In this document: one piece after another, positions 1-64,000 of the stretch
Layout of the letters: every line of letters begins with the position of its first letter
Position numbering within the stretch: position 1 is the first letter of the stretch
From: Rhizobium sp. 9140
Lineage (GTDB): Bacteria; Pseudomonadota; Alphaproteobacteria; Rhizobiales; Rhizobiaceae
Direction: 5' to 3'
Length of the DNA stretch: 64,000 nucleotides
NCBI RefSeq assembly: GCF_900067135.1
Contig: NZ_FJUR01000001.1
Location: 3,605,123 to 3,669,122 of the forward strand
Translations under genes and position numbers: made by a program
The notes under the pieces: model-generated
The model's input: the letters and a program-made list of their open reading frames with translations, nothing else
What the model was told of the DNA's origin: nothing
Databases searched by the model: none

Positions 1-1357
1 CCAAGATCGCGCGCATGAGCTGCTGGACCTGACGATTGTGCGAGGTGGCGCCGAAGGAGATGTCGGCAAGGTTACGCTTGCCGTCGAGAACCTCGAAAGC
101 GTCATTTCGAACAACCGGCGCATCTTTGGCAACCCACGCCTCTTCCGGGTTCGGATACTTGCCCGTCACGCCGTTGATGGTCAGATCGACCGACGGGAAC
201 GGATCGAAGCCTGACGGTTCCGTGATGAGGGTGTCGGCGTCCGAGAAACCAAACACGGCTCCACCGAAGATCCCGTTCTTGATCTTGAAGACGCCGCCCT
301 GATCCGTCAGCCGTCCGTTCTGAGCCTTGCGAAACTCCTCGATGACAGTGAGCGGCGGCGTGTCGCCGGTGATCTCGTAACCGCCGCGCCACTGCGGTTC
401 TGTCGTTTTGTCCGCCCGCTCAACCAGACGGCCAGCCTCCTGGCATGCCGCAATCCAGTTCGAGGATGGCAGCCGCAGGGCGTTGACCTTCTGCCCGCCA
501 TAGAACCATTCGCCCTTGTAGCGAAGGCCTCGCAGGACGTTGTAGGTCATCACGCCGAGGTTATAGGACGGCTCGTGGGTGCTCTGATCGTCCCAACGAT
601 GAGTGCCATTCCCACCGTTCGTGCTGTCTCTGCGGATGTCGTAGAGCGGCAAAGGCGCCGGCTCGAACAGCACCTTCGGCTGGCCCTTGAAGTAATCGCG
701 TTCCCAGCGATAGGTCATGATGGCGTAGGGAATGCCGCGACCGATCATGGTCGCGTCCCACGGCCGCTTCTTGTCATCCTTGAACGTTTTGACGAGGAAG
801 GGGTCAGCGACCGTCTGCGAGCCGTCGTAGAACTTCACCCAGCAGTAATCGTGAACGTTCCCTTCGCTGTCGCGATATTCCTTCAGGGGATAGCCGCGCC
901 CGAAGACCGTGTCGGGCTCGTTCCATAGGATCGTGCACTTCTCGCCCTCGATCCAGATGCCGTCGAGACCCGAGACCGGCAGGTTGCCTAGCTCGATGAC
1001 CTCGGTGAAATAGGTGTTCGGCGTGTCGCCGTCGTAGTTTCCCCACGTGCCGTAGTATTTGCGTTTGCCGCGCGTAGCGAACTGGCCGATCGTCGTGGAG
1101 ACCGGCTTATCGTCGCCCACCTCTGCCTGGATTTTGGCGCCAACGGGCGGCGGCGCATCCGGCGCTGTTGCCATCGAATAAAGTGTCGTGGCGGCCGCCA
1201 GTGCCAGACTGACGACGGCATTGACGATACCGGAGCCACTAATGACGGCGCTGAAGACGCCGGCAACCGCGCCGATCAGCGGCCCGGCCGCAGCCGGGTC
1301 AGGCTGCAGCAGGAAGAACGTCAGGGCGGTTGTGGCGAGAGCGGCTTTCTTGAACAT
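1..1357 (-). CDS. Tail-tip / host-specificity protein, N-terminal part (runs off the left edge)
   Basis: The first 452 codons of the same protein that is complete at 37,584-46,361. It would sit at the distal end of the tail and contact the host surface. The start ATG (1355-1357) shares one base with the stop of the upstream NlpC-like gene (TGATG). The N-terminus is Lys-Lys plus a hydrophobic stretch ending in Ala-Ala-Ala-Gly, like an export signal, followed by Gly/Ala-rich hydrophobic segments. No stop codon occurs before the window edge. Whether this copy carries the same repeat region and lectin-like modules as prophage B cannot be seen. Confidence 0.85.
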   Translation of the reverse strand, partial: MFKKAALATTALTFFLLQPDPAAAGPLIGAVAGVFSAVISGSGIVNAVVSLALAAATTLYSMATAPDAPPPVGAKIQAEVGDDKPVSTTIGQFATRGKRKYYGTWGNYDGDTPNTYFTEVIELGNLPVSGLDGIWIEGEKCTILWNEPDTVFGRGYPLKEYRDSEGNVHDYCWVKFYDGSQTVADPFLVKTFKDDKKRPWDATMIGRGIPYAIMTYRWERDYFKGQPKVLFEPAPLPLYDIRRDSTNGGNGTHRWDDQSTHEPSYNLGVMTYNVLRGLRYKGEWFYGGQKVNALRLPSSNWIAACQEAGRLVERADKTTEPQWRGGYEITGDTPPLTVIEEFRKAQNGRLTDQGGVFKIKNGIFGGAVFGFSDADTLITEPSGFDPFPSVDLTINGVTGKYPNPEEAWVAKDAPVVRNDAFEVLDGKRNLADISFGATSHNRQVQQLMRAIL

Positions 1358-1782
1358 CAGCCCACCCGAAAGGCGCGAACCGCCTTCTCTCGATCGACCG
1401 TCGCCAAGCCCCCTTCGCCCATCACCCAGATCCGGTCGAAGTCGAAGACACCGAGCACGTGGCGGAACTGCGTATCCGTGGGGATGGCGGCGATATCGCC
1501 CGTCTGCGCATCAACCGGATGCTCGTATTCGGGAAGCAATGACGCGGCGAAGTCGGCCAGATCATCAAAGCCGGCTGCGCGCATCAGACGATAGGCCGAG
1601 GCGGCATCGTGATAGTCCCCCTGATCCGGTACCGGCAGCTCGGCGCCCGTGATGGCCGTCACAGCCGCGATCGCCAGCTGACCGCAGTCGTTCTGCGCCC
1701 ATGAGAACGGTTTGCGGCGCATGTCGTTGAAGACATCGCAGAACGGTCCGATCCAGAGTTCGCGGCGCTTAAGCTCGATCAT
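1357..1782 (-). CDS. NlpC/P60-like tail protein (DUF6950-type)
   Basis: 141 residues. Cysteine 33 in an NDCGQLA motif and a downstream histidine in QFRHVLGV are arranged as in NlpC/P60-type cysteine peptidases, which in siphophage tail tips help open peptidoglycan. The gene lies between the DUF2163-like gene and the tail-tip gene, the position of the K/NlpC-type gene in lambda and gene transfer agents. I chose ATG 1782 because it overlaps the upstream stop (ATGA) and matches the start of the other copy. Catalytic activity is inferred from family resemblance. Confidence 0.7.
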   Translation of the reverse strand: MIELKRRELWIGPFCDVFNDMRRKPFSWAQNDCGQLAIAAVTAITGAELPVPDQGDYHDAASAYRLMRAAGFDDLADFAASLLPEYEHPVDAQTGDIAAIPTDTQFRHVLGVFDFDRIWVMGEGGLATVDREKAVRAFRVG

Positions 1783-2429
1783 TCTTCGCCCCAAGGTTCG
1801 ATCCAGTTGGCAACGGAGCCGGCATATTTTCCGAAGTTATCGACCTCGCCATTCGGCCCTTTGCGCTTCTTCTGTTCTTCGGCGCTGGACTTGGCGGGGT
1901 TCGGCCGGGTCAGGTTGACCACGGCGTCGTTGACGAGGCGGATCTCCAGCACTTCGCCGCCGCCGTCTTCAGCAGCCGACTGTATGCCTGCCCCGTCGAT
2001 GACGCCGAGGTAGTCGTTCTCAGGCATCGACGGGATCTGCCGCGTCTTCGGATCGAGAAGCACAACCCAGATCTCAAGCGAACCGGCACGGCAGTCGAGG
2101 CCCCGCGCCATGTCTTCGACGGCCGGGTTCAGCATCGTCATCGACACTGCGCGGGTGTTGACCTCGAGCGTCGAGGTGCTGATGCTTTCGCCCACGTCGA
2201 GGTCAACCTGCCCTTGGAAGGTGCGTGCGTAGACCACGCCGTCGATCAACGAGCGGACCTCGACCGTGATCGGCCGATCGCCAGACCAGAAGTTCTTCGT
2301 CTCCAGCGTGGTGTTGCCGTTCGCGTCGGGATAGGTGCGCGCGATCACGGATACGAACCAACGCGGCACGATGCCGTCCTGGGGTGCGTTCTGGAGCAAC
2401 GCGAAGAAGGCGGGATCGACTGTCTTCAT
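1779..2429 (-). CDS. Tail-tip assembly protein, DUF2163-like
   Basis: 216 residues. It resembles DUF2163 proteins, which sit between the distal tail protein and the NlpC-like gene in alphaproteobacterial siphophages and gene transfer agents. The body is beta-rich, with a lysine-rich charged stretch near residue 190 (EEQKKRKGPNGE). It overlaps both neighbours by 4 bp, so translation is probably coupled. A structural tail-hub role is inferred from position; no catalytic motif is seen. Confidence 0.65.
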   Translation of the reverse strand: MKTVDPAFFALLQNAPQDGIVPRWFVSVIARTYPDANGNTTLETKNFWSGDRPITVEVRSLIDGVVYARTFQGQVDLDVGESISTSTLEVNTRAVSMTMLNPAVEDMARGLDCRAGSLEIWVVLLDPKTRQIPSMPENDYLGVIDGAGIQSAAEDGGGEVLEIRLVNDAVVNLTRPNPAKSSAEEQKKRKGPNGEVDNFGKYAGSVANWIEPWGEE

Positions 2430-3079
2430 GGCTTTTCGATCGCAGTGAAACCGGCGCCCTCGGTCAGGTGACGGCGCGCGCGGCCGGGCATGTGGCTGTC
2501 AGGCATGATGACCATGCGGCAGGCCGGCCGGGCGAAGATCGTGTTGGCGTTTACAGCCAAACCGTCGGGCACATTCGGGTAAATGCTGAGGACGGGCGTC
2601 ACGCCGTCGCTGCCCGCAACGCCGCGCTCGGAGATCTCGAGGAAAGCGTATTGAACGGGATTGCTGCCCCACGACACCTGAAACTTGTCCGCGATCGTGA
2701 GGACGTATCCGGCCGGAAACCCTTTAAAGCTGACCGAGCGACGATCCGTGCCGATCGTGGCGATCTGGATGACACGGCTGCCAAGGATGGTGCCGCGCGG
2801 ATCCATCGCCGGATAGGGCGACAGCGGGTCGAACATCCAGAATGCTTCTTGGGCACCGCGAAGGGCGCGGATCAGGGCGGCATACTGTTTCATTTCCGCG
2901 CTCGAGCGGCGATCGAGTTCTACCACGGCACGCCAAAGCGGGTCCGCCATCTCTGCCTGCCAGATGCGACCACTGGACTGTCCAGACAGGCTGTCACGCC
3001 GTTTTGCACCCCACTCGACGCTGGAGATGGGCAGACGATCGGCGAACGTTGGAAGGCTGTAAGGGAAGCTATGGGTCAT
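2426..3079 (-). CDS. Distal tail protein (DUF2460-like)
   Basis: 217 residues. It is encoded immediately after the tape measure, where the distal tail (Dit-like) protein lies in long-tailed phages. Such proteins form the ring joining the tail tube to the tip. The sequence is beta-rich with a conserved centre (WRAVVELDRRSSAEMKQY, then FWMFDPLSPYP). It overlaps the tape-measure stop by 4 bp. The family call rests on position and overall look, so DUF2460 membership is tentative. Confidence 0.6.
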   Translation of the reverse strand: MTHSFPYSLPTFADRLPISSVEWGAKRRDSLSGQSSGRIWQAEMADPLWRAVVELDRRSSAEMKQYAALIRALRGAQEAFWMFDPLSPYPAMDPRGTILGSRVIQIATIGTDRRSVSFKGFPAGYVLTIADKFQVSWGSNPVQYAFLEISERGVAGSDGVTPVLSIYPNVPDGLAVNANTIFARPACRMVIMPDSHMPGRARRHLTEGAGFTAIEKP

Positions 3080-6000
3080 TGGCCCCTCACATACGGGCGC
3101 TTCTTGATCTGTTCGAAGCGGGCCGGCAGGTTCTTGTCGTAGGCGCGAAGGCCCTTGGCAACGCCGCGATCGACGGCGTCCTCGATGTCGCGATCGCCGC
3201 GCGGGTTATCGACGTAGACGTTGATTTCGGACTTGCCGGAGCCTGCACGATCGTTGGCAGTCGACGCCATCCTGCTCTGGCCCTGCGAAGGATAAACCGA
3301 CGCCGGCGCTCCGATCTTGGCGACAAATCCACCCTTGTCGTAGCCGCGTCCGGAGTTGAGCCCATCCAGCATGCGCCGAACGCCTGGCTGCGCGACCACG
3401 CTGGCTTTGACAACATATTCCTGACCATGGACGAAGCCGGCTATATCGCTGCGCCCGCCGTTGCCGGTGTAGCCACCGACGTCGAACAGACCCTTGCCCG
3501 GATTGTTGACGGCCCAATTTGCCTGCGCACCGTTCGGTACGAAGTTTGGAAGGAACGCCGTCAGCAACGAGCCGAAGAGACCCCCGCCGCCGCCGCCGCC
3601 AGACGGGGCCGGCGGAAACCAGTTGGCTAAGTTCTGTCCTGCCTGCCCAAGGCCTTCACCAAAGCCACCTAGACCTTTGACGGCTGACGATGACGCACCT
3701 GCAAGACTGCCAACAGTCGTGCTGGCGTTCTGTCCGGTAGTCGCGAGCTTGTCTAAATTGCCGTTCGCGTTTCCGAGAGCCTCATTGAACTTATCAACAT
3801 AGGCGTTTCCTGTGGTCCCGAGGACGTCGGCACCTCGACCGCCTTTACCAACAGAACCCGGTCCCCCGAACCAAGCCTGCGCGGCGCCCGAGGGACCGTA
3901 CTTATCGACGTAGCCGCCGAAGCGGTGATTGAAAATGGCGTCCTGCGCAGACTTGTCTCCAAGGAATTGCGACGTAGACAGCCGGCGCCCTAGTGCAGCC
4001 TCCGACCATGGACCGATGTTGTTGCCCATCATCTGATAGGCGCCATAAGCACGGTCACCACTCCGGGTGATAGGACCGAGCGCGCCGTAGTTGCCACTGC
4101 TCTCGATCGACTGGATGGCCTTGGCGTAGGACGAAATATTTCCCAGCGGTTCGCGCGTGACAGGGATCAGCGGAGCTGCGTAGGACTCGAAGCCGCTTGC
4201 TTTCGGCGTGTTCTGATTGGCCGCGACCGGCGCACCTTTCAGGAAACGGCCGAGCACATCCGACAGCTCCGGACGATCGCCGCCCAGAAGCATGTTCTTG
4301 ATCGAGTTCGTGCCCAGCTCCTGGAAGAACTTGCCGACATCGCCGAGGAGGCCATTCAAAGCACCTTTGAAGTCCCCTTTAAGAAGCGAGCTGAAGACAT
4401 TGTCGATCGCGGTCTCGCCGGCTGACTGAAACATCTGCCAAGCAGCTGTCGCCTTTTCGACCTCGATCGTCTGGTTGGCGATCTCACGTGCATTGCGCCG
4501 GATCTGTTCGGCCTCGGCCGACAGAGCCGAATAGCCGCGTGCCCGGATCATCTGCTCGGCTTCGAGAACCGCCAGCGCCTTTTCGCGTTCGGCCGTGCTG
4601 GCGCCGACGAGTGTCTTCTCAAGGCGCAAGCGCTCCAGATCGTCGTCCTGCCCCCTGATGACGTCGATCGCGCCGGCGCGGCGTTGCTCAAGTTCGCTGG
4701 CAGCGGCTGCGTCCTTGGCAGCCGCCAGCGCCTCGGCCAGCTTCTTCTGTTCCTCGCCCTGGGCAGCCGCCGCAGCGGCGGCAAGCGGGCGGAGCTGGAT
4801 TTCCGTGCGCAGAAGAGCCTCGGCTTGGCTCGCCGTGATATTGCCGGCCGCGACCTGATCGTTAAGGCGGCGCCGTGCTTCGACCTCCTCGACCAGCTCG
4901 GCCGACTGAAGGCGGGAGGCGGCGAGCGTCTCCTGGATGACGCGGTTGCGTGCAGCGGCAATGCGGGACGATGCCTCGGCCGTGGTGATTTCCTCACCGG
5001 CCAGCTGCAGGCGCTCACGATCAGCCATCAGGCCCGCGAGCACGATAGGGTTTCGCTCCGTCTGAATGCGGATGTCGAGCGCGGCAAGCTGATTGGCGCG
5101 CTCCTGCGCCGGGATCAAGGTTTCCAGCGCACGCTTCTTGGCGTCGATCGTTGCCGTTATGTCGGCGCGTTGGCTGTCGAGAAGGCCCGGCGCATCCAGC
5201 CCGCTTTGCGCCTTGACGAGGCTGTCCTCAAGATCGCGGCGGGCGCGGGCTGCCGCCGTTGCCGGGCTGGCGTTGGCGGTGTCGAGTGCGCCTCGAGCAG
5301 CGGCACGGCGCTTTTCCTGTTCGCGATCGCGCGCTTCGTTGCCGCGCCGCTCCATGTCTTCCTGGCGAAGACGTTCCAGTTCGGCCCGACGTTCCTCTAC
5401 TTCGCTGTCAAAGCTGCCATCGCCGAAAATGGTGCCTTTGCTCTTCTGCTGTTGCCGAAGCGCAGCGGCGTACAACTCAGTTGCTTCGCTCAAAGCGTCA
5501 GCCGGCGATGGCCCGCTCAAAGCCCGATCGATGGATTTCCCCATCCAGTCGTAGGCATCGCTTGCGGCCTTTGACACACTGTTCCAAGCACGACCAAGCG
5601 CCGTGGTCGCTTCGCTGGCGTTAGCCAGCCGGCCTGGAAGAGCAGCCAGCAGGACCTGCTGCGCTTCGGTGAGCCGGTTCTGTGCCGTCAGGCGGCGCGC
5701 ATACTCGGCCGTCGCAGCATCGATCAGCCCATACTGGCGATAGAGGGTGTCGATCGCCTTGGACGGATCTGCGAACATCTCGGCCAGTGCCGCGCCCGCC
5801 TCATCGGCCGACACACCGATCGTCGCGCCGAAATTCTTGCTGATCGCGATCAGCTGCTCGAAGTTCTCCGAGGCGATCCGGCCGGTCCGTAGGAACTGCG
5901 CTTCCATTGTGCGGGCCGACGCGACGGAGATCCCGGCCGCCGCTGCGCCGTTCTGAGCCGCCGCTTCCATGCTCGCGGCACTGCCGGCAGTCGCGCGACC

Positions 6001-7239
6001 AATCCCGGACGCTGCGGTCTCGACTTCCTTGATGGAGCCGAGATAGTCGTTCCAGGCCATGGCGCCGAGGACGACGGCCGCTGTCGTGCCGGCAATACCG
6101 ACCCGCAGCGGCGTGATCGCGGCCATGGCTGCCTTGGCGGCATTTCCCATGCTGCCGTAGATCTGCATGGCCTGCGGACCCTGCTGTAGAATGACCTGCG
6201 AGATAGGCATGCCCAGCGCCAGCGACTGGACGGTGTCCACGCCCTGCGTGAAGAGGTTGGCCTGTTGGTCCGGACGCAGGCCCTTGCTACCCGCGATGCC
6301 CTTGCGCGACTGGATCAGCCCGAGCGTCGCCTGACGCTCGCGGCTGATCGCAGCCGTCATTTCATCATGCGAAATCGCACCGACCCTGTTGGCCTGACGG
6401 ATGTCCTCGATCGTCTTGCGATAGGTCGTGAGAGCCGCATAGCGCGGATTGTAGGCCTGCCGCAGCCGATCGCGTTCGTCCATGAAGGCGGTGATGTCAG
6501 CGCTGCGGTCCGGCTGGATCATCTGCGACTGGACGATGGACTGTGCGGACTGTTTGCGTCGGGCAGCAAGGCGTTCGGCAGCACCTGCCTGCTCTTCCAT
6601 GGCGCGGGTTTCGCGGATCCTCGCATCGATGGCGGTGGACGCCGAGATCGCGCCGACGCGCTCGGCCTCGTTAATGTCGAGCAGAGCCTTGCGATGGCGT
6701 TCCATCAAGGCGAACATCGGATCGAACCGCGCCTGCAGGCGGTCCATCTCCTTCAGGTACGCCTCGATATCGGCGCCACGGTTCGGCGTGATCGTCCTCG
6801 CTTCAACGATCGATTGCGCCTGCTGCTTCTGGCGTGCCGCAAGCCGCTCGGCGGCACCCGCCTGTTCCTGCATCGCGCGCGTCTCGCGGATCCGCGCCTC
6901 GATCGCGGTGGAGGCCGAGATCGCGCCGACCTTCTCGGCGTTGGCGATATCGGTCAACGCCTGCCGATGGCGCTGCATGACAGCGAACATCGGATCGAAG
7001 CGCGCCTGCAGCCGGTCCATCTCACGGCCATACGCGGCGATATCGTCCAACTTGGTCGTGTTGTTGTTGGCAGCTTCCTTGAGCTTGCCGAGTGCCGTGG
7101 TGACGGCCTGGACCTTCGGCGCGACCGCCTCGGCCTGCTTGCCGATCGCCGCAACGGCATTGCGCGCTTCCGTGCCGCCAGACTTGGCGCCGGAGGGATC
7201 GACGGTGACGCCGATCGCGATGCGATAGGCGGCCGTCAT
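3076..7239 (-). CDS. Tail tape-measure protein with C-terminal transglycosylase-like domain
   Basis: 1,387 residues; sets tail length and is ejected with the DNA. Residues about 70-340 hold three imperfect repeats of roughly 91 residues, each starting near a DRLQARFDPMF-like motif. Next is a tape-measure domain (QANLFTQGVDTVQSLALG, then QVILQQGPQAMQIYG), then long Ala/Glu/Arg-rich coiled coils (about 600-960). Near residue 1,035 begins an SLT-like domain (IESSGNYGALGP, then GAYQMM) whose Glu is the likely catalytic acid for cutting peptidoglycan. A glycine run (about 1,210) precedes a conserved C-terminus. At about 0.15 nm per residue the tail would be about 200 nm. The hydrolase domain differs from that of the prophage B copy. 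Confidence 0.92.
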   Translation of the reverse strand: MTAAYRIAIGVTVDPSGAKSGGTEARNAVAAIGKQAEAVAPKVQAVTTALGKLKEAANNNTTKLDDIAAYGREMDRLQARFDPMFAVMQRHRQALTDIANAEKVGAISASTAIEARIRETRAMQEQAGAAERLAARQKQQAQSIVEARTITPNRGADIEAYLKEMDRLQARFDPMFALMERHRKALLDINEAERVGAISASTAIDARIRETRAMEEQAGAAERLAARRKQSAQSIVQSQMIQPDRSADITAFMDERDRLRQAYNPRYAALTTYRKTIEDIRQANRVGAISHDEMTAAISRERQATLGLIQSRKGIAGSKGLRPDQQANLFTQGVDTVQSLALGMPISQVILQQGPQAMQIYGSMGNAAKAAMAAITPLRVGIAGTTAAVVLGAMAWNDYLGSIKEVETAASGIGRATAGSAASMEAAAQNGAAAAGISVASARTMEAQFLRTGRIASENFEQLIAISKNFGATIGVSADEAGAALAEMFADPSKAIDTLYRQYGLIDAATAEYARRLTAQNRLTEAQQVLLAALPGRLANASEATTALGRAWNSVSKAASDAYDWMGKSIDRALSGPSPADALSEATELYAAALRQQQKSKGTIFGDGSFDSEVEERRAELERLRQEDMERRGNEARDREQEKRRAAARGALDTANASPATAAARARRDLEDSLVKAQSGLDAPGLLDSQRADITATIDAKKRALETLIPAQERANQLAALDIRIQTERNPIVLAGLMADRERLQLAGEEITTAEASSRIAAARNRVIQETLAASRLQSAELVEEVEARRRLNDQVAAGNITASQAEALLRTEIQLRPLAAAAAAAQGEEQKKLAEALAAAKDAAAASELEQRRAGAIDVIRGQDDDLERLRLEKTLVGASTAEREKALAVLEAEQMIRARGYSALSAEAEQIRRNAREIANQTIEVEKATAAWQMFQSAGETAIDNVFSSLLKGDFKGALNGLLGDVGKFFQELGTNSIKNMLLGGDRPELSDVLGRFLKGAPVAANQNTPKASGFESYAAPLIPVTREPLGNISSYAKAIQSIESSGNYGALGPITRSGDRAYGAYQMMGNNIGPWSEAALGRRLSTSQFLGDKSAQDAIFNHRFGGYVDKYGPSGAAQAWFGGPGSVGKGGRGADVLGTTGNAYVDKFNEALGNANGNLDKLATTGQNASTTVGSLAGASSSAVKGLGGFGEGLGQAGQNLANWFPPAPSGGGGGGGLFGSLLTAFLPNFVPNGAQANWAVNNPGKGLFDVGGYTGNGGRSDIAGFVHGQEYVVKASVVAQPGVRRMLDGLNSGRGYDKGGFVAKIGAPASVYPSQGQSRMASTANDRAGSGKSEINVYVDNPRGDRDIEDAVDRGVAKGLRAYDKNLPARFEQIKKRPYVRGQ

Positions 7240-8047
7240 TCCTCGTCATCCTCGGCGGAGGCCGGGTCGCCGTCGTTGAAGAGCGGCAGCACGGCGTCCT
7301 CGATGACGCGAAGATCCCGGAACACGTCGGGCTCATAGCCCTCGGCATCGAGCACGATCTTGCAGGCGGCGTAGTCGAGGCCAATGAACAAGACGCCGTT
7401 CTTGTTCGACGCCGCTCTCCACTGCGTCGAGCACGCGATGAAGCCGGAAAGACTGGCGGCGTTCTGGATCACGAGGGCAATCTCATCGTCGTTGGGTTCA
7501 GCATCGTCATCGTCCATGACGAACGTCACGCCGAGCTTCTGGGACTGCTGGCGGAGATCGTCATCGATGATGGTGGCACGGGAGGGATCGACGCGACCGA
7601 GGCGGACGTATGTCCACGCGACGGCCGCGTCCGTCAGTTTTTTAGGCGGGCCTTGTCGAGCGTAACGGCGTCCTGGTACGCCTTCACGATCGCCACTCTG
7701 ACCCGCTCATGTGCCCAGACGGCCGTAAAGGTCTCCGGGCTGAACGCCAGCGGTTCGCCGTTCTCGTCGGCAATCTTGCGCCAGTCCCGCACCAGCCGGC
7801 GTGCTGCCGCCTCGTCGTGGTCAGCAACGCGGGCCATGATCTCGACCATCTCGGCATCTGTCGTCTCGGCGTTGATCTCCGCAAGGATGGCTGCACGCTC
7901 GCGGGCCGAGTTCCGGTTGATCTCTTCGGGCAGTAGCTCGAACTGGATCTCGAACGTATGCTCGACGGTTTTCCCCATCCGGTTCGCGTCGGGTTCCGTG
8001 ACCTTGACCGGCCACCAGAAGGCGAGGTTTTCGACGAGCTTGAACAT
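7236..8047 (-). CDS. Tail assembly chaperone G-T fusion made by -1 frameshift
   Basis: Predicted product of about 270 residues (lambda gpGT is 279). Ribosomes start at 8047, slip back one base on A AAA AAC at 7643-7637 and bypass the TGA at 7636-7634. They continue through KLTDAAVAWTYVRLG into a DUF1799-like domain (FIGLDYAACKIVLDAEGYEPDVF) that ends at 7236. The T part has its own ATG codons around 7529 and 7517, but homology begins upstream of them, which supports fusion. It overlaps the tape-measure start by 4 bp. In lambda the two forms load the tape measure for tube polymerisation. Confidence 0.8.
7634..8047 (-). CDS. Tail assembly chaperone G-like protein
   Basis: 137 residues, close to lambda gpG (140). 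This is the unshifted product, ending at a TGA placed directly after the slippery heptamer. It is encoded between the tail tube and the tape measure. The sequence is mixed and charged, with a helical stretch (ERAAILAEINAETTDAEMVEIM). In related phages G is made in large excess over GT and neither is in the finished tail. Confidence 0.8.
   Translation of the reverse strand: MFKLVENLAFWWPVKVTEPDANRMGKTVEHTFEIQFELLPEEINRNSARERAAILAEINAETTDAEMVEIMARVADHDEAAARRLVRDWRKIADENGEPLAFSPETFTAVWAHERVRVAIVKAYQDAVTLDKARLKN
7637..7643 (-). promoter_or_regulatory. Programmed -1 ribosomal frameshift site (A AAA AAC)
   Basis: Reading the minus strand, codons CTA AAA AAC TGA give an X XXY YYZ slippery heptamer immediately before the zero-frame stop. 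The -1 frame is open for the next 133 codons and includes the DUF1799-like domain. The same seven bases and stop occur in prophage B at 52,632-52,638. Confidence 0.85.
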
Positions 8048-8114
8048 GCGGGCGTCTTTCTGAACGTTGCCCCGAAAGGGCTTTGAAGGGAGTTTGCAGG
8101 CGGGCTGCCGGCCG

Positions 8115-9044
8115 TCACATGACGGTCAGCAGGAACTCGTCATTGCCGGCGACCGGCGTTGCCATCAGCGGCAGGGTGTTGTTGATCCGCTTGCGCGTCT
8201 CGCCGTACTTCGGCCGGCCGATCTGGACGGCCTGCATGCCGAACTTGACGATGTTGCCACCCTGCTTCCCATGCTGGGCCGCAAGGATGCCGAGATCGCC
8301 GGCTTCGGACTTGGCAAACCAGTTGACCGCAGAAAGCGCATCGGCACGCATGATCGCCGACCCGGTCATCATGCGATCGACATGCTCGATGGCTTCCTCG
8401 TTGATCAGAAAGTCCGGCTCGATCTGGTTGCCGATGTCGAACGTGATGCCTTCGGTACCGCCGGCATAACCGTGCAGCGAAAAGGTCGTGTTCGCCTTGT
8501 TGACGGGAACCGCCTTCTTGAATGCCGTCGTTGTCAGGGTCGGCAGGGCGGCATCCGAGACCACACCCAGAAGACCGGTCAGGACGAACCGGAAGCGGGG
8601 AATGGCGAGCGGCGCCATGTTGAGCGTCCACGTCCCGCGCGCACCGAGCAGGATGTGCTGGACGCCGTCGCCATTCCAGCGCACCGACACGCTTTCCTGC
8701 GCCTTGGAGATCGGATTGTACTGAACATCGGTCGTGGCCGTGATGACCTCGCGCATGGCGCAGGCCCGCATCAGCACGCCCCAAGGCGGCGGGGTTCCGG
8801 GCGTGCCGGATCCTGCCACTTCCACTTCGCCGGAGAGCGTGCCGTAGGTTCCAACCAGCGTAACGCCCTGGTGGCCCATGTAGGGAAGGACGAGGTCGCG
8901 GCTGACCTCCTGACCGGCAGACGGATCGAAGTCCACATCGGTCATGACCATTGCGTTAGCCGCGCCGGTCGGAATGCTGTCCTCGCCGTAGATAGTCTCG
9001 GACTTGACGAGGATGGCGCGGTTTCGCCAGTAGCGCTTTGCCAT
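8115..9044 (-). CDS. Major tail tube protein (siphovirus type)
   Basis: 309 residues beginning MAKRYWRNRAILVKSE. It resembles tail tube proteins of Mu-like siphophages, with two related beta halves (GTYGTLSGEVEVAGSGTPG and a later GYAGGTEGITFDIG). It lies between the tail terminator and the tail chaperones, and no contractile sheath gene is present, so the tail is long and non-contractile. An unassigned 67-bp gap separates it from the chaperone gene. Confidence 0.8.
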   Translation of the reverse strand: MAKRYWRNRAILVKSETIYGEDSIPTGAANAMVMTDVDFDPSAGQEVSRDLVLPYMGHQGVTLVGTYGTLSGEVEVAGSGTPGTPPPWGVLMRACAMREVITATTDVQYNPISKAQESVSVRWNGDGVQHILLGARGTWTLNMAPLAIPRFRFVLTGLLGVVSDAALPTLTTTAFKKAVPVNKANTTFSLHGYAGGTEGITFDIGNQIEPDFLINEEAIEHVDRMMTGSAIMRADALSAVNWFAKSEAGDLGILAAQHGKQGGNIVKFGMQAVQIGRPKYGETRKRINNTLPLMATPVAGNDEFLLTVM

Positions 9045-9046
9045 GG

Positions 9047-9280
9047 TCAGGAGTTCCTCTTCCGCGTGGTGGGCGCGGCTTCGTCAGATGTGACGGCCGG
9101 TGTTTCTTCGATCGCCGGCGCATCGCTCGTGGCGACGGCCGGCGCCGTCTGCTCGGGTGCAGCTGTCGCGGCGTCCGCCTCGGGCGCGGCGGGCTTCGGC
9201 TCTTCCGTGCGGCTGACGAGCTGCAACGAGCCATCGGGTTGGCGGACGTAGCTGCCGCCGCCTTCATGATCGGTCATCAT
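9047..9280 (-). CDS. Small Pro/Ala/Thr-rich phage protein
   Basis: 77 residues, start chosen for the ATGA overlap with the upstream gene. The N-terminus has an ordered GSYVRQPDGSLQLVSR segment. The rest is a low-complexity acidic Ala/Pro/Thr/Glu tail ending in TTRKRN. It lies between the tail terminator and tail tube genes, where Mu-like phages have a small DUF2635-like gene. The low-complexity part varies more than its neighbours between the two copies. Function unknown. Confidence 0.65.
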   Translation of the reverse strand: MMTDHEGGGSYVRQPDGSLQLVSRTEEPKPAAPEADAATAAPEQTAPAVATSDAPAIEETPAVTSDEAAPTTRKRNS

Positions 9281-9702
9281 TCGGTCTCCAGGTAGCGGCT
9301 CGTCTGCCACGTCTGCACATAGACGGTGACACCGTTGCCAAGCGGCGCGGCCTGTGCCGACACCAGTTCGAAAAGGTCGCCTCGGGGATCGACCGACCAG
9401 CCAGCAAGCGCCTGCTCGATCGCGCCCTTCATCGTGTCGAAGTCGAGCGCACGTTGCGCGCCCTGGACGTCAGCATGCCGGCGCAGGACGAGCGCCACGA
9501 GGATCTGCGCGTGCACGAGCTGCTCGAAGCCACCCATCGCCAGCGTGTTAGGCTCGGCCTGCTCGCGGTAAGGGATGACGAAGACGGTCCCGTTCTTTGG
9601 AGCCGTCCCTGCGCTGATCGAGGCAAGATCCTCGACCGGCAGCACGTCGGAAACCGCCGTGCCTAGCTCGCTCTTCAAACGGGTGATGACGGCCGCGATC
9701 AA
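9277..9702 (-). CDS. Tail terminator, Mu gp37-like (DUF1834)
   Basis: 141 residues. It fits the Mu gp37/DUF1834 family, which caps the tail tube and mates it to the head connector. Visible features are an N-terminal helix (MIAAVITRLKSEL), a central VFVIPYREQA strand and a C-terminal TVYVQTWQTSRYLE strand. It sits directly after the gp36-like gene with 4-bp overlaps on both sides. Confidence 0.8.
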   Translation of the reverse strand: MIAAVITRLKSELGTAVSDVLPVEDLASISAGTAPKNGTVFVIPYREQAEPNTLAMGGFEQLVHAQILVALVLRRHADVQGAQRALDFDTMKGAIEQALAGWSVDPRGDLFELVSAQAAPLGNGVTVYVQTWQTSRYLETE

Positions 9703-10124
9703 AGCCAGCCCTCCATCTTCTCGCGGGAGAAGACGGGTTCGGGCCCATCGACCCGGATGCCGTCCGAGGTGGATTGCGCCGGCGCGATGCCGTCAGCGCC
9801 GGGAAGAGCGATCAGGCCGCGTGCCGCCTGCTGAAGAGCCGCCATCGCATCCTTGTAATCCCGCACCACGTAGTCGGGCGGACCGTTGCGATGCAGATGG
9901 TAGCGCGCGATCGAGACCGCCCAGGTGGACACGATGGCCGCAACGCTCGACAGCGGCAGGCGGAAGCGAACGGCCAGATAGCCGTTCACCGCGTTGTCGG
10001 CATGGGTGAGCGACGCCTCGACGACATCGGGATCCGCAGCGCCGTCCCCGTCGCGATCCGCGACCTGAAGGATTTCATCCAGGCCGGCGCGTTCGATCAG
10101 ATCTTCGAGCGAGGCGTAGTGCAT
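9699..10124 (-). CDS. Head completion protein, Mu gp36-like (DUF1320)
   Basis: 141 residues from ATG 10124, which overlaps the upstream stop (ATGA). Typical DUF1320 opening (MHYASLEDLIERAG), then ASLTHADNAVNGYLAVRF and ARYHLHR. In Mu-like phages this adaptor sits at the portal-tail interface. The Asp-rich DRDGDGAADPDVV stretch is seen in many family members. Confidence 0.85.
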   Translation of the reverse strand: MHYASLEDLIERAGLDEILQVADRDGDGAADPDVVEASLTHADNAVNGYLAVRFRLPLSSVAAIVSTWAVSIARYHLHRNGPPDYVVRDYKDAMAALQQAARGLIALPGADGIAPAQSTSDGIRVDGPEPVFSREKMEGWL

Positions 10125-10990
10125 CAGACTTCGAAGCCCTCGTCCCACGTGGAGGCGATCGCCAGCGTGTCGAGCAGCTCGGCGTGCTCTCCGATAGTCA
10201 GGTCGATCGTGTCGCCGATGTCCTTCAGCACGTTGTTCTGCCGGGTGCGGCCGGTGAGAATGAACCGGCGCTTCTCGTGGGTGTAGGCGGGACGAGCGCC
10301 CTCGACATCGGCAATGCGCGCAACGCGCAGCGCACTGATCTGGGTCTGAAGCTCGGAGGCCATCTTGACCAGATCACCGACGATCTCAGCCGGATCGTCC
10401 ATCGGATGCCAGCCCTGCAGCGGACCGAGGCCGGCGTGCGTGTCGATGGCGCGCAGGAGCGAAAGGCCGACCGTGGCCTTGTCGATCAGATCGTCAATGT
10501 CCGTGCAGCCCGTCATGTCGAGCGCATATTTCAGGGCGCGCAGATCCAGCGCCTCGTTGCTGGTCGCAACCGGGTCGGCCGCACCCGCGACCAGGACAGC
10601 CGTTCCGCCGTCGGTCCCCTGCGGGATGTCCACGACGGCCCCGTCCATGGGACGCGCGGTGACGCCGCCTGCGAGCAGCGCTGGAACCGAGGCGCTCGCC
10701 ACGATCCCACCGGCTTGGATTTTGGACGCCGTGATCGCGTTCGAGGCGAGCTGATCGGCGGTGACCGTCCCATCTCCGATTTCACTGGCGGTGACGGCCT
10801 CCGCTGGGAAACCGCCTATGCTCCCGGTCTGGATGTTCGAGCCATCGATAACGGTCCCGTCCGGCCCGTTCATGCCGGACGGGTCGGATGCTGCCACGGG
10901 AGGAGTGGCGGCATCCAGCGCCGTGCCCAGGACGTCGGTCCCGGTTTCTTCTGCGATCGGCGCGCTGGATGATGTGATCTTCTTGGCCAT
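10124..10990 (-). CDS. Capsid-locus protein with VTAxxLASNA-type repeats
   Basis: 288 residues, function unknown. Residues about 55-100 contain short repeats (EAVTASEIGDGTVTADQL, then SNAITASKIQAGGI) of the same type as those filling the giant tail-tip protein at 37,584-46,361. The C-terminal half is helical and ends in ARPAYTHEKRRFILTGRT and an acidic tail. It lies between the capsid/membrane-protein genes and gp36. The location and repeat type suggest a virion surface fibre or decoration protein, which is inference. About 105 bp with two hairpins separates it from the upstream gene. Confidence 0.6.
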   Translation of the reverse strand: MAKKITSSSAPIAEETGTDVLGTALDAATPPVAASDPSGMNGPDGTVIDGSNIQTGSIGGFPAEAVTASEIGDGTVTADQLASNAITASKIQAGGIVASASVPALLAGGVTARPMDGAVVDIPQGTDGGTAVLVAGAADPVATSNEALDLRALKYALDMTGCTDIDDLIDKATVGLSLLRAIDTHAGLGPLQGWHPMDDPAEIVGDLVKMASELQTQISALRVARIADVEGARPAYTHEKRRFILTGRTRQNNVLKDIGDTIDLTIGEHAELLDTLAIASTWDEGFEV

Positions 10991-11005
10991 GAACGGTTTC
11001 CCTTC

Positions 11006-11072
11006 GAGCTTTCGGAAAGGAACCGGCCATCCGGTCCCTTTCGAAAAGCTCCGGCCGATTGCGCGGCCGGAG
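11006..11072. other. Pair of strong hairpins between capsid-locus genes
   Basis: Arms 11,006-11,026 and 11,031-11,051 match at 18 of 21 positions around a 4-nt loop. Arms 11,049-11,057 and 11,064-11,072 are perfect 9-bp complements and overlap the first hairpin, so the two structures are mutually exclusive at their shared bases. There is no T-run after either on the minus strand. Both are fully present in prophage B at 56,001-56,067. They could act in mRNA processing or stability rather than termination. Confidence 0.6.
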
Positions 11073-11095
11073 TTCAGTCATTCCCGCCGCCCGCC

Positions 11096-11347
11096 TTAGC
11101 GAGCGGTCAGGCTGAGACCATGCGTGCGGTAGCTGTGGCGGTAGACGGGCTTCAGGGCATCGATGACGAGGAACACGACGACGCCGAAGATCGGGGCCAT
11201 CACGATGAGCGCGGCGGCCGAGGGCGTGTCCCGCAAAAACGTCATGGCAAGCTTGATGACCGGATAGGCGACGTAGACAGCTGCGCTGACGATGGCGAAA
11301 ACCACGGCGCCGATGACGGAAAAGCTGGATCGGAGACAATATTTCAT
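11096..11347 (-). CDS. Small two-helix membrane protein
   Basis: 83 residues from ATG 11347, preceded by a GAAGGGA ribosome site. Two hydrophobic helices are visible (about 8-35 and 44-63, the second AAALIVMAPIFGVVVFLVID), with a basic C-terminus (KPVYRHSYRTHG). It lies between the major capsid and the repeat protein. Nearly identical in both prophages. A membrane protein inside a head operon is unusual. Function unknown; superinfection exclusion or a lysis accessory are possibilities only. Confidence 0.65.
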   Translation of the reverse strand: MKYCLRSSFSVIGAVVFAIVSAAVYVAYPVIKLAMTFLRDTPSAAALIVMAPIFGVVVFLVIDALKPVYRHSYRTHGLSLTAR

Positions 11348-11424
11348 GCTGGTCCCTTCGGGCGTTATCCTCCGGCCGGCTGGCCGAAGGGAGAGCGTGG
11401 CCTGACGGTCAGGCCGAGGCCAAC

Positions 11425-12360
11425 TCAGGCGGCGACATTCTGGAAGAAGTAGCCAAGCTCCGGAGCCGACACGACTTCGGCAACGCTTTCGCCGGAGCGC
11501 ACACGGCGCGATCCGCGAAGGCCGATCTTCGGCTCGTCCATCGAGCCGGCAACGCGGTTGCCGAACTGAGCCGTCCAGCCCCATGTCGGCACTTCGCCCA
11601 TGCTCGACACGATCTTCTCGCGACGGATCAGGGCGCAATGCTTGCCCCAGAGGCGGTAGCGCACTGCCGGCTGGCCCGGACGAGCTGCATTGGCAAATCC
11701 GGAGCCGACGACGATGTCATCAAGTTCGAGGAGATCGGCGACAGCACGCTTGTCGGCGAGACCATCGGCAACGCCGGATGTCGTGAGTGCCCGCAGAACG
11801 TTCGGGTTCTGGCGCATCTGCGACCAAGCCAGCCGGCCCATGACAGCAACGTTCGCACGCATGACCATGCTGTCGAGCGCATCCGTGACGGCGCGGATCG
11901 GCTTGCTGTCAGCGTGGCTCCACTGAGAAGCGCCGGTCAGAACCTCGCGGTTTGCGAGCGGATAGGTCAGCGGGTTGAACGTCTTGTCGGCAACGCGCTT
12001 CTCGCGATCCAGCTCGACGATGTTGGTCAGCTGCTGGACGGCGAAAGCTTCCGGGTCGTAACCGGCCGGCGCCTGCATGATGTCGGCGATCGGAATGATG
12101 GCGTCCTGGCCGTAGTCGGCCGTGGCGGCCGTCACTTCCGTGCCGCCGAACTCCATGATGTTCGGCTCGGACTTACGGCCGACCTTGGTGTCAGGGATCG
12201 TGATCGTCTGGTCGAAGCCGAAGACCATGTACTTAAAGGTCTCAGCCGTCAGACGCGGCTCGAGGCGAGGCATGACCTGATCGGCGATCAGTTCCCCATT
12301 CTTGAAGGCAACGGCGATGCCGGTCAGAACCGGATCGACGGGAAACGGCTGTCCAGCCAT
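11425..12360 (-). CDS. Major capsid protein
   Basis: 311 residues. It forms the capsid shell. It resembles the encapsulin-like/E-type capsid proteins of transposable phages, with residues such as YMVFGFDQTITIPDTKVGR near 44-62 and WGKHCALIRREKIVSSMG in the C-terminal third. The gene follows the protease and decoration genes, the standard order. A GCAGGAG ribosome site lies 9 nt upstream of ATG 12360, consistent with very high expression. Confidence 0.85.
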   Translation of the reverse strand: MAGQPFPVDPVLTGIAVAFKNGELIADQVMPRLEPRLTAETFKYMVFGFDQTITIPDTKVGRKSEPNIMEFGGTEVTAATADYGQDAIIPIADIMQAPAGYDPEAFAVQQLTNIVELDREKRVADKTFNPLTYPLANREVLTGASQWSHADSKPIRAVTDALDSMVMRANVAVMGRLAWSQMRQNPNVLRALTTSGVADGLADKRAVADLLELDDIVVGSGFANAARPGQPAVRYRLWGKHCALIRREKIVSSMGEVPTWGWTAQFGNRVAGSMDEPKIGLRGSRRVRSGESVAEVVSAPELGYFFQNVAA

Positions 12361-12393
12361 ACGTAAGTGCTCCTGCGGGTGTCGATCCGGGCC

Positions 12394-12765
12394 TTAGCCC
12401 TGGATGCGATGGGGGTTGATGAAGGCCTTGGCGATGTCGCCAGCAACGCCGCTTGTAAGGACGCGACCGACGATGAAGTGGTTGACGCCCGCGCCGGGTG
12501 CGGCGGCAACGGCCTTGCCACTAGCGTCTGCCGTGATGCCGGCGCCGGGTGCGACCGTGCCGCCGACGACGACTTCGGCCGGGCCGAACAGCACGACATC
12601 GACGCGCTGGCCGATCTTGGCGCCGTTCGGGTAATCGACGACGCCGGCGATCACGTCGGTTGGCGCCGTCGCCAGCGCGACCTCGCCATCGTTGGCGGTG
12701 AACTTGACCTGGGCGCGATGGGCAAGATCGGTCGAGGCGATGAAGGCTTTGATGAACGGGTTCAT
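12394..12765 (-). CDS. Capsid decoration (cement) protein, DUF2190-like
   Basis: 123 residues, small, beta-rich and Gly/Ala/Val-rich (GVVDYPNGAKIGQRVDVVLFG, with VAPGAGITADASGKA after it). This is the pattern of DUF2190-type head decoration proteins that bind the expanded capsid. It lies between the protease and the capsid gene. Assignment rests on composition and position. Confidence 0.65.
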   Translation of the reverse strand: MNPFIKAFIASTDLAHRAQVKFTANDGEVALATAPTDVIAGVVDYPNGAKIGQRVDVVLFGPAEVVVGGTVAPGAGITADASGKAVAAAPGAGVNHFIVGRVLTSGVAGDIAKAFINPHRIQG

Positions 12766-12775
12766 GCGGCGGTCC

Positions 12776-13891
12776 TCAGCGGCGGTTCTTCAGGCGCATC
12801 GCAGCCGTGGCGGGATCGATGTCCTCGCCGCGTTCCTTCGCAGCCTTGATTTCGGTCTGGATCGCGATGGCGACCTGATTGCTGTCCGAAAAGTCCGGAC
12901 CATTGCCGTTCGCCAGTTCCGTTGTTTCGACGGGCACGGGCAGCTTTTCGAGCAACTCGCGGAAGGCGCCGCGCGGCGATGTCGTCTTCTGAGCGCCGGC
13001 TTCCGAAAAGGTCAGCACGTCGTCGGACATTTCCGAGAACAGCGCGATCGCGGTGTCCTTCAGCCCGATCGGCAGACGGCCGGCTGCGATGACACCTTCG
13101 ACGAACGCGCTGTCAGCCGCAGCCTGGGCCTTGGTGTTGGCCTCGGAGAAGGTCGTTTCGCGCGCCTTGATGGCGGCCTCACGAGCGTCGAGTTCGGCAA
13201 GCCGCTCGGCCTCCGTCTTCTGGACGTTGGTCATGGAAAGATCCTTGGTGGTTTCAGAGAAGGTCGGCCGCACCTCTTCCTCGCGCGCTTCAGCACGCAT
13301 GGAGGCGGCGTTTTCGTTGATCTGGTCGATCTCGTATTGCGGGATGATCCGATCGGCGGTCGCGATGTCGGCCGTCTCGATGAAGTAGTCGCGCATGCCC
13401 CGGAAGAGCCGGCCGATGCTGTCCATCGTCCAGGCGGTGCGCCAAGGCGTCTCGGCAAACTCCAGCACGAGATCCGTCGCTTCCGCGAACTCGATGCCGG
13501 CCAGACCTTTGACGGCCGGTGGCTCGGCGCCGAGGAAGCCGACATGACGAAGATGGTAGGAGCCCGGCGTCGGGTTGCCGGGTGCGGCCGGATCGTAGAG
13601 CGCAGCCGACACCTTCAGGAACTTGCCGTCTCGCACCATCTCGGAAAAGGACGGGTCGAGGCGATCGGGTTCGGCGACGAGGCGTCCGTCTTTCACCGAC
13701 AGCGCCTTCACCCAGCCGAAAGCCGGCGCGTTCGTCTTCGGATGACCGACAACGATCGGCGCCTGATGGTTGGCCGGATCGTAAGAGGAGGCGATCGCCG
13801 CAACATCGGCGTCGGAGAAGGTGATCGCCTTCCCCTGCGTCGAAACATGGCTGCCGGTTTTGAAGATTTCGAACGGTTTCATGCCCGGCAT
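12776..13891 (-). CDS. Head maturation protease and scaffold, Mu gpI-like
   Basis: 371 residues. The N-terminal half matches Mu-type phage proteases (FKTGSHVSTQGKAITFSD, SSYDPANHQAPIVVGHP, then SYHLRHVGFLG). The C-terminal part, from about residue 220, is charged and helical (MTNVQKTEAERLAELDARE) and probably serves as scaffold. In Mu an internal start makes the separate scaffold Z, and the internal MTNVQKTE methionine could do so here. Start ATG 13891 directly abuts a short upstream reading frame; ATG 13882 is an alternative. Confidence 0.85.
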   Translation of the reverse strand: MPGMKPFEIFKTGSHVSTQGKAITFSDADVAAIASSYDPANHQAPIVVGHPKTNAPAFGWVKALSVKDGRLVAEPDRLDPSFSEMVRDGKFLKVSAALYDPAAPGNPTPGSYHLRHVGFLGAEPPAVKGLAGIEFAEATDLVLEFAETPWRTAWTMDSIGRLFRGMRDYFIETADIATADRIIPQYEIDQINENAASMRAEAREEEVRPTFSETTKDLSMTNVQKTEAERLAELDAREAAIKARETTFSEANTKAQAAADSAFVEGVIAAGRLPIGLKDTAIALFSEMSDDVLTFSEAGAQKTTSPRGAFRELLEKLPVPVETTELANGNGPDFSDSNQVAIAIQTEIKAAKERGEDIDPATAAMRLKNRR

Positions 13892-14108
13892 CTAAGCCAA
13901 GGCGTGCCCCGCCGTCGGGACCGCGAAATCGCACACCGAGGAACAAAGGCTGGAAATCGGGACGGGAGGGCGGCAGCGCATGCCGGACACGATCTTCAGA
14001 TCGTTTTCAAAGCCGTTTCAAAGCCCTCTGGCGCGTTTGAACAGCCTGTGCGCCATCACCGGGCCTTAAAGCGCACCATTGGCCTCCTGAGGCCGTTTTG
14101 CAAGCACG
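13892..14108 (-). other. 217-bp leader between gpG and protease genes with short reading frames
   Basis: There is no recognisable gene. On the minus strand an AGGAGG motif (14,088-14,083) precedes a 7-codon frame (14,079-14,056). This overlaps a 12-codon frame (to 14,018), and a 29-codon frame (13,981-13,892) has its stop touching the protease ATG. All three are open in prophage B too. Substitutions in the 29-codon frame change the amino acids, so coding is doubtful. It may be a regulatory leader for head genes. Confidence 0.35.
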
Positions 14109-14609
14109 CTATTTCTGCTCGATCGCATCGACGAAGTGATCCTTGACGATATCGAGGATAGCCGTAATCGACGCCTCGTTGAACCCGAGGAATTGCCGCT
14201 TGGGGATTTTCACGCTCTGAACCTTGAACGTCTGTCCGCCCATCGAGAACACCAGCGCCTCGGCTGTCTTCGGTCGGATCGTTCCGCCCTCATTGTGAAT
14301 CCGCGCATAGACTTCGTTCGAGCCGATCTCGACGCCGTCGCCGGCGAGCTGCCACACGATCTGGGAAAGGCTGCGCGTCTCACCCCGCAGGATGCCTGGG
14401 CCCTTCTTCGTCTTGGCATAGAGCGGATTGAGCGCGACCCACGGCGCGCCGTTCGGATCCTTCTGGTCGATGAAGCGGCGCCGAGTGACCTTGGCTTCGA
14501 ACTCGCCGATGTTCTTCAGCACAGGCTTGATGTTGCCCGCCGCTGCAAGCAGCCGTGCCAGCGCATCATTGATGGAGGCATCGTCGATCGTGATAGTCGC
14601 AGCGGTCAT
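14109..14609 (-). CDS. Virion morphogenesis protein, Mu gpG-like
   Basis: 166 residues. It matches the phage virion morphogenesis family (ITIDDASINDALARLLAA, KVTRRRFIDQKDP, WVALNPLYAKTKK, YARIHNEGGTIRPK). Mu gpG acts in tail completion and head-tail joining. It is separated from MuF by 120 bp carrying an opposing promoter and terminator. The opposing -35 box begins 13 bases upstream of this start codon, so transcription from the other strand could interfere with gpG expression. Confidence 0.85.
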   Translation of the reverse strand: MTAATITIDDASINDALARLLAAAGNIKPVLKNIGEFEAKVTRRRFIDQKDPNGAPWVALNPLYAKTKKGPGILRGETRSLSQIVWQLAGDGVEIGSNEVYARIHNEGGTIRPKTAEALVFSMGGQTFKVQSVKIPKRQFLGFNEASITAILDIVKDHFVDAIEQK

Positions 14610-14621
14610 TGCGTCGTCCCG

Positions 14622-14650
14622 TTGTTCTGCTCGGCTGCCAGTGCTATATT
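14622..14650 (+). promoter_or_regulatory. Sigma70-like promoter on the antisense strand of the head operon
   Basis: TTGTTC (14,622-14,627), a 17-bp spacer and TATATT (14,645-14,650) on the plus strand, opposite to all nearby genes. Transcription would start near 14,657. The boxes and spacing are unchanged in prophage B (59,619-59,647). Confidence 0.5.
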
Positions 14651-14656
14651 CTGGCT

Positions 14657-14729
14657 GTTGGTTGATCGAGGCGCCGGAGCCCTCCGTAGATCATCTGACG
14701 CAAAGCGCGCCCCGGCAGGCGCGCTTTTT
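14657..14729 (+). ncRNA. Candidate antisense small RNA between gpG and MuF genes
   Basis: About 73 nt from the predicted start to an intrinsic terminator, wholly inside the gpG-MuF gap. It would be complementary to the gpG mRNA leader. It contains GGAGCCCTCCG, whose CCCTCC half could pair with ribosome sites. Only two substitutions separate the prophage A and B versions over this stretch. Expression is inferred purely from sequence. Confidence 0.4.
14702..14729 (+). terminator. Intrinsic terminator (plus strand)
   Basis: Perfect 10-bp stem AAAGCGCGCC/GGCGCGCTTT with a 6-nt loop, ending in five T on the plus strand. It stops one base before the MuF stop codon. On the minus strand there is no adequate T-run, so it is oriented against the operon. 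Confidence 0.7.
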
Positions 14730-15974
14730 CTATTCAGCCCGTCGAAACAGAAGCGCACCACGCCGGTAATTCTGAAGGTAATCGTCCTTCGTATCGAAGC
14801 CGGTCACGGCCACCCAGCCCCTGTTGGTCCATTCGAAACGCACGAACAAGGCGCGGCCATCGGGCAGGATGATCCGCTTCAGGTAGGCACGGCGCAAGAC
14901 CACGCCACTTCTCATGGTCGCCCAATCCACCCAGATCTCGTCTGGCGCGATGATGGTATCGGCCAGCAGCTTGGCGTACTGGCCTCGGCCGCGTTTGTCG
15001 CTCTTCAGGCCGACGACGGTCCCGTCCGGCATGCGCTGCTCGAACAGGGACCGGCTGATGGTGATGAGCCCTCCGGACTTGTCGCGGAACGGGCCTTCGT
15101 CCTTCTTCAGGTTGAACCGCTTCAGGAAGCCCTCGACATAGGCTTTCGGCTCAAGCCCCTCCGGCATCAGGTCGCGGCTCTTGGCGGCGGTCGGCTCCGG
15201 GAGATCCGGCAGGTTGACCGGCGCCGGCGTATCCGGCCGATACGCTGGCAGCGGCTCTCGCAGCTCGGTTGGCACAACACCGTCGAGCCACTCCTTGCCG
15301 ACGTTGTATTCCCAGCCGCGATCGATGCCGCCGATCCGCTCTTCCTTCTCCCCGGTGCGAGGATCGATACCGTCATACCTGACCAGCTCGGGCGACTCGT
15401 CCGGCGCATCCTTGCCGAGCGCTTGCATCTCGCGTCGGGACAGAGCCTCGACATCGCAACCGCATCCCCAGCCATTCGGCGGGTAGATGCGGTCCCAGAT
15501 CGGATCGGTTGCGGCCCAGACCTTGCCGTCCCAGGCAAGGTGCTGAAGACGCGGATGCAGCGCGCCGGAATGGACGTACTGCCAGTAGGGCCGATACTTC
15601 AGGACATCGGGATCTGTGAGCTGCTTATAGCGCCCGGCCATATAGCTGGTGCGCATGTTTGTCGTGTAGATGATCCGCGCGCGCCATGCGCGCCGCTCGC
15701 CATCCGTCGATCCACGCGCATTAAAGAGCCAGCCCGTGCGATCGACGATGGCGTCAAAGTCCTTTTGAAACTCTTTGAAGCCCGTTCCCTGGACACGCGC
15801 TTTCTCGATCGCCGCCCGGAAATCTCCCAGCATGTCATCCCGCGTGACGCCGGCGACAGAAAAGCCGCGGACATGGGCTCCATGCTTCAGATCGTCATAG
15901 CGCCTGGTGGGCAGGTTGACCTTGCCGGCGACGAAGTCGATTGCCTCCTGAAACGGGATCTGCTCACCGGCCAT
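14730..15974 (-). CDS. Minor head protein, MuF-like (Mu gp30 / gpF)
   Basis: 414 residues. The N-terminal half carries the MuF domain (WLFNARGSTDGERRAWRAR, IIYTTNMRTSYMAGRY, then PNGWGCGCDVEALS with paired cysteines). MuF proteins enter the head with the portal and may be ejected with DNA. The C-terminal portion (from about 270) is a separate domain (GGLITISRSLFEQRMPDGTV) resembling barnase/EndoU-like toxin or polymorphic C-termini; I cannot name it with certainty. It overlaps the portal stop by 11 bp. The last mismatch with the prophage B copy lies inside this gene at 15,660. Confidence 0.85.
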   Translation of the reverse strand: MAGEQIPFQEAIDFVAGKVNLPTRRYDDLKHGAHVRGFSVAGVTRDDMLGDFRAAIEKARVQGTGFKEFQKDFDAIVDRTGWLFNARGSTDGERRAWRARIIYTTNMRTSYMAGRYKQLTDPDVLKYRPYWQYVHSGALHPRLQHLAWDGKVWAATDPIWDRIYPPNGWGCGCDVEALSRREMQALGKDAPDESPELVRYDGIDPRTGEKEERIGGIDRGWEYNVGKEWLDGVVPTELREPLPAYRPDTPAPVNLPDLPEPTAAKSRDLMPEGLEPKAYVEGFLKRFNLKKDEGPFRDKSGGLITISRSLFEQRMPDGTVVGLKSDKRGRGQYAKLLADTIIAPDEIWVDWATMRSGVVLRRAYLKRIILPDGRALFVRFEWTNRGWVAVTGFDTKDDYLQNYRRGALLFRRAE

Positions 15975-17442
15975 CGACGGATGCCACGCCTTCGAGCTGG
16001 GCGAGCAGCGCGGCCTGCTCGAGGAGCTGAGCCAGATCGTCTACGCCCATCTCCGACGACAGCCGTGCCAGCCGTAGCGTCAGATCGTCATAATCGCGCG
16101 CCTCGGCGAACTCGGTGCGGATCTGTCCGATCATGCTGTCGAACACGCCGGCGCCGGCGGTCTCCAGCTGGTCGGTCAGGTTGGCCACGACACGCTCGCT
16201 GTTGGAACGTGCCGGCGGGTCTGCGAAATCCAGATTATCGAGCGCGCCCTTGGCCGCAACGCCGGGCTTGCCCGGTTTGGTCTCCGGCGCCGGCTTCTCA
16301 ATCCATTCGCCGCCATAGGTGTCGTCGATGTACTGCGGGTCCTTCGGACGATAGCCCATCTTGTAGATCGTCTCGTCGCGCTTGATCTTCTCGTTGAGAT
16401 CCTCGGCCTCGGCGAAATCGCGCCAGACGTCGGGGATGCCGGCGCCGGGAAAGTTCAGCTCGACGATCCACCGGGCGATGGTGTCCTTGATGGTGGCGGA
16501 GATCAGATCGGCATCCGCCTTGGCGATCGCAACGCGCACCTCGTTGTGGACTTCGCCGAGCGATCGCGCGCCGCGCTCGCCGGAGTTCGTGGTCAACGTC
16601 TCACCGAGCACCGCCTCGCTCATAAGTTCGTCGAGGTATCGGTTCAGCTTCTCAAACACGTCGCCGCCGCCGGCCTTCGCCTCCAGCAGCTCTACGATGA
16701 CGTTTTCCGGTACCGCAATGCCGGTGTCGTTCGCCAGCTGCCGGATCGCGGCCAGCATCTCGTCCTGGCGTTGCTTGTCGTAGCCACCGGGATACGTGAT
16801 CTTCGTCGTCGGCGTGCCGTGTTTCTCGACGGCGCGCAGCCACTGTGCCAGTGCGTTGCGCTTCATCCATGCGGGCCAGTAGAGGACTTGCCCTATGCCG
16901 ACGCCATATGGATCGTCTTCATCGTCGTCGATCGAATGCCTGTGAACCACGAACTTCCGATCGGGAACCGGCACACCCTCGATCATGGCAGCGCGCGTCA
17001 GGAGCCGGAGTTTGCCGTCCATGTCGAACCGGAACCGGCGCTGCTTCTTGACCTTAACGGCCTGTAGCGTCCAGACGCCGGCGACATTGGCCCAGAGAAC
17101 CTCGGCAACGGAGAAGCCCTTCAGGACGGCGCCCAGCATGCCGCGTGTCAGCTTGTCGAAGTCGATCGCCTTCAGCTGGCGCTTGACTTCCTCGGCCGCG
17201 CGCTTGTCGAGATCGCTTTCCGATGCCTCGAAGACACTCCATTCGCGGCTGACCACTTCCAGCTTTCGCTTTTGCAGGATGGCGAAGGCATGCGGATCGC
17301 GCCGGATCTCGTCATAGAGCTGATGGCTCTTGCCAAGGCCACGCGTGCGCAGGATCTCGTCTGTCGGCTGCATGACGCCGGCGAACTCCGGGACGAACGG
17401 GTCCGTCCGGATCGTTGCGATCTCCATGGTGGTTTCAGCCAT
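15964..17442 (-). CDS. Portal protein, DUF935 (Mu gp29)
   Basis: 492 residues. Forms the dodecameric ring at the capsid vertex through which DNA is packaged. It fits DUF935 (ILRTRGLGKSHQLYDEI, REWSVFEASESDLDKRAAEE, GTPTTKITYPGGYDKQ, TLTTNSGERGARSLGEVH). It begins one base after the terminase stop. ATG 17442 is preferred over the internal Met at 17427 because it keeps that tight spacing. Identical to the prophage B copy over the shared 487 residues. Confidence 0.9.
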   Translation of the reverse strand: MAETTMEIATIRTDPFVPEFAGVMQPTDEILRTRGLGKSHQLYDEIRRDPHAFAILQKRKLEVVSREWSVFEASESDLDKRAAEEVKRQLKAIDFDKLTRGMLGAVLKGFSVAEVLWANVAGVWTLQAVKVKKQRRFRFDMDGKLRLLTRAAMIEGVPVPDRKFVVHRHSIDDDEDDPYGVGIGQVLYWPAWMKRNALAQWLRAVEKHGTPTTKITYPGGYDKQRQDEMLAAIRQLANDTGIAVPENVIVELLEAKAGGGDVFEKLNRYLDELMSEAVLGETLTTNSGERGARSLGEVHNEVRVAIAKADADLISATIKDTIARWIVELNFPGAGIPDVWRDFAEAEDLNEKIKRDETIYKMGYRPKDPQYIDDTYGGEWIEKPAPETKPGKPGVAAKGALDNLDFADPPARSNSERVVANLTDQLETAGAGVFDSMIGQIRTEFAEARDYDDLTLRLARLSSEMGVDDLAQLLEQAALLAQLEGVASVDGR

Positions 17443-17443
17443 C

Positions 17444-19069
17444 TCAGTACCCCGTAAATGCGGAAAGATCGGATCGGGCGGCTACGGCGCCGTAAGCTCC
17501 GGTCGCGTCCGTGAACTGGCCGGCTGTCGGACGGTCATCCCCTGTCACGCCGGCGCCAACTTCGCCGCCTTCCTGCTCACTGGCATAAACTGCCAACGCT
17601 CCGGCGACGGCACTGTCGCCATGGCGCGCGAAACCGTCTGCCCCTTGCGTGCGAGCATCGTCCGGCACCTTGGCAATGCCCTTGGTCATCTTCAGCAGAC
17701 GGTAATCGCCGAGCACGTCGTCATCGAGCGGCAGCTCAAACGTGCCGTCTTCGAAGCCGGCTTTCAGCTTCGGCATGTTGAGCATGTACCATTGCTGCGA
17801 GAGCTTGATCTCCGAGACGAACGACGCGCCGAACGCCTGCCGTGCCGCCTCGGCATGCGCCGCACCGTTGCCGGTAGCGTCAAAAGCCGCGTGGAAGAAG
17901 CGCGGCAAATGCTTTCGCAGGAAGAGGATGATCTGGCGCTGGCTCTCGAACGGCACGTTGCGCAGCTCGAGGAGGAACGGCGTGCGCAGGCTGGTGTCGA
18001 GACGCACCTGAAACGGATGGATCACGGACAAGTCGCCCGATCGGCCGAAGTCCTGGCCGAAGCCGGACCGCATCGTCGGATCGAGACGCTTCAGATGCGG
18101 CAGGAGCTGCTCGGTGCAGAAGTCCGCGATCTCCGCATCTCGAAGCTCTTTCGGCCAATCGACAAAGCCTTCCGGCGACGCCCAGCGAATAACCGGAATG
18201 TCTTCCTTCATCCGCGACATGATCAGTGATCGGGTAAGGAACGCGCCCGACGACATCGATGGGATGCAGAACAGCTCCTCGTCAGCGCCGGCGCCATAGA
18301 ACTTGATGATGTCCTGGCGCCAGTCGGCCTCCGCCTCGGCCGACCACGGCTTGCCGGTCACATAGGCGATCCGCTCGTAGAGCCCCTGCTGCAGCGCCGT
18401 GTCGAAATCGATGCGCAGATGCTTGTAGCTCTGCCGGCCGGCAGGGATCTCTTGGATCTGTTCGTTGAAGTGGTTGTCAAAGCCATCATGCGTGGAGCAG
18501 ACGATGACCTGTCCGCCCCACATTAGGAACGCGAGCGCCGCCTTTAGCAGTTCTTCGAGGCTGTCAACGAAGGCCGCTTCGTCGATCATGACGACGCCCT
18601 GCTTACCGCGCAGGGTGCGCGGCGCCGATGACAGGCCGACGATTTCGAAGCCCGACGAGAACTTGATCCGGAATGCCTGAATGGCGCGCTCGCCATCCTT
18701 GTCCGAGTCGTCCCAGATGAATTCCTGCATCTCCAGCGCGGCTTGGCTGAAGGCGCGGGCCCACATGGCGCAGGCGTCGATGAACTCGCGCGTCATCTCC
18801 TGGCTATAGGAGATGTACATGAAGTCCATGCCGCCGGCTTCGCGGGCACGCGCTGCGCGCAGGACGGCATAGGCTGCGCACGCCCATGTCAGGCCGATAC
18901 GGCGCGACTTCTCGACGAAGAGAACGCGGCAGGCCGTTGTCTCGAGGAGGGCGAGCGTCTGCTGCTGGTACGGCAACAGCGCCTTGCGGGCGCCGATCCG
19001 GTTGATGACGGCATCGGTCGAGATGCGGCGCGCCTCGGCCCATTGCTCTTTGCTGATAGGGCCGCTCAT
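17444..19069 (-). CDS. Terminase large subunit (Mu gp28)
   Basis: 541 residues. Packaging motor ATPase and headful nuclease. The Walker A variant KSRRIGLTW is at 54-62 and Walker B VVMIDEAAF at 159-167. The nuclease half has an Asp-containing FGQDFGRSGDLSVIHP segment at about 355 and a later FHAAFDATGNGAAHAEAARQ segment. It overlaps the small subunit by 4 bp. This intact copy is the reference for reading the broken copy at the right edge. Confidence 0.93.
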   Translation of the reverse strand: MSGPISKEQWAEARRISTDAVINRIGARKALLPYQQQTLALLETTACRVLFVEKSRRIGLTWACAAYAVLRAARAREAGGMDFMYISYSQEMTREFIDACAMWARAFSQAALEMQEFIWDDSDKDGERAIQAFRIKFSSGFEIVGLSSAPRTLRGKQGVVMIDEAAFVDSLEELLKAALAFLMWGGQVIVCSTHDGFDNHFNEQIQEIPAGRQSYKHLRIDFDTALQQGLYERIAYVTGKPWSAEAEADWRQDIIKFYGAGADEELFCIPSMSSGAFLTRSLIMSRMKEDIPVIRWASPEGFVDWPKELRDAEIADFCTEQLLPHLKRLDPTMRSGFGQDFGRSGDLSVIHPFQVRLDTSLRTPFLLELRNVPFESQRQIILFLRKHLPRFFHAAFDATGNGAAHAEAARQAFGASFVSEIKLSQQWYMLNMPKLKAGFEDGTFELPLDDDVLGDYRLLKMTKGIAKVPDDARTQGADGFARHGDSAVAGALAVYASEQEGGEVGAGVTGDDRPTAGQFTDATGAYGAVAARSDLSAFTGY

Positions 19070-19647
19070 TTCGTCCCCACGCCAAGAATCTGATCAAGGA
19101 TCTCACTGGCCGTTTCGTCAGACAGGCCCTTCGAGCGCTGGACGAGTTTGACGGCTTCCTCAGCCTTGGAGGCAAAATCGGCCTCGACCTTCTGGCGCCT
19201 GGCTGTCGAGACGCCCTGCGCTTGGCTGGCAGCGCGCAGCGCATTCGCCAGCGCCATGGCGCCCTTCGGATCGAGGCCCGCCTCGCCGGCATTGGTCAGC
19301 AGTTCGAAGATCAGCGTCTTGATCGCTTCGGCCGCAATCAGCGTCAGATCGTCGGAGGATTTCGCATCCCACTTCTCGGCAATCGTCGCAGCGATCTCGC
19401 GCGTCTGATTGAGCCGGTTGGAGAGCGTGGCAAGCTTGATCGAATAGCGATTGAAGGCCGAGAACGACGGGATCGTGAACTCCAGCTCGCCGCGATGCTC
19501 CCGCTTCAGGGCCTCCAGCTCGGCGAAGAAGTCCTGATAGATATCGATCTGCGTCCGGTCACGGTCCTGCAGATCGGCCGCTGCCTTTGCAACGATCGAT
19601 GCGCACTCTTCCGGCAGAAGCTCGATACCGGAGAGCCGACTACGCAT
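19066..19647 (-). CDS. Terminase small subunit, DUF3486 (Mu gp27)
   Basis: 193 residues from ATG 19647, whose MRSRLSGIELLPEE opening is the usual one for DUF3486. An upstream ATG at 19677 would lengthen the overlap with the previous gene. Helical throughout, with a centre FTIPSFSAFNRYSIKLATLS. Small terminase recognises the phage end so that packaging starts there. It overlaps the preceding stop by 8 bp. Confidence 0.85.
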   Translation of the reverse strand: MRSRLSGIELLPEECASIVAKAAADLQDRDRTQIDIYQDFFAELEALKREHRGELEFTIPSFSAFNRYSIKLATLSNRLNQTREIAATIAEKWDAKSSDDLTLIAAEAIKTLIFELLTNAGEAGLDPKGAMALANALRAASQAQGVSTARRQKVEADFASKAEEAVKLVQRSKGLSDETASEILDQILGVGTK

Positions 19648-19981
19648 GCGAGCTACCGGCCGGCGGGATGACGGCACGTGACGGACGCTTCACGCCCTCG
19701 ATGATCGTCTCACGAAGAAGGTGGCGCCAGCCGAGATCGGTCAGCGTCCCGATCTTGACCGAGCCGGCATCAACGATCGTGATGGCGCCCATCATGCGGA
19801 GATAATCCATCTCGCCGTGGATCCACGACCGAGGCTGGCGGATGACGAACGTCTGCAACACAAGTTCAATCGTGCTGCTCGACAGGCTCTCATTTACCTG
19901 TTCGGAGAGGGCTCGCAATATAATGAGACGCGCATCTTCGCGCATGACTTTGTCGTAGTCGACTCCGATCGGGATCATCAA
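19640..19981 (-). CDS. VpaChn25_0724-type phage protein (Mu gp26-like position)
   Basis: 113 residues. A winged-helix-like layout (EDARLIILRALSEQVNESLS, WIHGEMDYLRMMGAITI, LTDLGWRHLL, ending VKRPSRAVIPPAG) matches a small family found in Mu-like phages between DUF2730 and the small terminase. A DNA-binding or packaging-accessory role is inferred from fold pattern and place. 4-bp overlap with its upstream neighbour. Confidence 0.7.
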   Translation of the reverse strand: MMIPIGVDYDKVMREDARLIILRALSEQVNESLSSSTIELVLQTFVIRQPRSWIHGEMDYLRMMGAITIVDAGSVKIGTLTDLGWRHLLRETIIEGVKRPSRAVIPPAGSSHA

Positions 19982-20367
19982 CTGGCCTTCTTCATCTGAT
20001 CAATCAACACGTCGTTCAGCCGCTCGCCGATCGCCTGGATCGGCTTCAGCTTTTCGTCCATCGACGAAAATCGTCCTTCCAGCACCGCATCCTGCTTATC
20101 CAGCCGGCTGACGATGGTCATCATCGTCATCTCCATGCGGTGCGTCGTTTCCTTGTCGGGAATGTGCTTCATGTCGTTCTCGATCGCCTGGATGCGTCGA
20201 TCGTGCTCGATCAGTTTGGCCTCGACTTTGTCGGCCCGTTGCTCGAGCTTTTTTTCTCCGGACGAGAGCAAATTCTTGATCAGGATGATGAAGTTGACGA
20301 TCGCCATAATGACGACGATCCACGACATGAGCGGGGCAAGATCGAGAGCAACATTTGATGCGTTCAC
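19978..20367 (-). CDS. DUF2730 membrane-anchored coiled-coil protein (Mu gp25-like)
   Basis: 129 residues. One N-terminal membrane helix (MSWIVVIMAIVNFIILI), then a charged coiled coil (RADKVEAKLIEHDRRIQAIE). DUF2730 proteins lie between lysis and packaging genes in Mu-like phages and are thought to be lysis-related; their function is not established. Coupled by 4-bp overlaps on both sides. Confidence 0.8.
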   Translation of the reverse strand: MNASNVALDLAPLMSWIVVIMAIVNFIILIKNLLSSGEKKLEQRADKVEAKLIEHDRRIQAIENDMKHIPDKETTHRMEMTMMTIVSRLDKQDAVLEGRFSSMDEKLKPIQAIGERLNDVLIDQMKKAS

Positions 20368-20567
20368 CGGTGATACTTCTCTGCTTCAACGAACGTCTGG
20401 CAATCAGTGCACCTGCGGGCGGCTGGATATGCAAGACGGCGTTTTTCGGGGATCGGATGATCGCATGCGATGCAGAGGATCGTTCCGGTCTGCGAGAGCG
20501 CGATGCTTGCAGCTATAACGCCGGCATCGCGCTCCTGTTCAGCTCTTGCCGCAGCAAGCTCAAACAT
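20364..20567 (-). CDS. TraR/DksA-type C4 zinc-finger protein
   Basis: 67 residues. The C-terminus has the CxxC...CxxC zinc finger of the TraR/DksA family (ILCIACDHPIPEKRR then AARRCTDCQ). TraR-like proteins bind the RNA polymerase secondary channel and mimic DksA/ppGpp. ATG 20567 is preferred; an upstream GTG at 20585 overlaps the holin gene's end. It sits among late lysis genes, so it may tune host transcription late in infection. Confidence 0.8.
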   Translation of the reverse strand: MFELAAARAEQERDAGVIAASIALSQTGTILCIACDHPIPEKRRLAYPAARRCTDCQTFVEAEKYHR

Positions 20568-20577
20568 GGCCTCGGAG

Positions 20578-21099
20578 TTAGTCACGCTGAAGGGGACCCG
20601 GATCGAGAACCACACCTGCCACCGGATGCGAAATCGGCGATCCAGTATAGCCACCGCGCCCCGACGTCCGACGCAACGCTTCCAGCCCCTTATGAACACC
20701 CTTTTCGACTTGCTCCATGACCGTGTCCGGCGTCACGGCACTGCTCACCACCACCTGTAGACGATCGTTCGGAGTTTCCACGGCGCCGGGCAGTGTCGGC
20801 AGGGCGAGAATATGCGGCTCAAGCAGACTGTGAATATCCGGCCGCGACAGTTTGCCGAACCGCTTCAGCGCATCCGGGACCGAGCGCAGCACATAGTCGA
20901 TGGCATCGTCTGCCGATCCGCCCGGCTGGAGCAACAGCTTTGCGCCATTCGCCAAGGCCGACTGGAGCGCGTCCCGGTGCTTGGCTTCGATCTGGATGCC
21001 AGTCCAGCGGTAGAAGACCGCCGAGATGGCGCTCAACAGGGCGATAACGATGAAGTCGAACAGCGGCGGCAGCAGCTGCGTCAGAATAAGCTCTTTCAT
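20578..21099 (-). CDS. Holin-like protein (LLH-type)
   Basis: 173 residues. A single N-terminal membrane helix (PPLFDFIVIALLSAISAVFY), then a long helical cytoplasmic part (AKHRDALQSALANGAKLLLQ) and a Gly/Pro-rich tail. This resembles phage LLH-type holins. It overlaps the endolysin gene by 4 bp, the usual lysis-cassette arrangement. The C-terminal 50 residues are longer than typical. Holin function is inferred. Confidence 0.65.
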   Translation of the reverse strand: MKELILTQLLPPLFDFIVIALLSAISAVFYRWTGIQIEAKHRDALQSALANGAKLLLQPGGSADDAIDYVLRSVPDALKRFGKLSRPDIHSLLEPHILALPTLPGAVETPNDRLQVVVSSAVTPDTVMEQVEKGVHKGLEALRRTSGRGGYTGSPISHPVAGVVLDPGPLQRD

Positions 21100-21956
21100 G
21101 CGGCGATATCCTCGGCGGGTGTGTAGGGCTGGATCATGGCGAGCGTCTCCCTGCCGACGATGCCATCGACGACAAGGCCACGGGCGCGCTGGAAGGTTTT
21201 CACGGCTGCTTCCGTGCCGGGACCAAAGTCGCCATCGACCGTGAGCAGGTAATGGCCGGCAGCCGCGAGGCCGCGCTGCAACTGATCAACGGCCGGGCCC
21301 TTGGACCCGCGCCGCAAGATCGTGACCGCATTTGGCGTGTTCTGGTTTGCCGCGATCAGCTTGACCTGCAGCTCTGTGACAACGGACTTCGCCTTGCCGA
21401 GCTTCAGGCGGCGATCGTCGAGGCCATTGCGGCCTCCGTTCACGACCTTCGTCACCGCGATCAGGTCATCGCGATCGGCGATGTCATTGAGCTTCTTGGT
21501 TGACCAGAAGAAGAACACGGCCCACGCCGCCCATGGGAATTCGGCGACCAGCTCGGGCTGCGCCTCGAAATCGGGGCAGTTCGGCTGAATGTCGCGCATC
21601 CAGATGGTGAAGCGGCGATAGTTGTCGCGTCCGGTGAGCTGCAGCGGGCAGCGACCCTTGAAGCGCTTGCCATCGCCGGCCTTGACGTTGCCGAGATCCT
21701 TTCGGTTTTCGTAGGCCGCACCTGACGCATACTCCTCGAGCGTGCAGAACCCGTCGCATTCATGGGCGACCTGTGCGAGCAGGTGCGCGATGCGCAGGGC
21801 GGAGGTCACCTCGAACCGGATCAGCATTTCAGGGAGGATCGCGGCGAAGCCGGCGATGATGGCCTTCTGCTTCTGCCCGATCAGACCCGTCGAACGCGGC
21901 ACGATGGCGTAAAGCGACGAGGCGTCAACCGAGGAAGCGAGAGTTGGGAGAGGCAT
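21096..21956 (-). CDS. Endolysin: GH19-like muramidase/chitinase domain plus peptidoglycan-binding domain
   Basis: 286 residues. The N-terminal domain (about 20-190) is GH19-like, with AQVAHECDGFCTLEE around Glu66 and Glu74/75 as likely catalytic acids, and KRFKGRCPLQLTGRDNY downstream. The C-terminus (about 210-278) is a PG_binding_1 domain (SKGPAVDQLQRGLAAAG, then VDGDFGPGTEAAVKTFQ). No signal peptide is seen, so release would depend on the holin. AGGAA precedes ATG 21956. It is the first gene after the activator, probably first in the late operon. Confidence 0.88.
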   Translation of the reverse strand: MPLPTLASSVDASSLYAIVPRSTGLIGQKQKAIIAGFAAILPEMLIRFEVTSALRIAHLLAQVAHECDGFCTLEEYASGAAYENRKDLGNVKAGDGKRFKGRCPLQLTGRDNYRRFTIWMRDIQPNCPDFEAQPELVAEFPWAAWAVFFFWSTKKLNDIADRDDLIAVTKVVNGGRNGLDDRRLKLGKAKSVVTELQVKLIAANQNTPNAVTILRRGSKGPAVDQLQRGLAAAGHYLLTVDGDFGPGTEAAVKTFQRARGLVVDGIVGRETLAMIQPYTPAEDIAA

Positions 21957-22058
21957 GAAAAGACGTTCCTGTCGGGGGTGCGAATGGGAGCACCGATGGA
22001 ACTGTCTTGGATCATTGAAGAGAGTGGGTCATGGGTGCGAAATCGCAGCCCCACGGAA
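21957..22058 (-). promoter_or_regulatory. Probable late promoter region upstream of the lysis genes
   Basis: This 102-bp gap separates the Mor-like activator from the endolysin. It holds two short inverted repeats: TGCGA-AA-TCGCA (22,036-22,047) and GGTGC/GCACC arms (21,977-21,994). Mor/C-type activators bind such dyads just upstream of a -10 element lacking a good -35. The link is inferred from position. Confidence 0.35.
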
Positions 22059-22457
22059 CTAAAGCAGCTTTAACTGCGGGTCAGCCGGCGGTCGTCTGCG
22101 ACGGTGCTCGGCGACGGTGTTCTGCGAGACGCCCAGCGTACGGACGATCTCATTCGTTGAATAGCCCTTCTCGATAAGATCGGCAATGGCGGCGGCGCGG
22201 CGGCGTTTGTCGCCAGCAATCGCCTGCGGGATCTCGATCTTCATAGAGCCATAGGCGGCAGCAATCTTTTCCGCCGCTTCCAGACCGACAACCTGAGCAA
22301 GCCAGTGATCAGCGGTCACCTGTTCTGGAATGTAAACGCGCTCTCCTGGCCGGGCCCGCCCAAGCGCAATCGCCGCTTCCTCACCCGCAACATTAGCGAT
22401 GCGGTTCAGAAGCGGCGTGAGCCAGACGCGGTCAGAGGGATGCTCGCCCGATGTCAT
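22059..22457 (-). CDS. Mor-like late transcription activator
   Basis: 132 residues from ATG 22457 (ATGA overlap with the upstream gene). The middle (WLAQVVGLEAAEKIAAAYG, then MKIEIPQAI) corresponds to the Mor/C dimerisation part. The C-terminus is a helix-turn-helix (IADLIEKGYSTNEIVRTLG, then VSQNTVAEHRRR). In Mu-like phages this protein switches on middle/late transcription. It is the last gene of the early block, directly before a dyad-bearing gap and the lysis genes. Confidence 0.75.
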   Translation of the reverse strand: MTSGEHPSDRVWLTPLLNRIANVAGEEAAIALGRARPGERVYIPEQVTADHWLAQVVGLEAAEKIAAAYGSMKIEIPQAIAGDKRRRAAAIADLIEKGYSTNEIVRTLGVSQNTVAEHRRRRPPADPQLKLL

Positions 22458-22888
22458 CGTGATGAACCGGCTCCCCAAATGATAGTGACACCAGAGAACA
22501 GACCAAGCGGGTTATGCTGGCACCAGAAGATCGCCATGTTCCCGAGAGCCGTGTTGCTATCGAGATCCGCAGAGACGGCGCCGATGCGATCCGGAGAAAA
22601 GCCGTCATCGATGGCGAACGCCTCCGCATCATCGCGACCGAGCTTGCAGCCGTCGAGTTCGATCATTGTGATGCCGCGCGGCGTGGTCTCGATCAGGATT
22701 GGCAGCACCGAAACACAGATCGGATCGACGGCAAGGAGCTTGCGGCAATATCGTGTCCGCATGCCCTCAAAGAGCTGCACGGCTTCCTCCGGACGCGCAT
22801 GACGCTTCCGGTCGGCGCGAACGGTCTGGTGCTTTTGACGTAGCTCGATCTGCGGTGCAAAGATCTTCTTGAAGCTGTAGGCGACCAT
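22454..22888 (-). CDS. ASCH/PUA-like small phage protein
   Basis: 144 residues from ATG 22888, which overlaps the GemA stop. The N-terminus (MVAYSFKKIFAPQIELRQKH, then QTVRADRKRHARPEEAVQLF and GMRTRYCRK) looks like an ASCH/PUA-like fold with the conserved QT-R pattern, usually linked to RNA or nucleotide binding. The second half (ITMIELDGCKLGRDDAEAFA) has no family I recognise. Overlaps at both ends indicate coupling with gemA and the activator. Confidence 0.55.
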   Translation of the reverse strand: MVAYSFKKIFAPQIELRQKHQTVRADRKRHARPEEAVQLFEGMRTRYCRKLLAVDPICVSVLPILIETTPRGITMIELDGCKLGRDDAEAFAIDDGFSPDRIGAVSADLDSNTALGNMAIFWCQHNPLGLFSGVTIIWGAGSSR

Positions 22889-23532
22889 CAGCGTGTCCCC
22901 TTCTTTTCCCGAATGCGTCGGCCGAAGGCGTTCATGACCGTGATCCATTCGTCCGAGGTCAGCGATCGACCGGAAACCTGCTGACCGAGGATGCCTTTCA
23001 CTGCATCCCAGAAGGCGCGAGGGATCTTGGCTTCCACGGCGCCGACCAGAATGACCCACTGTGCCTGGGCAATGCGGTAGCCGTCCGCGCGCTGCCACGG
23101 CTGCAGCGCCGAGTGAACGCTCCAGTCCACGCTGGCCTCGCGGCTGAGCCACTTTTTCAGCGCCTCGATCACCTTGCGGGAGTCTTCGGCGTCCTGAAGC
23201 CATCGCACATGATCGATACCGGTCTGCGCCTTAACAAACGCGATCAGCGCCGCGTCGTCGCGATCGCGGACAACGCCGAGATTGAAGCCAGCGATCCAAA
23301 GCGCCTGCAGCTTTCCGGCGTACCTACCGGATAGCTTCTGTCGGCCGTTCTGGCGACGCTCGATTGGCTTGAAACCAAGCCGGCGAAACTCAGCGATGAC
23401 AGCCTGACGCTCTTCCTCGGTCATGTCCTTTGCCGAGGATTTGCCGGTGATGAGTTTGAGCTTGGCTCGGTAGACATCGTCGTCCAGGCCGAGCTGCTTC
23501 TGCGCAACCTTGATGGCGGCGATCGAACTCAT
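22888..23532 (-). CDS. gemA: GemA family regulatory protein (Mu gp16, DUF1018)
   Basis: 214 residues, start chosen for the ATGA overlap at 23,529-23,532. Typical features are an N-terminal KVAQKQLGLDDDVYRAKLKL, then LTGKSSAKDMTEEERQAVIA-like pattern, GFKPIERRQ and SGRYAGKLQALWIAGFNLG. In Mu, GemA alters host gene expression and DNA supercoiling/replication. It lies in the usual place just before the late activator. Confidence 0.85.
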   Translation of the reverse strand: MSSIAAIKVAQKQLGLDDDVYRAKLKLITGKSSAKDMTEEERQAVIAEFRRLGFKPIERRQNGRQKLSGRYAGKLQALWIAGFNLGVVRDRDDAALIAFVKAQTGIDHVRWLQDAEDSRKVIEALKKWLSREASVDWSVHSALQPWQRADGYRIAQAQWVILVGAVEAKIPRAFWDAVKGILGQQVSGRSLTSDEWITVMNAFGRRIREKKGTR

Positions 23533-23714
23533 GAGAACTTCTCCCACAATGCCTGGGCGATCACAGTGAGGTTGATGCTCATGAGCTTGTCATCATCGAT
23601 CTTCCTCACGGCCAACGTGCCAAGAGCCGCAGCCGGAAGGATGACGAAACCCTGTTTCTGGTGCTCTTCGACGAGGCACTCGACGATCTCCTCGAGGGTG
23701 CGGAAGTGTCTCAT
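23529..23714 (-). CDS. Small hypothetical early protein
   Basis: 61 residues (MRHFRTLEEIVECLVEEHQK start), coupled by 4-bp overlaps to the DUF2786 gene and gemA. An acidic helix is followed by a beta-like core (GFVILPAAALGTLAVRKIDD). No family recognised. Confidence 0.6.
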   Translation of the reverse strand: MRHFRTLEEIVECLVEEHQKQGFVILPAAALGTLAVRKIDDDKLMSINLTVIAQALWEKFS

Positions 23715-24400
23715 TCTGTCCACCCCCCGATCAGGAGCTGCTCGGACCGCTCCTGGCCGACACCCCGCGACAGATGCGCATCTGCACCGGCACGCCATCC
23801 GGCACCCTCGGCAGCGTCGAACCGCGATTTGTGCTGCTTCAGCTTGACCGATCGGCTCTCAGGGTATCGGCGGTCCCGCTCCTGTTGCGCGAGAGTGGTC
23901 GCCTGCTCTGAGATCGTTTCGCTGAACAGTTCGAACAGGCGCAGGCGCAGCCGCCGTACAAGCCCGAGCGTAAAGTCGTCCGCTGCCTGCCGCTTCGTCT
24001 TGGCCGATCGGCGCCGGCGATAGAACTCGCCTGTCCGAAACTTCTTCAGCTCGCTGTCGATCACGGTGTTGCACACGTCGAACAGGTAGACCGCGACGTC
24101 CGGCCACGGTTCGGCACCAGTGAACGAAATCTCCCTGCCGTTCGGTGTAGTGCTGGTGATCGCGGCCGTGTTGGTTACAGACGCGATCACCGGCCAGAGC
24201 CGAGCGCGGATAGACGTGGACGCGCTCTTCGTAGGCTTGCCCTTCTCTGTCATCAGCAGCGTGTGCTGATCGAGGCCGTGCTCACGCATGAGGGCTGCAG
24301 CCTTTGACGCGGCTTCAATGGCCTCCGCCTCGGTGCAGCCGCGCGACACCGTCCTATTCAGGAGCGCCTTGATCTTGTTGCGGATCGTATCGTTGGTCAT
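23711..24400 (-). CDS. DUF2786-domain early protein
   Basis: 229 residues. N-terminal DUF2786 (TIRNKIKALLNRTVSRGCTE, EAIEAASKAAALMREHGLD), then a conserved region (LWPVIASVTNTAAI, EPWPDVAVYLFDVCNTVID) and a basic RRRRSAKTKRQ patch. Common in phage early regions; function unknown. 4-bp overlaps with both neighbours. Confidence 0.75.
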   Translation of the reverse strand: MTNDTIRNKIKALLNRTVSRGCTEAEAIEAASKAAALMREHGLDQHTLLMTEKGKPTKSASTSIRARLWPVIASVTNTAAITSTTPNGREISFTGAEPWPDVAVYLFDVCNTVIDSELKKFRTGEFYRRRRSAKTKRQAADDFTLGLVRRLRLRLFELFSETISEQATTLAQQERDRRYPESRSVKLKQHKSRFDAAEGAGWRAGADAHLSRGVGQERSEQLLIGGWTE

Positions 24401-24666
24401 GCTGCCACCTCGTCATTTTCGCGCTCAATCAGGTCGGCCGACTTGAAGAAGATTGGGGTAAAGACCCGAGCGAAGACATGCTCGACAGTCCAGCCGAGGG
24501 CCTGCCGCTCTGCCCACTTCGCCGCACTGGTCGGGTCGCTGGATGGGAATGATGCCTCGATCGCAGCAGCAGCCGTGGCACGGTAGGTGTGCCCGAGAAG
24601 CGAGCCGGCCGCGTTGCACAACGCATAGCCTTGTGAATAGGAGGTTATCGGACGGGGAGCGCTCAT
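24397..24666 (-). CDS. Hypothetical early protein
   Basis: 89 residues, no family recognised. It has an Ala-rich helix (YRATAAAAIEASFPSSD), a WAERQALGW motif and an acidic end. Overlaps its upstream and downstream genes by 4 bp, which supports its being translated. Confidence 0.55.
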   Translation of the reverse strand: MSAPRPITSYSQGYALCNAAGSLLGHTYRATAAAAIEASFPSSDPTSAAKWAERQALGWTVEHVFARVFTPIFFKSADLIERENDEVAA

Positions 24667-24890
24667 GATTGATACGCCTCCCGGCCCGCTTCGGTAACCT
24701 CATAGAGAGACGCCGAGAAAGCATCACGGTCGATCAGGCCGAGTGCGATGAGGCCGTGAACTGTACGGCTGTCGTGGACCTTCTTTTCTCCGCACACAAA
24801 GTTGCCGGACACCAATCGAAGTCTGGCGCCGTTAATCATCCGGCAGAGGACGCTTTCCTGGGCGACGGACAGTTTCTTTCCCTTCGTCAT
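24663..24890 (-). CDS. Winged-helix-like small early protein
   Basis: 75 residues. Layout SVAQESVLCRMINGARLRL, RTVHGLIALGLIDRD, SLYEVTEAGREA resembles a winged-helix DNA-binding fold. A GGGCAATG context gives a modest ribosome site. It follows a 147-bp interruption of the early operon that holds a strong hairpin and a gene on the other strand. Confidence 0.55.
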   Translation of the reverse strand: MTKGKKLSVAQESVLCRMINGARLRLVSGNFVCGEKKVHDSRTVHGLIALGLIDRDAFSASLYEVTEAGREAYQS

Positions 24891-24963
24891 TGCCCGCCCT
24901 CTTCAGTTCCAAAGACTGCGAAACCGTAGCCTTTACGAAGCGATCCAGAACCTGCGAGAGTGT

Positions 24964-24997
24964 GGCTCTGCGACCGGCGGGAACCGGTCGCAGAGCC
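24964..24997. other. 14-bp perfect inverted repeat
   Basis: Arms GGCTCTGCGACCGG (24,964-24,977) and CCGGTCGCAGAGCC (24,984-24,997) around CGGGAA. There is no T-run on either side. It sits between the minus-strand early gene and the plus-strand gene at 25,038, so it may be a protein-binding dyad, a weak terminator or a scar of the insertion that brought the plus-strand gene. Confidence 0.6.
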
Positions 24998-25037
24998 TCT
25001 CAATCCCTCAAAGACAGCATTCGAAGGATCGAAAACA

Positions 25038-25319
25038 ATGGAAGAAGCCAAGGAAATTATCGCTCGCTTGCAGGCGCTGGAATATGTGGTCGAGTTACTC
25101 CTCTCTCGGGAAATGGTACGAAGCCCGAGCTTAAGAGACTCAGTAAGGGAGCAGGCCGACCAGATCGCTGCAGAAGACAGGACTGCGAAAGATGATGAGG
25201 ATCCTGAGTTCATTGAGGCTCACCTTCACTATCTCGAGCGTCTTCTACGCGACGGCTTGAAAGCCGCTCAGGCGTGGGACGACCATAAGGTTGGCGAAGA
25301 AGCGGCCTTAAGGACGTAG
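25038..25319 (+). CDS. Plus-strand moron-like gene in the early operon (hypothetical)
   Basis: 93 residues from ATG 25038, preceded by GAAGGA. Mostly helical and acidic (MEEAKEIIARLQALEYVVEL, DPEFIEAHLHYLERLLRDG). This composition looks like a real protein rather than an antisense shadow. It is the only gene between the immunity region and the lysis genes on the plus strand, and it overlaps the 3' end of the facing gene by 110 bp. A moron expressed in the lysogen is possible. No function recognised. Confidence 0.5.
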   Translation: MEEAKEIIARLQALEYVVELLLSREMVRSPSLRDSVREQADQIAAEDRTAKDDEDPEFIEAHLHYLERLLRDGLKAAQAWDDHKVGEEAALRT

Positions 25320-25884
25320 GCAGCTGCCCCACATTCGGTTGGGGTGCGGAGCCGTCTTCGATGGGCAGCGGCGACCAGTGCGTGAATGTGCCACTCGACT
25401 CATACGGCGAGTAGACATGCCGACCGTCATGACGTTTCTCATCGATGTCGTCGGTGAAGATATCAAAGGGATCGTCCGGCCAGACGAAATCGTCGAACTC
25501 TTCATGCCAGCGCACGATGACATAACGGTCCCATGTGCCGCCGGGCGCCGGTCCCCGATAGGCAAGGAACCATGTCCCGTCTTTTGGCGCGCTCTCGATG
25601 GGGTAACGCCCAACCAGATCTGCCTGGGGTGATGGGGCGGCGATGATGCTTGTGATGTAACCGTAAAAGTTGGAACCGGCCCACATGTCAGACTGATCGT
25701 CATAATTCGATCCGTCGAACATGGCGTAGAAGGCGTCGGTGACTTCGGCACGAACCTGCGTTTCACTCATCGCCGAGATGCGCGGCATGTCTTCGTCTGA
25801 CATGCCGGCATCGTTTAGCATTTCGAGGCGATCCTTCTCCGGGATATCGGAGATCTCAATCTCAAAGGATAGGGTGAGTTTCAT
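25210..25884 (-). CDS. Early protein with DUF551-like C-terminal segment
   Basis: 224 residues. The N-terminus is acidic (MKLTLSFEIEISDIPEKDRL). Residues about 93-180 (YPIESAPKDGTWFLAYRGP, then GTFTHWSPLP) look like DUF551-type phage segments. The last 40 residues (SLRPLLRQPYGRPTPERLSS) are basic and low-complexity and lie opposite the plus-strand gene, so the true protein may originally have ended earlier. Function unknown. Confidence 0.55.
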   Translation of the reverse strand: MKLTLSFEIEISDIPEKDRLEMLNDAGMSDEDMPRISAMSETQVRAEVTDAFYAMFDGSNYDDQSDMWAGSNFYGYITSIIAAPSPQADLVGRYPIESAPKDGTWFLAYRGPAPGGTWDRYVIVRWHEEFDDFVWPDDPFDIFTDDIDEKRHDGRHVYSPYESSGTFTHWSPLPIEDGSAPQPNVGQLPTSLRPLLRQPYGRPTPERLSSRRVEDARDSEGEPQ

Positions 25885-25894
25885 GGTCTCGCCC

Positions 25895-26554
25895 TCACGC
25901 CTTGGCCAGATCGATGGTCACGGCCTTGAACTCGTCCGTGATCCGTTCGCGACGATAGAAGCGGACATACTGCTTTGAGCCCGTCACGCGCATCGCATCG
26001 CGGATGGCATCCATGGCGCGCTTCCACCGCGGATCGTCAATCTCGTGCCGCATCAGCATGAAGATCTCCGAACGGTTGATCTTGCCCTCGCTGTCGGTGT
26101 TGAACGCGCGCGTGACGATCGACTGGATCTCCGGCCGGCTATCGCTCGACCATTCATTCAGGCATTCGTCGATCAGGCTCTTGGCAATGTGCAGTTCCGA
26201 CCCGAAGTCGATCAGCTCCTGCACCTGCACCTGAACCTTCATGAGCCCATCGAACGTCTGATACGTCCGGTTGCCCTTCGCGCCGCCGACCTTCGCTTTG
26301 TACTCCTGCGCAATCAGGGCGTCGAAGTCGCCGAGATCCGTCATGGTGTGGCCACGGAACCGGGCGATCTGCTCATTCAGCGAGACGGCAAAACCCATGA
26401 TCTTGCGAACAGTCTCGTCTTCGAGCTGGTGCTGCGGCTTGACCATCGAGAGCGGGACGTAAGAGCCCTTCGCATCCACCATGAAGTCCCGGCCGTTGAT
26501 GGCGATCACGCCGTCGTTGCGTTCTTCCAGAATTACTGCGTCCATTTTCATCAT
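25895..26554 (-). CDS. DUF3164 family protein
   Basis: 219 residues. Matches the DUF3164 pattern of Mu-like early regions (FMVDAKGSYVPLSMVKPQ, FAVSLNEQIARFRGHTMTDL, KGNRTYQTFDGLMKVQVQV, FNTDSEGKINRSEI, SKQYVRFYRR). The family is frequent between MuB and GemA; its role is unknown, with DNA metabolism suggested. ATGA overlap with the upstream gene. Confidence 0.85.
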   Translation of the reverse strand: MMKMDAVILEERNDGVIAINGRDFMVDAKGSYVPLSMVKPQHQLEDETVRKIMGFAVSLNEQIARFRGHTMTDLGDFDALIAQEYKAKVGGAKGNRTYQTFDGLMKVQVQVQELIDFGSELHIAKSLIDECLNEWSSDSRPEIQSIVTRAFNTDSEGKINRSEIFMLMRHEIDDPRWKRAMDAIRDAMRVTGSKQYVRFYRRERITDEFKAVTIDLAKA

Positions 26555-26844
26555 CCTTTTTTGAACGCGTCGTCAGCGTTCTTGAGGTCTTTGGCGGTAG
26601 CAACCACATGATCGCGGGCTGCCTTCTCGCCGGGTGTGTACTGAGCCTGTTCGAAACGGGAGATGGCCCGTTTCAGGCGTTCGATGGAGAGGCGGACCGC
26701 CCGTAGGCGGCTCCGCGTGGTGGCTTCATCGCGGTTGGCGGCTTCGATCAGCCGGACGTTCACGATGTCGTCGATCTCCGGCTGAAGCCGTCTGAGGAGG
26801 TCCGCTTTCGGGAAGGCGAACAGAAGGTCGAGCGTGTCCTTCAT
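26551..26844 (-). CDS. Hypothetical helical early protein
   Basis: 97 residues starting MKDTLDLLFAFPKADLLRRL at ATG 26844, which overlaps the preceding stop by 4 bp. Basic and helical (TTRSRLRAVRLSIERLKRA), ending in KNADDAFKKG. No family recognised. The overlaps at both ends define it. Confidence 0.55.
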   Translation of the reverse strand: MKDTLDLLFAFPKADLLRRLQPEIDDIVNVRLIEAANRDEATTRSRLRAVRLSIERLKRAISRFEQAQYTPGEKAARDHVVATAKDLKNADDAFKKG

Positions 26845-27134
26845 GCTGCATCGCCTCCTCCGTTCCATGTCGGCTTCGGAGCCTCGGGCCGACGGAACGG
26901 CACGATGTTGCCGCCGACCACGACGAGCTGCGGCCGTGGAGAGGCCAATGTCAGCTCGCGAGACAGGAAGCGGTTTTCCTCCTCCTCGCCTGTCGCCAGT
27001 TCGATCACCGTGTTCAGCTGGGTCAGGAGAGCAGCGACGTCCTCGCCGCTGAACGTGCCGCCGCCATGAACGAACGGCTTCAGCTGGTTGCGGATGGCGG
27101 TTGCGTGGTGCGATGCCTTGGCGCTGAATTTCAT
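26841..27134 (-). CDS. Hypothetical early protein
   Basis: 97 residues. The N-terminus is basic (MKFSAKASHHATAIRNQLKP), then GGGTFSGEDVAALLTQLNTV and a Pro-rich end (VPFRRPEAPKPTWNGGG). 4-bp overlaps with both neighbours. No family recognised. Confidence 0.55.
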   Translation of the reverse strand: MKFSAKASHHATAIRNQLKPFVHGGGTFSGEDVAALLTQLNTVIELATGEEEENRFLSRELTLASPRPQLVVVGGNIVPFRRPEAPKPTWNGGGDAA

Positions 27135-27415
27135 GACTTCCTCCCGAAATCTGGACGGATGATCGTGCCCGCTGACGGCAGCATGTCGGCCAAGGTGTCC
27201 GTGGCGGTCTGTTCGATGCGGGTGCGGTACTCGCGGCCGGCTTCGGTCTCGCGAAGGATGGAAAGCTCAAGCTCCATGCTCGCCGCGAGCTTTTCGAGGA
27301 TGCGGAGTTTGTGATCCAACACGCCTGCGAAAACGGAACCAGCAAGCACGTCCTTGGCACCGTCACGCAGTTGGCCGAGTTCCGTGCTCAGGGTCTGGTC
27401 GAGCGCCCTCCTCAT
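27131..27415 (-). CDS. Hypothetical early protein downstream of MuB
   Basis: 94 residues from ATG 27415 (ATGA overlap with the MuB stop; an in-frame ATG 30 bp upstream lies inside MuB). Helical (LRDGAKDVLAGSVFAGVLDH, KLRILEKLAASMELELSIL). Position immediately after MuB suggests a replication or transposition accessory, but nothing in the sequence shows this. Confidence 0.55.
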   Translation of the reverse strand: MRRALDQTLSTELGQLRDGAKDVLAGSVFAGVLDHKLRILEKLAASMELELSILRETEAGREYRTRIEQTATDTLADMLPSAGTIIRPDFGRKS

Positions 27416-28437
27416 GAGATGTCTCCCAGATCCCGGTTCTTCCAAGCCATCTGCAGGTGCTTGAGCGTGACCTCGTCGCCGTCGCCGATCGCGGCCATGG
27501 TGGCCAGCTTCATGGTGCGGTCGATCTGCCGGAGCGCGCCCGGCTTCAGAGCGATACCAAGCAGGAACCGGATCATGTCATCGTCCTGGACGTCCCATGC
27601 CGCGATCAGCGTGCGCGCATCGTCGCCACGGCTCGGCTCACGCTTCAGGCGCTTGTCGAAGCGAGAGAGCACCTGCGCGCGGCTGGAAACCGACCGCGAC
27701 CGTTCCTTCATGAAGTCGCCGGCCGTGTCCTCGTTTCCGAGAAGCGCGACACCGCACTTGTTGATATCGACGAAGTGCCGGAGCTGATTGATCGCATCCG
27801 GCAAGAGGTTCTGCGCCTCGTCGATGATCAGGATCGAACCGTCGCCGATCCGCTGCAGCTTCCGGCCGATGGCCCGCACCAGGCGCGCCGGATTGTGCTC
27901 CGAAACATCCAGTTCTGCGGCCAGCTCGACGAGCATGCCGTGCACCGTCTTCGTGTTCGGACTGATCGTGGCGAGATACGCATGCGGCCGGGTCAGGCAG
28001 AAATGACGTGCCGCCGTGGTCTTGCCGACGCCGGCATCGAGCGTGATGGCAACGAAGCCCGCCGTCACCTGAGCATAGGCGAGCGTTTCGAGGATCTCGC
28101 GCGCAACCAGCGTCTGCTGGAAAACAGGCGAGACAGGAACACGGGAGGCAAGGCCCGAGCTTTCCTCGAGCGCCGCCAGCCAGTTGCTGACCTGATTGTT
28201 CTGGTTGACGAGAACGCCGAGATACTTGCCCGACGCCCACTGCGAGAAGGTGCCGTCCGGAATGTTCGTCCGGCGGGCGATCGCCGTCTTGTTCCAGCCA
28301 TTCGCCGTGGCCACGCCGATGACGCGCGAGATCAGGGTGCGCCAGATCTCGACGTCCTGCGCCGGGTGCTTGGCCAGAAACTCGGCTGTCGGCTGCGGGT
28401 GATCCCATCCGCTACTTGTGCCTGTGGTATTTTTCAT
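27412..28437 (-). CDS. MuB-like AAA+ transposition target-capture ATPase
   Basis: 341 residues. N-terminal helix-turn-helix (NGWNKTAIARRTNIPDGTFS, about 47-66), Walker A DAGVGKTT at 134-141 and Walker B SILIIDEAQ at 201-209. MuB binds DNA as ATP filaments, delivers targets to the transposase and enforces target immunity. An AAGGAA ribosome site precedes ATG 28437. It follows MuA after a 77-bp gap holding a plus-strand terminator. Target immunity makes the adjacency of two related prophages noteworthy. Confidence 0.92.
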   Translation of the reverse strand: MKNTTGTSSGWDHPQPTAEFLAKHPAQDVEIWRTLISRVIGVATANGWNKTAIARRTNIPDGTFSQWASGKYLGVLVNQNNQVSNWLAALEESSGLASRVPVSPVFQQTLVAREILETLAYAQVTAGFVAITLDAGVGKTTAARHFCLTRPHAYLATISPNTKTVHGMLVELAAELDVSEHNPARLVRAIGRKLQRIGDGSILIIDEAQNLLPDAINQLRHFVDINKCGVALLGNEDTAGDFMKERSRSVSSRAQVLSRFDKRLKREPSRGDDARTLIAAWDVQDDDMIRFLLGIALKPGALRQIDRTMKLATMAAIGDGDEVTLKHLQMAWKNRDLGDIS

Positions 28438-28465
28438 CTACTTGGTTCCTTGCATAGAGACTTCC

Positions 28466-28497
28466 GGGCGCCCCTTCGTTGTGGCGCCCATTTTTTT
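28466..28497 (+). terminator. Intrinsic terminator on the plus strand between transposase and MuB genes
   Basis: Stem GGGCGCC (28,466-28,472)/GGCGCCC (28,483-28,489) with a 10-nt loop, then A and seven T (28,491-28,497). It is oriented against the early operon. The minus-strand reading has no T-run after the stem, so the early transcript should pass it. Confidence 0.65.
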
Positions 28498-28514
28498 GGT
28501 CGGAACCGTACGCA

Positions 28515-30536
28515 TTACTTTTCGGCTCTGGTCTTACGGCCGGGCTTTACTGACCCTGCCGCTGTCTTCCCCGTGGGGAATGGGATGATCGCGCTCTCCT
28601 CGCCCATGATCCGGGCAAGTCCGCGCGAGAAACTGTTTTCAAATTCGCCTTCACCGATCGCCTCGGCCGAGACGGCCGGAGCGAGGTTGCTGCCCGTGAT
28701 GAGGCGGGTGACGACGGGGCGCGGCGCCGGTGTCTCCGGGCGCTTCTCAGCCTTCTGGGCCTTGGCATAGATGTCGGCCAGCTTGCCGGCTTCGATCGTG
28801 CGGTTGAGTTCCAGCAACGACTTCGTTGCCTTGGCGTGATCGGAGGCCTGCCGTGCCGTCTGACGAGCAGCGGCTTGGCAGTCGAAACCAGTGGGGAGCA
28901 CGCACTCCGCGTCACCAATGAACCGGCCGGCGCCGTCGTAGAGCTTGACGGCACCATGCAGGTTTGCCGGATCGAACCGCATGGTCAGCTTTTTGCCGAT
29001 CCACTGATTGAGTACCGGAGCCCAATAGCGGTTGCCGGCGTAGTGGACCGCACCATCCGGCTTGCGAGCGGTGATGTTCTCGGCCGCAAGCATCCAGAGC
29101 GCGCGCTGCGCCGTGCTGGAGTAGCGCAGGATGGTCGAGGGTTCGGCGACGGACTCCGCAAACACGGCGTTGAAGCTGCGGCCATCGGCCATCTCTGTCT
29201 GACGGCCCTCGCGAGCATTGTGCTCTTCGACCATTGCCGAGACATGCTCCTGAAGCACATCGAGCTTCACGGCACGGCGTCCATAATCCTCGGGCTTCTC
29301 GGCAACGTTCGGGCCTGTGTAGGCCCCGGCCATGGCGGGATGCCGCGAAATCTCGTCGGCCAGATCCTTCCAGGCGCGTTCGATCGGCTTTGACCGGCCA
29401 GAATACGGCTTGGTGAAGTGCGCCTCGATGTCGAGCGTCTTCAGGAGGCCGGCGACCTCGTCTTCCGTGATCTTGTACCGGTTCCGGGCCTTGGCGCCGC
29501 CAGAGATCTTCTTCGAAGCGAACGCTTTCCCGTTGTCCATGTAGATGTGGTAGGGCAGCGCGCCGTCCGCGTTCTCGATCATCGCGCCGATGCAGGAGCG
29601 CACCGCTTCCCACGTCTCGGCTTCAGACAGGATCCACGACAGCACCTTGCGGGAGTAAATGTCTTGGATCCCGATGAGGATGACGCGCACCGGCACCTTC
29701 TTCCAGGGCACACGCACGAACAGATCGAGCTTGTGACCATCGGTGTTGACCATCTGCATGGCATGAAGATGCGCGACAGAGCGGGTCTGCGCCGGGAACA
29801 GCCGGGCGGCGGCTTCCTTGCCCTCACGGGCCAATATCTGGACAGCTTTCGGAACCTCAGCTTCGAGGCGCCGGCGCAGCGTGCGCTCGGAAGGGATCGG
29901 CGACCAGCCGTTCGCCTTGGCCGCAGTCATCATCCGGCGGAAGCAGGACGAAAACTTCGGCTTGCCCGACCGCAGGTAGTCCGACTTCAGGACCTCCCAG
30001 GCGTCAGCATGACAATCGGCAAGATCTGCGACAACACCGTTGACCGCAGGCGAGAAGGACGGTGCCAGCGCTGCGAGCCAGTCGGCCCGCGCGTGGCCTT
30101 CGACCATCTGACGCCAGTTGTAGTAGGTCCTCTCCGCGACATCGGCCATACGGGTGCAGTGCCTGACGGCAACCGTCGTCCCGATGCCGGACTTCTCCAT
30201 GTCGTCGACCGCGATTAACACGTTGAAACGCTTCCGGCAGATGTCCTTGTGCTCGTCGGTCAGGGCCTCAAAGCGGCCCCAAAGCAGCTTCGAAGCATCC
30301 TTGACGTCTGCTGCGGTCAGATCCGTATTCAGGAAGGCGAGCTTCTGCCGCGCCTCTTTCGGCAGCAGTGAGTAGTGATATTTGAGGCCACCGCCTTGCT
30401 TGGCGATAGCTGCCACTTTCCCGGCCTGATGATCCCATCCCGCGCGATCCGCATGGTCGCGGATACGCCGGACAGACGTAGGAAGGCCCGGCAACTTTGC
30501 CTCGGCGAGTTCAGGGATGGTGAACCACTCTTTCAT
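28515..30536 (-). CDS. Mu-type transposase (MuA-like DDE recombinase)
   Basis: 673 residues (MuA 663). An N-terminal Mu DNA-binding domain (WFTIPELAEAKLPGLPTSVR) is followed by helix-turn-helix end-binding parts. The integrase core has Asp266 (NTDGHK), Asp334 (YMDNGKAF) and Glu386 (KPIERAWKDL), matching D269/D336/E392 of MuA. A Mu C-terminal beta domain and a basic tail follow. It cuts phage ends and joins them to target DNA for integration and replicative transposition. It overlaps the upstream gene by one base. Confidence 0.95.
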   Translation of the reverse strand: MKEWFTIPELAEAKLPGLPTSVRRIRDHADRAGWDHQAGKVAAIAKQGGGLKYHYSLLPKEARQKLAFLNTDLTAADVKDASKLLWGRFEALTDEHKDICRKRFNVLIAVDDMEKSGIGTTVAVRHCTRMADVAERTYYNWRQMVEGHARADWLAALAPSFSPAVNGVVADLADCHADAWEVLKSDYLRSGKPKFSSCFRRMMTAAKANGWSPIPSERTLRRRLEAEVPKAVQILAREGKEAAARLFPAQTRSVAHLHAMQMVNTDGHKLDLFVRVPWKKVPVRVILIGIQDIYSRKVLSWILSEAETWEAVRSCIGAMIENADGALPYHIYMDNGKAFASKKISGGAKARNRYKITEDEVAGLLKTLDIEAHFTKPYSGRSKPIERAWKDLADEISRHPAMAGAYTGPNVAEKPEDYGRRAVKLDVLQEHVSAMVEEHNAREGRQTEMADGRSFNAVFAESVAEPSTILRYSSTAQRALWMLAAENITARKPDGAVHYAGNRYWAPVLNQWIGKKLTMRFDPANLHGAVKLYDGAGRFIGDAECVLPTGFDCQAAARQTARQASDHAKATKSLLELNRTIEAGKLADIYAKAQKAEKRPETPAPRPVVTRLITGSNLAPAVSAEAIGEGEFENSFSRGLARIMGEESAIIPFPTGKTAAGSVKPGRKTRAEK

Positions 30537-30994
30537 CAGCGGCCCCGTCGCTTGATCGTGACGGGACGCGCCTGCAGTGTCTTCAGTTCGGCTGCCAGCT
30601 CGCGTTGCTCCTGCTGAAGGCGTGCGATCTCGGCAAGCCGGGCCTCGTCGCCTTCGAGCAGGATCAAGCCATCCTCACTGAGCACCACATCCCAAAGCCA
30701 GACGGCTCCGGTTGCCCGAACGAACGCCTTGAAGCGCACGAGGCTGATGTCGTGGGCCGTCTTGCTCTCGGCCGTGTAGGCATCGAGCGCGCCTTTCGAC
30801 ACGGACGACAGGCCGAGGTAGTGAGCCATGCGGGTGGCGATCGTGGGCCGATCGTACGGGCATTCGCGGATGGCGCGGGCCATCTCGCGCTTCAGCAGCG
30901 AGCGGAAACGATCGAGGTCGATCTGCTCGGCAGCCTGCCGTACGGGAAACACAGCTTCGGCGAAGAAGTCGAACTGGTGAGGATCGCGCTTCAT
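30536..30994 (-). CDS. Hypothetical early protein upstream of transposase
   Basis: 152 residues. N-terminus FDFFAEAVFPVRQAAEQIDL. The central part is DNA-binding-like (RPTIATRMAHYLGLSSVSKG), and a C-terminal coiled coil (ARLAEIARLQQEQRELAAEL) ends in basic KRRGR. Comparable genes occur upstream of the transposase in alphaproteobacterial Mu-like phages. A DNA-binding accessory role is plausible, not shown. Confidence 0.6.
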   Translation of the reverse strand: MKRDPHQFDFFAEAVFPVRQAAEQIDLDRFRSLLKREMARAIRECPYDRPTIATRMAHYLGLSSVSKGALDAYTAESKTAHDISLVRFKAFVRATGAVWLWDVVLSEDGLILLEGDEARLAEIARLQQEQRELAAELKTLQARPVTIKRRGR

Positions 30995-31818
30995 GCTGCA
31001 CGCTCCAGAAACGAGAAGTCCGAGTTCGAGCCGATATGGTCGAGGAACCGGCGCTGCGTCTCCTCGTCGGCCTTGCTCCAGAGCGCTGCCATCTTTTCGA
31101 AGACGGCCTGCTGCGGATCGACCTCGGCTTTCGGAGCCTTCAGCATCTGCAAAACCGGCTTGATGTCCGGGCTTTCCCGAAGGGCGTTCGCTACCCTCAG
31201 CTGATCGTCGGCCGACAGCTTTGCCAGCTTGAGCAGCATGGACTGATCGCCTTCGGCATCTGTCCCCCGCACGGCGTGACGCAGTACCGGATGAAGGTTC
31301 TGGCCAATACGTGTTGCGCGTTTGTAGGTGTTCTCTCCGAAACCCAGTCGTTCCTGGACTGCTCTCGACAACTCTCTTCCAGAGGAAAACATCGTAGGGT
31401 CATCGTGACCCTTCGAGTTCTTCAGGTGTCGCGTCTTATCGATTTTGCCGTTTTTCTCCTCCCACAACTCGCGATACTTCATGACGAAGATGGCGCGATC
31501 GAGCGGGTTCAGCTCGTTGCGATAGAGGTTCTCGGAGATCTCCAGCAGCTGCGCTTCTTGCGCATCTGCCTCGACGATGATGGCGTCGATTTCGGACCAA
31601 CCGAGCAGCTTGGCTGCCGTCGTGCGGTAGCCGCCGGCGACCAGCGTGAAGGGCGTAGCGCCCTTGTTCTTTGCAGGCGTCCTGCGGATCATGATCGGGC
31701 TGATCTGGCCGCGCTCGGTAAGCGAGGCCGCGAGCATTTCAACATAGGCCGGGTCGATCGGCCGGAGCCGGTCACCGATATGAATGTCTGAGAGGGGTGC
31801 ACGGATGAACTCGGCCAT
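30991..31818 (-). CDS. ParB/Spo0J-like nuclease-domain protein
   Basis: 275 residues. The N-terminal ParB domain shows IHIGDRLRPIDPAYVEMLAA, RGQISPIMIRR, LVAGGYRTTAAKLLGW and ISENLYRNELNPLDRA (the ENLxRxxL box that contacts CTP/DNA in ParB). A helical DNA-binding part (LGFGENTYKRATRIGQNLHP) follows. In phages such proteins act as early regulators or in DNA handling. No ParA partner is seen, so partition is unlikely. 4-bp overlap downstream and one base upstream. Confidence 0.82.
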   Translation of the reverse strand: MAEFIRAPLSDIHIGDRLRPIDPAYVEMLAASLTERGQISPIMIRRTPAKNKGATPFTLVAGGYRTTAAKLLGWSEIDAIIVEADAQEAQLLEISENLYRNELNPLDRAIFVMKYRELWEEKNGKIDKTRHLKNSKGHDDPTMFSSGRELSRAVQERLGFGENTYKRATRIGQNLHPVLRHAVRGTDAEGDQSMLLKLAKLSADDQLRVANALRESPDIKPVLQMLKAPKAEVDPQQAVFEKMAALWSKADEETQRRFLDHIGSNSDFSFLERAA

Positions 31819-32186
31819 TACGCGGCATCCTCGACGGCTTCATGCAGGGCGGTCGTGAACAGGTCTTGCGCGCGGGCGGCGATCGCGCGGTACGTCCGCT
31901 CGAACACAGGCTCGTCGCAGCGATAATCGACCGTGCGGACGGCCTGACCGACCATCGTGCGACCGACACCGAGCAGCACCATCACGCGACGGCGCGGGAT
32001 ACCGAACTGGACCATGAGGACATGGATGGCGACCTGCCGAGCAAGCGCGGCGTCCAGCATATCGACCGGCGGATTGATGATGAACCGGAGCGGCAGGTGG
32101 CTGAAATGCGACCGGCTGGCACGATAAGCGGCAGCGACCATCGCCTGCAGCCGCTCTTCAGCGGAAAACGGGTTGAGATGGCTCAC
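31818..32186 (-). CDS. DnaA domain IV-like DNA-binding protein
   Basis: 122 residues. ARQVAIHVLMVQFGIPRRRV, then VLLGVGRTMVGQAVRTVDYR follow the pattern of the C-terminal DnaA helix-turn-helix that reads DnaA boxes (RQIAMYL...IG..FGRDHSTV in the family). There is no ATPase domain. In a transposable phage early operon it might compete for host origins or act as a repressor. The resemblance is by eye. Confidence 0.55.
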   Translation of the reverse strand: MSHLNPFSAEERLQAMVAAAYRASRSHFSHLPLRFIINPPVDMLDAALARQVAIHVLMVQFGIPRRRVMVLLGVGRTMVGQAVRTVDYRCDEPVFERTYRAIAARAQDLFTTALHEAVEDAA

Positions 32187-32470
32187 AGGCTGGCCCTCGC
32201 AACGCTGAAGATGACCGCGAGGAGACCCATGGCAGCGACGCCAAAGATCAAGGTCGTGTCGGCAGCACGGCAGATCGACGAGCGAGCCGGGATGAACGGG
32301 TTACTGCCAAATTCGGGCGTCACTTTCGCCATAGGCTTGAGCGCGGAAACGCGAGAGACTTCAGTTGTGGCGCGGACGGCGCCGTGACTGACGGCCGGGG
32401 ACTTCGGGTCCCTGCGGCAAGTGTCGCGGTAGGCTAGAGCAGACGGTCGTTCGTTCGCGCCCACCATCAC
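32183..32470 (-). CDS. Small protein with C-terminal membrane helix
   Basis: 95 residues. The N-terminal two thirds are hydrophilic and the end is one hydrophobic helix (TLIFGVAAMGLLAVIFSVA), like a tail-anchored protein. Overlaps ner and the DnaA-like gene by 4 bp. No family recognised. Confidence 0.5.
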   Translation of the reverse strand: MMVGANERPSALAYRDTCRRDPKSPAVSHGAVRATTEVSRVSALKPMAKVTPEFGSNPFIPARSSICRAADTTLIFGVAAMGLLAVIFSVARASL

Positions 32471-32733
32471 GCGGCACTCCGGCCGGCGTTGGCATACTTG
32501 GGCGAAAGGATCTTGGATGTCGTCTTGGGATAACGATCAGGAAAAAGCTGCTCGACGGGTTCGCCGAGGAAGTCGGCAATCGCCTGCTCGGATTTCGCGT
32601 TGGGGCGGTTCCAGATCGTGCGGAAACCCCCAGGACTGACATTGTTGATTTCTGCCAGTTTCGTTAAGGTCATCCCACGGCGGCGAAGTTCGCCGAGGAT
32701 GGCGTGACGGTCCCACTTTCGGGGCTTGGTCAT
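32467..32733 (-). CDS. ner: Ner-like early repressor (Nlp family)
   Basis: 88 residues from ATG 32733, chosen because AGGAG lies 7 nt upstream and the protein then starts MTKPRKWDRHAILGELRRRG like Ner/Nlp proteins. It contains MTLTKLAEINNVSPGGFRTI and ends the domain with LFPDRYPK, matching the family's (I/L)WPxRY. In Mu, Ner turns down the early and repressor promoters. It is first gene of the early operon, divergent from the repressor. Confidence 0.85.
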   Translation of the reverse strand: MTKPRKWDRHAILGELRRRGMTLTKLAEINNVSPGGFRTIWNRPNAKSEQAIADFLGEPVEQLFPDRYPKTTSKILSPKYANAGRSAA

Positions 32734-32748
32734 CCGGTTTCTCCTGCG

Positions 32749-32776
32749 AAAAGCGGATGTTGGCGCATCCGCTTTT
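32749..32776. terminator. Terminator-like hairpin in the ner leader
   Basis: Arms AAAAGCGGATG (32,749-32,759) and CATCCGCTTTT (32,766-32,776), loop of 6. The plus strand has five T at its end and the minus strand four T just before the ner ribosome site. It could attenuate early transcription or insulate the divergent repressor promoter. Confidence 0.55.
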
Positions 32777-32831
32777 TGTTGAATGTTGTTGAGCACAAGC
32801 AGCCCGCATTACGCGGCTGCTATTGATAGAG

Positions 32832-32875
32832 GTAAAGCGGTTTTATGGCTTTGTAAAGCGTAAAGCGGCTCTATG
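32832..32875. promoter_or_regulatory. Repeated operator-like sites upstream of the repressor
   Basis: GTAAAGCGGTTTTATG (32,832-32,847) and GTAAAGCGGCTCTATG (32,860-32,875) are direct repeats spaced exactly 28 bp apart (14 of 16 identical), with a partial third copy GTAAAGCG at 32,853-32,860. They lie in the divergent ner/repressor gap, ending 9 bp before the repressor ATG. They are likely repressor or Ner operators. Confidence 0.6.
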
Positions 32876-32884
32876 TTTTAAAAT

Positions 32885-33580
32885 ATGGCGCGTCCTGAAT
32901 CCGCACCTAAGACCGAGCTGGCAGCACGGCTTCGAGAGTTTCGCCGACAGATGGGCGATCCTGAACGAGATGAATTTGCGCGCGGGCTGGGCGTCGGAAA
33001 GACAACGCTTGCCTCGTACGAACGAGGCGAGACCGAGCCGACAGCCTCAGTGTTGAACGCCTATCGGGAAAAGTATGGTGCTAACTTGATTTGGTTTGTC
33101 ACCGGCAAAGGCGAAGCCGTTGAGGCCAACCAGCGCGTACAACCGGCTGATCTACCGGCTGAGTTCATCCGCTTGCCGCAGTACGATGTCGCAGCCTCAG
33201 CCGGGCGGGGTGTGATTTCGTACGTAGAACACGCCGCTAACGAGGTGACGTTCGAGAAGCGGTTCCTTCGTGCTCTCGGTGCGCAGCCTGAAAGCTGTTT
33301 CCTCATGTGGGCGAAGGGGGACAGCATGTTGCCGACCTTTCCAGATGGGGCCATGCTGATCGTCGATCAAAGCCAACAGACTGTCGATGACGGCCGGATC
33401 TACGTCTTTAACGCTGAGGGCAATTTGCTCGTGAAACGCGCCAGATGGCGCTTTGACGGCAGTCTCGACCTGATGTCGGACAACGTTGCCGGAAATTACC
33501 CGGTAGAAAGCTTCGTGACAGACCGCATCGTCGATCTGATCGTGGTCGGACGCGTTGTATGGTACGGCCGTTCCGCATAG
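32885..33580 (+). CDS. LexA/cI-type phage repressor (XRE HTH plus S24 peptidase)
   Basis: 231 residues. N-terminal helix-turn-helix (FARGLGVGKTTLASYERGET, about 31-50). The C-terminal S24 domain has a candidate cleavage bond Ala106-Gly107 (AASAGRGV), Ser147 (KGDSMLPTF) and Lys184 (LLVKRARW). The Ser-Lys spacing of 37 equals that of LexA. It should bind the operators upstream, keep early genes off and be inactivated by RecA-stimulated self-cleavage after DNA damage. No clear ribosome site precedes ATG 32885, so the mRNA may be nearly leaderless. Confidence 0.88.
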   Translation: MARPESAPKTELAARLREFRRQMGDPERDEFARGLGVGKTTLASYERGETEPTASVLNAYREKYGANLIWFVTGKGEAVEANQRVQPADLPAEFIRLPQYDVAASAGRGVISYVEHAANEVTFEKRFLRALGAQPESCFLMWAKGDSMLPTFPDGAMLIVDQSQQTVDDGRIYVFNAEGNLLVKRARWRFDGSLDLMSDNVAGNYPVESFVTDRIVDLIVVGRVVWYGRSA

Positions 33581-33694
33581 GTCAATTTTCCTAGCGTAAG
33601 GTAGCTTGTGAGAATCTTTTCCACAGCCGATTGACTCCCGATAACTAGGGGAACAAACTAGGAACATCCGCAGCTTTAAAGCAAGGAGTTCCAG

Positions 33695-33949
33695 ATGGCG
33701 TTGCAGACCAAATATATCATTGTGCCCTTCAAAAGAGTGAAGGGAGGAGCGATTGTCCCAGGTGAGATGCGAGCGGCATCGAACGAAGCTTCTGCCGAAC
33801 GGATCGCTGAAGCGATGTCAGAAAGGTTTGCCGGAACCGCTGCTTTCGAAGTTCTTGCTGATATGGAAACGGGCGAAATGACCAGCCCGCGACTGCTCTG
33901 CAAATTTGGCAGCATCGTTGATTTCACAGAGGACGCAGCAGCAGCATGA
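33695..33949 (+). CDS. Hypothetical protein downstream of repressor
   Basis: 84 residues, AGGAG 7 nt before ATG 33695. Beta-like start (TKYIIVPFKRVKGGAIVPGE) and acidic end (FTEDAAAA). It is in the same direction as the repressor after a 114-bp gap, so probably lysogen-expressed. It overlaps the next gene by 4 bp. No family recognised. Confidence 0.6.
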   Translation: MALQTKYIIVPFKRVKGGAIVPGEMRAASNEASAERIAEAMSERFAGTAAFEVLADMETGEMTSPRLLCKFGSIVDFTEDAAAA

Positions 33950-34158
33950 ACGCCCCGTCCGAGATCGTCCCTACCCCTCATGCCCCTGAGATGACAGAGC
34001 TTCAGCAGGTGCTGGCTTACCATAACGGGAACACAGTTGCGGCTGTCGAAACTTTGCTCAAGGATTGCCGCCATCTTCGTGAGCAACTCACCTTGGCAGG
34101 TGCTGCCGCCAGCATCGGCTTCACACGCGGTTGGCGACCGGTAGCCGACAGGGACTAG
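33946..34158 (+). CDS. Hypothetical protein in lysogeny block
   Basis: 70 residues, ATGA overlap with the preceding gene. Helical (PEMTELQQVLAYHNGNTVAA, VETLLKDCRHLREQLTLAG). No family recognised. The tight spacing on both sides supports a three-gene plus-strand operon. Confidence 0.55.
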   Translation: MNAPSEIVPTPHAPEMTELQQVLAYHNGNTVAAVETLLKDCRHLREQLTLAGAAASIGFTRGWRPVADRD

Positions 34159-34160
34159 CC

Positions 34161-34484
34161 GTGCCAGACACTAATGGCCCGAGCAAGAAGATCCGCCGCT
34201 GGACGCTTCGAGAAGCGGCGGATGCTGGCCAGCTGGTCAAACTGATCTGCACATACTGCAAGACTATGAAGCGGTTCACTGCCAGCGACGTTCACCGCCT
34301 CTGTGGCGACCTCACTCTCTACCAGTTCCCGGAGCGGTTCCGCTGTGAGAAATGCGGGAAGAAGGATTATCTGGTGGCAGACTTTGAGGCGCACTACGGA
34401 CCGAATGTTGGCAAGGTGAAGATCCGCCGCCTCGAGCGGATCAAGATCATTCACCGGCCGATCTGGAAGGACGACATCATTTGA
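34161..34484 (+). CDS. Zinc-ribbon protein at the left end of prophage A
   Basis: 107 residues from GTG 34161, two bases after the previous stop; an in-frame ATG at 34131 lies inside that gene. Two CxxC pairs (ICTYCKTMKRF and FRCEKCGKKDYLV) form a zinc ribbon, with basic segments around it (KIRRLERIKIIHRPIWKDD). Probably nucleic-acid binding. It is the last gene before the prophage junction. Confidence 0.6.
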   Translation: MPDTNGPSKKIRRWTLREAADAGQLVKLICTYCKTMKRFTASDVHRLCGDLTLYQFPERFRCEKCGKKDYLVADFEAHYGPNVGKVKIRRLERIKIIHRPIWKDDII

Positions 34485-34501
34485 GCACCGTCCTTCTTAA
34501 A
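34485..34501 (+). repeat. 17-bp direct repeat, copy 1
   Basis: GCACCGTCCTTCTTAAA, identical to 34,557-34,573, 72 bp apart. It begins one base after the stop of the zinc-ribbon gene. Candidate transposase or repressor site at the left end. Confidence 0.7.
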
Positions 34502-34556
34502 TCAGGCCGTTTTCAAGCTAAACGGCGAGAAACGTTGCGAAATTTCAAGTGAGGAC

Positions 34557-34573
34557 GCACCGTCCTTCTTAAA
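34557..34573 (+). repeat. 17-bp direct repeat, copy 2
   Basis: Second exact copy of GCACCGTCCTTCTTAAA. The bases between the copies (GAAACGTTGCGAAATTTC region) are not repeated. Confidence 0.7.
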
Positions 34574-34860
34574 ATTGACTTGGGGCTGCCAAATCGCCGT
34601 TCCAGGCCGAAATCCTCAGCCAACGCCGTTCGCATCCACATCGTTATAAATCAATGATTTGAAGAGCCGTAAAAGGCATTTCGAGGGATCTTGAAGCCCT
34701 CTTCACAGCCGCAGGCAAATTCAGCGAAAATTGCCACATCGGCCTGATTTCGCGGCCGACCCGCTGTCAAAAACTCTTGCCGATCATCCCACGCGATCGT
34801 CGCACAAACCGTTATCATTCAACGGCTTCCCGCAAAATCCCGCAGGTTCCCAGATAATCC

Positions 34861-34944
34861 CGGTTATTGCAGATAGGTGTGACAGACAACACCGGTGTAG
34901 CCGGACGCGACTTTTTGCAATTTTGACACCGGGTTTTGCAGATA
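34861..34944 (+). repeat. Pair of CGGNNNTTGCAGATA repeats
   Basis: CGGTTATTGCAGATA (34,861-34,875) and CGGGTTTTGCAGATA (34,930-34,944), 69 bp apart, with a weaker GTTCTGCAAAT at 34,949. The spacing and number fit transposase-binding sites at the right end of prophage B. Function is inferred. Confidence 0.5.
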
Positions 34945-34999
34945 CTGAGTTCTGCAAATGCACTGACAAAATGTCTTCAAAGCCTGCTCAACGGCTCGG

Positions 35000-35290
35000 C
35001 TAGTTAAGCCAGCCGTCCCTAAAGAGTTGAGCTCGTGCTTTGGCGCACTGTTCCCAATCGATTTCTCTTTTTTCTTTAAGGGACTCGTCCCGCACCTCCG
35101 CCATTTGAGCGGCAGCGAGTTCACCCATCAGGGAGCGAAGCCACTCTTGGGTTTGGGGTCCGATCGTAATCTTACATTCTTTCACCCGGATCATCACGTC
35201 CAGAATGGCGATCTTACCTGTGACCTGTGCCACTGCCGTCTCACTCACGAACGACAGCGAGGTTATGAAAAAAAGTCCAAGAGCACGCAT
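35000..35290 (-). CDS. Small exported protein at the right end of prophage B
   Basis: 96 residues. The N-terminus is a signal peptide (MRALGLFFITSLSFVSETAV, cleavage likely after AVA). The mature part has two cysteines and a WLRSLMGELAAAQMAEVRDE helix. It is the last gene of prophage B and overlaps the methylase stop by one base. Periplasmic phage proteins at prophage ends often alter the host surface; that role is only a possibility here. Confidence 0.65.
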   Translation of the reverse strand: MRALGLFFITSLSFVSETAVAQVTGKIAILDVMIRVKECKITIGPQTQEWLRSLMGELAAAQMAEVRDESLKEKREIDWEQCAKARAQLFRDGWLN

Positions 35291-36093
35291 TAAGACCTCA
35301 CAATCAGTTCACGGGCCTGAACGCCTTTGCCGCCCGCGACAGAATAAAGCAGATCCACATCAACAACGTCAAATGCGCCAAACAGCTGCCGCGTCTGAGG
35401 GGCATCGTTGATCGATAGGACGAAATTCCCCTTCAGCCTACCGAGGCGTTCGGCCATCACCTCGAACTGATCACGTCCGAACAGGGCAGCACCATAGTCG
35501 CCCTCGCTGCCGAAGTATGGCGGGTCGAGATAGAAGAGCGCGCCGGGCCGATCGTAACGATCGATAAAGGCCAGCCAGTCGAGGTTCTCGATCACCACAC
35601 CGGCAAGGCGCTCATGCACGTCCTCGAGCATAGGAGCAAGCCGCGTGAGATTGAACCGAGACCCGCCCTCGTGCACCACACCGAACGTCTGGCCCGATAC
35701 CTTGCCGCCGAAGGCAAGCTTCTGGAGATAGATGAAGCGCGCTGCGCGTTCGAGGTCCGTCAGCGTAGAGGGGTCGCACGCCTTCAAGCGCTCGAACTCG
35801 CGACGGCTGGTGATCTGGAATTTGAGGCAATCCATGAACTGCGGATAGTGCCGCTGAAGGATGCGAAACAGGTTCACGACGTCCCCGTTTCTGTCGTTGA
35901 TGACCTCATGCCGAGGCGCCGATCGGCGACGGAAGAACACGCCGCCCATGCCTACGAACGGCTCTGCATAGGTCGTGTGCGGAATGTCGGCGATCATCTT
36001 GACCAAGCGCGGGGCCAAGGTCCGTTTTCCACCGATCCATGCGGCTGGTGGCTGGGTATTAACTACGTCTCTAAAGCCGTCTTCAAAGGGCAT
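35290..36093 (-). CDS. Dam-type DNA adenine N6-methyltransferase
   Basis: 267 residues, D12 class. AAWIGGKRTLAPRL (17-30) is the N-terminal SAM/target motif, EPFVGMGGVFFRRR (44-57) motif I, and YLDPPYF (188-194) the catalytic DPPY. It transfers methyl from SAM to adenine, probably in GATC or a related site, and could shield phage DNA from restriction or alter regulation. It lies at the right end, where Mu carries mom. No cognate nuclease gene is nearby. Confidence 0.9.
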   Translation of the reverse strand: MPFEDGFRDVVNTQPPAAWIGGKRTLAPRLVKMIADIPHTTYAEPFVGMGGVFFRRRSAPRHEVINDRNGDVVNLFRILQRHYPQFMDCLKFQITSRREFERLKACDPSTLTDLERAARFIYLQKLAFGGKVSGQTFGVVHEGGSRFNLTRLAPMLEDVHERLAGVVIENLDWLAFIDRYDRPGALFYLDPPYFGSEGDYGAALFGRDQFEVMAERLGRLKGNFVLSINDAPQTRQLFGAFDVVDVDLLYSVAGGKGVQARELIVRS

Positions 36094-36234
36094 TTAAAAG
36101 GTTCTCAGAATCATGCCACACAGGGCTGCCTCGAAAGAGGTCTGGGTGTGACAGTTATCCTAACTGGCTGTCGGAAGGGTCTGGCGTCGAAACTTGGCCC
36201 GTCCTCGGAGGTTTGCCTCCGGCACCTGGTGCTT

Positions 36235-36269
36235 GGCTTGCGGAGATCCATCTGAGATCTCCGCAAGCC
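36235..36269. other. 14-bp perfect inverted repeat in a 190-bp gap
   Basis: Arms GGCTTGCGGAGATC (36,235-36,248) and GATCTCCGCAAGCC (36,256-36,269) around CATCTGA. A smaller CGGAGG/CCTCCG hairpin lies just to the left (about 36,206-36,221). There is no T-run. Located between the 76-residue protein gene and the methylase; each arm contains one GATC. Confidence 0.6.
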
Positions 36270-36283
36270 GTGTCGCTGAGGTA

Positions 36284-36514
36284 TCAGTTGATCGTCTGTT
36301 CCGCTGTCTCTTGCACAACCGGCTCGGCCGCGACCGGCGCTTCCGGCCGGTTCGGGTTGAGCTTGCGATCGACATATTCAGGCTCGTACTTCTGGAGCAG
36401 GGCATAGGCCTCCGTCAGCTGGGCCGAAATCGTGTCGAAGCCCTGGGCGAGCATATCGCACTCGTTCTGGAGAGCTTCGTTACGGCGCTTCATCGAGTTG
36501 ATCATCATGTGCAT
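36284..36514 (-). CDS. Small coiled-coil tail-associated protein (hypothetical)
   Basis: 76 residues from ATG 36514, preceded by AAGGAA. An in-frame ATG 36568 overlapping the upstream stop is an alternative. Helical (INSMKRRNEALQNECDMLAQ, then YALLQKYEPEYVDRKLNP), with an acidic Pro/Val-rich end. It lies in the run after the tail-tip gene. Function unknown. Confidence 0.55.
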   Translation of the reverse strand: MHMMINSMKRRNEALQNECDMLAQGFDTISAQLTEAYALLQKYEPEYVDRKLNPNRPEAPVAAEPVVQETAEQTIN

Positions 36515-36564
36515 GCTGAGTTTCCTTGTGAGGTTGTTCTGGATGGAAAGTCGGGATCGGCGTG

Positions 36565-37251
36565 TCATTCGGCCGACCAGTTGACCTCGGCGGCTGCGGT
36601 GATGGCCTGTGCGGTTTCTGCCGCCGCAATCGCCTTTTTCGCAGCCATACGCTTGGCCTCGACGCCTGCCGAGATGTGCTGCCATCCTGTGAAGGTATCG
36701 ACGATCTGATGTGCCTTCTCAGCCTTGGTCATCCCGTCGGCTTCGGCTTCAGCCACGATGTGAGGGATATCCGCGTCCGGGACGCCGGCGAAAGCGACCT
36801 TTGCGCGAGCCTCATCGAGCTTCTGCTGATAGGCCATGATCTGACCAAAGCCCGGCGTGATGAACTGCATCCGGTATGCCTCGGCCGCGCGATCGATCTT
36901 CACCACGGCTTCGGCCCGAAGCGCATCGAGATCGACCTCCGCTGGAGCCGGGCTCCACTGGTCGATGTAGGTTTTCAGGCCGTCCGGGATCGCCGGCCAA
37001 TCGTTGGTGAAGCCGTCGAAGAGTGCGTCTTCGGCCTTGGTCAGCTGGCCGCGCAACGCGTCCGCGTCCGGGCCCGACAGCTCGGCCAGCATCTTGCCCG
37101 CCGTCTGATACCAGAACTCGGATGCGCTGAGGATCTGCTGTCGGCCGAGCCAGATGGCAGCGGCAACGGCCCAGCGCGAGGGCTTCTTCTGTTTCAGGCT
37201 CTCGACGACGCCGTCGGCCATGGACTCGTACATGCTATCGATGTTGTACAT
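36565..37251 (-). CDS. Hypothetical protein following the tail-tip gene
   Basis: 228 residues. The N-terminus (MADGVVESLKQKKPSRWAVA) is followed by helical segments, and the C-terminal Ala-rich helix (GVEAKRMAAKKAIAAAETAQ) resembles helical segments of tail-fibre-associated proteins. Preceded by AGGAA and ATG 37251. Its place suggests a tail-fibre assembly factor, but no family is recognised. Confidence 0.55.
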   Translation of the reverse strand: MYNIDSMYESMADGVVESLKQKKPSRWAVAAAIWLGRQQILSASEFWYQTAGKMLAELSGPDADALRGQLTKAEDALFDGFTNDWPAIPDGLKTYIDQWSPAPAEVDLDALRAEAVVKIDRAAEAYRMQFITPGFGQIMAYQQKLDEARAKVAFAGVPDADIPHIVAEAEADGMTKAEKAHQIVDTFTGWQHISAGVEAKRMAAKKAIAAAETAQAITAAAEVNWSAE

Positions 37252-37284
37252 TGCTTTTCCTCTTGGTGGTTTCAGGTAGGCACG

Positions 37285-37587
37285 TCATCGGGATCGCCGT
37301 GGTGATCTCCACGGCAGGGCATCCAGAATTTGCTGATCGGGGCTGACTTGAGCGACTTCCGGCTCAACCGGCACAATCTCAAGCGTTCGCGGATCGACGC
37401 GAATGTCTGTGACGGAAAGCAGCCTTTCCGGAACACGAAGGCTGGGGTTGGCGTACCGGGCTGTCTCAGCGTCGTATTCCGCACGCCCGAAGGCATTGCC
37501 GTGGTCGGAGATGGAGCCTGTCACCGGGTCGTAAATCACGAACCACAGTTCCTGCTCTCCGGGTCCAATGCTGTCAGACTCGCTCAT
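37285..37587 (-). CDS. Small protein coupled to the tail-tip gene
   Basis: 100 residues from ATG 37587, overlapping the tail-tip stop by 4 bp. The start is acidic (MSESDSIGPGEQELWFVIYD), then VTGSISDHGNAFGRAEYDAE and a basic end. Short proteins with a VIYDPVTG-like opening often follow fibre genes and may assist fibre assembly or form a fibre cap. Function not established. Confidence 0.6.
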   Translation of the reverse strand: MSESDSIGPGEQELWFVIYDPVTGSISDHGNAFGRAEYDAETARYANPSLRVPERLLSVTDIRVDPRTLEIVPVEPEVAQVSPDQQILDALPWRSPRRSR

Positions 37588-40500
37588 TTCTTCAACCTCG
37601 TGATCGTCCATGAGGTGCCGTCATTCGTCATGCCGGCGCTGCTGCCGAAATACCCCATGTCTTTATTGTTCGTTCGCATCGCGCCGCCGGACCCCATGAC
37701 GAACACGAGGGTAATCGTCACGTTCTGCGCGCTGCCGCCGTTGGTGAAGCTGCCGGAGATCGACTGGCTAGAGCAGCCGTAGGTATCGATGGCCGGCCCC
37801 GTGACTTTGATGGTGTCGAGGACCGTGCTGTTGATCTTCAGCTGCACGTCGCCGGCGTAGAACACTTCGGCGTTAACCCCTGTCATGGAGCCGCGAAGGT
37901 TCCAGAAGGCGTTGATGACGAGACGCTCTTCGGGTGCCAGCGTCAGTGTGCGCGTCAGCACCGTCGTCGTCGCCGACTTCGCCACGCTGCCGCCGCTCGT
38001 GTTGTAGTAGACATTCGAGATGGCGCCGTTGACCAGCTTCTCCCCGTTCAGGGTCGCATCGGTGATGTCGATGTTCGTGACCTTGATGTTCAGCGCCGAC
38101 AGGTTCGCGACACTGATTTTCTCGGCCGTAACGGCATTGGCTGCGATCTTGTCTGCCGTCACCGCGTTCGCGGCGATCATGCCGGCCGTGAGGGCGCCAT
38201 CTACGATCAGATCGCCGCCGTTGCGCTCGAAGCACCCCACGGCACCGAAGTAGACATTGCCGCCCGTTGTGTCCCGCTGGACAAACAGCTCGATGACGGC
38301 GGAAGCCGCTTCGCCGGGAGAAACCAGATTGACAGCCAGCGTACCCGTGCCGCCCGACCCTCGGTTGCCGGTGTTGATGTAATCAACGTAGCTCGCAATG
38401 TTCCCGCTGGCGTTCAGCCAGAGCACGCGGATCATGGCGTTGAAATTGTTGTTCGAGTAGATGGCGCCGGTGAAGCGGTAGGCAGTGCCGCCCTTTACCG
38501 GGAATGACCGGCTCTGGCAGTTCGTGTAGCCTCCGGAACCCCAGGGCCCAGCAGTGAAGGCCATTCCATTGTAGGACTGAAAGAGGCCGTGATCGCCCCA
38601 TACGACCCAGCCCGGAATGGTGCCGACCCACGCATCTGTCGTCGTCATCTGGTTGTCCGGGACCAGATTGTTGAAATCCGAGATGACGAGCTGCTTTGCG
38701 GTGATCGAGCCTGCCGCGATCTCGCGCGCACCCAGCGTGTTGGCCTGAAGCTTAGAGCCAGTGATCACGCCCGCCTGGATATTGTCGGCGGTGATCGCAT
38801 TGGCGGCAATCTTCCCCGCCACGACAGCATTCGCTCCGATTTTGTCAGAGCTGATGGCAAACGCCTGGATTTTGTCGGCGGTGATCGCGTTCGATGCGAT
38901 CTCGGTAGCGCTGATCGTGCCAACCGCGATGTGACCGGCGCCGATCGTGCGCGCATTGATCTCGTAGCCGGTGATCGTCGCAGCGATGAAGCTGTCAGCC
39001 GAGATGGTCCGGACCGCAATCTTGTCACCGGTTATCGTGCCACCGGCGATCTTCGCGGCCGTGATGGCGTTCGCGGCTAGCTGGTTGGTCGAGACCGCGC
39101 CGGCAGCGATCGTCGCTGCGGTCACGGCGTTAGCAGCGATTGTCCCGGCCGTCACAGCGTTTGCAGCAATCGTGCCTGCTGTCACCGCGTTCGCTGCGAT
39201 CTTCCCGGCCGTGATCGCATTTGCCGCGATCTTGTTGGCCGTAATCGCGTTGGTGACGATGTTGCCTTCGGAGATGACGGTCGTTCCGCCCTCGCTCCAA
39301 GGCGATGCTTCCAGCTGGTTGGCCGTCGCTTCGCCCAGATAGAACTTGGACGCCCAGGTGTAGGAGTTCGTGCCCCATGCCGCACTATGCCCCATGCACC
39401 GCAGGAAGAGCTGAACGTGCGTGGTTCCGGCCGGAGCCTGTCCTTTCACCCAGATCCGCTCATAGCTGGCCAACTGGCTGCCCGGATCGCCGTTCTGGTG
39501 CGTTGGCTTGTCCGCGAACGTATAGCCAATCGTCACGCCACCGTTGTTGACGTACTCGATGTGAAGGCGAGCATAATCAGACCGGTGCCCGTAGACATAA
39601 ACAGACGCTTCTAGCCATGAGCCCTGCGCAACCGGCCAACGCATAGGGATGTTGTTGTCTGCGGGATTTCGCGGGGACAGGTCGGCAAACTGGCCGTTGT
39701 TTTGCGCGCCCTCCTGCAGAACCTGAAATGCGCCGTCGATAGGCGTGAAGTTGTCGTTGCGCTTGAGGAACGACCAGTTCGCGCTGGACGCATAGATCCT
39801 CCAGTTGGTGATGTCGGCCTGGGCATTTGAGTTCGGGATCCAGTTCGTCCCTTTGCCGACGGCGAGCTTGTCTGCATAGATGGAGCCCGCAGCGATCTTG
39901 TCGGCAATGACCGCTCCAGCGGCGATCTGCCCCGCCGTGACGGCGCCGGCCGCAATGGTGCCGGTCGTAACCGCATTGGCCGCAATCGTGCCGGCCGTGA
40001 TCGCGTTTGCGGCAACCGTGCCGGCGGTTACTGCATTTGCCGCGATCTTGCCCGCGACAACAGCCCCGGAGGCAATGCTAGCCGCTTCCACGGCGCCGGC
40101 GCTGATTTTCCCGGCGGTGACTGCGTTCGCTGCAATCTCGCTTGCGGTAACGGCATTGGCTGCGATCTTCGCCGTGGTGATCGAGTCCGCCGCAAGGTGG
40201 ATGGTCGAGATCGATCCATCCACGACCAGCTCGGCACCCTCCGCCTTCCGCAGAGAAATGCGATCGATGATCAGGTAGCGCGTCGTTGACGGGCTGTGGT
40301 GGTAGATCTGCACCTTGCAATAGGTCGCAGAACCCGGAACCTGCGTCTTGCCGGAGCGCTTGTCCCAAGCGGCTGGAATAGACGCGTTGCCCTGCACATC
40401 GGTGTACTGCGGCGACGCAAGCGCTGTCTTGTTACGATCGAACCACAGGATGCGGTAATAGAAACCGAAACCTGAAGATCCGTCAGTCGTACGAACGGAC

Positions 40501-43500
40501 ACATCCCACGCCAGCCAGTCACCGGACGTCACGGGGATGAAGTCCTTCGTGACCATATTCATGGAGATGGTGCCGCCGGACCCCCCGTTTGTGCCGTTCT
40601 CCAGAACAAGCGACCAACGACCGGTCTGTGCGTCACCGACCCAGAGCCAGATATTTGCGCCGCCCGCACCGGAGCCGTTGTACATCGGATAGTTGGCGTC
40701 CCAGACCGATGTGAGCGCGCCTTGCTCAAACTGCCCGTCGGGAATGAAGTTTTCAAAATCCGTTAAGATGAGCTGCTTGGCCGAGATCGCGTTCGCGGCG
40801 ATATTGTTGGCCACGATTGCGTCAGCGGCGATTTTCCCCGCAACCACGGCATTGGCCGCAAGCTCATTGGCAGTGACGGCGCTGGCGGCCAGCTTTGCAG
40901 TCGTGATGGCGCCGGAAGCGATCTCGGTCGCGGAGATCACGCCCGCCGCGATCTTCCCGGCGACAACCGAGTTCACAGCCAGTTTGTCGGCGGTAACAGC
41001 CAAGGCATCGAGCTTCGCAGTCGTGATGGCGCCCGACGCAATCGTGCCGGCGGTGACGGCGCCAGCAGCGAGCTTGGCCGTCTCGATCGCGCCGGAGGCG
41101 ATCTTCGCGGCCGTAATCGCATTCGCCGCGATCTCATTGGCTGTGACAGCATTGGCAGCGATCTTGCCGGCTACGATGGCACCAGCAGCGATCTTGTTCG
41201 CAGTGATCGCATTGGTGACGATGTTGCCCTCGGTGATGAGGGTGATCGAACCTTCGCTCCACGGAGTAGGCTCGGACTGGTACTGCGTTGCTTCCCCGAC
41301 ATAGAAACGAGAGAACCATGTGTAGGAGTCGGTGCCATTTGCGGCACTATGACCAAAGCAGCGCAAAAAGATTTCGACATGCGTTGTGCCTGCCGGCGCC
41401 TGACCCTTTGCCCAAACCCGCTGATAGGCTGAAAGCTGGCTTCCAGGGTCCGAGTTCTGGTTTGTCGGCTTGGCATCCATGATGAAGCCGAGCGAGTTAC
41501 CGCCGTTATTGAAGCATTCGATATAGAGCTGAACGCCGTTCGAACGGTGCCCGAAAACATAGACGGACGCTTCCAGCCACGACAGCTGCGCAACAGGCCA
41601 GCGCATAGCGTAGTTGTTGTCGAACGGGCTTCGCGGGTTAACGTCTACGAAGGCTCCATCGAGCCGTGCGCCGCTCTGAAGAACGTAGAAGCAGCCATCG
41701 ATGGGTGAGTAGTTGTTGTTCGCCTTTCCAAAGTCCCAAGTCCCCCCCGACCGGAACTTGATGCCCCAGTTTGTCAGGTCGGCCTGAGCGTTCGAGTTCG
41801 AGACCCAGTTGACGCCCTTGCCGACGGCCAACTTCTCTGCGGTGATGATCCCTGCAGCGAGGTTCGCGGCGGAGACTGCACTCGCTGCAATGGTGCCAGC
41901 CGTGATGGCATTCGCAGCCACGGTACCGGCTGTAACGGCGCCGGCCGAAATCGTGCCGGCTGTCACGGCGTTGGTCGCGATCTTGCCAGCGATAACAGCG
42001 TTCGCCCCGATCGTTCCGGCCGTCACGGCGCCGGCGGCAAGCTTGGCCGTCTCGATGGCGCCGGCGGCGATCTTGACAGCGGTGATCGCATTCGCAGCGA
42101 TCGCGTCGGCCGTCACAGCGTTTGCTGCAATGGCGTTGGCCGTGATCGCAGCAGCCGACACATGCCGCGCGACGATCGCGCCATCGACGATCAGGGATGC
42201 TTCCGCCATCTCGACAAGCTGGATGTCGGAGATCAGCCAATAGCCTACGGCGTCCGTTCCGGTGTCCATGTACGGAACAGGCGTCGCGGTCTGCGTCCTG
42301 GAGCTGTCCGTCTTGAAGCGCCATTCGATCGTCTTGCCGGCAGCTGCCTGATATCCGGTGTCCGTCGCTGAAGCGATGACGCCCCCATCCGAGGCGGAGA
42401 TCGACATGTCGTTGATGACGAGCGCATTGAAGTTCTTGTTGCACCCGACGTTCTTCACGATAGCCGACGCGCGGTACCAGGTGTCCGGCGTCAGGGGAAA
42501 GCCGCGGGCGATCCAGCCATGGATGCGCGGGCCGGCGTTCGCCGCAGCAAGGGCGGCATTGAACTTCATGGCACCAGAGACGCGCATCGCTGCGACCTGG
42601 GCATCCGTGCTGGAGACGAACGTCACATAGGGAGCGTTTGGGGACCAATAGCCCGGATCTCCGTAGAACCGGTCAAGAATGAGGCTCGCGCCTACAGCGT
42701 TCGCGGCGATCGACATCTTGGATGCCGTGATCGCGTTGACGGCAATCTTGTCCGCCACGATGGCGCTCGCCTGAAGCTTCGGCGTCGAGATCGCATCATC
42801 GGCGATCTTCGTGTTCGTCACCGCGTTCGAGGCAAGCTTTGCCGCATCGACCGCGAGCGCCGCAAGCTTGGCGTTTGTGATGGCGAGATCGGCGATCTGT
42901 GTTCCGACAAGCTGGCCGGAAACCTTGGCGGCGGCAACGGCGGCGATCTGCGCATCCGTTAGCTGGCCCGTGACCTTGCCGGCCGCGATCGCTGCGATTT
43001 GTGTGTCGGCGATCGTGCCGCCGATATCCGGAGCCGCGACACTCGAAGTCCACGCGGCCCCATCAAACCGGTAGATCTTGCTATCGGTGCTCAAGAACAC
43101 GACCCGGCCCGCCGCATTGCCAGACGTCGGAAGCGAGGCGACGGTTTCTACGGGCTTCAGGCCTGTGCCGAACTTCGCGGCCGTGATGGCGGCATCGGCG
43201 ATTTGACTTGAGACCAGCGTGCCTGTGACCTTGGCCGCGCCGACGGCTGCAATCTGCGTATCGGTCAACTGGCCGGTGACCTTGGACGCGGAGAGTGCGG
43301 CCAGCTGGGCGTCCAGCAACGTGCCGGTGATGTCGCCGGCAGCCAAAGTGGAGACGAAGGCCGTGCCGTTGAAACGATAGATCTTGTCATCCGTCGTCAG
43401 GAAGACGATCCGGCCTTCGGTGTTGCCCGTGGTCGGCAGCGAGGACACGATTTCGATCGGACGAAGGCCGGCGGCAAACTTCGCGGTCGTAACGGCAGCG

Positions 43501-46361
43501 TCAGCGATCTTCCCAGCGATGACCGACCCATCCGCAAGCTTCGTCGCGTCAACGGCCAACGCCGCAAGCTTCGCATTCGATATCGCCAGATCAGCAATTT
43601 GCGTTCCAACGAGCTGGCCGGCGACCTTGGCAGCGGCGACGGCTGCGATCTGGGCATCCGTGAGCTGGCCTGTGATCTTCGAGGCCGCGAGGCTGGCGAT
43701 GTTGGCCTCGGCGATAGCACCGTTGATGTCGGCCGCATCGACGGTCGAGATCCAGCTCGTGCCGGTGTAGCGGTAGACCTTGCCGTCCGTGGTGAGGAAC
43801 GCCATGCGGCCTGCGGTGTTGCCCGTTGTCGGCAAAGCGGAGACGACTTCCACCGGGCGCAAGCCAGTGGCAAATTTGGCCGCCGTCACGGCTGCATCGG
43901 CAAGCTTGCCGGCTGTGATGGCGGCGTCGCTGATTTGCGTGCCGACGATCGTGCCCGTCAGGTCCACCGTCGGCACAGATGCCGTGTAGGCAGAGCCGTT
44001 CCAACGGTAGAGCTTGCCGTTGACGGTGATGACATCCTGCGATTTCGTGGTCGGTACGACGGTGCCAGAGATGACACCGACCGGCGCGATCCCGGAGGCA
44101 AACTTCGTTGCATCGACGGCCTGCGCCGCCAGCTTGTCGCGCTCGATCGCCGCGTCAGCGATCTTCGCGGCAATGACCGCACCGTCCATGATCTTGCTGA
44201 CAGAGACCGCAGCGTCAGCCAGCTTGGCCGTGATCACAGCGCGATCGGCCAGGATCTGTGCCGTGACGGCCGCTACCTCAAGCTTCGCAGTCGAGACGGC
44301 AGCATCTGCCAGCTTCAGACCAGTGACAGCCGCATCCATGATCTTGTTGGCCGAAACCGCAGCGTTGCCGATCTTGCTGGTGATGATGGCGCCGTCGAGG
44401 ACGTCGGCCGACGAGAACCCGATATTCGCCGTCGTCAGCGAGATCCAGGCCGAGTCCTCCGTCTTGCGCGGCGAGTAAGGGACGAGCTTTCCCTGCACCT
44501 CGTATTCGGTCGCCGGCAAGAGCCACATGCCGCTCAAGGGCCATTCGCTCGATGTCGGCCCGTAGGGGAACTGGTCGCTTTCGAAGACGACGACACCCGT
44601 CGCCTTCAGGCGAACACGGACCAGGACGCGCGCAACATCGGCGAGGTTGGTGGCGCAGGACACGATGATGACCGGCCGGCGGCTCCGGCCGTCCGGGTCC
44701 GTCAGAACATCGGCGCGGGCACCCCAGCCGGTCATCGGCTGCTTTGGGACATCGATGCGGCCGATCCAGCCGCTCGACACGACCTCCTGCATGGTCCGCG
44801 CCCAATCGTAGTCGGTCGGGTCGATCTCCTGCAGGGTGACGATCTGGTTCATGCCCATCTGACCACGGCGTTCCGTGACGAGGAAGCGCTTGTTCACATA
44901 GCCATTGTGCGGTGACGTCCAGGAGACGACATCGATGCCGGCCTCGAGCACATAGGCCATTGGAGGCAGAGGGAGCTGGTGACGGCGGAAACGGCGCGCC
45001 TCGGCCAAGATGGCGCGCATCAGCTGCTGGACCTGCCGATCGTGCGACGTCGCTCCGAAAGAGATGTCGGCGAGATTGCGCTTGCCGTCCAGAGCTTCAA
45101 ACGCGTCGTTGCGAACGACCGGCGCATCCTTGGCGACCCAAGCCTCTTCCGGGTTCGGATACTTGGCCGTCACCCCGTTGATGGTGAGATCGACGGAGGG
45201 GAACGGATCGAAGCCGGCCGGCTCGGTGATCAGGGTGTCGGCGTCCGAGAACCCAAAGACAGCTCCGCCGAAGATGCCGTTCTTCATCTTGAAGACGCCG
45301 CCCTGGTCGGTCAGCCGTCCGTTTTGCGCCTTGCGAAGCTCCTCGACGACAGTGAGCGGCACCATGTCGCCGGAGATCTCGTAACCGCCGCGCCACTGCG
45401 GCTCCGTCGTTTTGTCCGCCCGCTCGACCAAACGGCCGGCCTCCTGGCATGCAGCAATCCAGTTGGACGACGGCAGCCGGCGTGCGTTGACCTTTTGGCC
45501 GCCGTAGAACCATTCGCCCTTGTAGCGAAGGCCCCGCAGGACGTTGTAGGTCATCACGCCGAGGTTATAGGAGGGCTCGTGGGTGCTCGGATCATCCCAT
45601 CGATGGGTGCCGTTGCCGCCGTTCGTGCTGTCCTTGCGTATGTCGTAGAGCGGGAGAGGCGTCGGCTCAAACAGAACCTTCGGCTGTCCTTTGAAATAGT
45701 CGCGCTCCCAGCGATAGGTCATAATGGCATAGGGGATGCCACGCCCGACCATGGTTGCATCCCAAGGCCGATCCTCGTCTTCGCCGAATGTCTCTACAAG
45801 GAAAGGGTCAGCGACCGTCTGCAAGCCGCTATAGAACTTCACCCAGCAGTAATCGTGAACGGTCCCTTCGGTGTCGCGGAATTCTTTGAGCGGATAGCCT
45901 CGCCCGAACACCGCGTCAGGCTCATTCCAAAGGATCGTGCACTTCTCGCCCTCGATCCAGATGCCATCGAGGCCGGGGAGCGGGAGGTTGCCCAGCTCAA
46001 TGACTTCCGTGAAATACGTGTTTGGTGTGTCACCGTCGTAATTACCCCACGTGCCGTAGTACTTGCGCTTCCCGCGCGTGGCGAACTGACCGATCGTCGT
46101 CGAGACCGGCTTGTCATCGCCAACATCCGCCTGGATCTTGGCGCCCACTGGTGGCGGCGCATCCGGTGCGGTGGCCATCTGCCAAAGCGTCGTGGCGGCA
46201 GCCAGCGCCAGACTGACCACGGCATTGACGATACCGGAGCCACTGATGACGGCGCTGAAGACGCCGGCAATGGCACCGATCAGCGGACCAGCGGCTGCGG
46301 GGTCGGGCTGAAGCAGGAAAAACGTCAGGGCGGTTGTGGCGAGAGCGGCTTTCTTGAACAT
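37584..46361 (-). CDS. Giant tail-tip / fibre protein with VTAxxIAANA repeats and lectin-like modules
   Basis: 2,925 residues. Residues 1-25 look like an export signal. About 60-640 is the tail-tip body that joins the hub. From about 645 a long repeat region begins with DAAVTxxKLA-type 10-12-residue units and several LPTTGN...FLTTDxKIYRFNG modules (43.0-44.1 kb). Jelly-roll-like modules follow at roughly 42.7-42.2, 41.8-41.2, 40.75-40.2, 39.85-39.3 and 38.7-38.2 kb, separated by tracts of ITAGTIAANAVTAGKIAANA-like repeats. The 41.8 and 39.85 kb modules are copies of each other. A beta-rich C-terminal domain (37.6-38.1 kb) ends it. It probably forms a long fibre that binds surface glycans; this role is inferred. 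Confidence 0.85.
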   Translation of the reverse strand: MFKKAALATTALTFFLLQPDPAAAGPLIGAIAGVFSAVISGSGIVNAVVSLALAAATTLWQMATAPDAPPPVGAKIQADVGDDKPVSTTIGQFATRGKRKYYGTWGNYDGDTPNTYFTEVIELGNLPLPGLDGIWIEGEKCTILWNEPDAVFGRGYPLKEFRDTEGTVHDYCWVKFYSGLQTVADPFLVETFGEDEDRPWDATMVGRGIPYAIMTYRWERDYFKGQPKVLFEPTPLPLYDIRKDSTNGGNGTHRWDDPSTHEPSYNLGVMTYNVLRGLRYKGEWFYGGQKVNARRLPSSNWIAACQEAGRLVERADKTTEPQWRGGYEISGDMVPLTVVEELRKAQNGRLTDQGGVFKMKNGIFGGAVFGFSDADTLITEPAGFDPFPSVDLTINGVTAKYPNPEEAWVAKDAPVVRNDAFEALDGKRNLADISFGATSHDRQVQQLMRAILAEARRFRRHQLPLPPMAYVLEAGIDVVSWTSPHNGYVNKRFLVTERRGQMGMNQIVTLQEIDPTDYDWARTMQEVVSSGWIGRIDVPKQPMTGWGARADVLTDPDGRSRRPVIIVSCATNLADVARVLVRVRLKATGVVVFESDQFPYGPTSSEWPLSGMWLLPATEYEVQGKLVPYSPRKTEDSAWISLTTANIGFSSADVLDGAIITSKIGNAAVSANKIMDAAVTGLKLADAAVSTAKLEVAAVTAQILADRAVITAKLADAAVSVSKIMDGAVIAAKIADAAIERDKLAAQAVDATKFASGIAPVGVISGTVVPTTKSQDVITVNGKLYRWNGSAYTASVPTVDLTGTIVGTQISDAAITAGKLADAAVTAAKFATGLRPVEVVSALPTTGNTAGRMAFLTTDGKVYRYTGTSWISTVDAADINGAIAEANIASLAASKITGQLTDAQIAAVAAAKVAGQLVGTQIADLAISNAKLAALAVDATKLADGSVIAGKIADAAVTTAKFAAGLRPIEIVSSLPTTGNTEGRIVFLTTDDKIYRFNGTAFVSTLAAGDITGTLLDAQLAALSASKVTGQLTDTQIAAVGAAKVTGTLVSSQIADAAITAAKFGTGLKPVETVASLPTSGNAAGRVVFLSTDSKIYRFDGAAWTSSVAAPDIGGTIADTQIAAIAAGKVTGQLTDAQIAAVAAAKVSGQLVGTQIADLAITNAKLAALAVDAAKLASNAVTNTKIADDAISTPKLQASAIVADKIAVNAITASKMSIAANAVGASLILDRFYGDPGYWSPNAPYVTFVSSTDAQVAAMRVSGAMKFNAALAAANAGPRIHGWIARGFPLTPDTWYRASAIVKNVGCNKNFNALVINDMSISASDGGVIASATDTGYQAAAGKTIEWRFKTDSSRTQTATPVPYMDTGTDAVGYWLISDIQLVEMAEASLIVDGAIVARHVSAAAITANAIAANAVTADAIAANAITAVKIAAGAIETAKLAAGAVTAGTIGANAVIAGKIATNAVTAGTISAGAVTAGTVAANAITAGTIAASAVSAANLAAGIITAEKLAVGKGVNWVSNSNAQADLTNWGIKFRSGGTWDFGKANNNYSPIDGCFYVLQSGARLDGAFVDVNPRSPFDNNYAMRWPVAQLSWLEASVYVFGHRSNGVQLYIECFNNGGNSLGFIMDAKPTNQNSDPGSQLSAYQRVWAKGQAPAGTTHVEIFLRCFGHSAANGTDSYTWFSRFYVGEATQYQSEPTPWSEGSITLITEGNIVTNAITANKIAAGAIVAGKIAANAVTANEIAANAITAAKIASGAIETAKLAAGAVTAGTIASGAITTAKLDALAVTADKLAVNSVVAGKIAAGVISATEIASGAITTAKLAASAVTANELAANAVVAGKIAADAIVANNIAANAISAKQLILTDFENFIPDGQFEQGALTSVWDANYPMYNGSGAGGANIWLWVGDAQTGRWSLVLENGTNGGSGGTISMNMVTKDFIPVTSGDWLAWDVSVRTTDGSSGFGFYYRILWFDRNKTALASPQYTDVQGNASIPAAWDKRSGKTQVPGSATYCKVQIYHHSPSTTRYLIIDRISLRKAEGAELVVDGSISTIHLAADSITTAKIAANAVTASEIAANAVTAGKISAGAVEAASIASGAVVAGKIAANAVTAGTVAANAITAGTIAANAVTTGTIAAGAVTAGQIAAGAVIADKIAAGSIYADKLAVGKGTNWIPNSNAQADITNWRIYASSANWSFLKRNDNFTPIDGAFQVLQEGAQNNGQFADLSPRNPADNNIPMRWPVAQGSWLEASVYVYGHRSDYARLHIEYVNNGGVTIGYTFADKPTHQNGDPGSQLASYERIWVKGQAPAGTTHVQLFLRCMGHSAAWGTNSYTWASKFYLGEATANQLEASPWSEGGTTVISEGNIVTNAITANKIAANAITAGKIAANAVTAGTIAANAVTAGTIAANAVTAATIAAGAVSTNQLAANAITAAKIAGGTITGDKIAVRTISADSFIAATITGYEINARTIGAGHIAVGTISATEIASNAITADKIQAFAISSDKIGANAVVAGKIAANAITADNIQAGVITGSKLQANTLGAREIAAGSITAKQLVISDFNNLVPDNQMTTTDAWVGTIPGWVVWGDHGLFQSYNGMAFTAGPWGSGGYTNCQSRSFPVKGGTAYRFTGAIYSNNNFNAMIRVLWLNASGNIASYVDYINTGNRGSGGTGTLAVNLVSPGEAASAVIELFVQRDTTGGNVYFGAVGCFERNGGDLIVDGALTAGMIAANAVTADKIAANAVTAEKISVANLSALNIKVTNIDITDATLNGEKLVNGAISNVYYNTSGGSVAKSATTTVLTRTLTLAPEERLVINAFWNLRGSMTGVNAEVFYAGDVQLKINSTVLDTIKVTGPAIDTYGCSSQSISGSFTNGGSAQNVTITLVFVMGSGGAMRTNNKDMGYFGSSAGMTNDGTSWTITRLKK

Positions 46362-46786
46362 CAGCCCACCCTGAAGGCGCGAACCGCCTTCTCGCGATCG
46401 ACGCTAGCAAGGCCCGCCTCGCCCATCACCCAGATCCGATCGAAGTCGAACACGCCGAGCACGTGGCGGAACTGCGTATCCGTCGGAATAGCGGCGATAT
46501 CGCCTGTCTGCGCATCAACCGGATGGTCATGTTCGGGAAGCAACGACGCGGCGAAGTCGGCCAGATCCTCAAAGCCGGCCGCGCGCATCAGACGATAGGC
46601 CGACACGGCATCGTTATAGTCGCCCTGATCGGGCACGGGCAGCTCGGCGCCGGTGATGGCGATCACGGATGCAATGGCAAGCTGTCCGCAATCGTTCTGC
46701 GCCCAGGCGAACGGCTTCCGGCGGATGTCGTCGAAGACATCGCAGAAGGGTCCGATCCAGAGTTCGCGGCGCTTCAGCTCAATCAT
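46361..46786 (-). CDS. NlpC/P60-like tail protein (prophage B)
   Basis: 141 residues, a close counterpart of the gene at 1357. The Cys motif (NDCGQLA) and His motif (QFRHVLGV) are both kept. Differences are scattered substitutions (for example EYEHPVD to EHDHPVD). It shares one base with the tail-tip start. Confidence 0.7.
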   Translation of the reverse strand: MIELKRRELWIGPFCDVFDDIRRKPFAWAQNDCGQLAIASVIAITGAELPVPDQGDYNDAVSAYRLMRAAGFEDLADFAASLLPEHDHPVDAQTGDIAAIPTDTQFRHVLGVFDFDRIWVMGEAGLASVDREKAVRAFRVG

Positions 46787-47433
46787 TCTTCGCCCCAGGG
46801 TTCGATCCAGTTGGCAACGGAGCCGGCATATTTTCCGAAGTTATCGACCTCGCCGTTCGGGCCCTTCCGCTTCTTCTGCTCTTCGGCGCTGGACTTGGCT
46901 GGGTTCGGCCGGGTCAGGTTGACCATGGCGTCGTTGACGAGGCGGATCTCCAGCACTTCGCCGCCGCCGTCTTCAGCGGCCGTCTGCACGCTCGCGCCGT
47001 CAATGACGCCGAGGTAATCGTTCTCGGGCATCGAGGAGAGCTGGCGCGTCGTCGGATCGAGAAGGCCAATCCAGATTTCGAGCGAGCCCGCGCGGCAATC
47101 AAGGCCACGCGACATGTCCTCGACGGCCGGGTTGAGCATCGTCATGGAGACCGTGCGGGTGTTGACCTCAAGCGTCGAGGTGCTGACGCTCTCGCCCGTG
47201 TCGAGGTCAACCTGCCCTTGGAAGGTACGGGCATAGACCTCACCGTCGATCAGCGATCGAACCTCAACTGTCACCGGCCGATCACCGGACCAAAAGGACT
47301 TCGTCTCCAGCGAGGTATTGCCGTTCGCGTCGGGGTAGGTGCGCGCGATCACGGATACGAACCAGCGCGGCACGATGCCGTCCTGGGGCGCGTTTTGCAG
47401 CAAAGCAAAGAAGGCGGGATCGACTGTCTTCAT
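46783..47433 (-). CDS. DUF2163-like tail protein (prophage B)
   Basis: 216 residues, the same length as its prophage A counterpart, with few substitutions; the C-terminal third (from EVLEIRLVNDA) is almost unchanged. 4-bp overlaps on both sides. Confidence 0.65.
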   Translation of the reverse strand: MKTVDPAFFALLQNAPQDGIVPRWFVSVIARTYPDANGNTSLETKSFWSGDRPVTVEVRSLIDGEVYARTFQGQVDLDTGESVSTSTLEVNTRTVSMTMLNPAVEDMSRGLDCRAGSLEIWIGLLDPTTRQLSSMPENDYLGVIDGASVQTAAEDGGGEVLEIRLVNDAMVNLTRPNPAKSSAEEQKKRKGPNGEVDNFGKYAGSVANWIEPWGEE

Positions 47434-48083
47434 GGCTTTTCGATCGCTGTGAAACCGGCGCCCTCTGTCAGGTGACGGCGCGCGCGGCCCGGCATGTGGC
47501 TGTCCGGCATGATGACCATGCGGCAGGCCGGCCGGGCGAAGATCGTGGTGGCGTTGACAGCCAGGCCGTCCGGCACATTCGGGAAGATGCTCAGTGCCGG
47601 CGTCACCCCGTTGCTGCCTGCAACACCGCGCTCAGATATCTCGAGGAAGGCGTATTGAACGGGATTGCTGCCCCACGACACCTGAAACTTGTCGGCGATC
47701 GTAAGGACGTAGCCGGCCGGAAAACCCTTGAAGCTCATCGAGCGGCGGTCCGTCCCGATCGTGTTGATCTGAATAAGGCGGCTGCCGAGGATCGTCCCGC
47801 GCGGGTCCGTGGCCGGATAAGGCGACAGCGGGTCGAACAGCCAGAAGGCCTCCTGGGCACCGCGAAGGGCGCGGATCAGGGCGGCGTACTGTTTCATCTC
47901 GGCACTCGAGCGGCGATCGAGTTCCACCACGGCGCGCCAAAGCGGGTCGGCCATCTCGGTCTGCCAGATGCGACCGCTGCCCTGTCCGGACAGGCTGTCA
48001 CGACGCTTGATGCCCCACTCGACGCTGGAGATAGGAAGCCGATCGGCGAATGTCGGAAGGCTGTAGGGGAAGCTGAGGGTCAT
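47430..48083 (-). CDS. Distal tail protein, DUF2460-like (prophage B)
   Basis: 217 residues, colinear with the gene at 2426. Substitutions such as VIQIATIGTD to LIQINTIGTD are conservative. It sits directly after the tape-measure gene with a 4-bp overlap. Confidence 0.6.
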   Translation of the reverse strand: MTLSFPYSLPTFADRLPISSVEWGIKRRDSLSGQGSGRIWQTEMADPLWRAVVELDRRSSAEMKQYAALIRALRGAQEAFWLFDPLSPYPATDPRGTILGSRLIQINTIGTDRRSMSFKGFPAGYVLTIADKFQVSWGSNPVQYAFLEISERGVAGSNGVTPALSIFPNVPDGLAVNATTIFARPACRMVIMPDSHMPGRARRHLTEGAGFTAIEKP

Positions 48084-51000
48084 TGGCCCCTCACATACGG
48101 GCGCTTCTTGATCTGATCGAAGCGGGCCGGCAGGTTCTTGTCGTAGGCGCGAAGGCCCTTGGCGACACCCCGATCAACGGCGTCCTCGATGTCGCGATCG
48201 CCGCGCGGGTTATCGACGTAGACGTTGATTTCAGACTTGCCGGCACGCACCGGGTCGTTGGCAGCCGACGCCATCCTGCTCTGGCCCTGTGAGGGGTAAA
48301 CAGAAGCCGGCGCGCCGATCTTGGCGACAAAGCCTCCCTTGTCATAGCCGCGTCCGGAGTTCAGACCTTCGAGCATACGGCGAACGCCGGGCTGTGCGAC
48401 GACGCTGGCCTTGACGACGTATTCTTGCCCATGGACGAAACCGGCAATATCGCCCCGTCCGCCGTTCCCGGTGTAGCCGCCGACGTCGTACAGACCCTTG
48501 CCCGGATTGTTGACGGCGAACGTGGACTGCGCGCCGTTCGGCACGAAGGTCGGGAGAAAGGCTGTCAGCAGCGAGCCGAGAATTCCGCCGCCGCCAGACG
48601 ATGGTGCGGCCGGGAAGAAATTGGCCATGTTCTGACCGACCTGTCCGAGACCGCTCCCGAACGTGCCGAGCCCTTCCGTAGCAACCGATGCCGTGCTCGA
48701 AAGATTTCCGACCGTCTTGCTTGCGGACTGGCCCGTCGTCGCCAGCTTTTCCAGCGCCTTGGACGCCGTATCGGCGCCTTCATTATTCTTCCCGATGCCG
48801 TCCCAATTGCCGATACCGACGCGCTTCGCGCCATACCAAGCGCCCCAGCCGTTCTGTGATGCCTGCTGGAGAGCAAACTTGGTTGCCTCGGGGCCGTTTG
48901 CCGCCAGCGCCGGGTCCAGACCGGTCTGCTTCTGGAAGACATTCCCCAGACCGCCGCCCTTGTAGAGCTGAAACGGTCCGTAGGATTGTTCACGGATACC
49001 GTTCTTCACGTAGCCAGACTGCAGGTTCCAACTGCTCAAGCCGCCTTCGGATTGAGCAACCCTCACCGCAGTGTCGGCATTGATGTTGTATTTCGGTGCC
49101 CAGGTGCGGATGAAGGATTCGACATCCGTTACGGCGCCCAGCGGTTCGCGTGTGACAGGGATCAGCGGAGCGGCGTAGGACTGAAAGCCGCTTGCTGTCG
49201 GTGTGTTCTGGTTGGCCGCGACCGGCGCACCTTTCAGGAAACGGCCGAGCACATCCGACAGCTCCGGACGATCGCCGCCCAGAAGCATGTTTTTGATCGA
49301 GTTCGAGCCCAGCTCCTGGAAGAACTTGCCGACATCACCGAGAAGGCCGTTCAACGCACCTTTGAAGTCGCCTTTAAGAAGCGAGCCGAGGACGTTGTCG
49401 ATCGCGGTTTCGCCGGCGGACTGGAACATCTGCCATGCCGCCGTGGCCTTCTCGACCTCCGCTGTCTGGTTGGCGATCTCCCGCGCGTTGCGCCGGATCT
49501 GCTCGGCCTCGGCCGACAGAGCCGAATAGCCGCGCGCCCGGATCATCTGCTCGGCTTCGAGAACCGCCAAAGCCTTTTCGCGTTCGGCCGTGCTGGCGCC
49601 GACCAGCGTCTTCTCAAGGCGCAAGCGCTCCAGATCGTCATCCTGCCCCTTGATGACGTCGATCGCGCCGGCGCGGCGTTGCTCAAGCTCGCTGGCAGCT
49701 GCCGCATCCTTCGCAGCCGCCAGCGCCTCGGCCAGCTTCCTCTGTTCCTCGCCCTGGGCAGCGGCCGCAGCGGCGGCAAGCGGGCGGAGTTGGATTTCCG
49801 TGCGCAGAAGAGCCTCGGCTTGGCTCGCCGTGATATTGCCGGCCGCGACCTGATCGTTAAGGCGGCGCCGTGCTTCGACCTCCTCGACCAGCTCGGCCGA
49901 CTGAAGGCGGGAGGCGGCGAGCGTCTCTTGGATGACGCGGTTGCGTGCAGCGGCAATGCGGGACGATGCCTCGGCCGTGGTGATTTCCTCACCGGCCAGC
50001 TGCAGGCGCTCCCGATCAGCCATCAAGCCTGCGAGCACCACAGGGTTTCGTTCCGTCTGGATGCGGATGTCGAGTGCCGCGAGTTGGTTGGCGCGCTCCT
50101 GCGCCGGGATCAGGGTTTCGAGCGCGCGCTTCTTGGCGTCGATCGTGGCCGTTATGTCAGCGCGTTGGCTGTCGAGAAGACCAGGTGCGTCAAGGCCGCT
50201 TTGGGCCTTGATGAGGCTGTCCTCAAGATCGCGGCGGGCACGCGCTGCCGCCGTTGCCGGGCTGGCGTTGGCGGTGTCGAGTGCGCCTCGAGCCGCGGCA
50301 CGGCGCTTTTCCTGTTCGCGATCGCGCGCCTCGTTGCCGCGCCGCTCCATGTCTTCCTGCCGGAGACGTTCGAGTTCGGTACGCGCCGTTTCTACGTCGC
50401 TGTCGAAAAAGCCGTCGCCGAGTATGCTGCCCTTACTCTTGGCCTGAGATCGCCTCGCCGCATCATATCTTTCGGTCGCTTCAGCCAGAGCGTCGGCCGG
50501 AGACGGGCCGTTGAAAGACCGATCGATGGATTTCCCCATCCAGTCGTAAGCATCACTCGCAGCCTTGGCGACACTGTTCCAAGCACGACCAAGCGCCGTG
50601 GTCGCTTCGCTGGCGTTGGCCAGCCGGCCCGGAAGAGCAGCCAGCAAGACCTGCTGCGCTTCAGTGAGCCGGTTCTGTGCCGTCAGGCGGCGCGCATACT
50701 CGGCGGTCGCCGCATCGACCAGCCCATATTGGCGGTAGAGGGTGTCGATCGCCTTGGACGGATCGGCGAACATCTCGGCCAGTGCCGCGCCCGCCTCGTC
50801 GGCCGACACGCCGATCGTCGCGCCGAAATTCTTGCTGATGGCGATCAGCTGCTCGAAGTTCTCCGAGGCGATCCGGCCGGTCCGCAGGAACTGCGCTTCC
50901 ATCGTACGGGCCGACGCGACGGAGATCCCGGCCGCCGCTGCGCCGTTCTGAGCCGCCGCCTCCATGCTCGCGGCACTGCCGGCAGTCGCGCGACCAATCC

Positions 51001-52234
51001 CGGACGCTGCGGTCTCGACTTCCTTGATGGAGCCGAGATAGTCGTTCCAGGCCATGGCGCCGAGGACGACGGCCGCTGTCGTGCCGGCAATACCGACCCG
51101 CAGCGGCGTGATCGCGGCCATGGCTGCCTTGGCGGCATTTCCCATGCTGCCGTAGATCTGCATGGCCTGCGGACCCTGCTGCAGAATGACCTGGGTGATG
51201 GGCATGCCCAGCGCCAGCGACTGGACGGTGTCCACGCCTTGCGTGAAGAGGTTTGCCTGTTGGTCCGGACGCAGGCCCTTGCTACCCGTGATGCCCTTGC
51301 GCGACTGGATCAGCCCGAGCGTCGCCTGACGCTCACGGCTGATCGCCGCCGTCATCTCGTCGTGCGAGATCGCGCCGACCCTGTTGGCCTGACGGATGTC
51401 CTCGATTGTCTTGCGATAGGCCGTGAGAGCCGCATAGCGCGGATTGTAGGCCTGCCGCAGCCGATCGCGTTCGTCCATGAAGGCGGTGATGTCAGCGCTG
51501 CGGTCCGGCTGGATCATCTGCGACTGGACGATGGACTGTGCAGACTGCTTACGCCGGGCAGCGAGGCGCTCGGCCGCACCGGCCTGCTCTTCCATAGCCC
51601 GTGTTTCGCGGATCCTCGCATCAATGGCGGTGGACGCCGAGATCGCACCGACGCGCTCGGCCTCGTTGATATCGAGGAGCGCCTTGCGATGGCGTTCCAT
51701 CAAGGCGAACATCGGATCGAACCGCGCCTGCAGGCGGTCCATCTCCTTCAGGTACGCCTCGATATCGGCGCCACGGTTCGGCGTGATCGTCCTCGCTTCA
51801 ACGATCGATTGCGCCTGCTGCTTCTGGCGTGCCGCAAGCCGCTCGGCGGCACCCGCCTGTTCCTGCATCGCGCGCGTCTCGCGGATCCGCGCCTCGATCG
51901 CGGTTGAGGCCGAGATTGCGCCGACCTTCTCGGCATTGGCGATATCGGTCAACGCCTGCCGATGGCGCTGCATGACCGCGAACATCGGATCGAAGCGCGC
52001 CTGCAGGCGGTCCATCTCGCGGCCATAGGCGGAGAGATCGTCCAAGCGGGTCGTGTTGTTGTTGGCAGCTTCCTTGAGCTTGCCGAGCGCCGTCGTGACA
52101 GCCTGGACCTTCGGCGCGACCGCCTCCGCCTGCTTACCGATGGCCGCGACGGCATTGCGCGCCTCCGTGCCGCCGGTCTTGGCGCCGGACGGATCGACGG
52201 TGACGCCGATCGCGATGCGATAGGCGGCCGTCAT
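48080..52234 (-). CDS. Tail tape-measure protein with a different lysozyme-like domain (prophage B)
   Basis: 1,384 residues, nearly the length of the prophage A protein, so the tails should be equally long. The three 91-residue N-terminal repeats, the tape-measure domain and the C-terminus are conserved. The region after LIPVTREPLG (residue about 1,030) is unrelated to that of prophage A: it reads VTDVESFIRTWAPKYNINAD, then AVRVAQSEGGLSSWNLQSG and SYGPFQLYKGG. This is another lysozyme-like fold, with Glu in QSEGG the likely catalytic acid. A second divergent patch lies near residues 580-625. Confidence 0.92.
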   Translation of the reverse strand: MTAAYRIAIGVTVDPSGAKTGGTEARNAVAAIGKQAEAVAPKVQAVTTALGKLKEAANNNTTRLDDLSAYGREMDRLQARFDPMFAVMQRHRQALTDIANAEKVGAISASTAIEARIRETRAMQEQAGAAERLAARQKQQAQSIVEARTITPNRGADIEAYLKEMDRLQARFDPMFALMERHRKALLDINEAERVGAISASTAIDARIRETRAMEEQAGAAERLAARRKQSAQSIVQSQMIQPDRSADITAFMDERDRLRQAYNPRYAALTAYRKTIEDIRQANRVGAISHDEMTAAISRERQATLGLIQSRKGITGSKGLRPDQQANLFTQGVDTVQSLALGMPITQVILQQGPQAMQIYGSMGNAAKAAMAAITPLRVGIAGTTAAVVLGAMAWNDYLGSIKEVETAASGIGRATAGSAASMEAAAQNGAAAAGISVASARTMEAQFLRTGRIASENFEQLIAISKNFGATIGVSADEAGAALAEMFADPSKAIDTLYRQYGLVDAATAEYARRLTAQNRLTEAQQVLLAALPGRLANASEATTALGRAWNSVAKAASDAYDWMGKSIDRSFNGPSPADALAEATERYDAARRSQAKSKGSILGDGFFDSDVETARTELERLRQEDMERRGNEARDREQEKRRAAARGALDTANASPATAAARARRDLEDSLIKAQSGLDAPGLLDSQRADITATIDAKKRALETLIPAQERANQLAALDIRIQTERNPVVLAGLMADRERLQLAGEEITTAEASSRIAAARNRVIQETLAASRLQSAELVEEVEARRRLNDQVAAGNITASQAEALLRTEIQLRPLAAAAAAAQGEEQRKLAEALAAAKDAAAASELEQRRAGAIDVIKGQDDDLERLRLEKTLVGASTAEREKALAVLEAEQMIRARGYSALSAEAEQIRRNAREIANQTAEVEKATAAWQMFQSAGETAIDNVLGSLLKGDFKGALNGLLGDVGKFFQELGSNSIKNMLLGGDRPELSDVLGRFLKGAPVAANQNTPTASGFQSYAAPLIPVTREPLGAVTDVESFIRTWAPKYNINADTAVRVAQSEGGLSSWNLQSGYVKNGIREQSYGPFQLYKGGGLGNVFQKQTGLDPALAANGPEATKFALQQASQNGWGAWYGAKRVGIGNWDGIGKNNEGADTASKALEKLATTGQSASKTVGNLSSTASVATEGLGTFGSGLGQVGQNMANFFPAAPSSGGGGILGSLLTAFLPTFVPNGAQSTFAVNNPGKGLYDVGGYTGNGGRGDIAGFVHGQEYVVKASVVAQPGVRRMLEGLNSGRGYDKGGFVAKIGAPASVYPSQGQSRMASAANDPVRAGKSEINVYVDNPRGDRDIEDAVDRGVAKGLRAYDKNLPARFDQIKKRPYVRGQ

Positions 52235-53042
52235 TCCTCGTCCTCCTCGGCGGAGGCCGGGTCGCCGTCGTTGAAGAGCGGCAGGACGGCGTCCTCGATG
52301 ACGCGAAGATCCCGGAACACGTCGGGCTCATAGCCCTCGGCATCGAGCACGATCTTGCAGGCGGCATAGTCGAGGCCAATGAACAAGACGCCGTTCTTGT
52401 TCGACGCCGCTCTCCACTGCGTCGAGCACGCGATGAAACCGGAAAGACTGGCGGCGTTCTGGATCACGAGGGCAATCTCATCGTCGTCGGGTTCAGCATC
52501 GTCATCGTCCATGACGAACGTCACGCCGAGCTTCTGGGACTGCTGGCGGAGATCGTCATCGATGATGGTGGCACGGGAGGGATCGACGCGACCGAGGCGG
52601 ACGTATGTCCACGCGACGGCCGCGTCCGTCAGTTTTTTAGGCGGGCCTTGTCGAGCGTGACGGCGTCCTGGTAGGCCTTCACGATCGCCACCCTGACCCG
52701 CTCATGTGCCCAGACGGCCGTAAAGGTCTCGGCGGAGAAATTCAGCGGGTTTCCCATCTCGTCAGCGATCTTGCGCCAGTCGCGGACCAGCCGGCGTGCT
52801 GCCGCTTCGTCGTGTTCAGCAACACGGGCCATGATCTCGACCATCTCGGCGTCTGTGGTTTCGGAGTTGATCTCCGAAAGGATCGCTGCACGTTCCCGGG
52901 CCGAGTCCCGGTTGATCTCTTCGGGCAGTAGCTCGAACTGGATCTCGAACGTGTGCTCGACCGTTTTCCCCATCCGGTTCGGGTCGGGTTCCGTGACCTT
53001 CACCGGCCACCAGAAGGCGAGGTTTTCGACGAGCTTGAACAT
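52231..53042 (-). CDS. Tail chaperone G-T fusion by -1 frameshift (prophage B)
   Basis: About 270 residues by slippage at 52,638-52,632. The T-like portion (FIGLDYAACKIVLDAEGYEP) is almost identical to that of prophage A, while the G portion differs more near ADEMGNPLNFSAETF. It overlaps the tape-measure start by 4 bp. Confidence 0.8.
52629..53042 (-). CDS. Tail assembly chaperone G-like protein (prophage B)
   Basis: 137 residues, the unshifted product, ending at the TGA next to the slippery heptamer. Changes from prophage A cluster in residues about 90-105, leaving both the start and the frameshift region intact. Confidence 0.8.
   Translation of the reverse strand: MFKLVENLAFWWPVKVTEPDPNRMGKTVEHTFEIQFELLPEEINRDSARERAAILSEINSETTDAEMVEIMARVAEHDEAAARRLVRDWRKIADEMGNPLNFSAETFTAVWAHERVRVAIVKAYQDAVTLDKARLKN
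52632..52638 (-). promoter_or_regulatory. Programmed -1 frameshift site (prophage B)
   Basis: A AAA AAC followed directly by TGA, as in prophage A. The -1 frame is open into the T-like domain. Retention of both frames and the heptamer amid surrounding substitutions supports function. Confidence 0.85.
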
Positions 53043-53109
53043 GCGGGCGTCTTTCTGAACGTTGCCCCGAAAGGGCTTTGAAACAAGTTTGAAGGCGGGC
53101 TGCTGGCCG

Positions 53110-54039
53110 TCACATGACGGTCAGCAGGAACTCGTCATTGCCGGCGACCGGCGTTGCCATCAGCGGAAGGGTGTTGTTGATCCGCTTGCGCGTCTCGCCA
53201 TACTTCGGCCGGCCGATCTGGACGGCCTGCATGCCGAACTTGACGATGTTGCCACCCTGCTTCCCATGCTGGGCTGCAAGGATGCCGAGATCGCCGGCTT
53301 CGGACTTGGCAAACCAATTGACGGACGAAAGTGCATCGGCACGCATGATCGCCGACCCGGTCATCATGCGATCGACATGCTCGATGGCTTCCTCGTTGAT
53401 CAGGAAGTCCGGCTCGATCTGGTTGCCGATATCGAACGTGATGCCTTCGGTACCGCCGGCATAACCGTGCAGCGAGAAGGTCGTGTTCGCCTTGTTGACG
53501 GGAACCGCCTTCTTGAACGCCGCTGTCGTCAGGGTCGGCAGGGCGGCATCCGAGACCACACCCAAGAGGCCGGTCAGGACGAACCGGAAACGGGGAATGG
53601 CAAGCGGCGCCATGTTCAGCGTCCACGTCCCGCGTGCGCCAAGAAGGATGTGCTGAACGCCGTCGCCATTCCAGCGCACCGACACGCTTTCCTGCGCCTT
53701 GGAGATCGGATTGTACTGAACATCGGTCGCGGCCGTGATGACCTCGCGCATGGCGCAGGCCCGCATCAGCACGCCCCAAGCGGGCGCTGTGCCCGGTGTG
53801 CCGGACCCAGCCACTTCCACTTCGCCGGAGAGCGTGCCGTAGGTTCCAACCAGCGTAACGCCCTGATGTCCCATATACGGAAGGACGAGGTCGCGGCTGA
53901 CCTCCTGACCGGCAGACGGATCGAAGTCCACGTCGGTCATGACCATCGCGTTTGCCGCGCCGGTCGGAATGCTGTCCTCGCCGTAGATCGTCTCGGACTT
54001 GACGAGGATGGCGCGGTTTCGCCAGTAGCGCTTTGCCAT
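53110..54039 (-). CDS. Major tail tube protein (prophage B)
   Basis: 309 residues, same length as its counterpart at 8115, with only a handful of changes (for example GTPPPWGVL to GTAPAWGVL). Such near-identity suggests the tubes could co-assemble. Confidence 0.8.
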   Translation of the reverse strand: MAKRYWRNRAILVKSETIYGEDSIPTGAANAMVMTDVDFDPSAGQEVSRDLVLPYMGHQGVTLVGTYGTLSGEVEVAGSGTPGTAPAWGVLMRACAMREVITAATDVQYNPISKAQESVSVRWNGDGVQHILLGARGTWTLNMAPLAIPRFRFVLTGLLGVVSDAALPTLTTAAFKKAVPVNKANTTFSLHGYAGGTEGITFDIGNQIEPDFLINEEAIEHVDRMMTGSAIMRADALSSVNWFAKSEAGDLGILAAQHGKQGGNIVKFGMQAVQIGRPKYGETRKRINNTLPLMATPVAGNDEFLLTVM

Positions 54040-54041
54040 GA

Positions 54042-54275
54042 TCAGGGGTTCCTTTTCCGCGTGGTGGGCACGGGTTCGTCAGATGTGACGGCCGATGTCT
54101 CTTCGGTCACCGGCGCATCGCTCGCGACGACGGCCGGCGCCGTCTGCCCAGGTGCAGCTGTCGCGGCGTCCGGCTCTGGCACGGCGGGTTTCGGCTCTTC
54201 CGTGCGGCTGACGAGCTGCAACGAGCCATCGGGTTGGCGGACGTAGCTGCCGCCGCCTTCATGATCGGTCATCAT
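54042..54275 (-). CDS. Small Pro/Ala/Thr-rich phage protein (prophage B)
   Basis: 77 residues. The N-terminal GSYVRQPDGSLQLVSR core is conserved, but the low-complexity tail has many substitutions (AVVASDAPVTEETSAV against AVATSDAPAIEETPAV), indicating weak constraint there. Confidence 0.65.
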   Translation of the reverse strand: MMTDHEGGGSYVRQPDGSLQLVSRTEEPKPAVPEPDAATAAPGQTAPAVVASDAPVTEETSAVTSDEPVPTTRKRNP

Positions 54276-54697
54276 TCGGTCTCCAGGTAGCGGCTCGTCT
54301 GCCACGTCTGCACATAGACGGTGACACCGTTGCCAAGCGGCGCGGCCTGTGCCGACACCAGTTCGAAAAGGTCGCCTCGGGGATCGACCGACCAGCCGGC
54401 AAGCGCCTGCTCGATCGCGCCCTTCATCGTGTCGAAGTCGAGCGCACGTTGCGCGCCCTGGACGTCGGCATGCCGGCGCAGGACAAGCGCCACGAGGATT
54501 TGCGCGTGCACGAGCTGCTCGAAACCACCCATCGCAAGCGTGTTGGGCTCGGCCTGCTCGCGGTAAGGGATGACGAAGACGGTCCCGTTCTTTGGAGCCG
54601 TCCCTGCGCTGATCGAGGCAAGATCCTCGACCGGCAGCACGTCGGAAACCGCCGTGCCTAGCTCGCTCTTCAGACGGGTGATGACGGCCGCGATCAA
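54272..54697 (-). CDS. Tail terminator, Mu gp37-like (prophage B)
   Basis: 141 residues with the same amino-acid sequence as the protein at 9277, as far as I can see; the DNA differs at synonymous positions. This indicates purifying selection. Confidence 0.8.
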   Translation of the reverse strand: MIAAVITRLKSELGTAVSDVLPVEDLASISAGTAPKNGTVFVIPYREQAEPNTLAMGGFEQLVHAQILVALVLRRHADVQGAQRALDFDTMKGAIEQALAGWSVDPRGDLFELVSAQAAPLGNGVTVYVQTWQTSRYLETE

Positions 54698-55119
54698 AGC
54701 CAGCCCTCCATCTTCTCGCGAGAGAAGACGGGTTCGGGCCCATCGACCCGGATGCCGTCCGAGGTGGATTGCGCCGGCGCGATGCCGTCAGCGCCGGGAA
54801 GAGCGATCATGCCGCGCGCCGCCTGCTGAAGAGCCGCCATCGCATCCTTGTAATCCCGCACCACGTAGTCGGGCGGACCGTTGCGATGCAGATGGTAGCG
54901 CGCGATCGAGACCGCCCAGGTGGACACGATGGCCGCAACGCTCGACAGCGGCAGGCGGAAGCGAACGGCCAGATAGCCGTTCACCGCGTTGTCGGCATGG
55001 GTGAGCGACGCCTCGACGACATCGGGATCTGCAGCGCCGTCCCCGTCGCGATCGGCGATCTGGAGGATTTCATCCAGGCCGGCGCGTTCGATCAGATCTT
55101 CGAGCGAGGCGTAGTGCAT
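54694..55119 (-). CDS. Head completion protein, gp36-like DUF1320 (prophage B)
   Basis: 141 residues from ATG 55119. It differs from the prophage A copy at about two residues (ILQIADRD for ILQVADRD, RGMIALPG for RGLIALPG). Same ATGA coupling to the upstream gene. Confidence 0.85.
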   Translation of the reverse strand: MHYASLEDLIERAGLDEILQIADRDGDGAADPDVVEASLTHADNAVNGYLAVRFRLPLSSVAAIVSTWAVSIARYHLHRNGPPDYVVRDYKDAMAALQQAARGMIALPGADGIAPAQSTSDGIRVDGPEPVFSREKMEGWL

Positions 55120-55985
55120 CAGACCGCGAAGCCCTCGTCCCACGTGGAGGCGATCGCCAGCGTATCGAGCAGCTCGGCATGCTCGACGACGGTCAGGTCG
55201 ATCGTGTCGCCGATATCCTTCAGCACGTTGTTCTGCCGGGTGCGGCCCGTGAGAATGAACCGGCGCTTCTCGTGGGTGTAGGCGGGACGAGCGCCCTCGA
55301 CATCGGCAATGCGCGCAACGCGCAGCGCACTGATCTGGGTCTGAAGCTCGGAGGCCATGTTGACCAGATCGCCGACGATCTCGGCCGGATCGTCCATCGG
55401 ATGCCAGCCCTGCAGCGGACCGAGGCCGGCGTGCGTGTCGATGGCGCGCAGGAGCGAAAGGCCGACCGTGGCCTTATCGATCAGGTCGTCGATGTCCGTG
55501 CAGCCCGTCATGTCGAGCGCATATTTCAGGGCGCGCAGATCCAGCGCCTCGTTGCTGGTCGCAACCGGGTCGGCCGCACCCGCGACCAGAACAGCCGTTC
55601 CGCCGTCGGTCCCCTGCGGGATGTCCACGACGGCACCTTCCATGGGACGCGCGGTGACGCCGCCTGCGAGCAGCGCTGGAACCGAGGCGCTCGCCACGAT
55701 CCCACCGGCTTGGATTTTGGACGCCGTGATCGCGTTCGAAGCGAGCTGATCGGCGGTGACCGTGCCATCTCCGATTTCACTGGCGGTGACGGCCTCCGCT
55801 GGGAAACCGCCTATGCTCCCGGTCTGGATGTTCGAGCCATGGATAACGGTCCCGTCCGGCCCGTTCATGCCGGACGGGTCGGATGCTGCCACGGGAGGAG
55901 TGGCGGCATCCAGCGCCGTGCCCAGGACGTCGGTCCCGGCTTCTTCTGCGATCGGCGCGCTGGATGATGTGATCTTCTTGGCCAT
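55119..55985 (-). CDS. Capsid-locus repeat protein (prophage B)
   Basis: 288 residues, with the VTASEIGDGTVTADQL and SNAITASKIQAGGI repeats unchanged and few substitutions elsewhere (VIHGSNI for VIDGSNI; TVVEHAELL for TIGEHAELL). The repeat units here are as conserved as the rest of the protein. Function unknown. Confidence 0.6.
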   Translation of the reverse strand: MAKKITSSSAPIAEEAGTDVLGTALDAATPPVAASDPSGMNGPDGTVIHGSNIQTGSIGGFPAEAVTASEIGDGTVTADQLASNAITASKIQAGGIVASASVPALLAGGVTARPMEGAVVDIPQGTDGGTAVLVAGAADPVATSNEALDLRALKYALDMTGCTDIDDLIDKATVGLSLLRAIDTHAGLGPLQGWHPMDDPAEIVGDLVNMASELQTQISALRVARIADVEGARPAYTHEKRRFILTGRTRQNNVLKDIGDTIDLTVVEHAELLDTLAIASTWDEGFAV

Positions 55986-56000
55986 GAACGGTTTCCCTTC

Positions 56001-56067
56001 GAGCTTTCGGAAAGGAACCGGCCATCCGGTCCCTTTCGAAAAGCTCCGGCCGATTGCGCGGCCGGAG
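56001..56067. other. Pair of strong hairpins (prophage B)
   Basis: Same two overlapping hairpins as at 11,006-11,072, with no change in the arms that I can see. Confidence 0.6.
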
Positions 56068-56090
56068 TTCAGTCATTCCCGCCGCCCGCC

Positions 56091-56342
56091 TTAGCGAGCG
56101 GTCAGGCTGAGACCATGCGTGCGGTAGCTGTGGCGGTAGACGGGCTTCAGGGCATCGATGACGAGGAACACGACGACGCCGAAGATCGGGGCCATCACGA
56201 TGAGCGCGGCGGCCGAGGGCGTGTCCCGCAAAAACGTCATGGCAAGCTTGATGACCGGATAGGCGACGTAGACGGCTGCGCTGACGATGGCGAAAACCAC
56301 GGCGCCGATGACGGAAAAGCTGGATCGGAGACAATATTTCAT
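56091..56342 (-). CDS. Small two-helix membrane protein (prophage B)
   Basis: 83 residues, identical in protein sequence to the gene at 11096. The two hydrophobic helices and the basic end are unchanged. This conservation argues for a real gene. Confidence 0.65.
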   Translation of the reverse strand: MKYCLRSSFSVIGAVVFAIVSAAVYVAYPVIKLAMTFLRDTPSAAALIVMAPIFGVVVFLVIDALKPVYRHSYRTHGLSLTAR

Positions 56343-56421
56343 GCTGGTCCCTTCGGGTGTTATCCTCCGGCCGGCTGGCCAAAGGGGAGAGCGTGGGCCT
56401 GACGGTCAGGCTGAGGCCAAC

Positions 56422-57357
56422 TCAGGCGGCGACGTTCTGGAAGAAGTAGCCAAGCTCCGGAGCCGACACGACTTCGGCAACGCTTTCGCCAGCGCGCACC
56501 CGGCGCGATCCGCGAAGGCCGATCTTTGGTTCGTCGATCGAGCCGGCGACGCGGGTACCGAACTGAGCCGTCCAGCCCCACGTGGGCACCTCGCCCATGC
56601 TCGACACGATCTTCTCACGGCGGATCAGGGCGCAATGCTTGCCCCAGAGGCGGTAGCGCACGGCCGGCTGGCCGGGACGCGCCGCATTGGCAAAGCCGGA
56701 GCCGACGACGATGTCATCAAGCTCGAGGAGATCGGCAACGGCGCGCTTGTCGGCGAGACCATCGGCAACGCCCGACGTTGTAAGCGCCCGCAGAACGTTG
56801 GGGTTCTGGCGCATCTGAGACCAAGCCAGCCGGCCCATGACAGCAACGTTCGCACGCATGACCATGCTGTCGAGCGCATCCGTGACGGCGCGGATCGGCT
56901 TGCTGTCGGCGTGGCTCCACTGCGAGGTGCCAGACAGAACCTCACGGTTCGTGGTGGGGTAGCTCAGCGGGTTGAACGTCTTGTCGGCGACACGCTTCTC
57001 GCGATCCAGCTCGACGATGTTGGTCAGCTGCTGGACGGCGAAGGCTTCCGGGTCGTAACCGGCCGGCGCCTGCATGATGTCGGCGATCGGAATGATGGCG
57101 TCCTGACCGTAGTCGGCCGTCGCGCCCGTCACTTCTGTGCCGCCGAACTCCATGATGTTCGGCTCGGACTTACGGCCGACCTTGGTGTCAGGGATCGTGA
57201 TCGTCTGGTCGAAGCCGAAGACCATGTACTTGAAGGTCTCGGCCGTCAGACGCGGCTCGAGGCGAGGCATGACCTGATCGGCGATCAGTTCCCCATTCTT
57301 GAAGGCAACGGCGATGCCGGTCAGAACCGGATCGACGGGAAACGGCTGTCCAGCCAT
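56422..57357 (-). CDS. Major capsid protein (prophage B)
   Basis: 311 residues, colinear with the protein at 11425. Changes cluster around NPLSYPTTNREVLSGTSQ (NPLTYPLANREVLTGASQ in A) and near the C-terminus (GSIDEPKIG, RVRAGES), probably surface-exposed parts. The 80-bp upstream gap differs in length by 2 bp from prophage A. Confidence 0.85.
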   Translation of the reverse strand: MAGQPFPVDPVLTGIAVAFKNGELIADQVMPRLEPRLTAETFKYMVFGFDQTITIPDTKVGRKSEPNIMEFGGTEVTGATADYGQDAIIPIADIMQAPAGYDPEAFAVQQLTNIVELDREKRVADKTFNPLSYPTTNREVLSGTSQWSHADSKPIRAVTDALDSMVMRANVAVMGRLAWSQMRQNPNVLRALTTSGVADGLADKRAVADLLELDDIVVGSGFANAARPGQPAVRYRLWGKHCALIRREKIVSSMGEVPTWGWTAQFGTRVAGSIDEPKIGLRGSRRVRAGESVAEVVSAPELGYFFQNVAA

Positions 57358-57390
57358 ACGTAAGTGCTCCTGCGGGTGTCGATCCGGGCC

Positions 57391-57762
57391 TTAGCCCTGG
57401 ATGCGATGGGGGTTGATGAAGGCCTTGGCGATATCGCCGGAAACGCCGCCTGTGAGGACGCGACCGACGATGAAGTGATTGACGCCTGCGCCGGGGGCGG
57501 CAGCGACGGCCTTGCCGTTGGCGTCGGCCGTGATGCCGGCGCCGGGCGTCACGGTCCCGCCGACCAGAATTTCGGCTGGGCCGAACAGCACGACATCGAC
57601 GCGCTGGCCGATCTTGGCGCCGTTCGGGTAATCGACAACGCCAGCGATCACGTCGGTTGGTGCCGTCGCCAGCGCGACCTCGCCATCGATGGCGGTGAAC
57701 TTGACCTGGGCGCGATGGGCGAGATCGGTCGAGGCGATGAAGGCTTTGATGAACGGGTTCAT
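57391..57762 (-). CDS. Capsid decoration protein, DUF2190-like (prophage B)
   Basis: 123 residues. It differs from prophage A mainly in AEILVGGTVTPGAG (AEVVVGGTVAPGAG) and VLTGGVSGDI. Length is kept. Confidence 0.65.
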   Translation of the reverse strand: MNPFIKAFIASTDLAHRAQVKFTAIDGEVALATAPTDVIAGVVDYPNGAKIGQRVDVVLFGPAEILVGGTVTPGAGITADANGKAVAAAPGAGVNHFIVGRVLTGGVSGDIAKAFINPHRIQG

Positions 57763-57772
57763 GCGGCGGTCC

Positions 57773-58888
57773 TCAGCGGCGGTTCTTCAGGCGCATCGCA
57801 GCTGTGGCGGGATCGATGTCCTCGCCACGTTCCTTCGCAGCCTTGATTTCGGTCTGGATCGCGATGGCGACCTGATTGCTGTCCGAGAAGTCCGGACCAT
57901 TGCCGTTTGCCAGTTCCGTCGTTTCGACGGGCACGGGCAGCTTTTCGAGCAGCTCGCGAAAGGCGCCGCGCGGCGACGTCGTCTTCTGAGCGCCTGCTTC
58001 CGAGAAGGTCAGCACCTCGTCGGACATTTCCGAAAACAGCGCGATGGCGGTGTCCTTCAGGCCGATCGGGAGACGGCCGGCTGCGATGATGCCTTCGACA
58101 AAGGCGCTATCGGCCTGAGCCTGGGCCCTGGTGTTGGCCTCGGAGAAGGTCGTTTCGCGGGCCTTGATCGCGGCTTCACGAGCATCGAGTTCGGCAAGCC
58201 GCTCGGCCTCCGTCTTCTGGACGTTGGTCATGGAAAGATCCTTGATGGTTTCAGAGAAGGTCGGCCGCACCTCTTCCTCACGCGCTTCAGCACGCATGGA
58301 GGCAGCGTTGTCCGTGATCTGGTCGATCTCGTATTGCGGGATGATCCGATCGGCCGTCGCGATGTCGGCCGTCTCGATGAAGTAGTCGCGCATGCCCCGG
58401 AAGAGCCGGCCGATGCTGTCCATCGTCCAAGCGGTGCGCCAAGGCGTCTCGGCAAACTCCAGAATAAGGTCCGTCGCTTCAGCGAATTCGATCCCGGCCA
58501 AACCTTTGACGGCCGGTGGCTCGGCGCCGAGGAAGCCGACATGACGAAGATGGTAGGAGCCGGGCGTCGGGTTTCCGGGTGCGGCTGGATCGTAGAGCGC
58601 GGCCGAGACCTTCAGGAACTTGCCGTCGCGCACCATCTCAGAAAAGGACGGGTCGAGGCGATCAGGCTCGGCGACGAGGCGCCCGTCTTTCACCGACAGC
58701 GCCTTCACCCAGCCGAATGCCGGCGCGTTCGTCTTCGGATGACCGACAACGATCGGCGCCTGATGGTTGGCCGGATCGTAAGAGGAGGCGATCGCCGCAA
58801 CATCGGCGTCGGAGAAGGTGATCGCCTTCCCCTGCGTCGAAACATGGCTGCCGGTTTTGAAGATTTCGAACGGTTTCATGCCCGGCAT
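57773..58888 (-). CDS. Head maturation protease and scaffold, Mu gpI-like (prophage B)
   Basis: 371 residues, with the same protease half and scaffold-like C-terminus as the copy at 12776. The internal MTNVQKTE methionine, the candidate scaffold start, is conserved. The stop of the 29-codon upstream frame also abuts the ATG here. Confidence 0.85.
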   Translation of the reverse strand: MPGMKPFEIFKTGSHVSTQGKAITFSDADVAAIASSYDPANHQAPIVVGHPKTNAPAFGWVKALSVKDGRLVAEPDRLDPSFSEMVRDGKFLKVSAALYDPAAPGNPTPGSYHLRHVGFLGAEPPAVKGLAGIEFAEATDLILEFAETPWRTAWTMDSIGRLFRGMRDYFIETADIATADRIIPQYEIDQITDNAASMRAEAREEEVRPTFSETIKDLSMTNVQKTEAERLAELDAREAAIKARETTFSEANTRAQAQADSAFVEGIIAAGRLPIGLKDTAIALFSEMSDEVLTFSEAGAQKTTSPRGAFRELLEKLPVPVETTELANGNGPDFSDSNQVAIAIQTEIKAAKERGEDIDPATAAMRLKNRR

Positions 58889-59105
58889 CTAAGCCAAGGC
58901 GTGCCCCGTCGTCGGGACCGCGAAATCGCACACCGAGGAACAAAGGCTGGAAATCCGGACGGGAGGGCAGCGGCGCATGCCGGACACGATCTTCAGATCG
59001 TTTTCAAAGCCGTTTCAAAGCCCTCTGGCGCGTTTGACCGACCTGTGCGCCATCACCGGGCCTTCAAGCGCACCATTGGCCTCCTGAAGCCCTTTTGCAA
59101 GCAGG
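58889..59105 (-). other. Leader between gpG and protease genes (prophage B)
   Basis: 217 bp without a recognisable gene. The AGGAGG motif and the three short frames seen in prophage A are all still open, although the 12- and 29-codon frames carry amino-acid changes. Confidence 0.3.
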
Positions 59106-59606
59106 CTATTTCTGCTCAATCGCCTCAACGAAGTGATCCTTGACGATGTCGAGGATAGCCGTAATCGACGCGTCATTGAACCCGAGGAATTGCCGCTTGG
59201 GGATTTTCACGCTCTGAACCTTGAACGTCTGTCCGCCCATGGAGAACACGAGCGCCTCGGCCGTCTTCGGTCGGATCGTTCCGCCCTCATTGTGGATCCG
59301 CGCATAGACTTCGTTCGATCCGATTTCGACGCCGTCGCCGGCGAGCTGCCAGACGATTTGGGAAAGGCTCCGGGTCTCTCCGCGCAGGATGCCTGGGCCC
59401 TTCTTCGTCTTGGCATAGAGCGGATTGAGCGCGACCCACGGCGCGCCGTCTGGATCCTTCTGATCGACGAAGCGGCGCCGGGTGACCTTGGCTTCGAACT
59501 CGCCGATGTTCTTCAGCGCTGGCTTGATGTTGCCGGCCGCTGCCAGAAGGCGCGCCAGCGCATCGTTGATGGAGGCATCGTCGATCGTGATTGTCGCAGC
59601 GGCCAT
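59106..59606 (-). CDS. Virion morphogenesis protein, gpG-like (prophage B)
   Basis: 166 residues. Few changes from the protein at 14109 (FVDQKDPDGA for FIDQKDPNGA; FNDASITA for FNEASITA). The antisense promoter again overlaps its leader. Confidence 0.85.
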   Translation of the reverse strand: MAAATITIDDASINDALARLLAAAGNIKPALKNIGEFEAKVTRRRFVDQKDPDGAPWVALNPLYAKTKKGPGILRGETRSLSQIVWQLAGDGVEIGSNEVYARIHNEGGTIRPKTAEALVFSMGGQTFKVQSVKIPKRQFLGFNDASITAILDIVKDHFVEAIEQK

Positions 59607-59618
59607 TGCGTCGTCCCG

Positions 59619-59647
59619 TTGTTCTGCTCGACAGCCAGTGCTATATT
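59619..59647 (+). promoter_or_regulatory. Antisense sigma70-like promoter (prophage B)
   Basis: TTGTTC-17-TATATT as in prophage A. Here the -10 lies in the loop of a perfect 9-bp inverted repeat (GACAGCCAG at 59,630-59,638 and CTGGCTGTC at 59,648-59,656); in prophage A only five of those pairs form. Confidence 0.5.
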
Positions 59648-59653
59648 CTGGCT

Positions 59654-59726
59654 GTCGGTTGATCGAGGCGCCGGAGCCCTCCGTAGATCTTCTGACGCAA
59701 AGCGCGCCCCGGCAGGCGCGCTTTTT
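59654..59726 (+). ncRNA. Candidate antisense small RNA (prophage B)
   Basis: The same predicted RNA of about 73 nt, differing from the prophage A version at two bases, with an unchanged terminator stem. It is antisense to the gpG leader. Confidence 0.4.
59699..59726 (+). terminator. Intrinsic terminator, plus strand (prophage B)
   Basis: 10-bp perfect stem AAAGCGCGCC/GGCGCGCTTT with five T, ending next to the MuF stop codon. Confidence 0.7.
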
Positions 59727-60971
59727 CTATTCCGGTCGGCGGTAGAGCAACGCTCCACGACGATAATTCCGAAGGTAATCGTCCTTCGTGTCGAAGCCGG
59801 TCACGGCCACCCAGCCCCTGTTGGTCCATTCGAAGCGCACGAACAGGGCACGGCCATCGGGCAGGATGATCCGCTTGAGGTAGGCACGGCGCAAGACCAC
59901 GCCGCTTTTCATGGCCGCCCAGTCCACCCAGATTTCGTCTGGCGCGATGATGGTATCGGCCAGCAGCTTGGCGTACTGGCCCCGGCCGCGTTTGTCGCTC
60001 TTCAGGCCGACGACGGTCCCGTCCGGCATGCGCTGCTCGAAGAGCGACCGGCTAATGGTGATGAGCCCGCCGGACTTATCGCGGAACGGGCCTTCGCCCT
60101 TCTTCAGGTCGAACCGCTTCAGGAAGCCTTCGACATAGGCTTTCGGCTCCAGGCCCTCCGGCATGAGGTCGCGGCTCTTGGCGACGGCCGGCGCGGGAAG
60201 ATCCGGCAGGTTGGCCGGCGCCGGCGCATCTGGCTGATACGCTGGCAGCGGCTCGCGCAGCTCGGTCGGCACGACACCGTCAAGCCATTCCTTGCCGACG
60301 TTGTATTCCCAGCCGCGACCGATGCCGCCGATCCGCTCTTCCTTCTCGCCGGTGCGAGGATCGATACCGTCATATCGGACCAGCTCGGGCGCCTCATCTG
60401 GCGCATCCTTGCCGAGCGCCTGCATCTCGCGCCGGGACAAAGCCTCGACATCGCAACCGCATCCCCAGCCATTCGGCGGGTAGATGCGGTCCCAGATCGG
60501 ATCGTTTGCTGCCCAGACCTTGCCGTCCCAGGCGAGGTGCTGAAGGCGCGGATGCAGCGCGCCGGAATGGACGTACTGCCAGTAGGGCCGATACTTCAGG
60601 ACATCAGGATCTGTGAGCTGCTTGTATCGCCCGGCCATGTAGCTGGTGCGCATGTTCGTCGTGTAGATGATCCGCGCGCGCCATGCGCGCCGCTCGCCAT
60701 CCGTCGATCCACGCGCATTAAAGAGCCAGCCCGTGCGATCGACGATGGCGTCAAAGTCCTTTTGAAACTCTTTGAAGCCCGTTCCCTGGACACGCGCTTT
60801 CTCGATCGCCGCCCGGAAATCTCCCAGCATGTCATCCCGCGTGACGCCGGCGACAGAAAAGCCGCGGACATGGGCTCCATGCTTCAGATCGTCATAGCGC
60901 CTGGTGGGCAGGTTGACCTTGCCGGCGACGAAGTCGATTGCCTCCTGAAACGGGATCTGCTCACCGGCCAT
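59727..60971 (-). CDS. Minor head protein, MuF-like (prophage B)
   Basis: 414 residues. The C-terminal two thirds differ from prophage A by scattered substitutions (PAYQPDAPAPANLPDLPAPA linker against PAYRPDTPAPVNLPDLPEPT). The N-terminal 105 codons, right of 60,657, are identical at the DNA level. Confidence 0.85.
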   Translation of the reverse strand: MAGEQIPFQEAIDFVAGKVNLPTRRYDDLKHGAHVRGFSVAGVTRDDMLGDFRAAIEKARVQGTGFKEFQKDFDAIVDRTGWLFNARGSTDGERRAWRARIIYTTNMRTSYMAGRYKQLTDPDVLKYRPYWQYVHSGALHPRLQHLAWDGKVWAANDPIWDRIYPPNGWGCGCDVEALSRREMQALGKDAPDEAPELVRYDGIDPRTGEKEERIGGIGRGWEYNVGKEWLDGVVPTELREPLPAYQPDAPAPANLPDLPAPAVAKSRDLMPEGLEPKAYVEGFLKRFDLKKGEGPFRDKSGGLITISRSLFEQRMPDGTVVGLKSDKRGRGQYAKLLADTIIAPDEIWVDWAAMKSGVVLRRAYLKRIILPDGRALFVRFEWTNRGWVAVTGFDTKDDYLRNYRRGALLYRRPE

Positions 60972-62438
60972 CGACGGATGCCACGCCTTCGAGCTGGGCG
61001 AGCAGCGCGGCCTGCTCGAGGAGCTGAGCCAGATCGTCTACGCCCATCTCCGACGACAGCCGTGCCAGCCGTAGCGTCAGATCGTCATAATCGCGCGCCT
61101 CGGCGAACTCGGTGCGGATCTGTCCGATCATGCTGTCGAACACGCCGGCGCCGGCGGTCTCCAGCTGGTCGGTCAGGTTGGCCACGACACGCTCGCTGTT
61201 GGAACGTGCCGGCGGGTCTGCGAAATCCAGATTATCGAGCGCGCCCTTGGCCGCAACGCCGGGCTTGCCCGGTTTGGTCTCCGGCGCCGGCTTCTCAATC
61301 CATTCGCCGCCATAGGTGTCGTCGATGTACTGCGGGTCCTTCGGACGATAGCCCATCTTGTAGATCGTCTCGTCGCGCTTGATCTTCTCGTTGAGATCCT
61401 CGGCCTCGGCGAAATCGCGCCAGACGTCGGGGATGCCGGCGCCGGGAAAGTTCAGCTCGACGATCCACCGGGCGATGGTGTCCTTGATGGTGGCGGAGAT
61501 CAGATCGGCATCCGCCTTGGCGATCGCAACGCGCACCTCGTTGTGGACTTCGCCGAGCGATCGCGCGCCGCGCTCGCCGGAGTTCGTGGTCAACGTCTCA
61601 CCGAGCACCGCCTCGCTCATAAGTTCGTCGAGGTATCGGTTCAGCTTCTCAAACACGTCGCCGCCGCCGGCCTTCGCCTCCAGCAGCTCTACGATGACGT
61701 TTTCCGGTACCGCAATGCCGGTGTCGTTCGCCAGCTGCCGGATCGCGGCCAGCATCTCGTCCTGGCGTTGCTTGTCGTAGCCACCGGGATACGTGATCTT
61801 CGTCGTCGGCGTGCCGTGTTTCTCGACGGCGCGCAGCCACTGTGCCAGTGCGTTGCGCTTCATCCATGCGGGCCAGTAGAGGACTTGCCCTATGCCGACG
61901 CCATATGGATCGTCTTCATCGTCGTCGATCGAATGCCTGTGAACCACGAACTTCCGATCGGGAACCGGCACACCCTCGATCATGGCAGCGCGCGTCAGGA
62001 GCCGGAGTTTGCCGTCCATGTCGAACCGGAACCGGCGCTGCTTCTTGACCTTAACGGCCTGTAGCGTCCAGACGCCGGCGACATTGGCCCAGAGAACCTC
62101 GGCAACGGAGAAGCCCTTCAGGACGGCGCCCAGCATGCCGCGTGTCAGCTTGTCGAAGTCGATCGCCTTCAGCTGGCGCTTGACTTCCTCGGCCGCGCGC
62201 TTGTCGAGATCGCTTTCCGATGCCTCGAAGACACTCCATTCGCGGCTGACCACTTCCAGCTTTCGCTTTTGCAGGATGGCGAAGGCATGCGGATCGCGCC
62301 GGATCTCGTCATAGAGCTGATGGCTCTTGCCAAGGCCACGCGTGCGCAGGATCTCGTCTGTCGGCTGCATGACGCCGGCGAACTCCGGGACGAACGGGTC
62401 CGTCCGGATCGTTGCGATCTCCATGGTGGTTCAGCCAT
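60961..62438 (-). CDS. Portal protein, DUF935, with a one-base deletion near its start (prophage B)
   Basis: The frame from ATG 62424 gives 487 residues identical to residues 6-492 of the prophage A portal. A T missing near 62,431 (GGTGGTTCAGCC against GGTGGTTTCAGCC) puts the usual ATG (62438) out of frame. Either the internal MEIATIRTDPF start is used or, more likely, the base is a sequencing error, since further deletions follow to the right. Confidence 0.8.
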
Positions 62439-62439
62439 C

Positions 62440-64000
62440 TCAGTACCCCGTAAATGCGGAAAGATCGGATCGGGCGGCTACGGCGCCGTAAGCTCCGGTC
62501 GCGTCCGTGAACTGGCCGGCTGTCGGACGGTCATCCCCTGTCACGCCGGCGCCAACTTCGCCGCCTTCCTGCTCACTGGCATAAACTGCCAACGCTCCGG
62601 CGACGGCACTGTCGCCATGGCGCGCGAAACCGTCCCCCTTGCGTGCGAGCATCGTCCGGCACCTTGGCAATGCCCTTGGTCATCTTCAGCAGACGGTAAT
62701 CGCCGAGCACGTCGTCATCGAGCGGCAGCTCAAACGTGCCGTCTTCGAAGCCGGCTTTCAGCTTCGGCATGTTGAGCATGTACCATTGCTGCGAGAGCTT
62801 GATCTCCGAGACGAACGACGCGCCGAACGCCTGCCGTGCCGCCTCGGCATGCGCCGCACCGTTGCCGGTAGCGTCAAAAGCCGCGTGGAAGAAGCGCGGC
62901 AAATGCTTTCGCAGGAAGAGGATGATCTGGCGGGCTCTCGAACGGCACGTTGCGCAGCTCGAGGAGGAACGGCGTGCGCAGGCTGGTGTCGAGACGCACC
63001 TGAAACGGATGGATCACGGACAAGTCGCCCGATCGGCCGAAGTCCTGGCGAAGCCGGACCGCATCGTCGGATCGAGACGCTTCAGATGCGGCAGGAGCTG
63101 CTCGGTGCAGAAGTCCGCGATCTCCGCATCTCGAAGCTCTTTCGGCCATCGACAAAGCCTTCCGGCGACGCCCAGCGAATAACCGGAATGTCTTCCTTCA
63201 TCCGCGACATGATCAGTGATCGGGTAAGGAACGCGCCGACGACATCGATGGGATGCAGAACAGCTCCTCGTCAGCGCCGGCGCCATAGAACTTGATGATG
63301 TCCTGGCGCCAGTCGGCCTCCGCCTCGGCCGACCACGGCTTGCCGGTCACATAGGCGATCCGCTCGTAGAGCCCCTGCTGCAGCGCCGTGTCGAAATCGA
63401 TGCGCAGATGCTTGTAGCTCTGCCGGCCGGCAGGGATCTCTTGGATCTGTTCGTTGAAGTGGTTGTCAAAGCCATCATGCGTGGAGCAGACGATGACCTG
63501 TCCGCCCACATTAGGAACGCGAGCGCCGCCTTTAGCAGTTCTTCGAGGCTGTCAACGAAGGCCGCTTCGTCGATCATGACGACGCCCTGCTTACCGCGCA
63601 GGGTGCGCGGCGCCGATGACAGGCCGACGATTTCGAAGCCCGACGAGAACTTGATCCGGAATGCCTGAATGGCGCGCTCGCCATCCTTGTCCGAGTCGTC
63701 CCAGATGAATTCCTGCATCTCCAGCGCGGCTTGGCTGAAGGCGCGGGCCCACATGGCGCAGGCGTCGATGAACTCCGCGTCATCTCCTGGCTATAGGAGA
63801 TGTACATGAAGTCCATGCCGCCGGCTTCGCGGCACGCGCTGCGCGCAGGACGGCATAGGCTGCGCACGCCATGTCAGGCCGATACGGCGCGACTTCTCGA
63901 CGAAGAGAACGCGGCAGGCCGTTGTCTCGAGGAGGGCAGCGTCTGCTGCTGGTACGGCAACAGCGCCTTGCGGGCGCCGATCCGGTTGATGACGGCATCG
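62440..64000 (-). pseudogene. Terminase large subunit, frame broken by deletions and cut by the right edge (prophage B)
   Basis: DNA matches 17,444-19,016 without substitutions but lacks 12 bases in 10 events, near 62,634 (2), 62,932 (2), 63,049, 63,147, 63,235, 63,507, 63,776, 63,829, 63,869 and 63,938. The protein therefore appears as overlapping fragments, with the Walker B region (VVMIDEAAF) still readable around 63,570. Lack of substitutions argues for sequence errors, so the true gene may be intact. The N-terminal codons lie beyond 64,000. Confidence 0.75.

Follow-up and report, generated by a model that had tools for sequence, protein, structure and literature searches.

Type III toxin-antitoxin systems have a layout in which an RNA with tandem repeats is encoded upstream of the toxin, in the same operon (PMC5086642, in the part available). 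In MuF polymorphic toxins, a small ORF, the putative immunity gene, follows 89.4% of the 191 MuF toxin genes with a known domain, and the same 2017 survey, in its available sections, left open whether the C-terminal extensions of MuF proteins from proteobacteria are novel toxin domains (PMC5576092). PBECR domains of polyvalent phage proteins have been described in excerpts of PMC5512222 as predicted RNases, of which the Mu version is inactive. The nearest phage case, among the matches listed, appears to be AbiF-RCd22 from a C. difficile prophage (accessible portion of PMC12373285). The small cassette described here is probably (at a rough probability of 0.7) an RNA antitoxin gene, that is, an immunity gene, for the RNase domain that ends the neighbouring MuF head protein.

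The cassette is located on the plus strand of the window, which is the whole stretch of 64,000 nucleotides of Rhizobium sp. 9140 DNA that was analysed. It occupies the gap between two genes of the opposite strand: the MuF head protein (14730-15974, minus strand), which carries PBECR2 at its C-terminus and is the predicted toxin partner, and gpG (Phage_tail_S; 14109-14609, minus strand), which follows 120 nt past MuF and is a neighbour, not the inferred target. The MuF protein matches Phage_Mu_F with 46.6 bits and PBECR2 with 106.1 bits, both above the Pfam cut-offs, and the PBECR2 match covers residues 283-411 (14742-15128, minus strand). No ORF of at least 60 aa was found in the 120-nt gap, which therefore holds no small immunity ORF of that size. 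The promoter has a -35 box TTGTTC (14622-14627, plus strand), a 17-nt spacer and an extended -10 box TATATT (14645-14650, plus strand) with TGC directly 5' of it. The predicted small RNA (14657-14731, plus strand), with its start set about 7 nt past the -10 box and its end in the T run, has two hairpins. Hairpin 1 (14657-14699, plus strand) has a GAGG/CCTC helix, and its 3' side contains GCCCTCCGTAG (14679-14689) with CCCTCC at 14680-14685 (plus strand). Its loop GCCGG (14673-14677, plus strand) is complementary to the loop CCGGC (14712-14716) of hairpin 2, the terminator (14702-14729, plus strand), of which the stem (14702-14727) has 10 pairs, 7 of them G-C, and is followed into TTTTT at 14725-14729. 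Prophage B carries a copy of the cassette (59619-59728, plus strand; -35 at 59619-59624, -10 at 59642-59647) beside its own MuF gene with a PBECR2 C-terminus (59727-60971, minus strand), which is the same gene as in L006. These elements had been proposed in a sequence-only reading of the window, and its description is accurate: the -35 box, spacer, -10 box, 10-pair stem, T run and gap location are where it placed them, the -35 box begins 13 nt from the gpG start codon, CCCTCC is present, and prophage B keeps the cassette with two changes in the RNA body, to which two changes in the promoter spacer can be added.

In the window alone, the cassette is no better than chance, and the case for it is comparative. 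The promoter has 8 of 12 consensus bases and is missed by a 9-of-12 scan, 3 terminator-like sites were found in the region compared to 5.0 in shuffles, and the folding of the RNA against shuffles gives a z of -2.4, with -3.1 for the sense strand of the gap. A third genome copy is located in a contig-start stretch (G000:C1:1-5655) whose sequence matches the end of prophage B (window 58262-63900) with 100% identity. Because of this identity to prophage B near the other end, the copy is most simply an untrimmed contig-end overlap. Elsewhere in the window, a weak RNA-model match of 18.4 bits (21402-21490, plus strand) is unexplained and probably due to chance. In another part of the genome, a further distant gpG homologue (L164, G000:C1:28588-28941) is present beside another gene type and has no RNA gap.

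Searches with gpG resulted in 26 loci, 21 viral and 5 from genomes, which were scored for the plan of the cassette: a TTG-type -35, a -10, a hairpin that carries GAGGC together with GCCCTCCGTAG or a similar sequence, and a terminator. The same opposite-strand cassette is present in the MuF-gpG gap of 18 of the 26 loci, a diverged RNA of the same plan is found in three (L008, L026 and L030), and no RNA was seen in the other five (L018, L021, L022, L024 and L028). Where the upstream frame was found, the gap is 105-122 nt long. The arrangement is also present in the named phages RcapMu, RcWaterboi, Rhizobium phage RR1-B and EBPR siphovirus 4. The sequence-only reading had staked its small RNA on conservation in related phages, and promoter, stems and terminator proved to be conserved there.

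In an alignment of 20 RNAs, 94.0% of the pair cells are paired and 15 of the 23 stem pairs show both-sided changes. The covariation score is 0.386 versus 0.184 in shuffles, and none of the 500 shuffles scored as high. In addition, 35 cells are G-U on the cassette strand versus 8 A-C cells, which would be G-U on the other strand, and therefore the RNA is read from the plus strand of the window. The promoter signal is biased in the same direction: among 73 dereplicated loci, a promoter of at least 8 of 12 consensus bases is present on the opposite strand in 50 and on the sense strand in 9 (Wilcoxon p 1.3e-10), and a -10 box of at least 5 of 6 in 45 and 11 loci, respectively. A stop-adjacent hairpin is found in 58 of 73 loci compared to 51 of 123 control stops, a test that is blunt in GC-rich DNA, where two of four RNA-less loci also pass. 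A conserved small RNA on the plus strand is thus strongly supported by these comparisons.

At this moment, the RNA has no counterpart among Rfam families at gathering score: neither the window nor any of 13 related loci gave a match. The best of five weak covariance-model matches, isrK (RF01394), was rejected, as its 19.1 bits fall short of the gathering score, which is 50. A covariance model of the RNA (R1), searched in 397 genomes of the order, matched in 25 genomes at 28 places. Only five of these reach at least 38 bits (three own places, G388 and G225), all beside gpG, and the remaining 23 score 24.9-30.2 bits. The pattern CTACGGAGGGC...GCCTC retrieved 52 viral stretches, of which 17 were recognised by eye as this cassette, including two new ones (L035 and L082); the other 35 were discarded for having neither the promoter nor the second hairpin. 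A blastn search of the gap against phage records gave no match. Many otherwise diverged PBECR2-linked RNAs share the tetranucleotide GTAG (window 14686-14689) on the 3' side of their hairpin 1. GUA is the anticodon of tRNA-Tyr, and substrate mimicry is a thought that this recurrence raises.

The loop of hairpin 1 is often complementary to the terminator loop, with letters that differ between phages. Examples of such complementary pairs are ATTCCGGT/ACCGGAAT, ACCGTTC/GAACGGT and TTTCGGG/CCCGAAA and, by eye, the loops TGGTGAT/ATCACCA of RcWaterboi. Scored automatically, at least five contiguous Watson-Crick loop-loop pairs are found in 36 of 74 dereplicated loci, compared to a mean of 6% and a maximum of 14% when loops were re-paired between loci (300 permutations), and at least six in 18 of 74, compared to a mean of 1% and a maximum of 7%. 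These counts are probably low because the method misassigns some loops, with RcWaterboi scoring 2 pairs.

The presence of the RNA is coupled to the RNase motif of PBECR2. The PBECR2 alignment (A4) matched 310 viral loci; 80 of these were used, and pooling them with others and dereplicating at 90% identity gave a set of 78 loci. All 51 sequences of alignment A5 have Lys50 and Arg56, and we infer from papers on PBECR and CdiA toxins (PMC5512222 and PMC6851490, in their available parts) that this Lys/Arg motif is catalytic. No relative of PBECR2 with a solved structure was found by sequence. Distances were measured from the toxin stop to gpG as recognised by a gpG profile, as the nearest start codon gave false short gaps (15 loci checked by eye). 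Where the motif is intact and gpG is recognised, all 56 of 56 loci leave at least 62 nt, with a median of 115. In loci that have lost it, the distance is -4 (L177), -4 (L226, a member of the L018 group), 10 (L232) and 15 nt (L203), losses that are few (four sequence groups and the ambiguous L278) and counted without regard to shared ancestry. L278, the fifth locus called motif-less, has a 105-nt gap with an RNA; the pattern scores its motif as lost, and its lysine may be retained with an insertion. Another 17 of the 78 loci have no recognised gpG and fall outside the count of 56 and five, and L231 and L276 have no usable stop. L204, in which His replaces Arg, is lost under one scoring and was counted as intact in this comparison. 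L256 and L257 have an intact motif, yet no folded RNA at the stop, only an AT-rich stretch of 74 nt before the next frame. L256 is within the 56 because its gpG match is far downstream, and distance alone is therefore no proof of an RNA. The gap of L263 is just 62 nt and has no clear terminator. In phage JBD25, PBECR2 matches with 80.6 bits, the motif is absent and the gap is 1 nt.

The same is seen when MuF proteins beside gpG are sorted by length, with long ones having at least 130 residues past the MuF core. All three short ones run directly into gpG, and phage YPCBV-1, another short MuF, has almost no gap. Among 46 non-redundant long ones, 43 leave at least 92 nt; the three exceptions (L187, L177 and L018) have all lost conserved residues. 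This comparison excludes the RNA carriers L014, L015 and L027 (wrong frame), L162 (upstream frame too short), L176 (none found) and six duplicate rows. In L176, the MuF gene has disrupted frames, with a PBECR2 end and an opposite-strand RNA-like sequence remaining. Judged by these sequence comparisons, the RNA would belong with the PBECR2 RNase of MuF and not with gpG, and is probably no gpG regulator.

Also, the RNA co-varies with the toxin. Across 24 loci, the partial Mantel correlation between RNA and toxin domain given gpG is 0.58 (p 0.0003), that between RNA and gpG given the toxin is 0.12 (p 0.22), and the correlation between RNA and toxin domain given the MuF core is 0.65. An apparent mismatch of RNA and toxin at L174 and L175 was dropped once two RNAs were found at each locus. 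Their gaps of 211-212 nt hold one window-type RNA and, adjoining the toxin stop, a second one that resembles the L008 RNA more closely in its plan (55% identical). The toxin domains of L174 and L175 are 56% identical and those of L175 and L008 70%, and both loci retain both RNAs. L271 apparently has two RNAs as well (by eye). In L284, the toxin-gpG gap contains an RNA, then an orphan PBECR2 C-terminal remnant (from 2067) and then a second opposite-strand RNA. Polymorphic toxin loci typically contain stacked and orphan modules.

A gap with a promoter on the opposite strand and a folded sequence is also seen after several MuF proteins with non-PBECR2 C-termini; the RNAs of these classes rest on the gap, the promoter and folds seen by eye. 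In class A6, the ten gap-bearing members keep His72 and Lys120, and L187, which has neither, has an 8-nt gap. Phages B3 and AFS-2018a keep a DILHxLRD stretch, and their gaps (123 and 124 nt) contain TATAGT on the opposite strand; a reading frame of 33 codons is annotated in the B3 gap. The DILHxLRD stretch is missing from gp30 of phage Mu, which overlaps gp31. The class of Mu, B3 and AFS-2018a (MuF_C) is weakly supported by Pfam. Further non-PBECR2 gaps with opposite-strand promoters and different folds were observed in L115 and L117; in L116, L120, L178, L179, L184 and L185; in L180, L181, L186 and L188; in L144 and L162; and in L171 and L297. Some of these gaps have GAGCCAT or GAGCAGGAAGCAC in common. 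In Vibrio phage vB-Vv-ZX4290 (L295, 1386-1583), the gene for a MuF protein with HEVGH in its C-terminus has no RNA-sized gap after it but an ORF of 65 codons, which is a candidate for a protein immunity gene.

The conserved RNA and its strand, the promoter, the kissing loops, the motif coupling, the co-variation with the toxin and the stacking are supported by computation, and RNase activity of PBECR2 is predicted. From these we infer transcription, binding, inhibition, toxicity, injection and benefit as follows. With its own promoter and terminator opposite the late operon, the RNA could be made in a prophage of which the late genes are silent. Its two hairpins with kissing loops would bind the PBECR2 domain and block the RNase, as type III antitoxins do. 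The RNase would then do no harm in the lysogen or while late genes are expressed, and would be free once injected into a cell without the RNA. Somewhat more tentatively, yet still with the balance in its favour, the cassette may represent a widespread, unnamed class of RNA antitoxins that guard RNases in the heads of temperate phages. Such a class would be moron-like, convergent with the toxin gene, stackable and of various folds: a pair of kissing hairpins in the PBECR2 group, and other folds next to at least four further groups of MuF C-termini.

Motif coupling and co-variation would be explained equally well if the RNA were a cofactor, guide, processed substrate or packaged cargo of PBECR2 instead of its inhibitor. 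However, immunity fits better with two RNAs per toxin and with the RNA that accompanies an orphan toxin end, and a promoter of its own opposite the late operon suits expression in the lysogen; we regard such a role as unlikely. A cis-antisense RNA, or transcription interference, that tunes MuF-gpG expression would fit the position opposite the MuF-gpG gap and the overlap of the -35 box with the gpG leader. The sequence-only reading had placed a small RNA opposite this leader, and what stands of that claim is the conserved RNA on that strand, not the antisense control. The predicted start of the RNA is about 47 nt upstream of gpG, and its transcription would lead away from that gene, with no overlap with the start or ribosome site of gpG. 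The gap and its RNA are absent where MuF and gpG persist and the RNase motif of MuF is lost, and RNA distances track the toxin domain and not gpG, which makes this role quite improbable.

The same reading had also suggested that CCCTCC pairs with GGAGG ribosome sites, and a trans-acting small RNA that pairs in this way with host or phage mRNAs would agree with GCCCTCCGTAG or ACCCTCCGTAG being present in 20 of 20 A2 RNAs, most of which were picked by that motif. Most of CCCTCC, including its CCTC, is paired with GAGG inside hairpin 1, however, and the motif is altered in other same-place RNAs, for instance those of L008, L030 and RcapMu, so that such action has a very low probability. Finally, the promoter and terminator could have arisen by chance, or the gap could hold a DNA or sense-strand element, considering that counts in the window do not exceed those in shuffles and that the sense strand of the gap folds too. 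Against this stand covariation, the G-U bias, the strand-biased promoter and kissing loops across phages, and we give this explanation hardly any weight. The reading as an RNA antitoxin of the PBECR2 RNase is preferred.

If true, the RNA antitoxin would provide the C-terminal extensions of proteobacterial MuF proteins with a partner and a likely role, and a virion-borne toxin with RNA immunity, for which no report was present among the matches listed from the open-access literature. Head-borne RNases would be a weapon between lysogens, and stacked RNAs would give immunity to several toxins. The absence of the RNA in phages with dead RNases, including phage Mu, would be explained, and predictions would follow for RcapMu, RcWaterboi, RR1-B and B3. 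It also suggests an RNA inhibitor of BECR-type RNases and a superinfection immunity that is independent of a repressor.

Phage morons have their own promoter and terminator, are independent of the operon and occur in some relatives only, and by sequence the cassette has these properties. The PBECR domains of polyvalent phage proteins belong to the same domain family; an RNA partner is not mentioned in the available text of PMC5512222, in which 'noncoding RNA' occurs 0 times. As in the type III toxin-antitoxin systems ToxIN, AbiQ, CptIN and TenpIN, a folded RNA, here possibly pseudoknot-like, would block an RNase, here a predicted one, encoded next to it. In contrast to type III, in which the RNA lies upstream in the same operon with a terminator between RNA and toxin, the RNA gene here is downstream of the toxin on the opposite strand, and the predicted toxin, unlike ToxN, is a BECR-type domain (by Pfam) that forms part of a phage head protein. 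Tandem repeats, a type III trait, were not found in window 14550-14800. AbiF-RCd22 is alike in that a protein toxin is neutralised by a noncoding RNA with its own promoter and terminator, but its RNA is upstream of the toxin and has two repeated motifs, and its toxin is Abi_2/AbiD/F-like (PMC12373285, in the portion available). With the MuF polymorphic toxins, as far as described in the available sections of Jamet 2017 (PMC5576092), the locus shares a MuF head protein with a variable C-terminal domain, a partner gene that directly follows, the stacking of partners and the presence of an orphan toxin end; the partner there is a small protein, whereas here it is an opposite-strand RNA.
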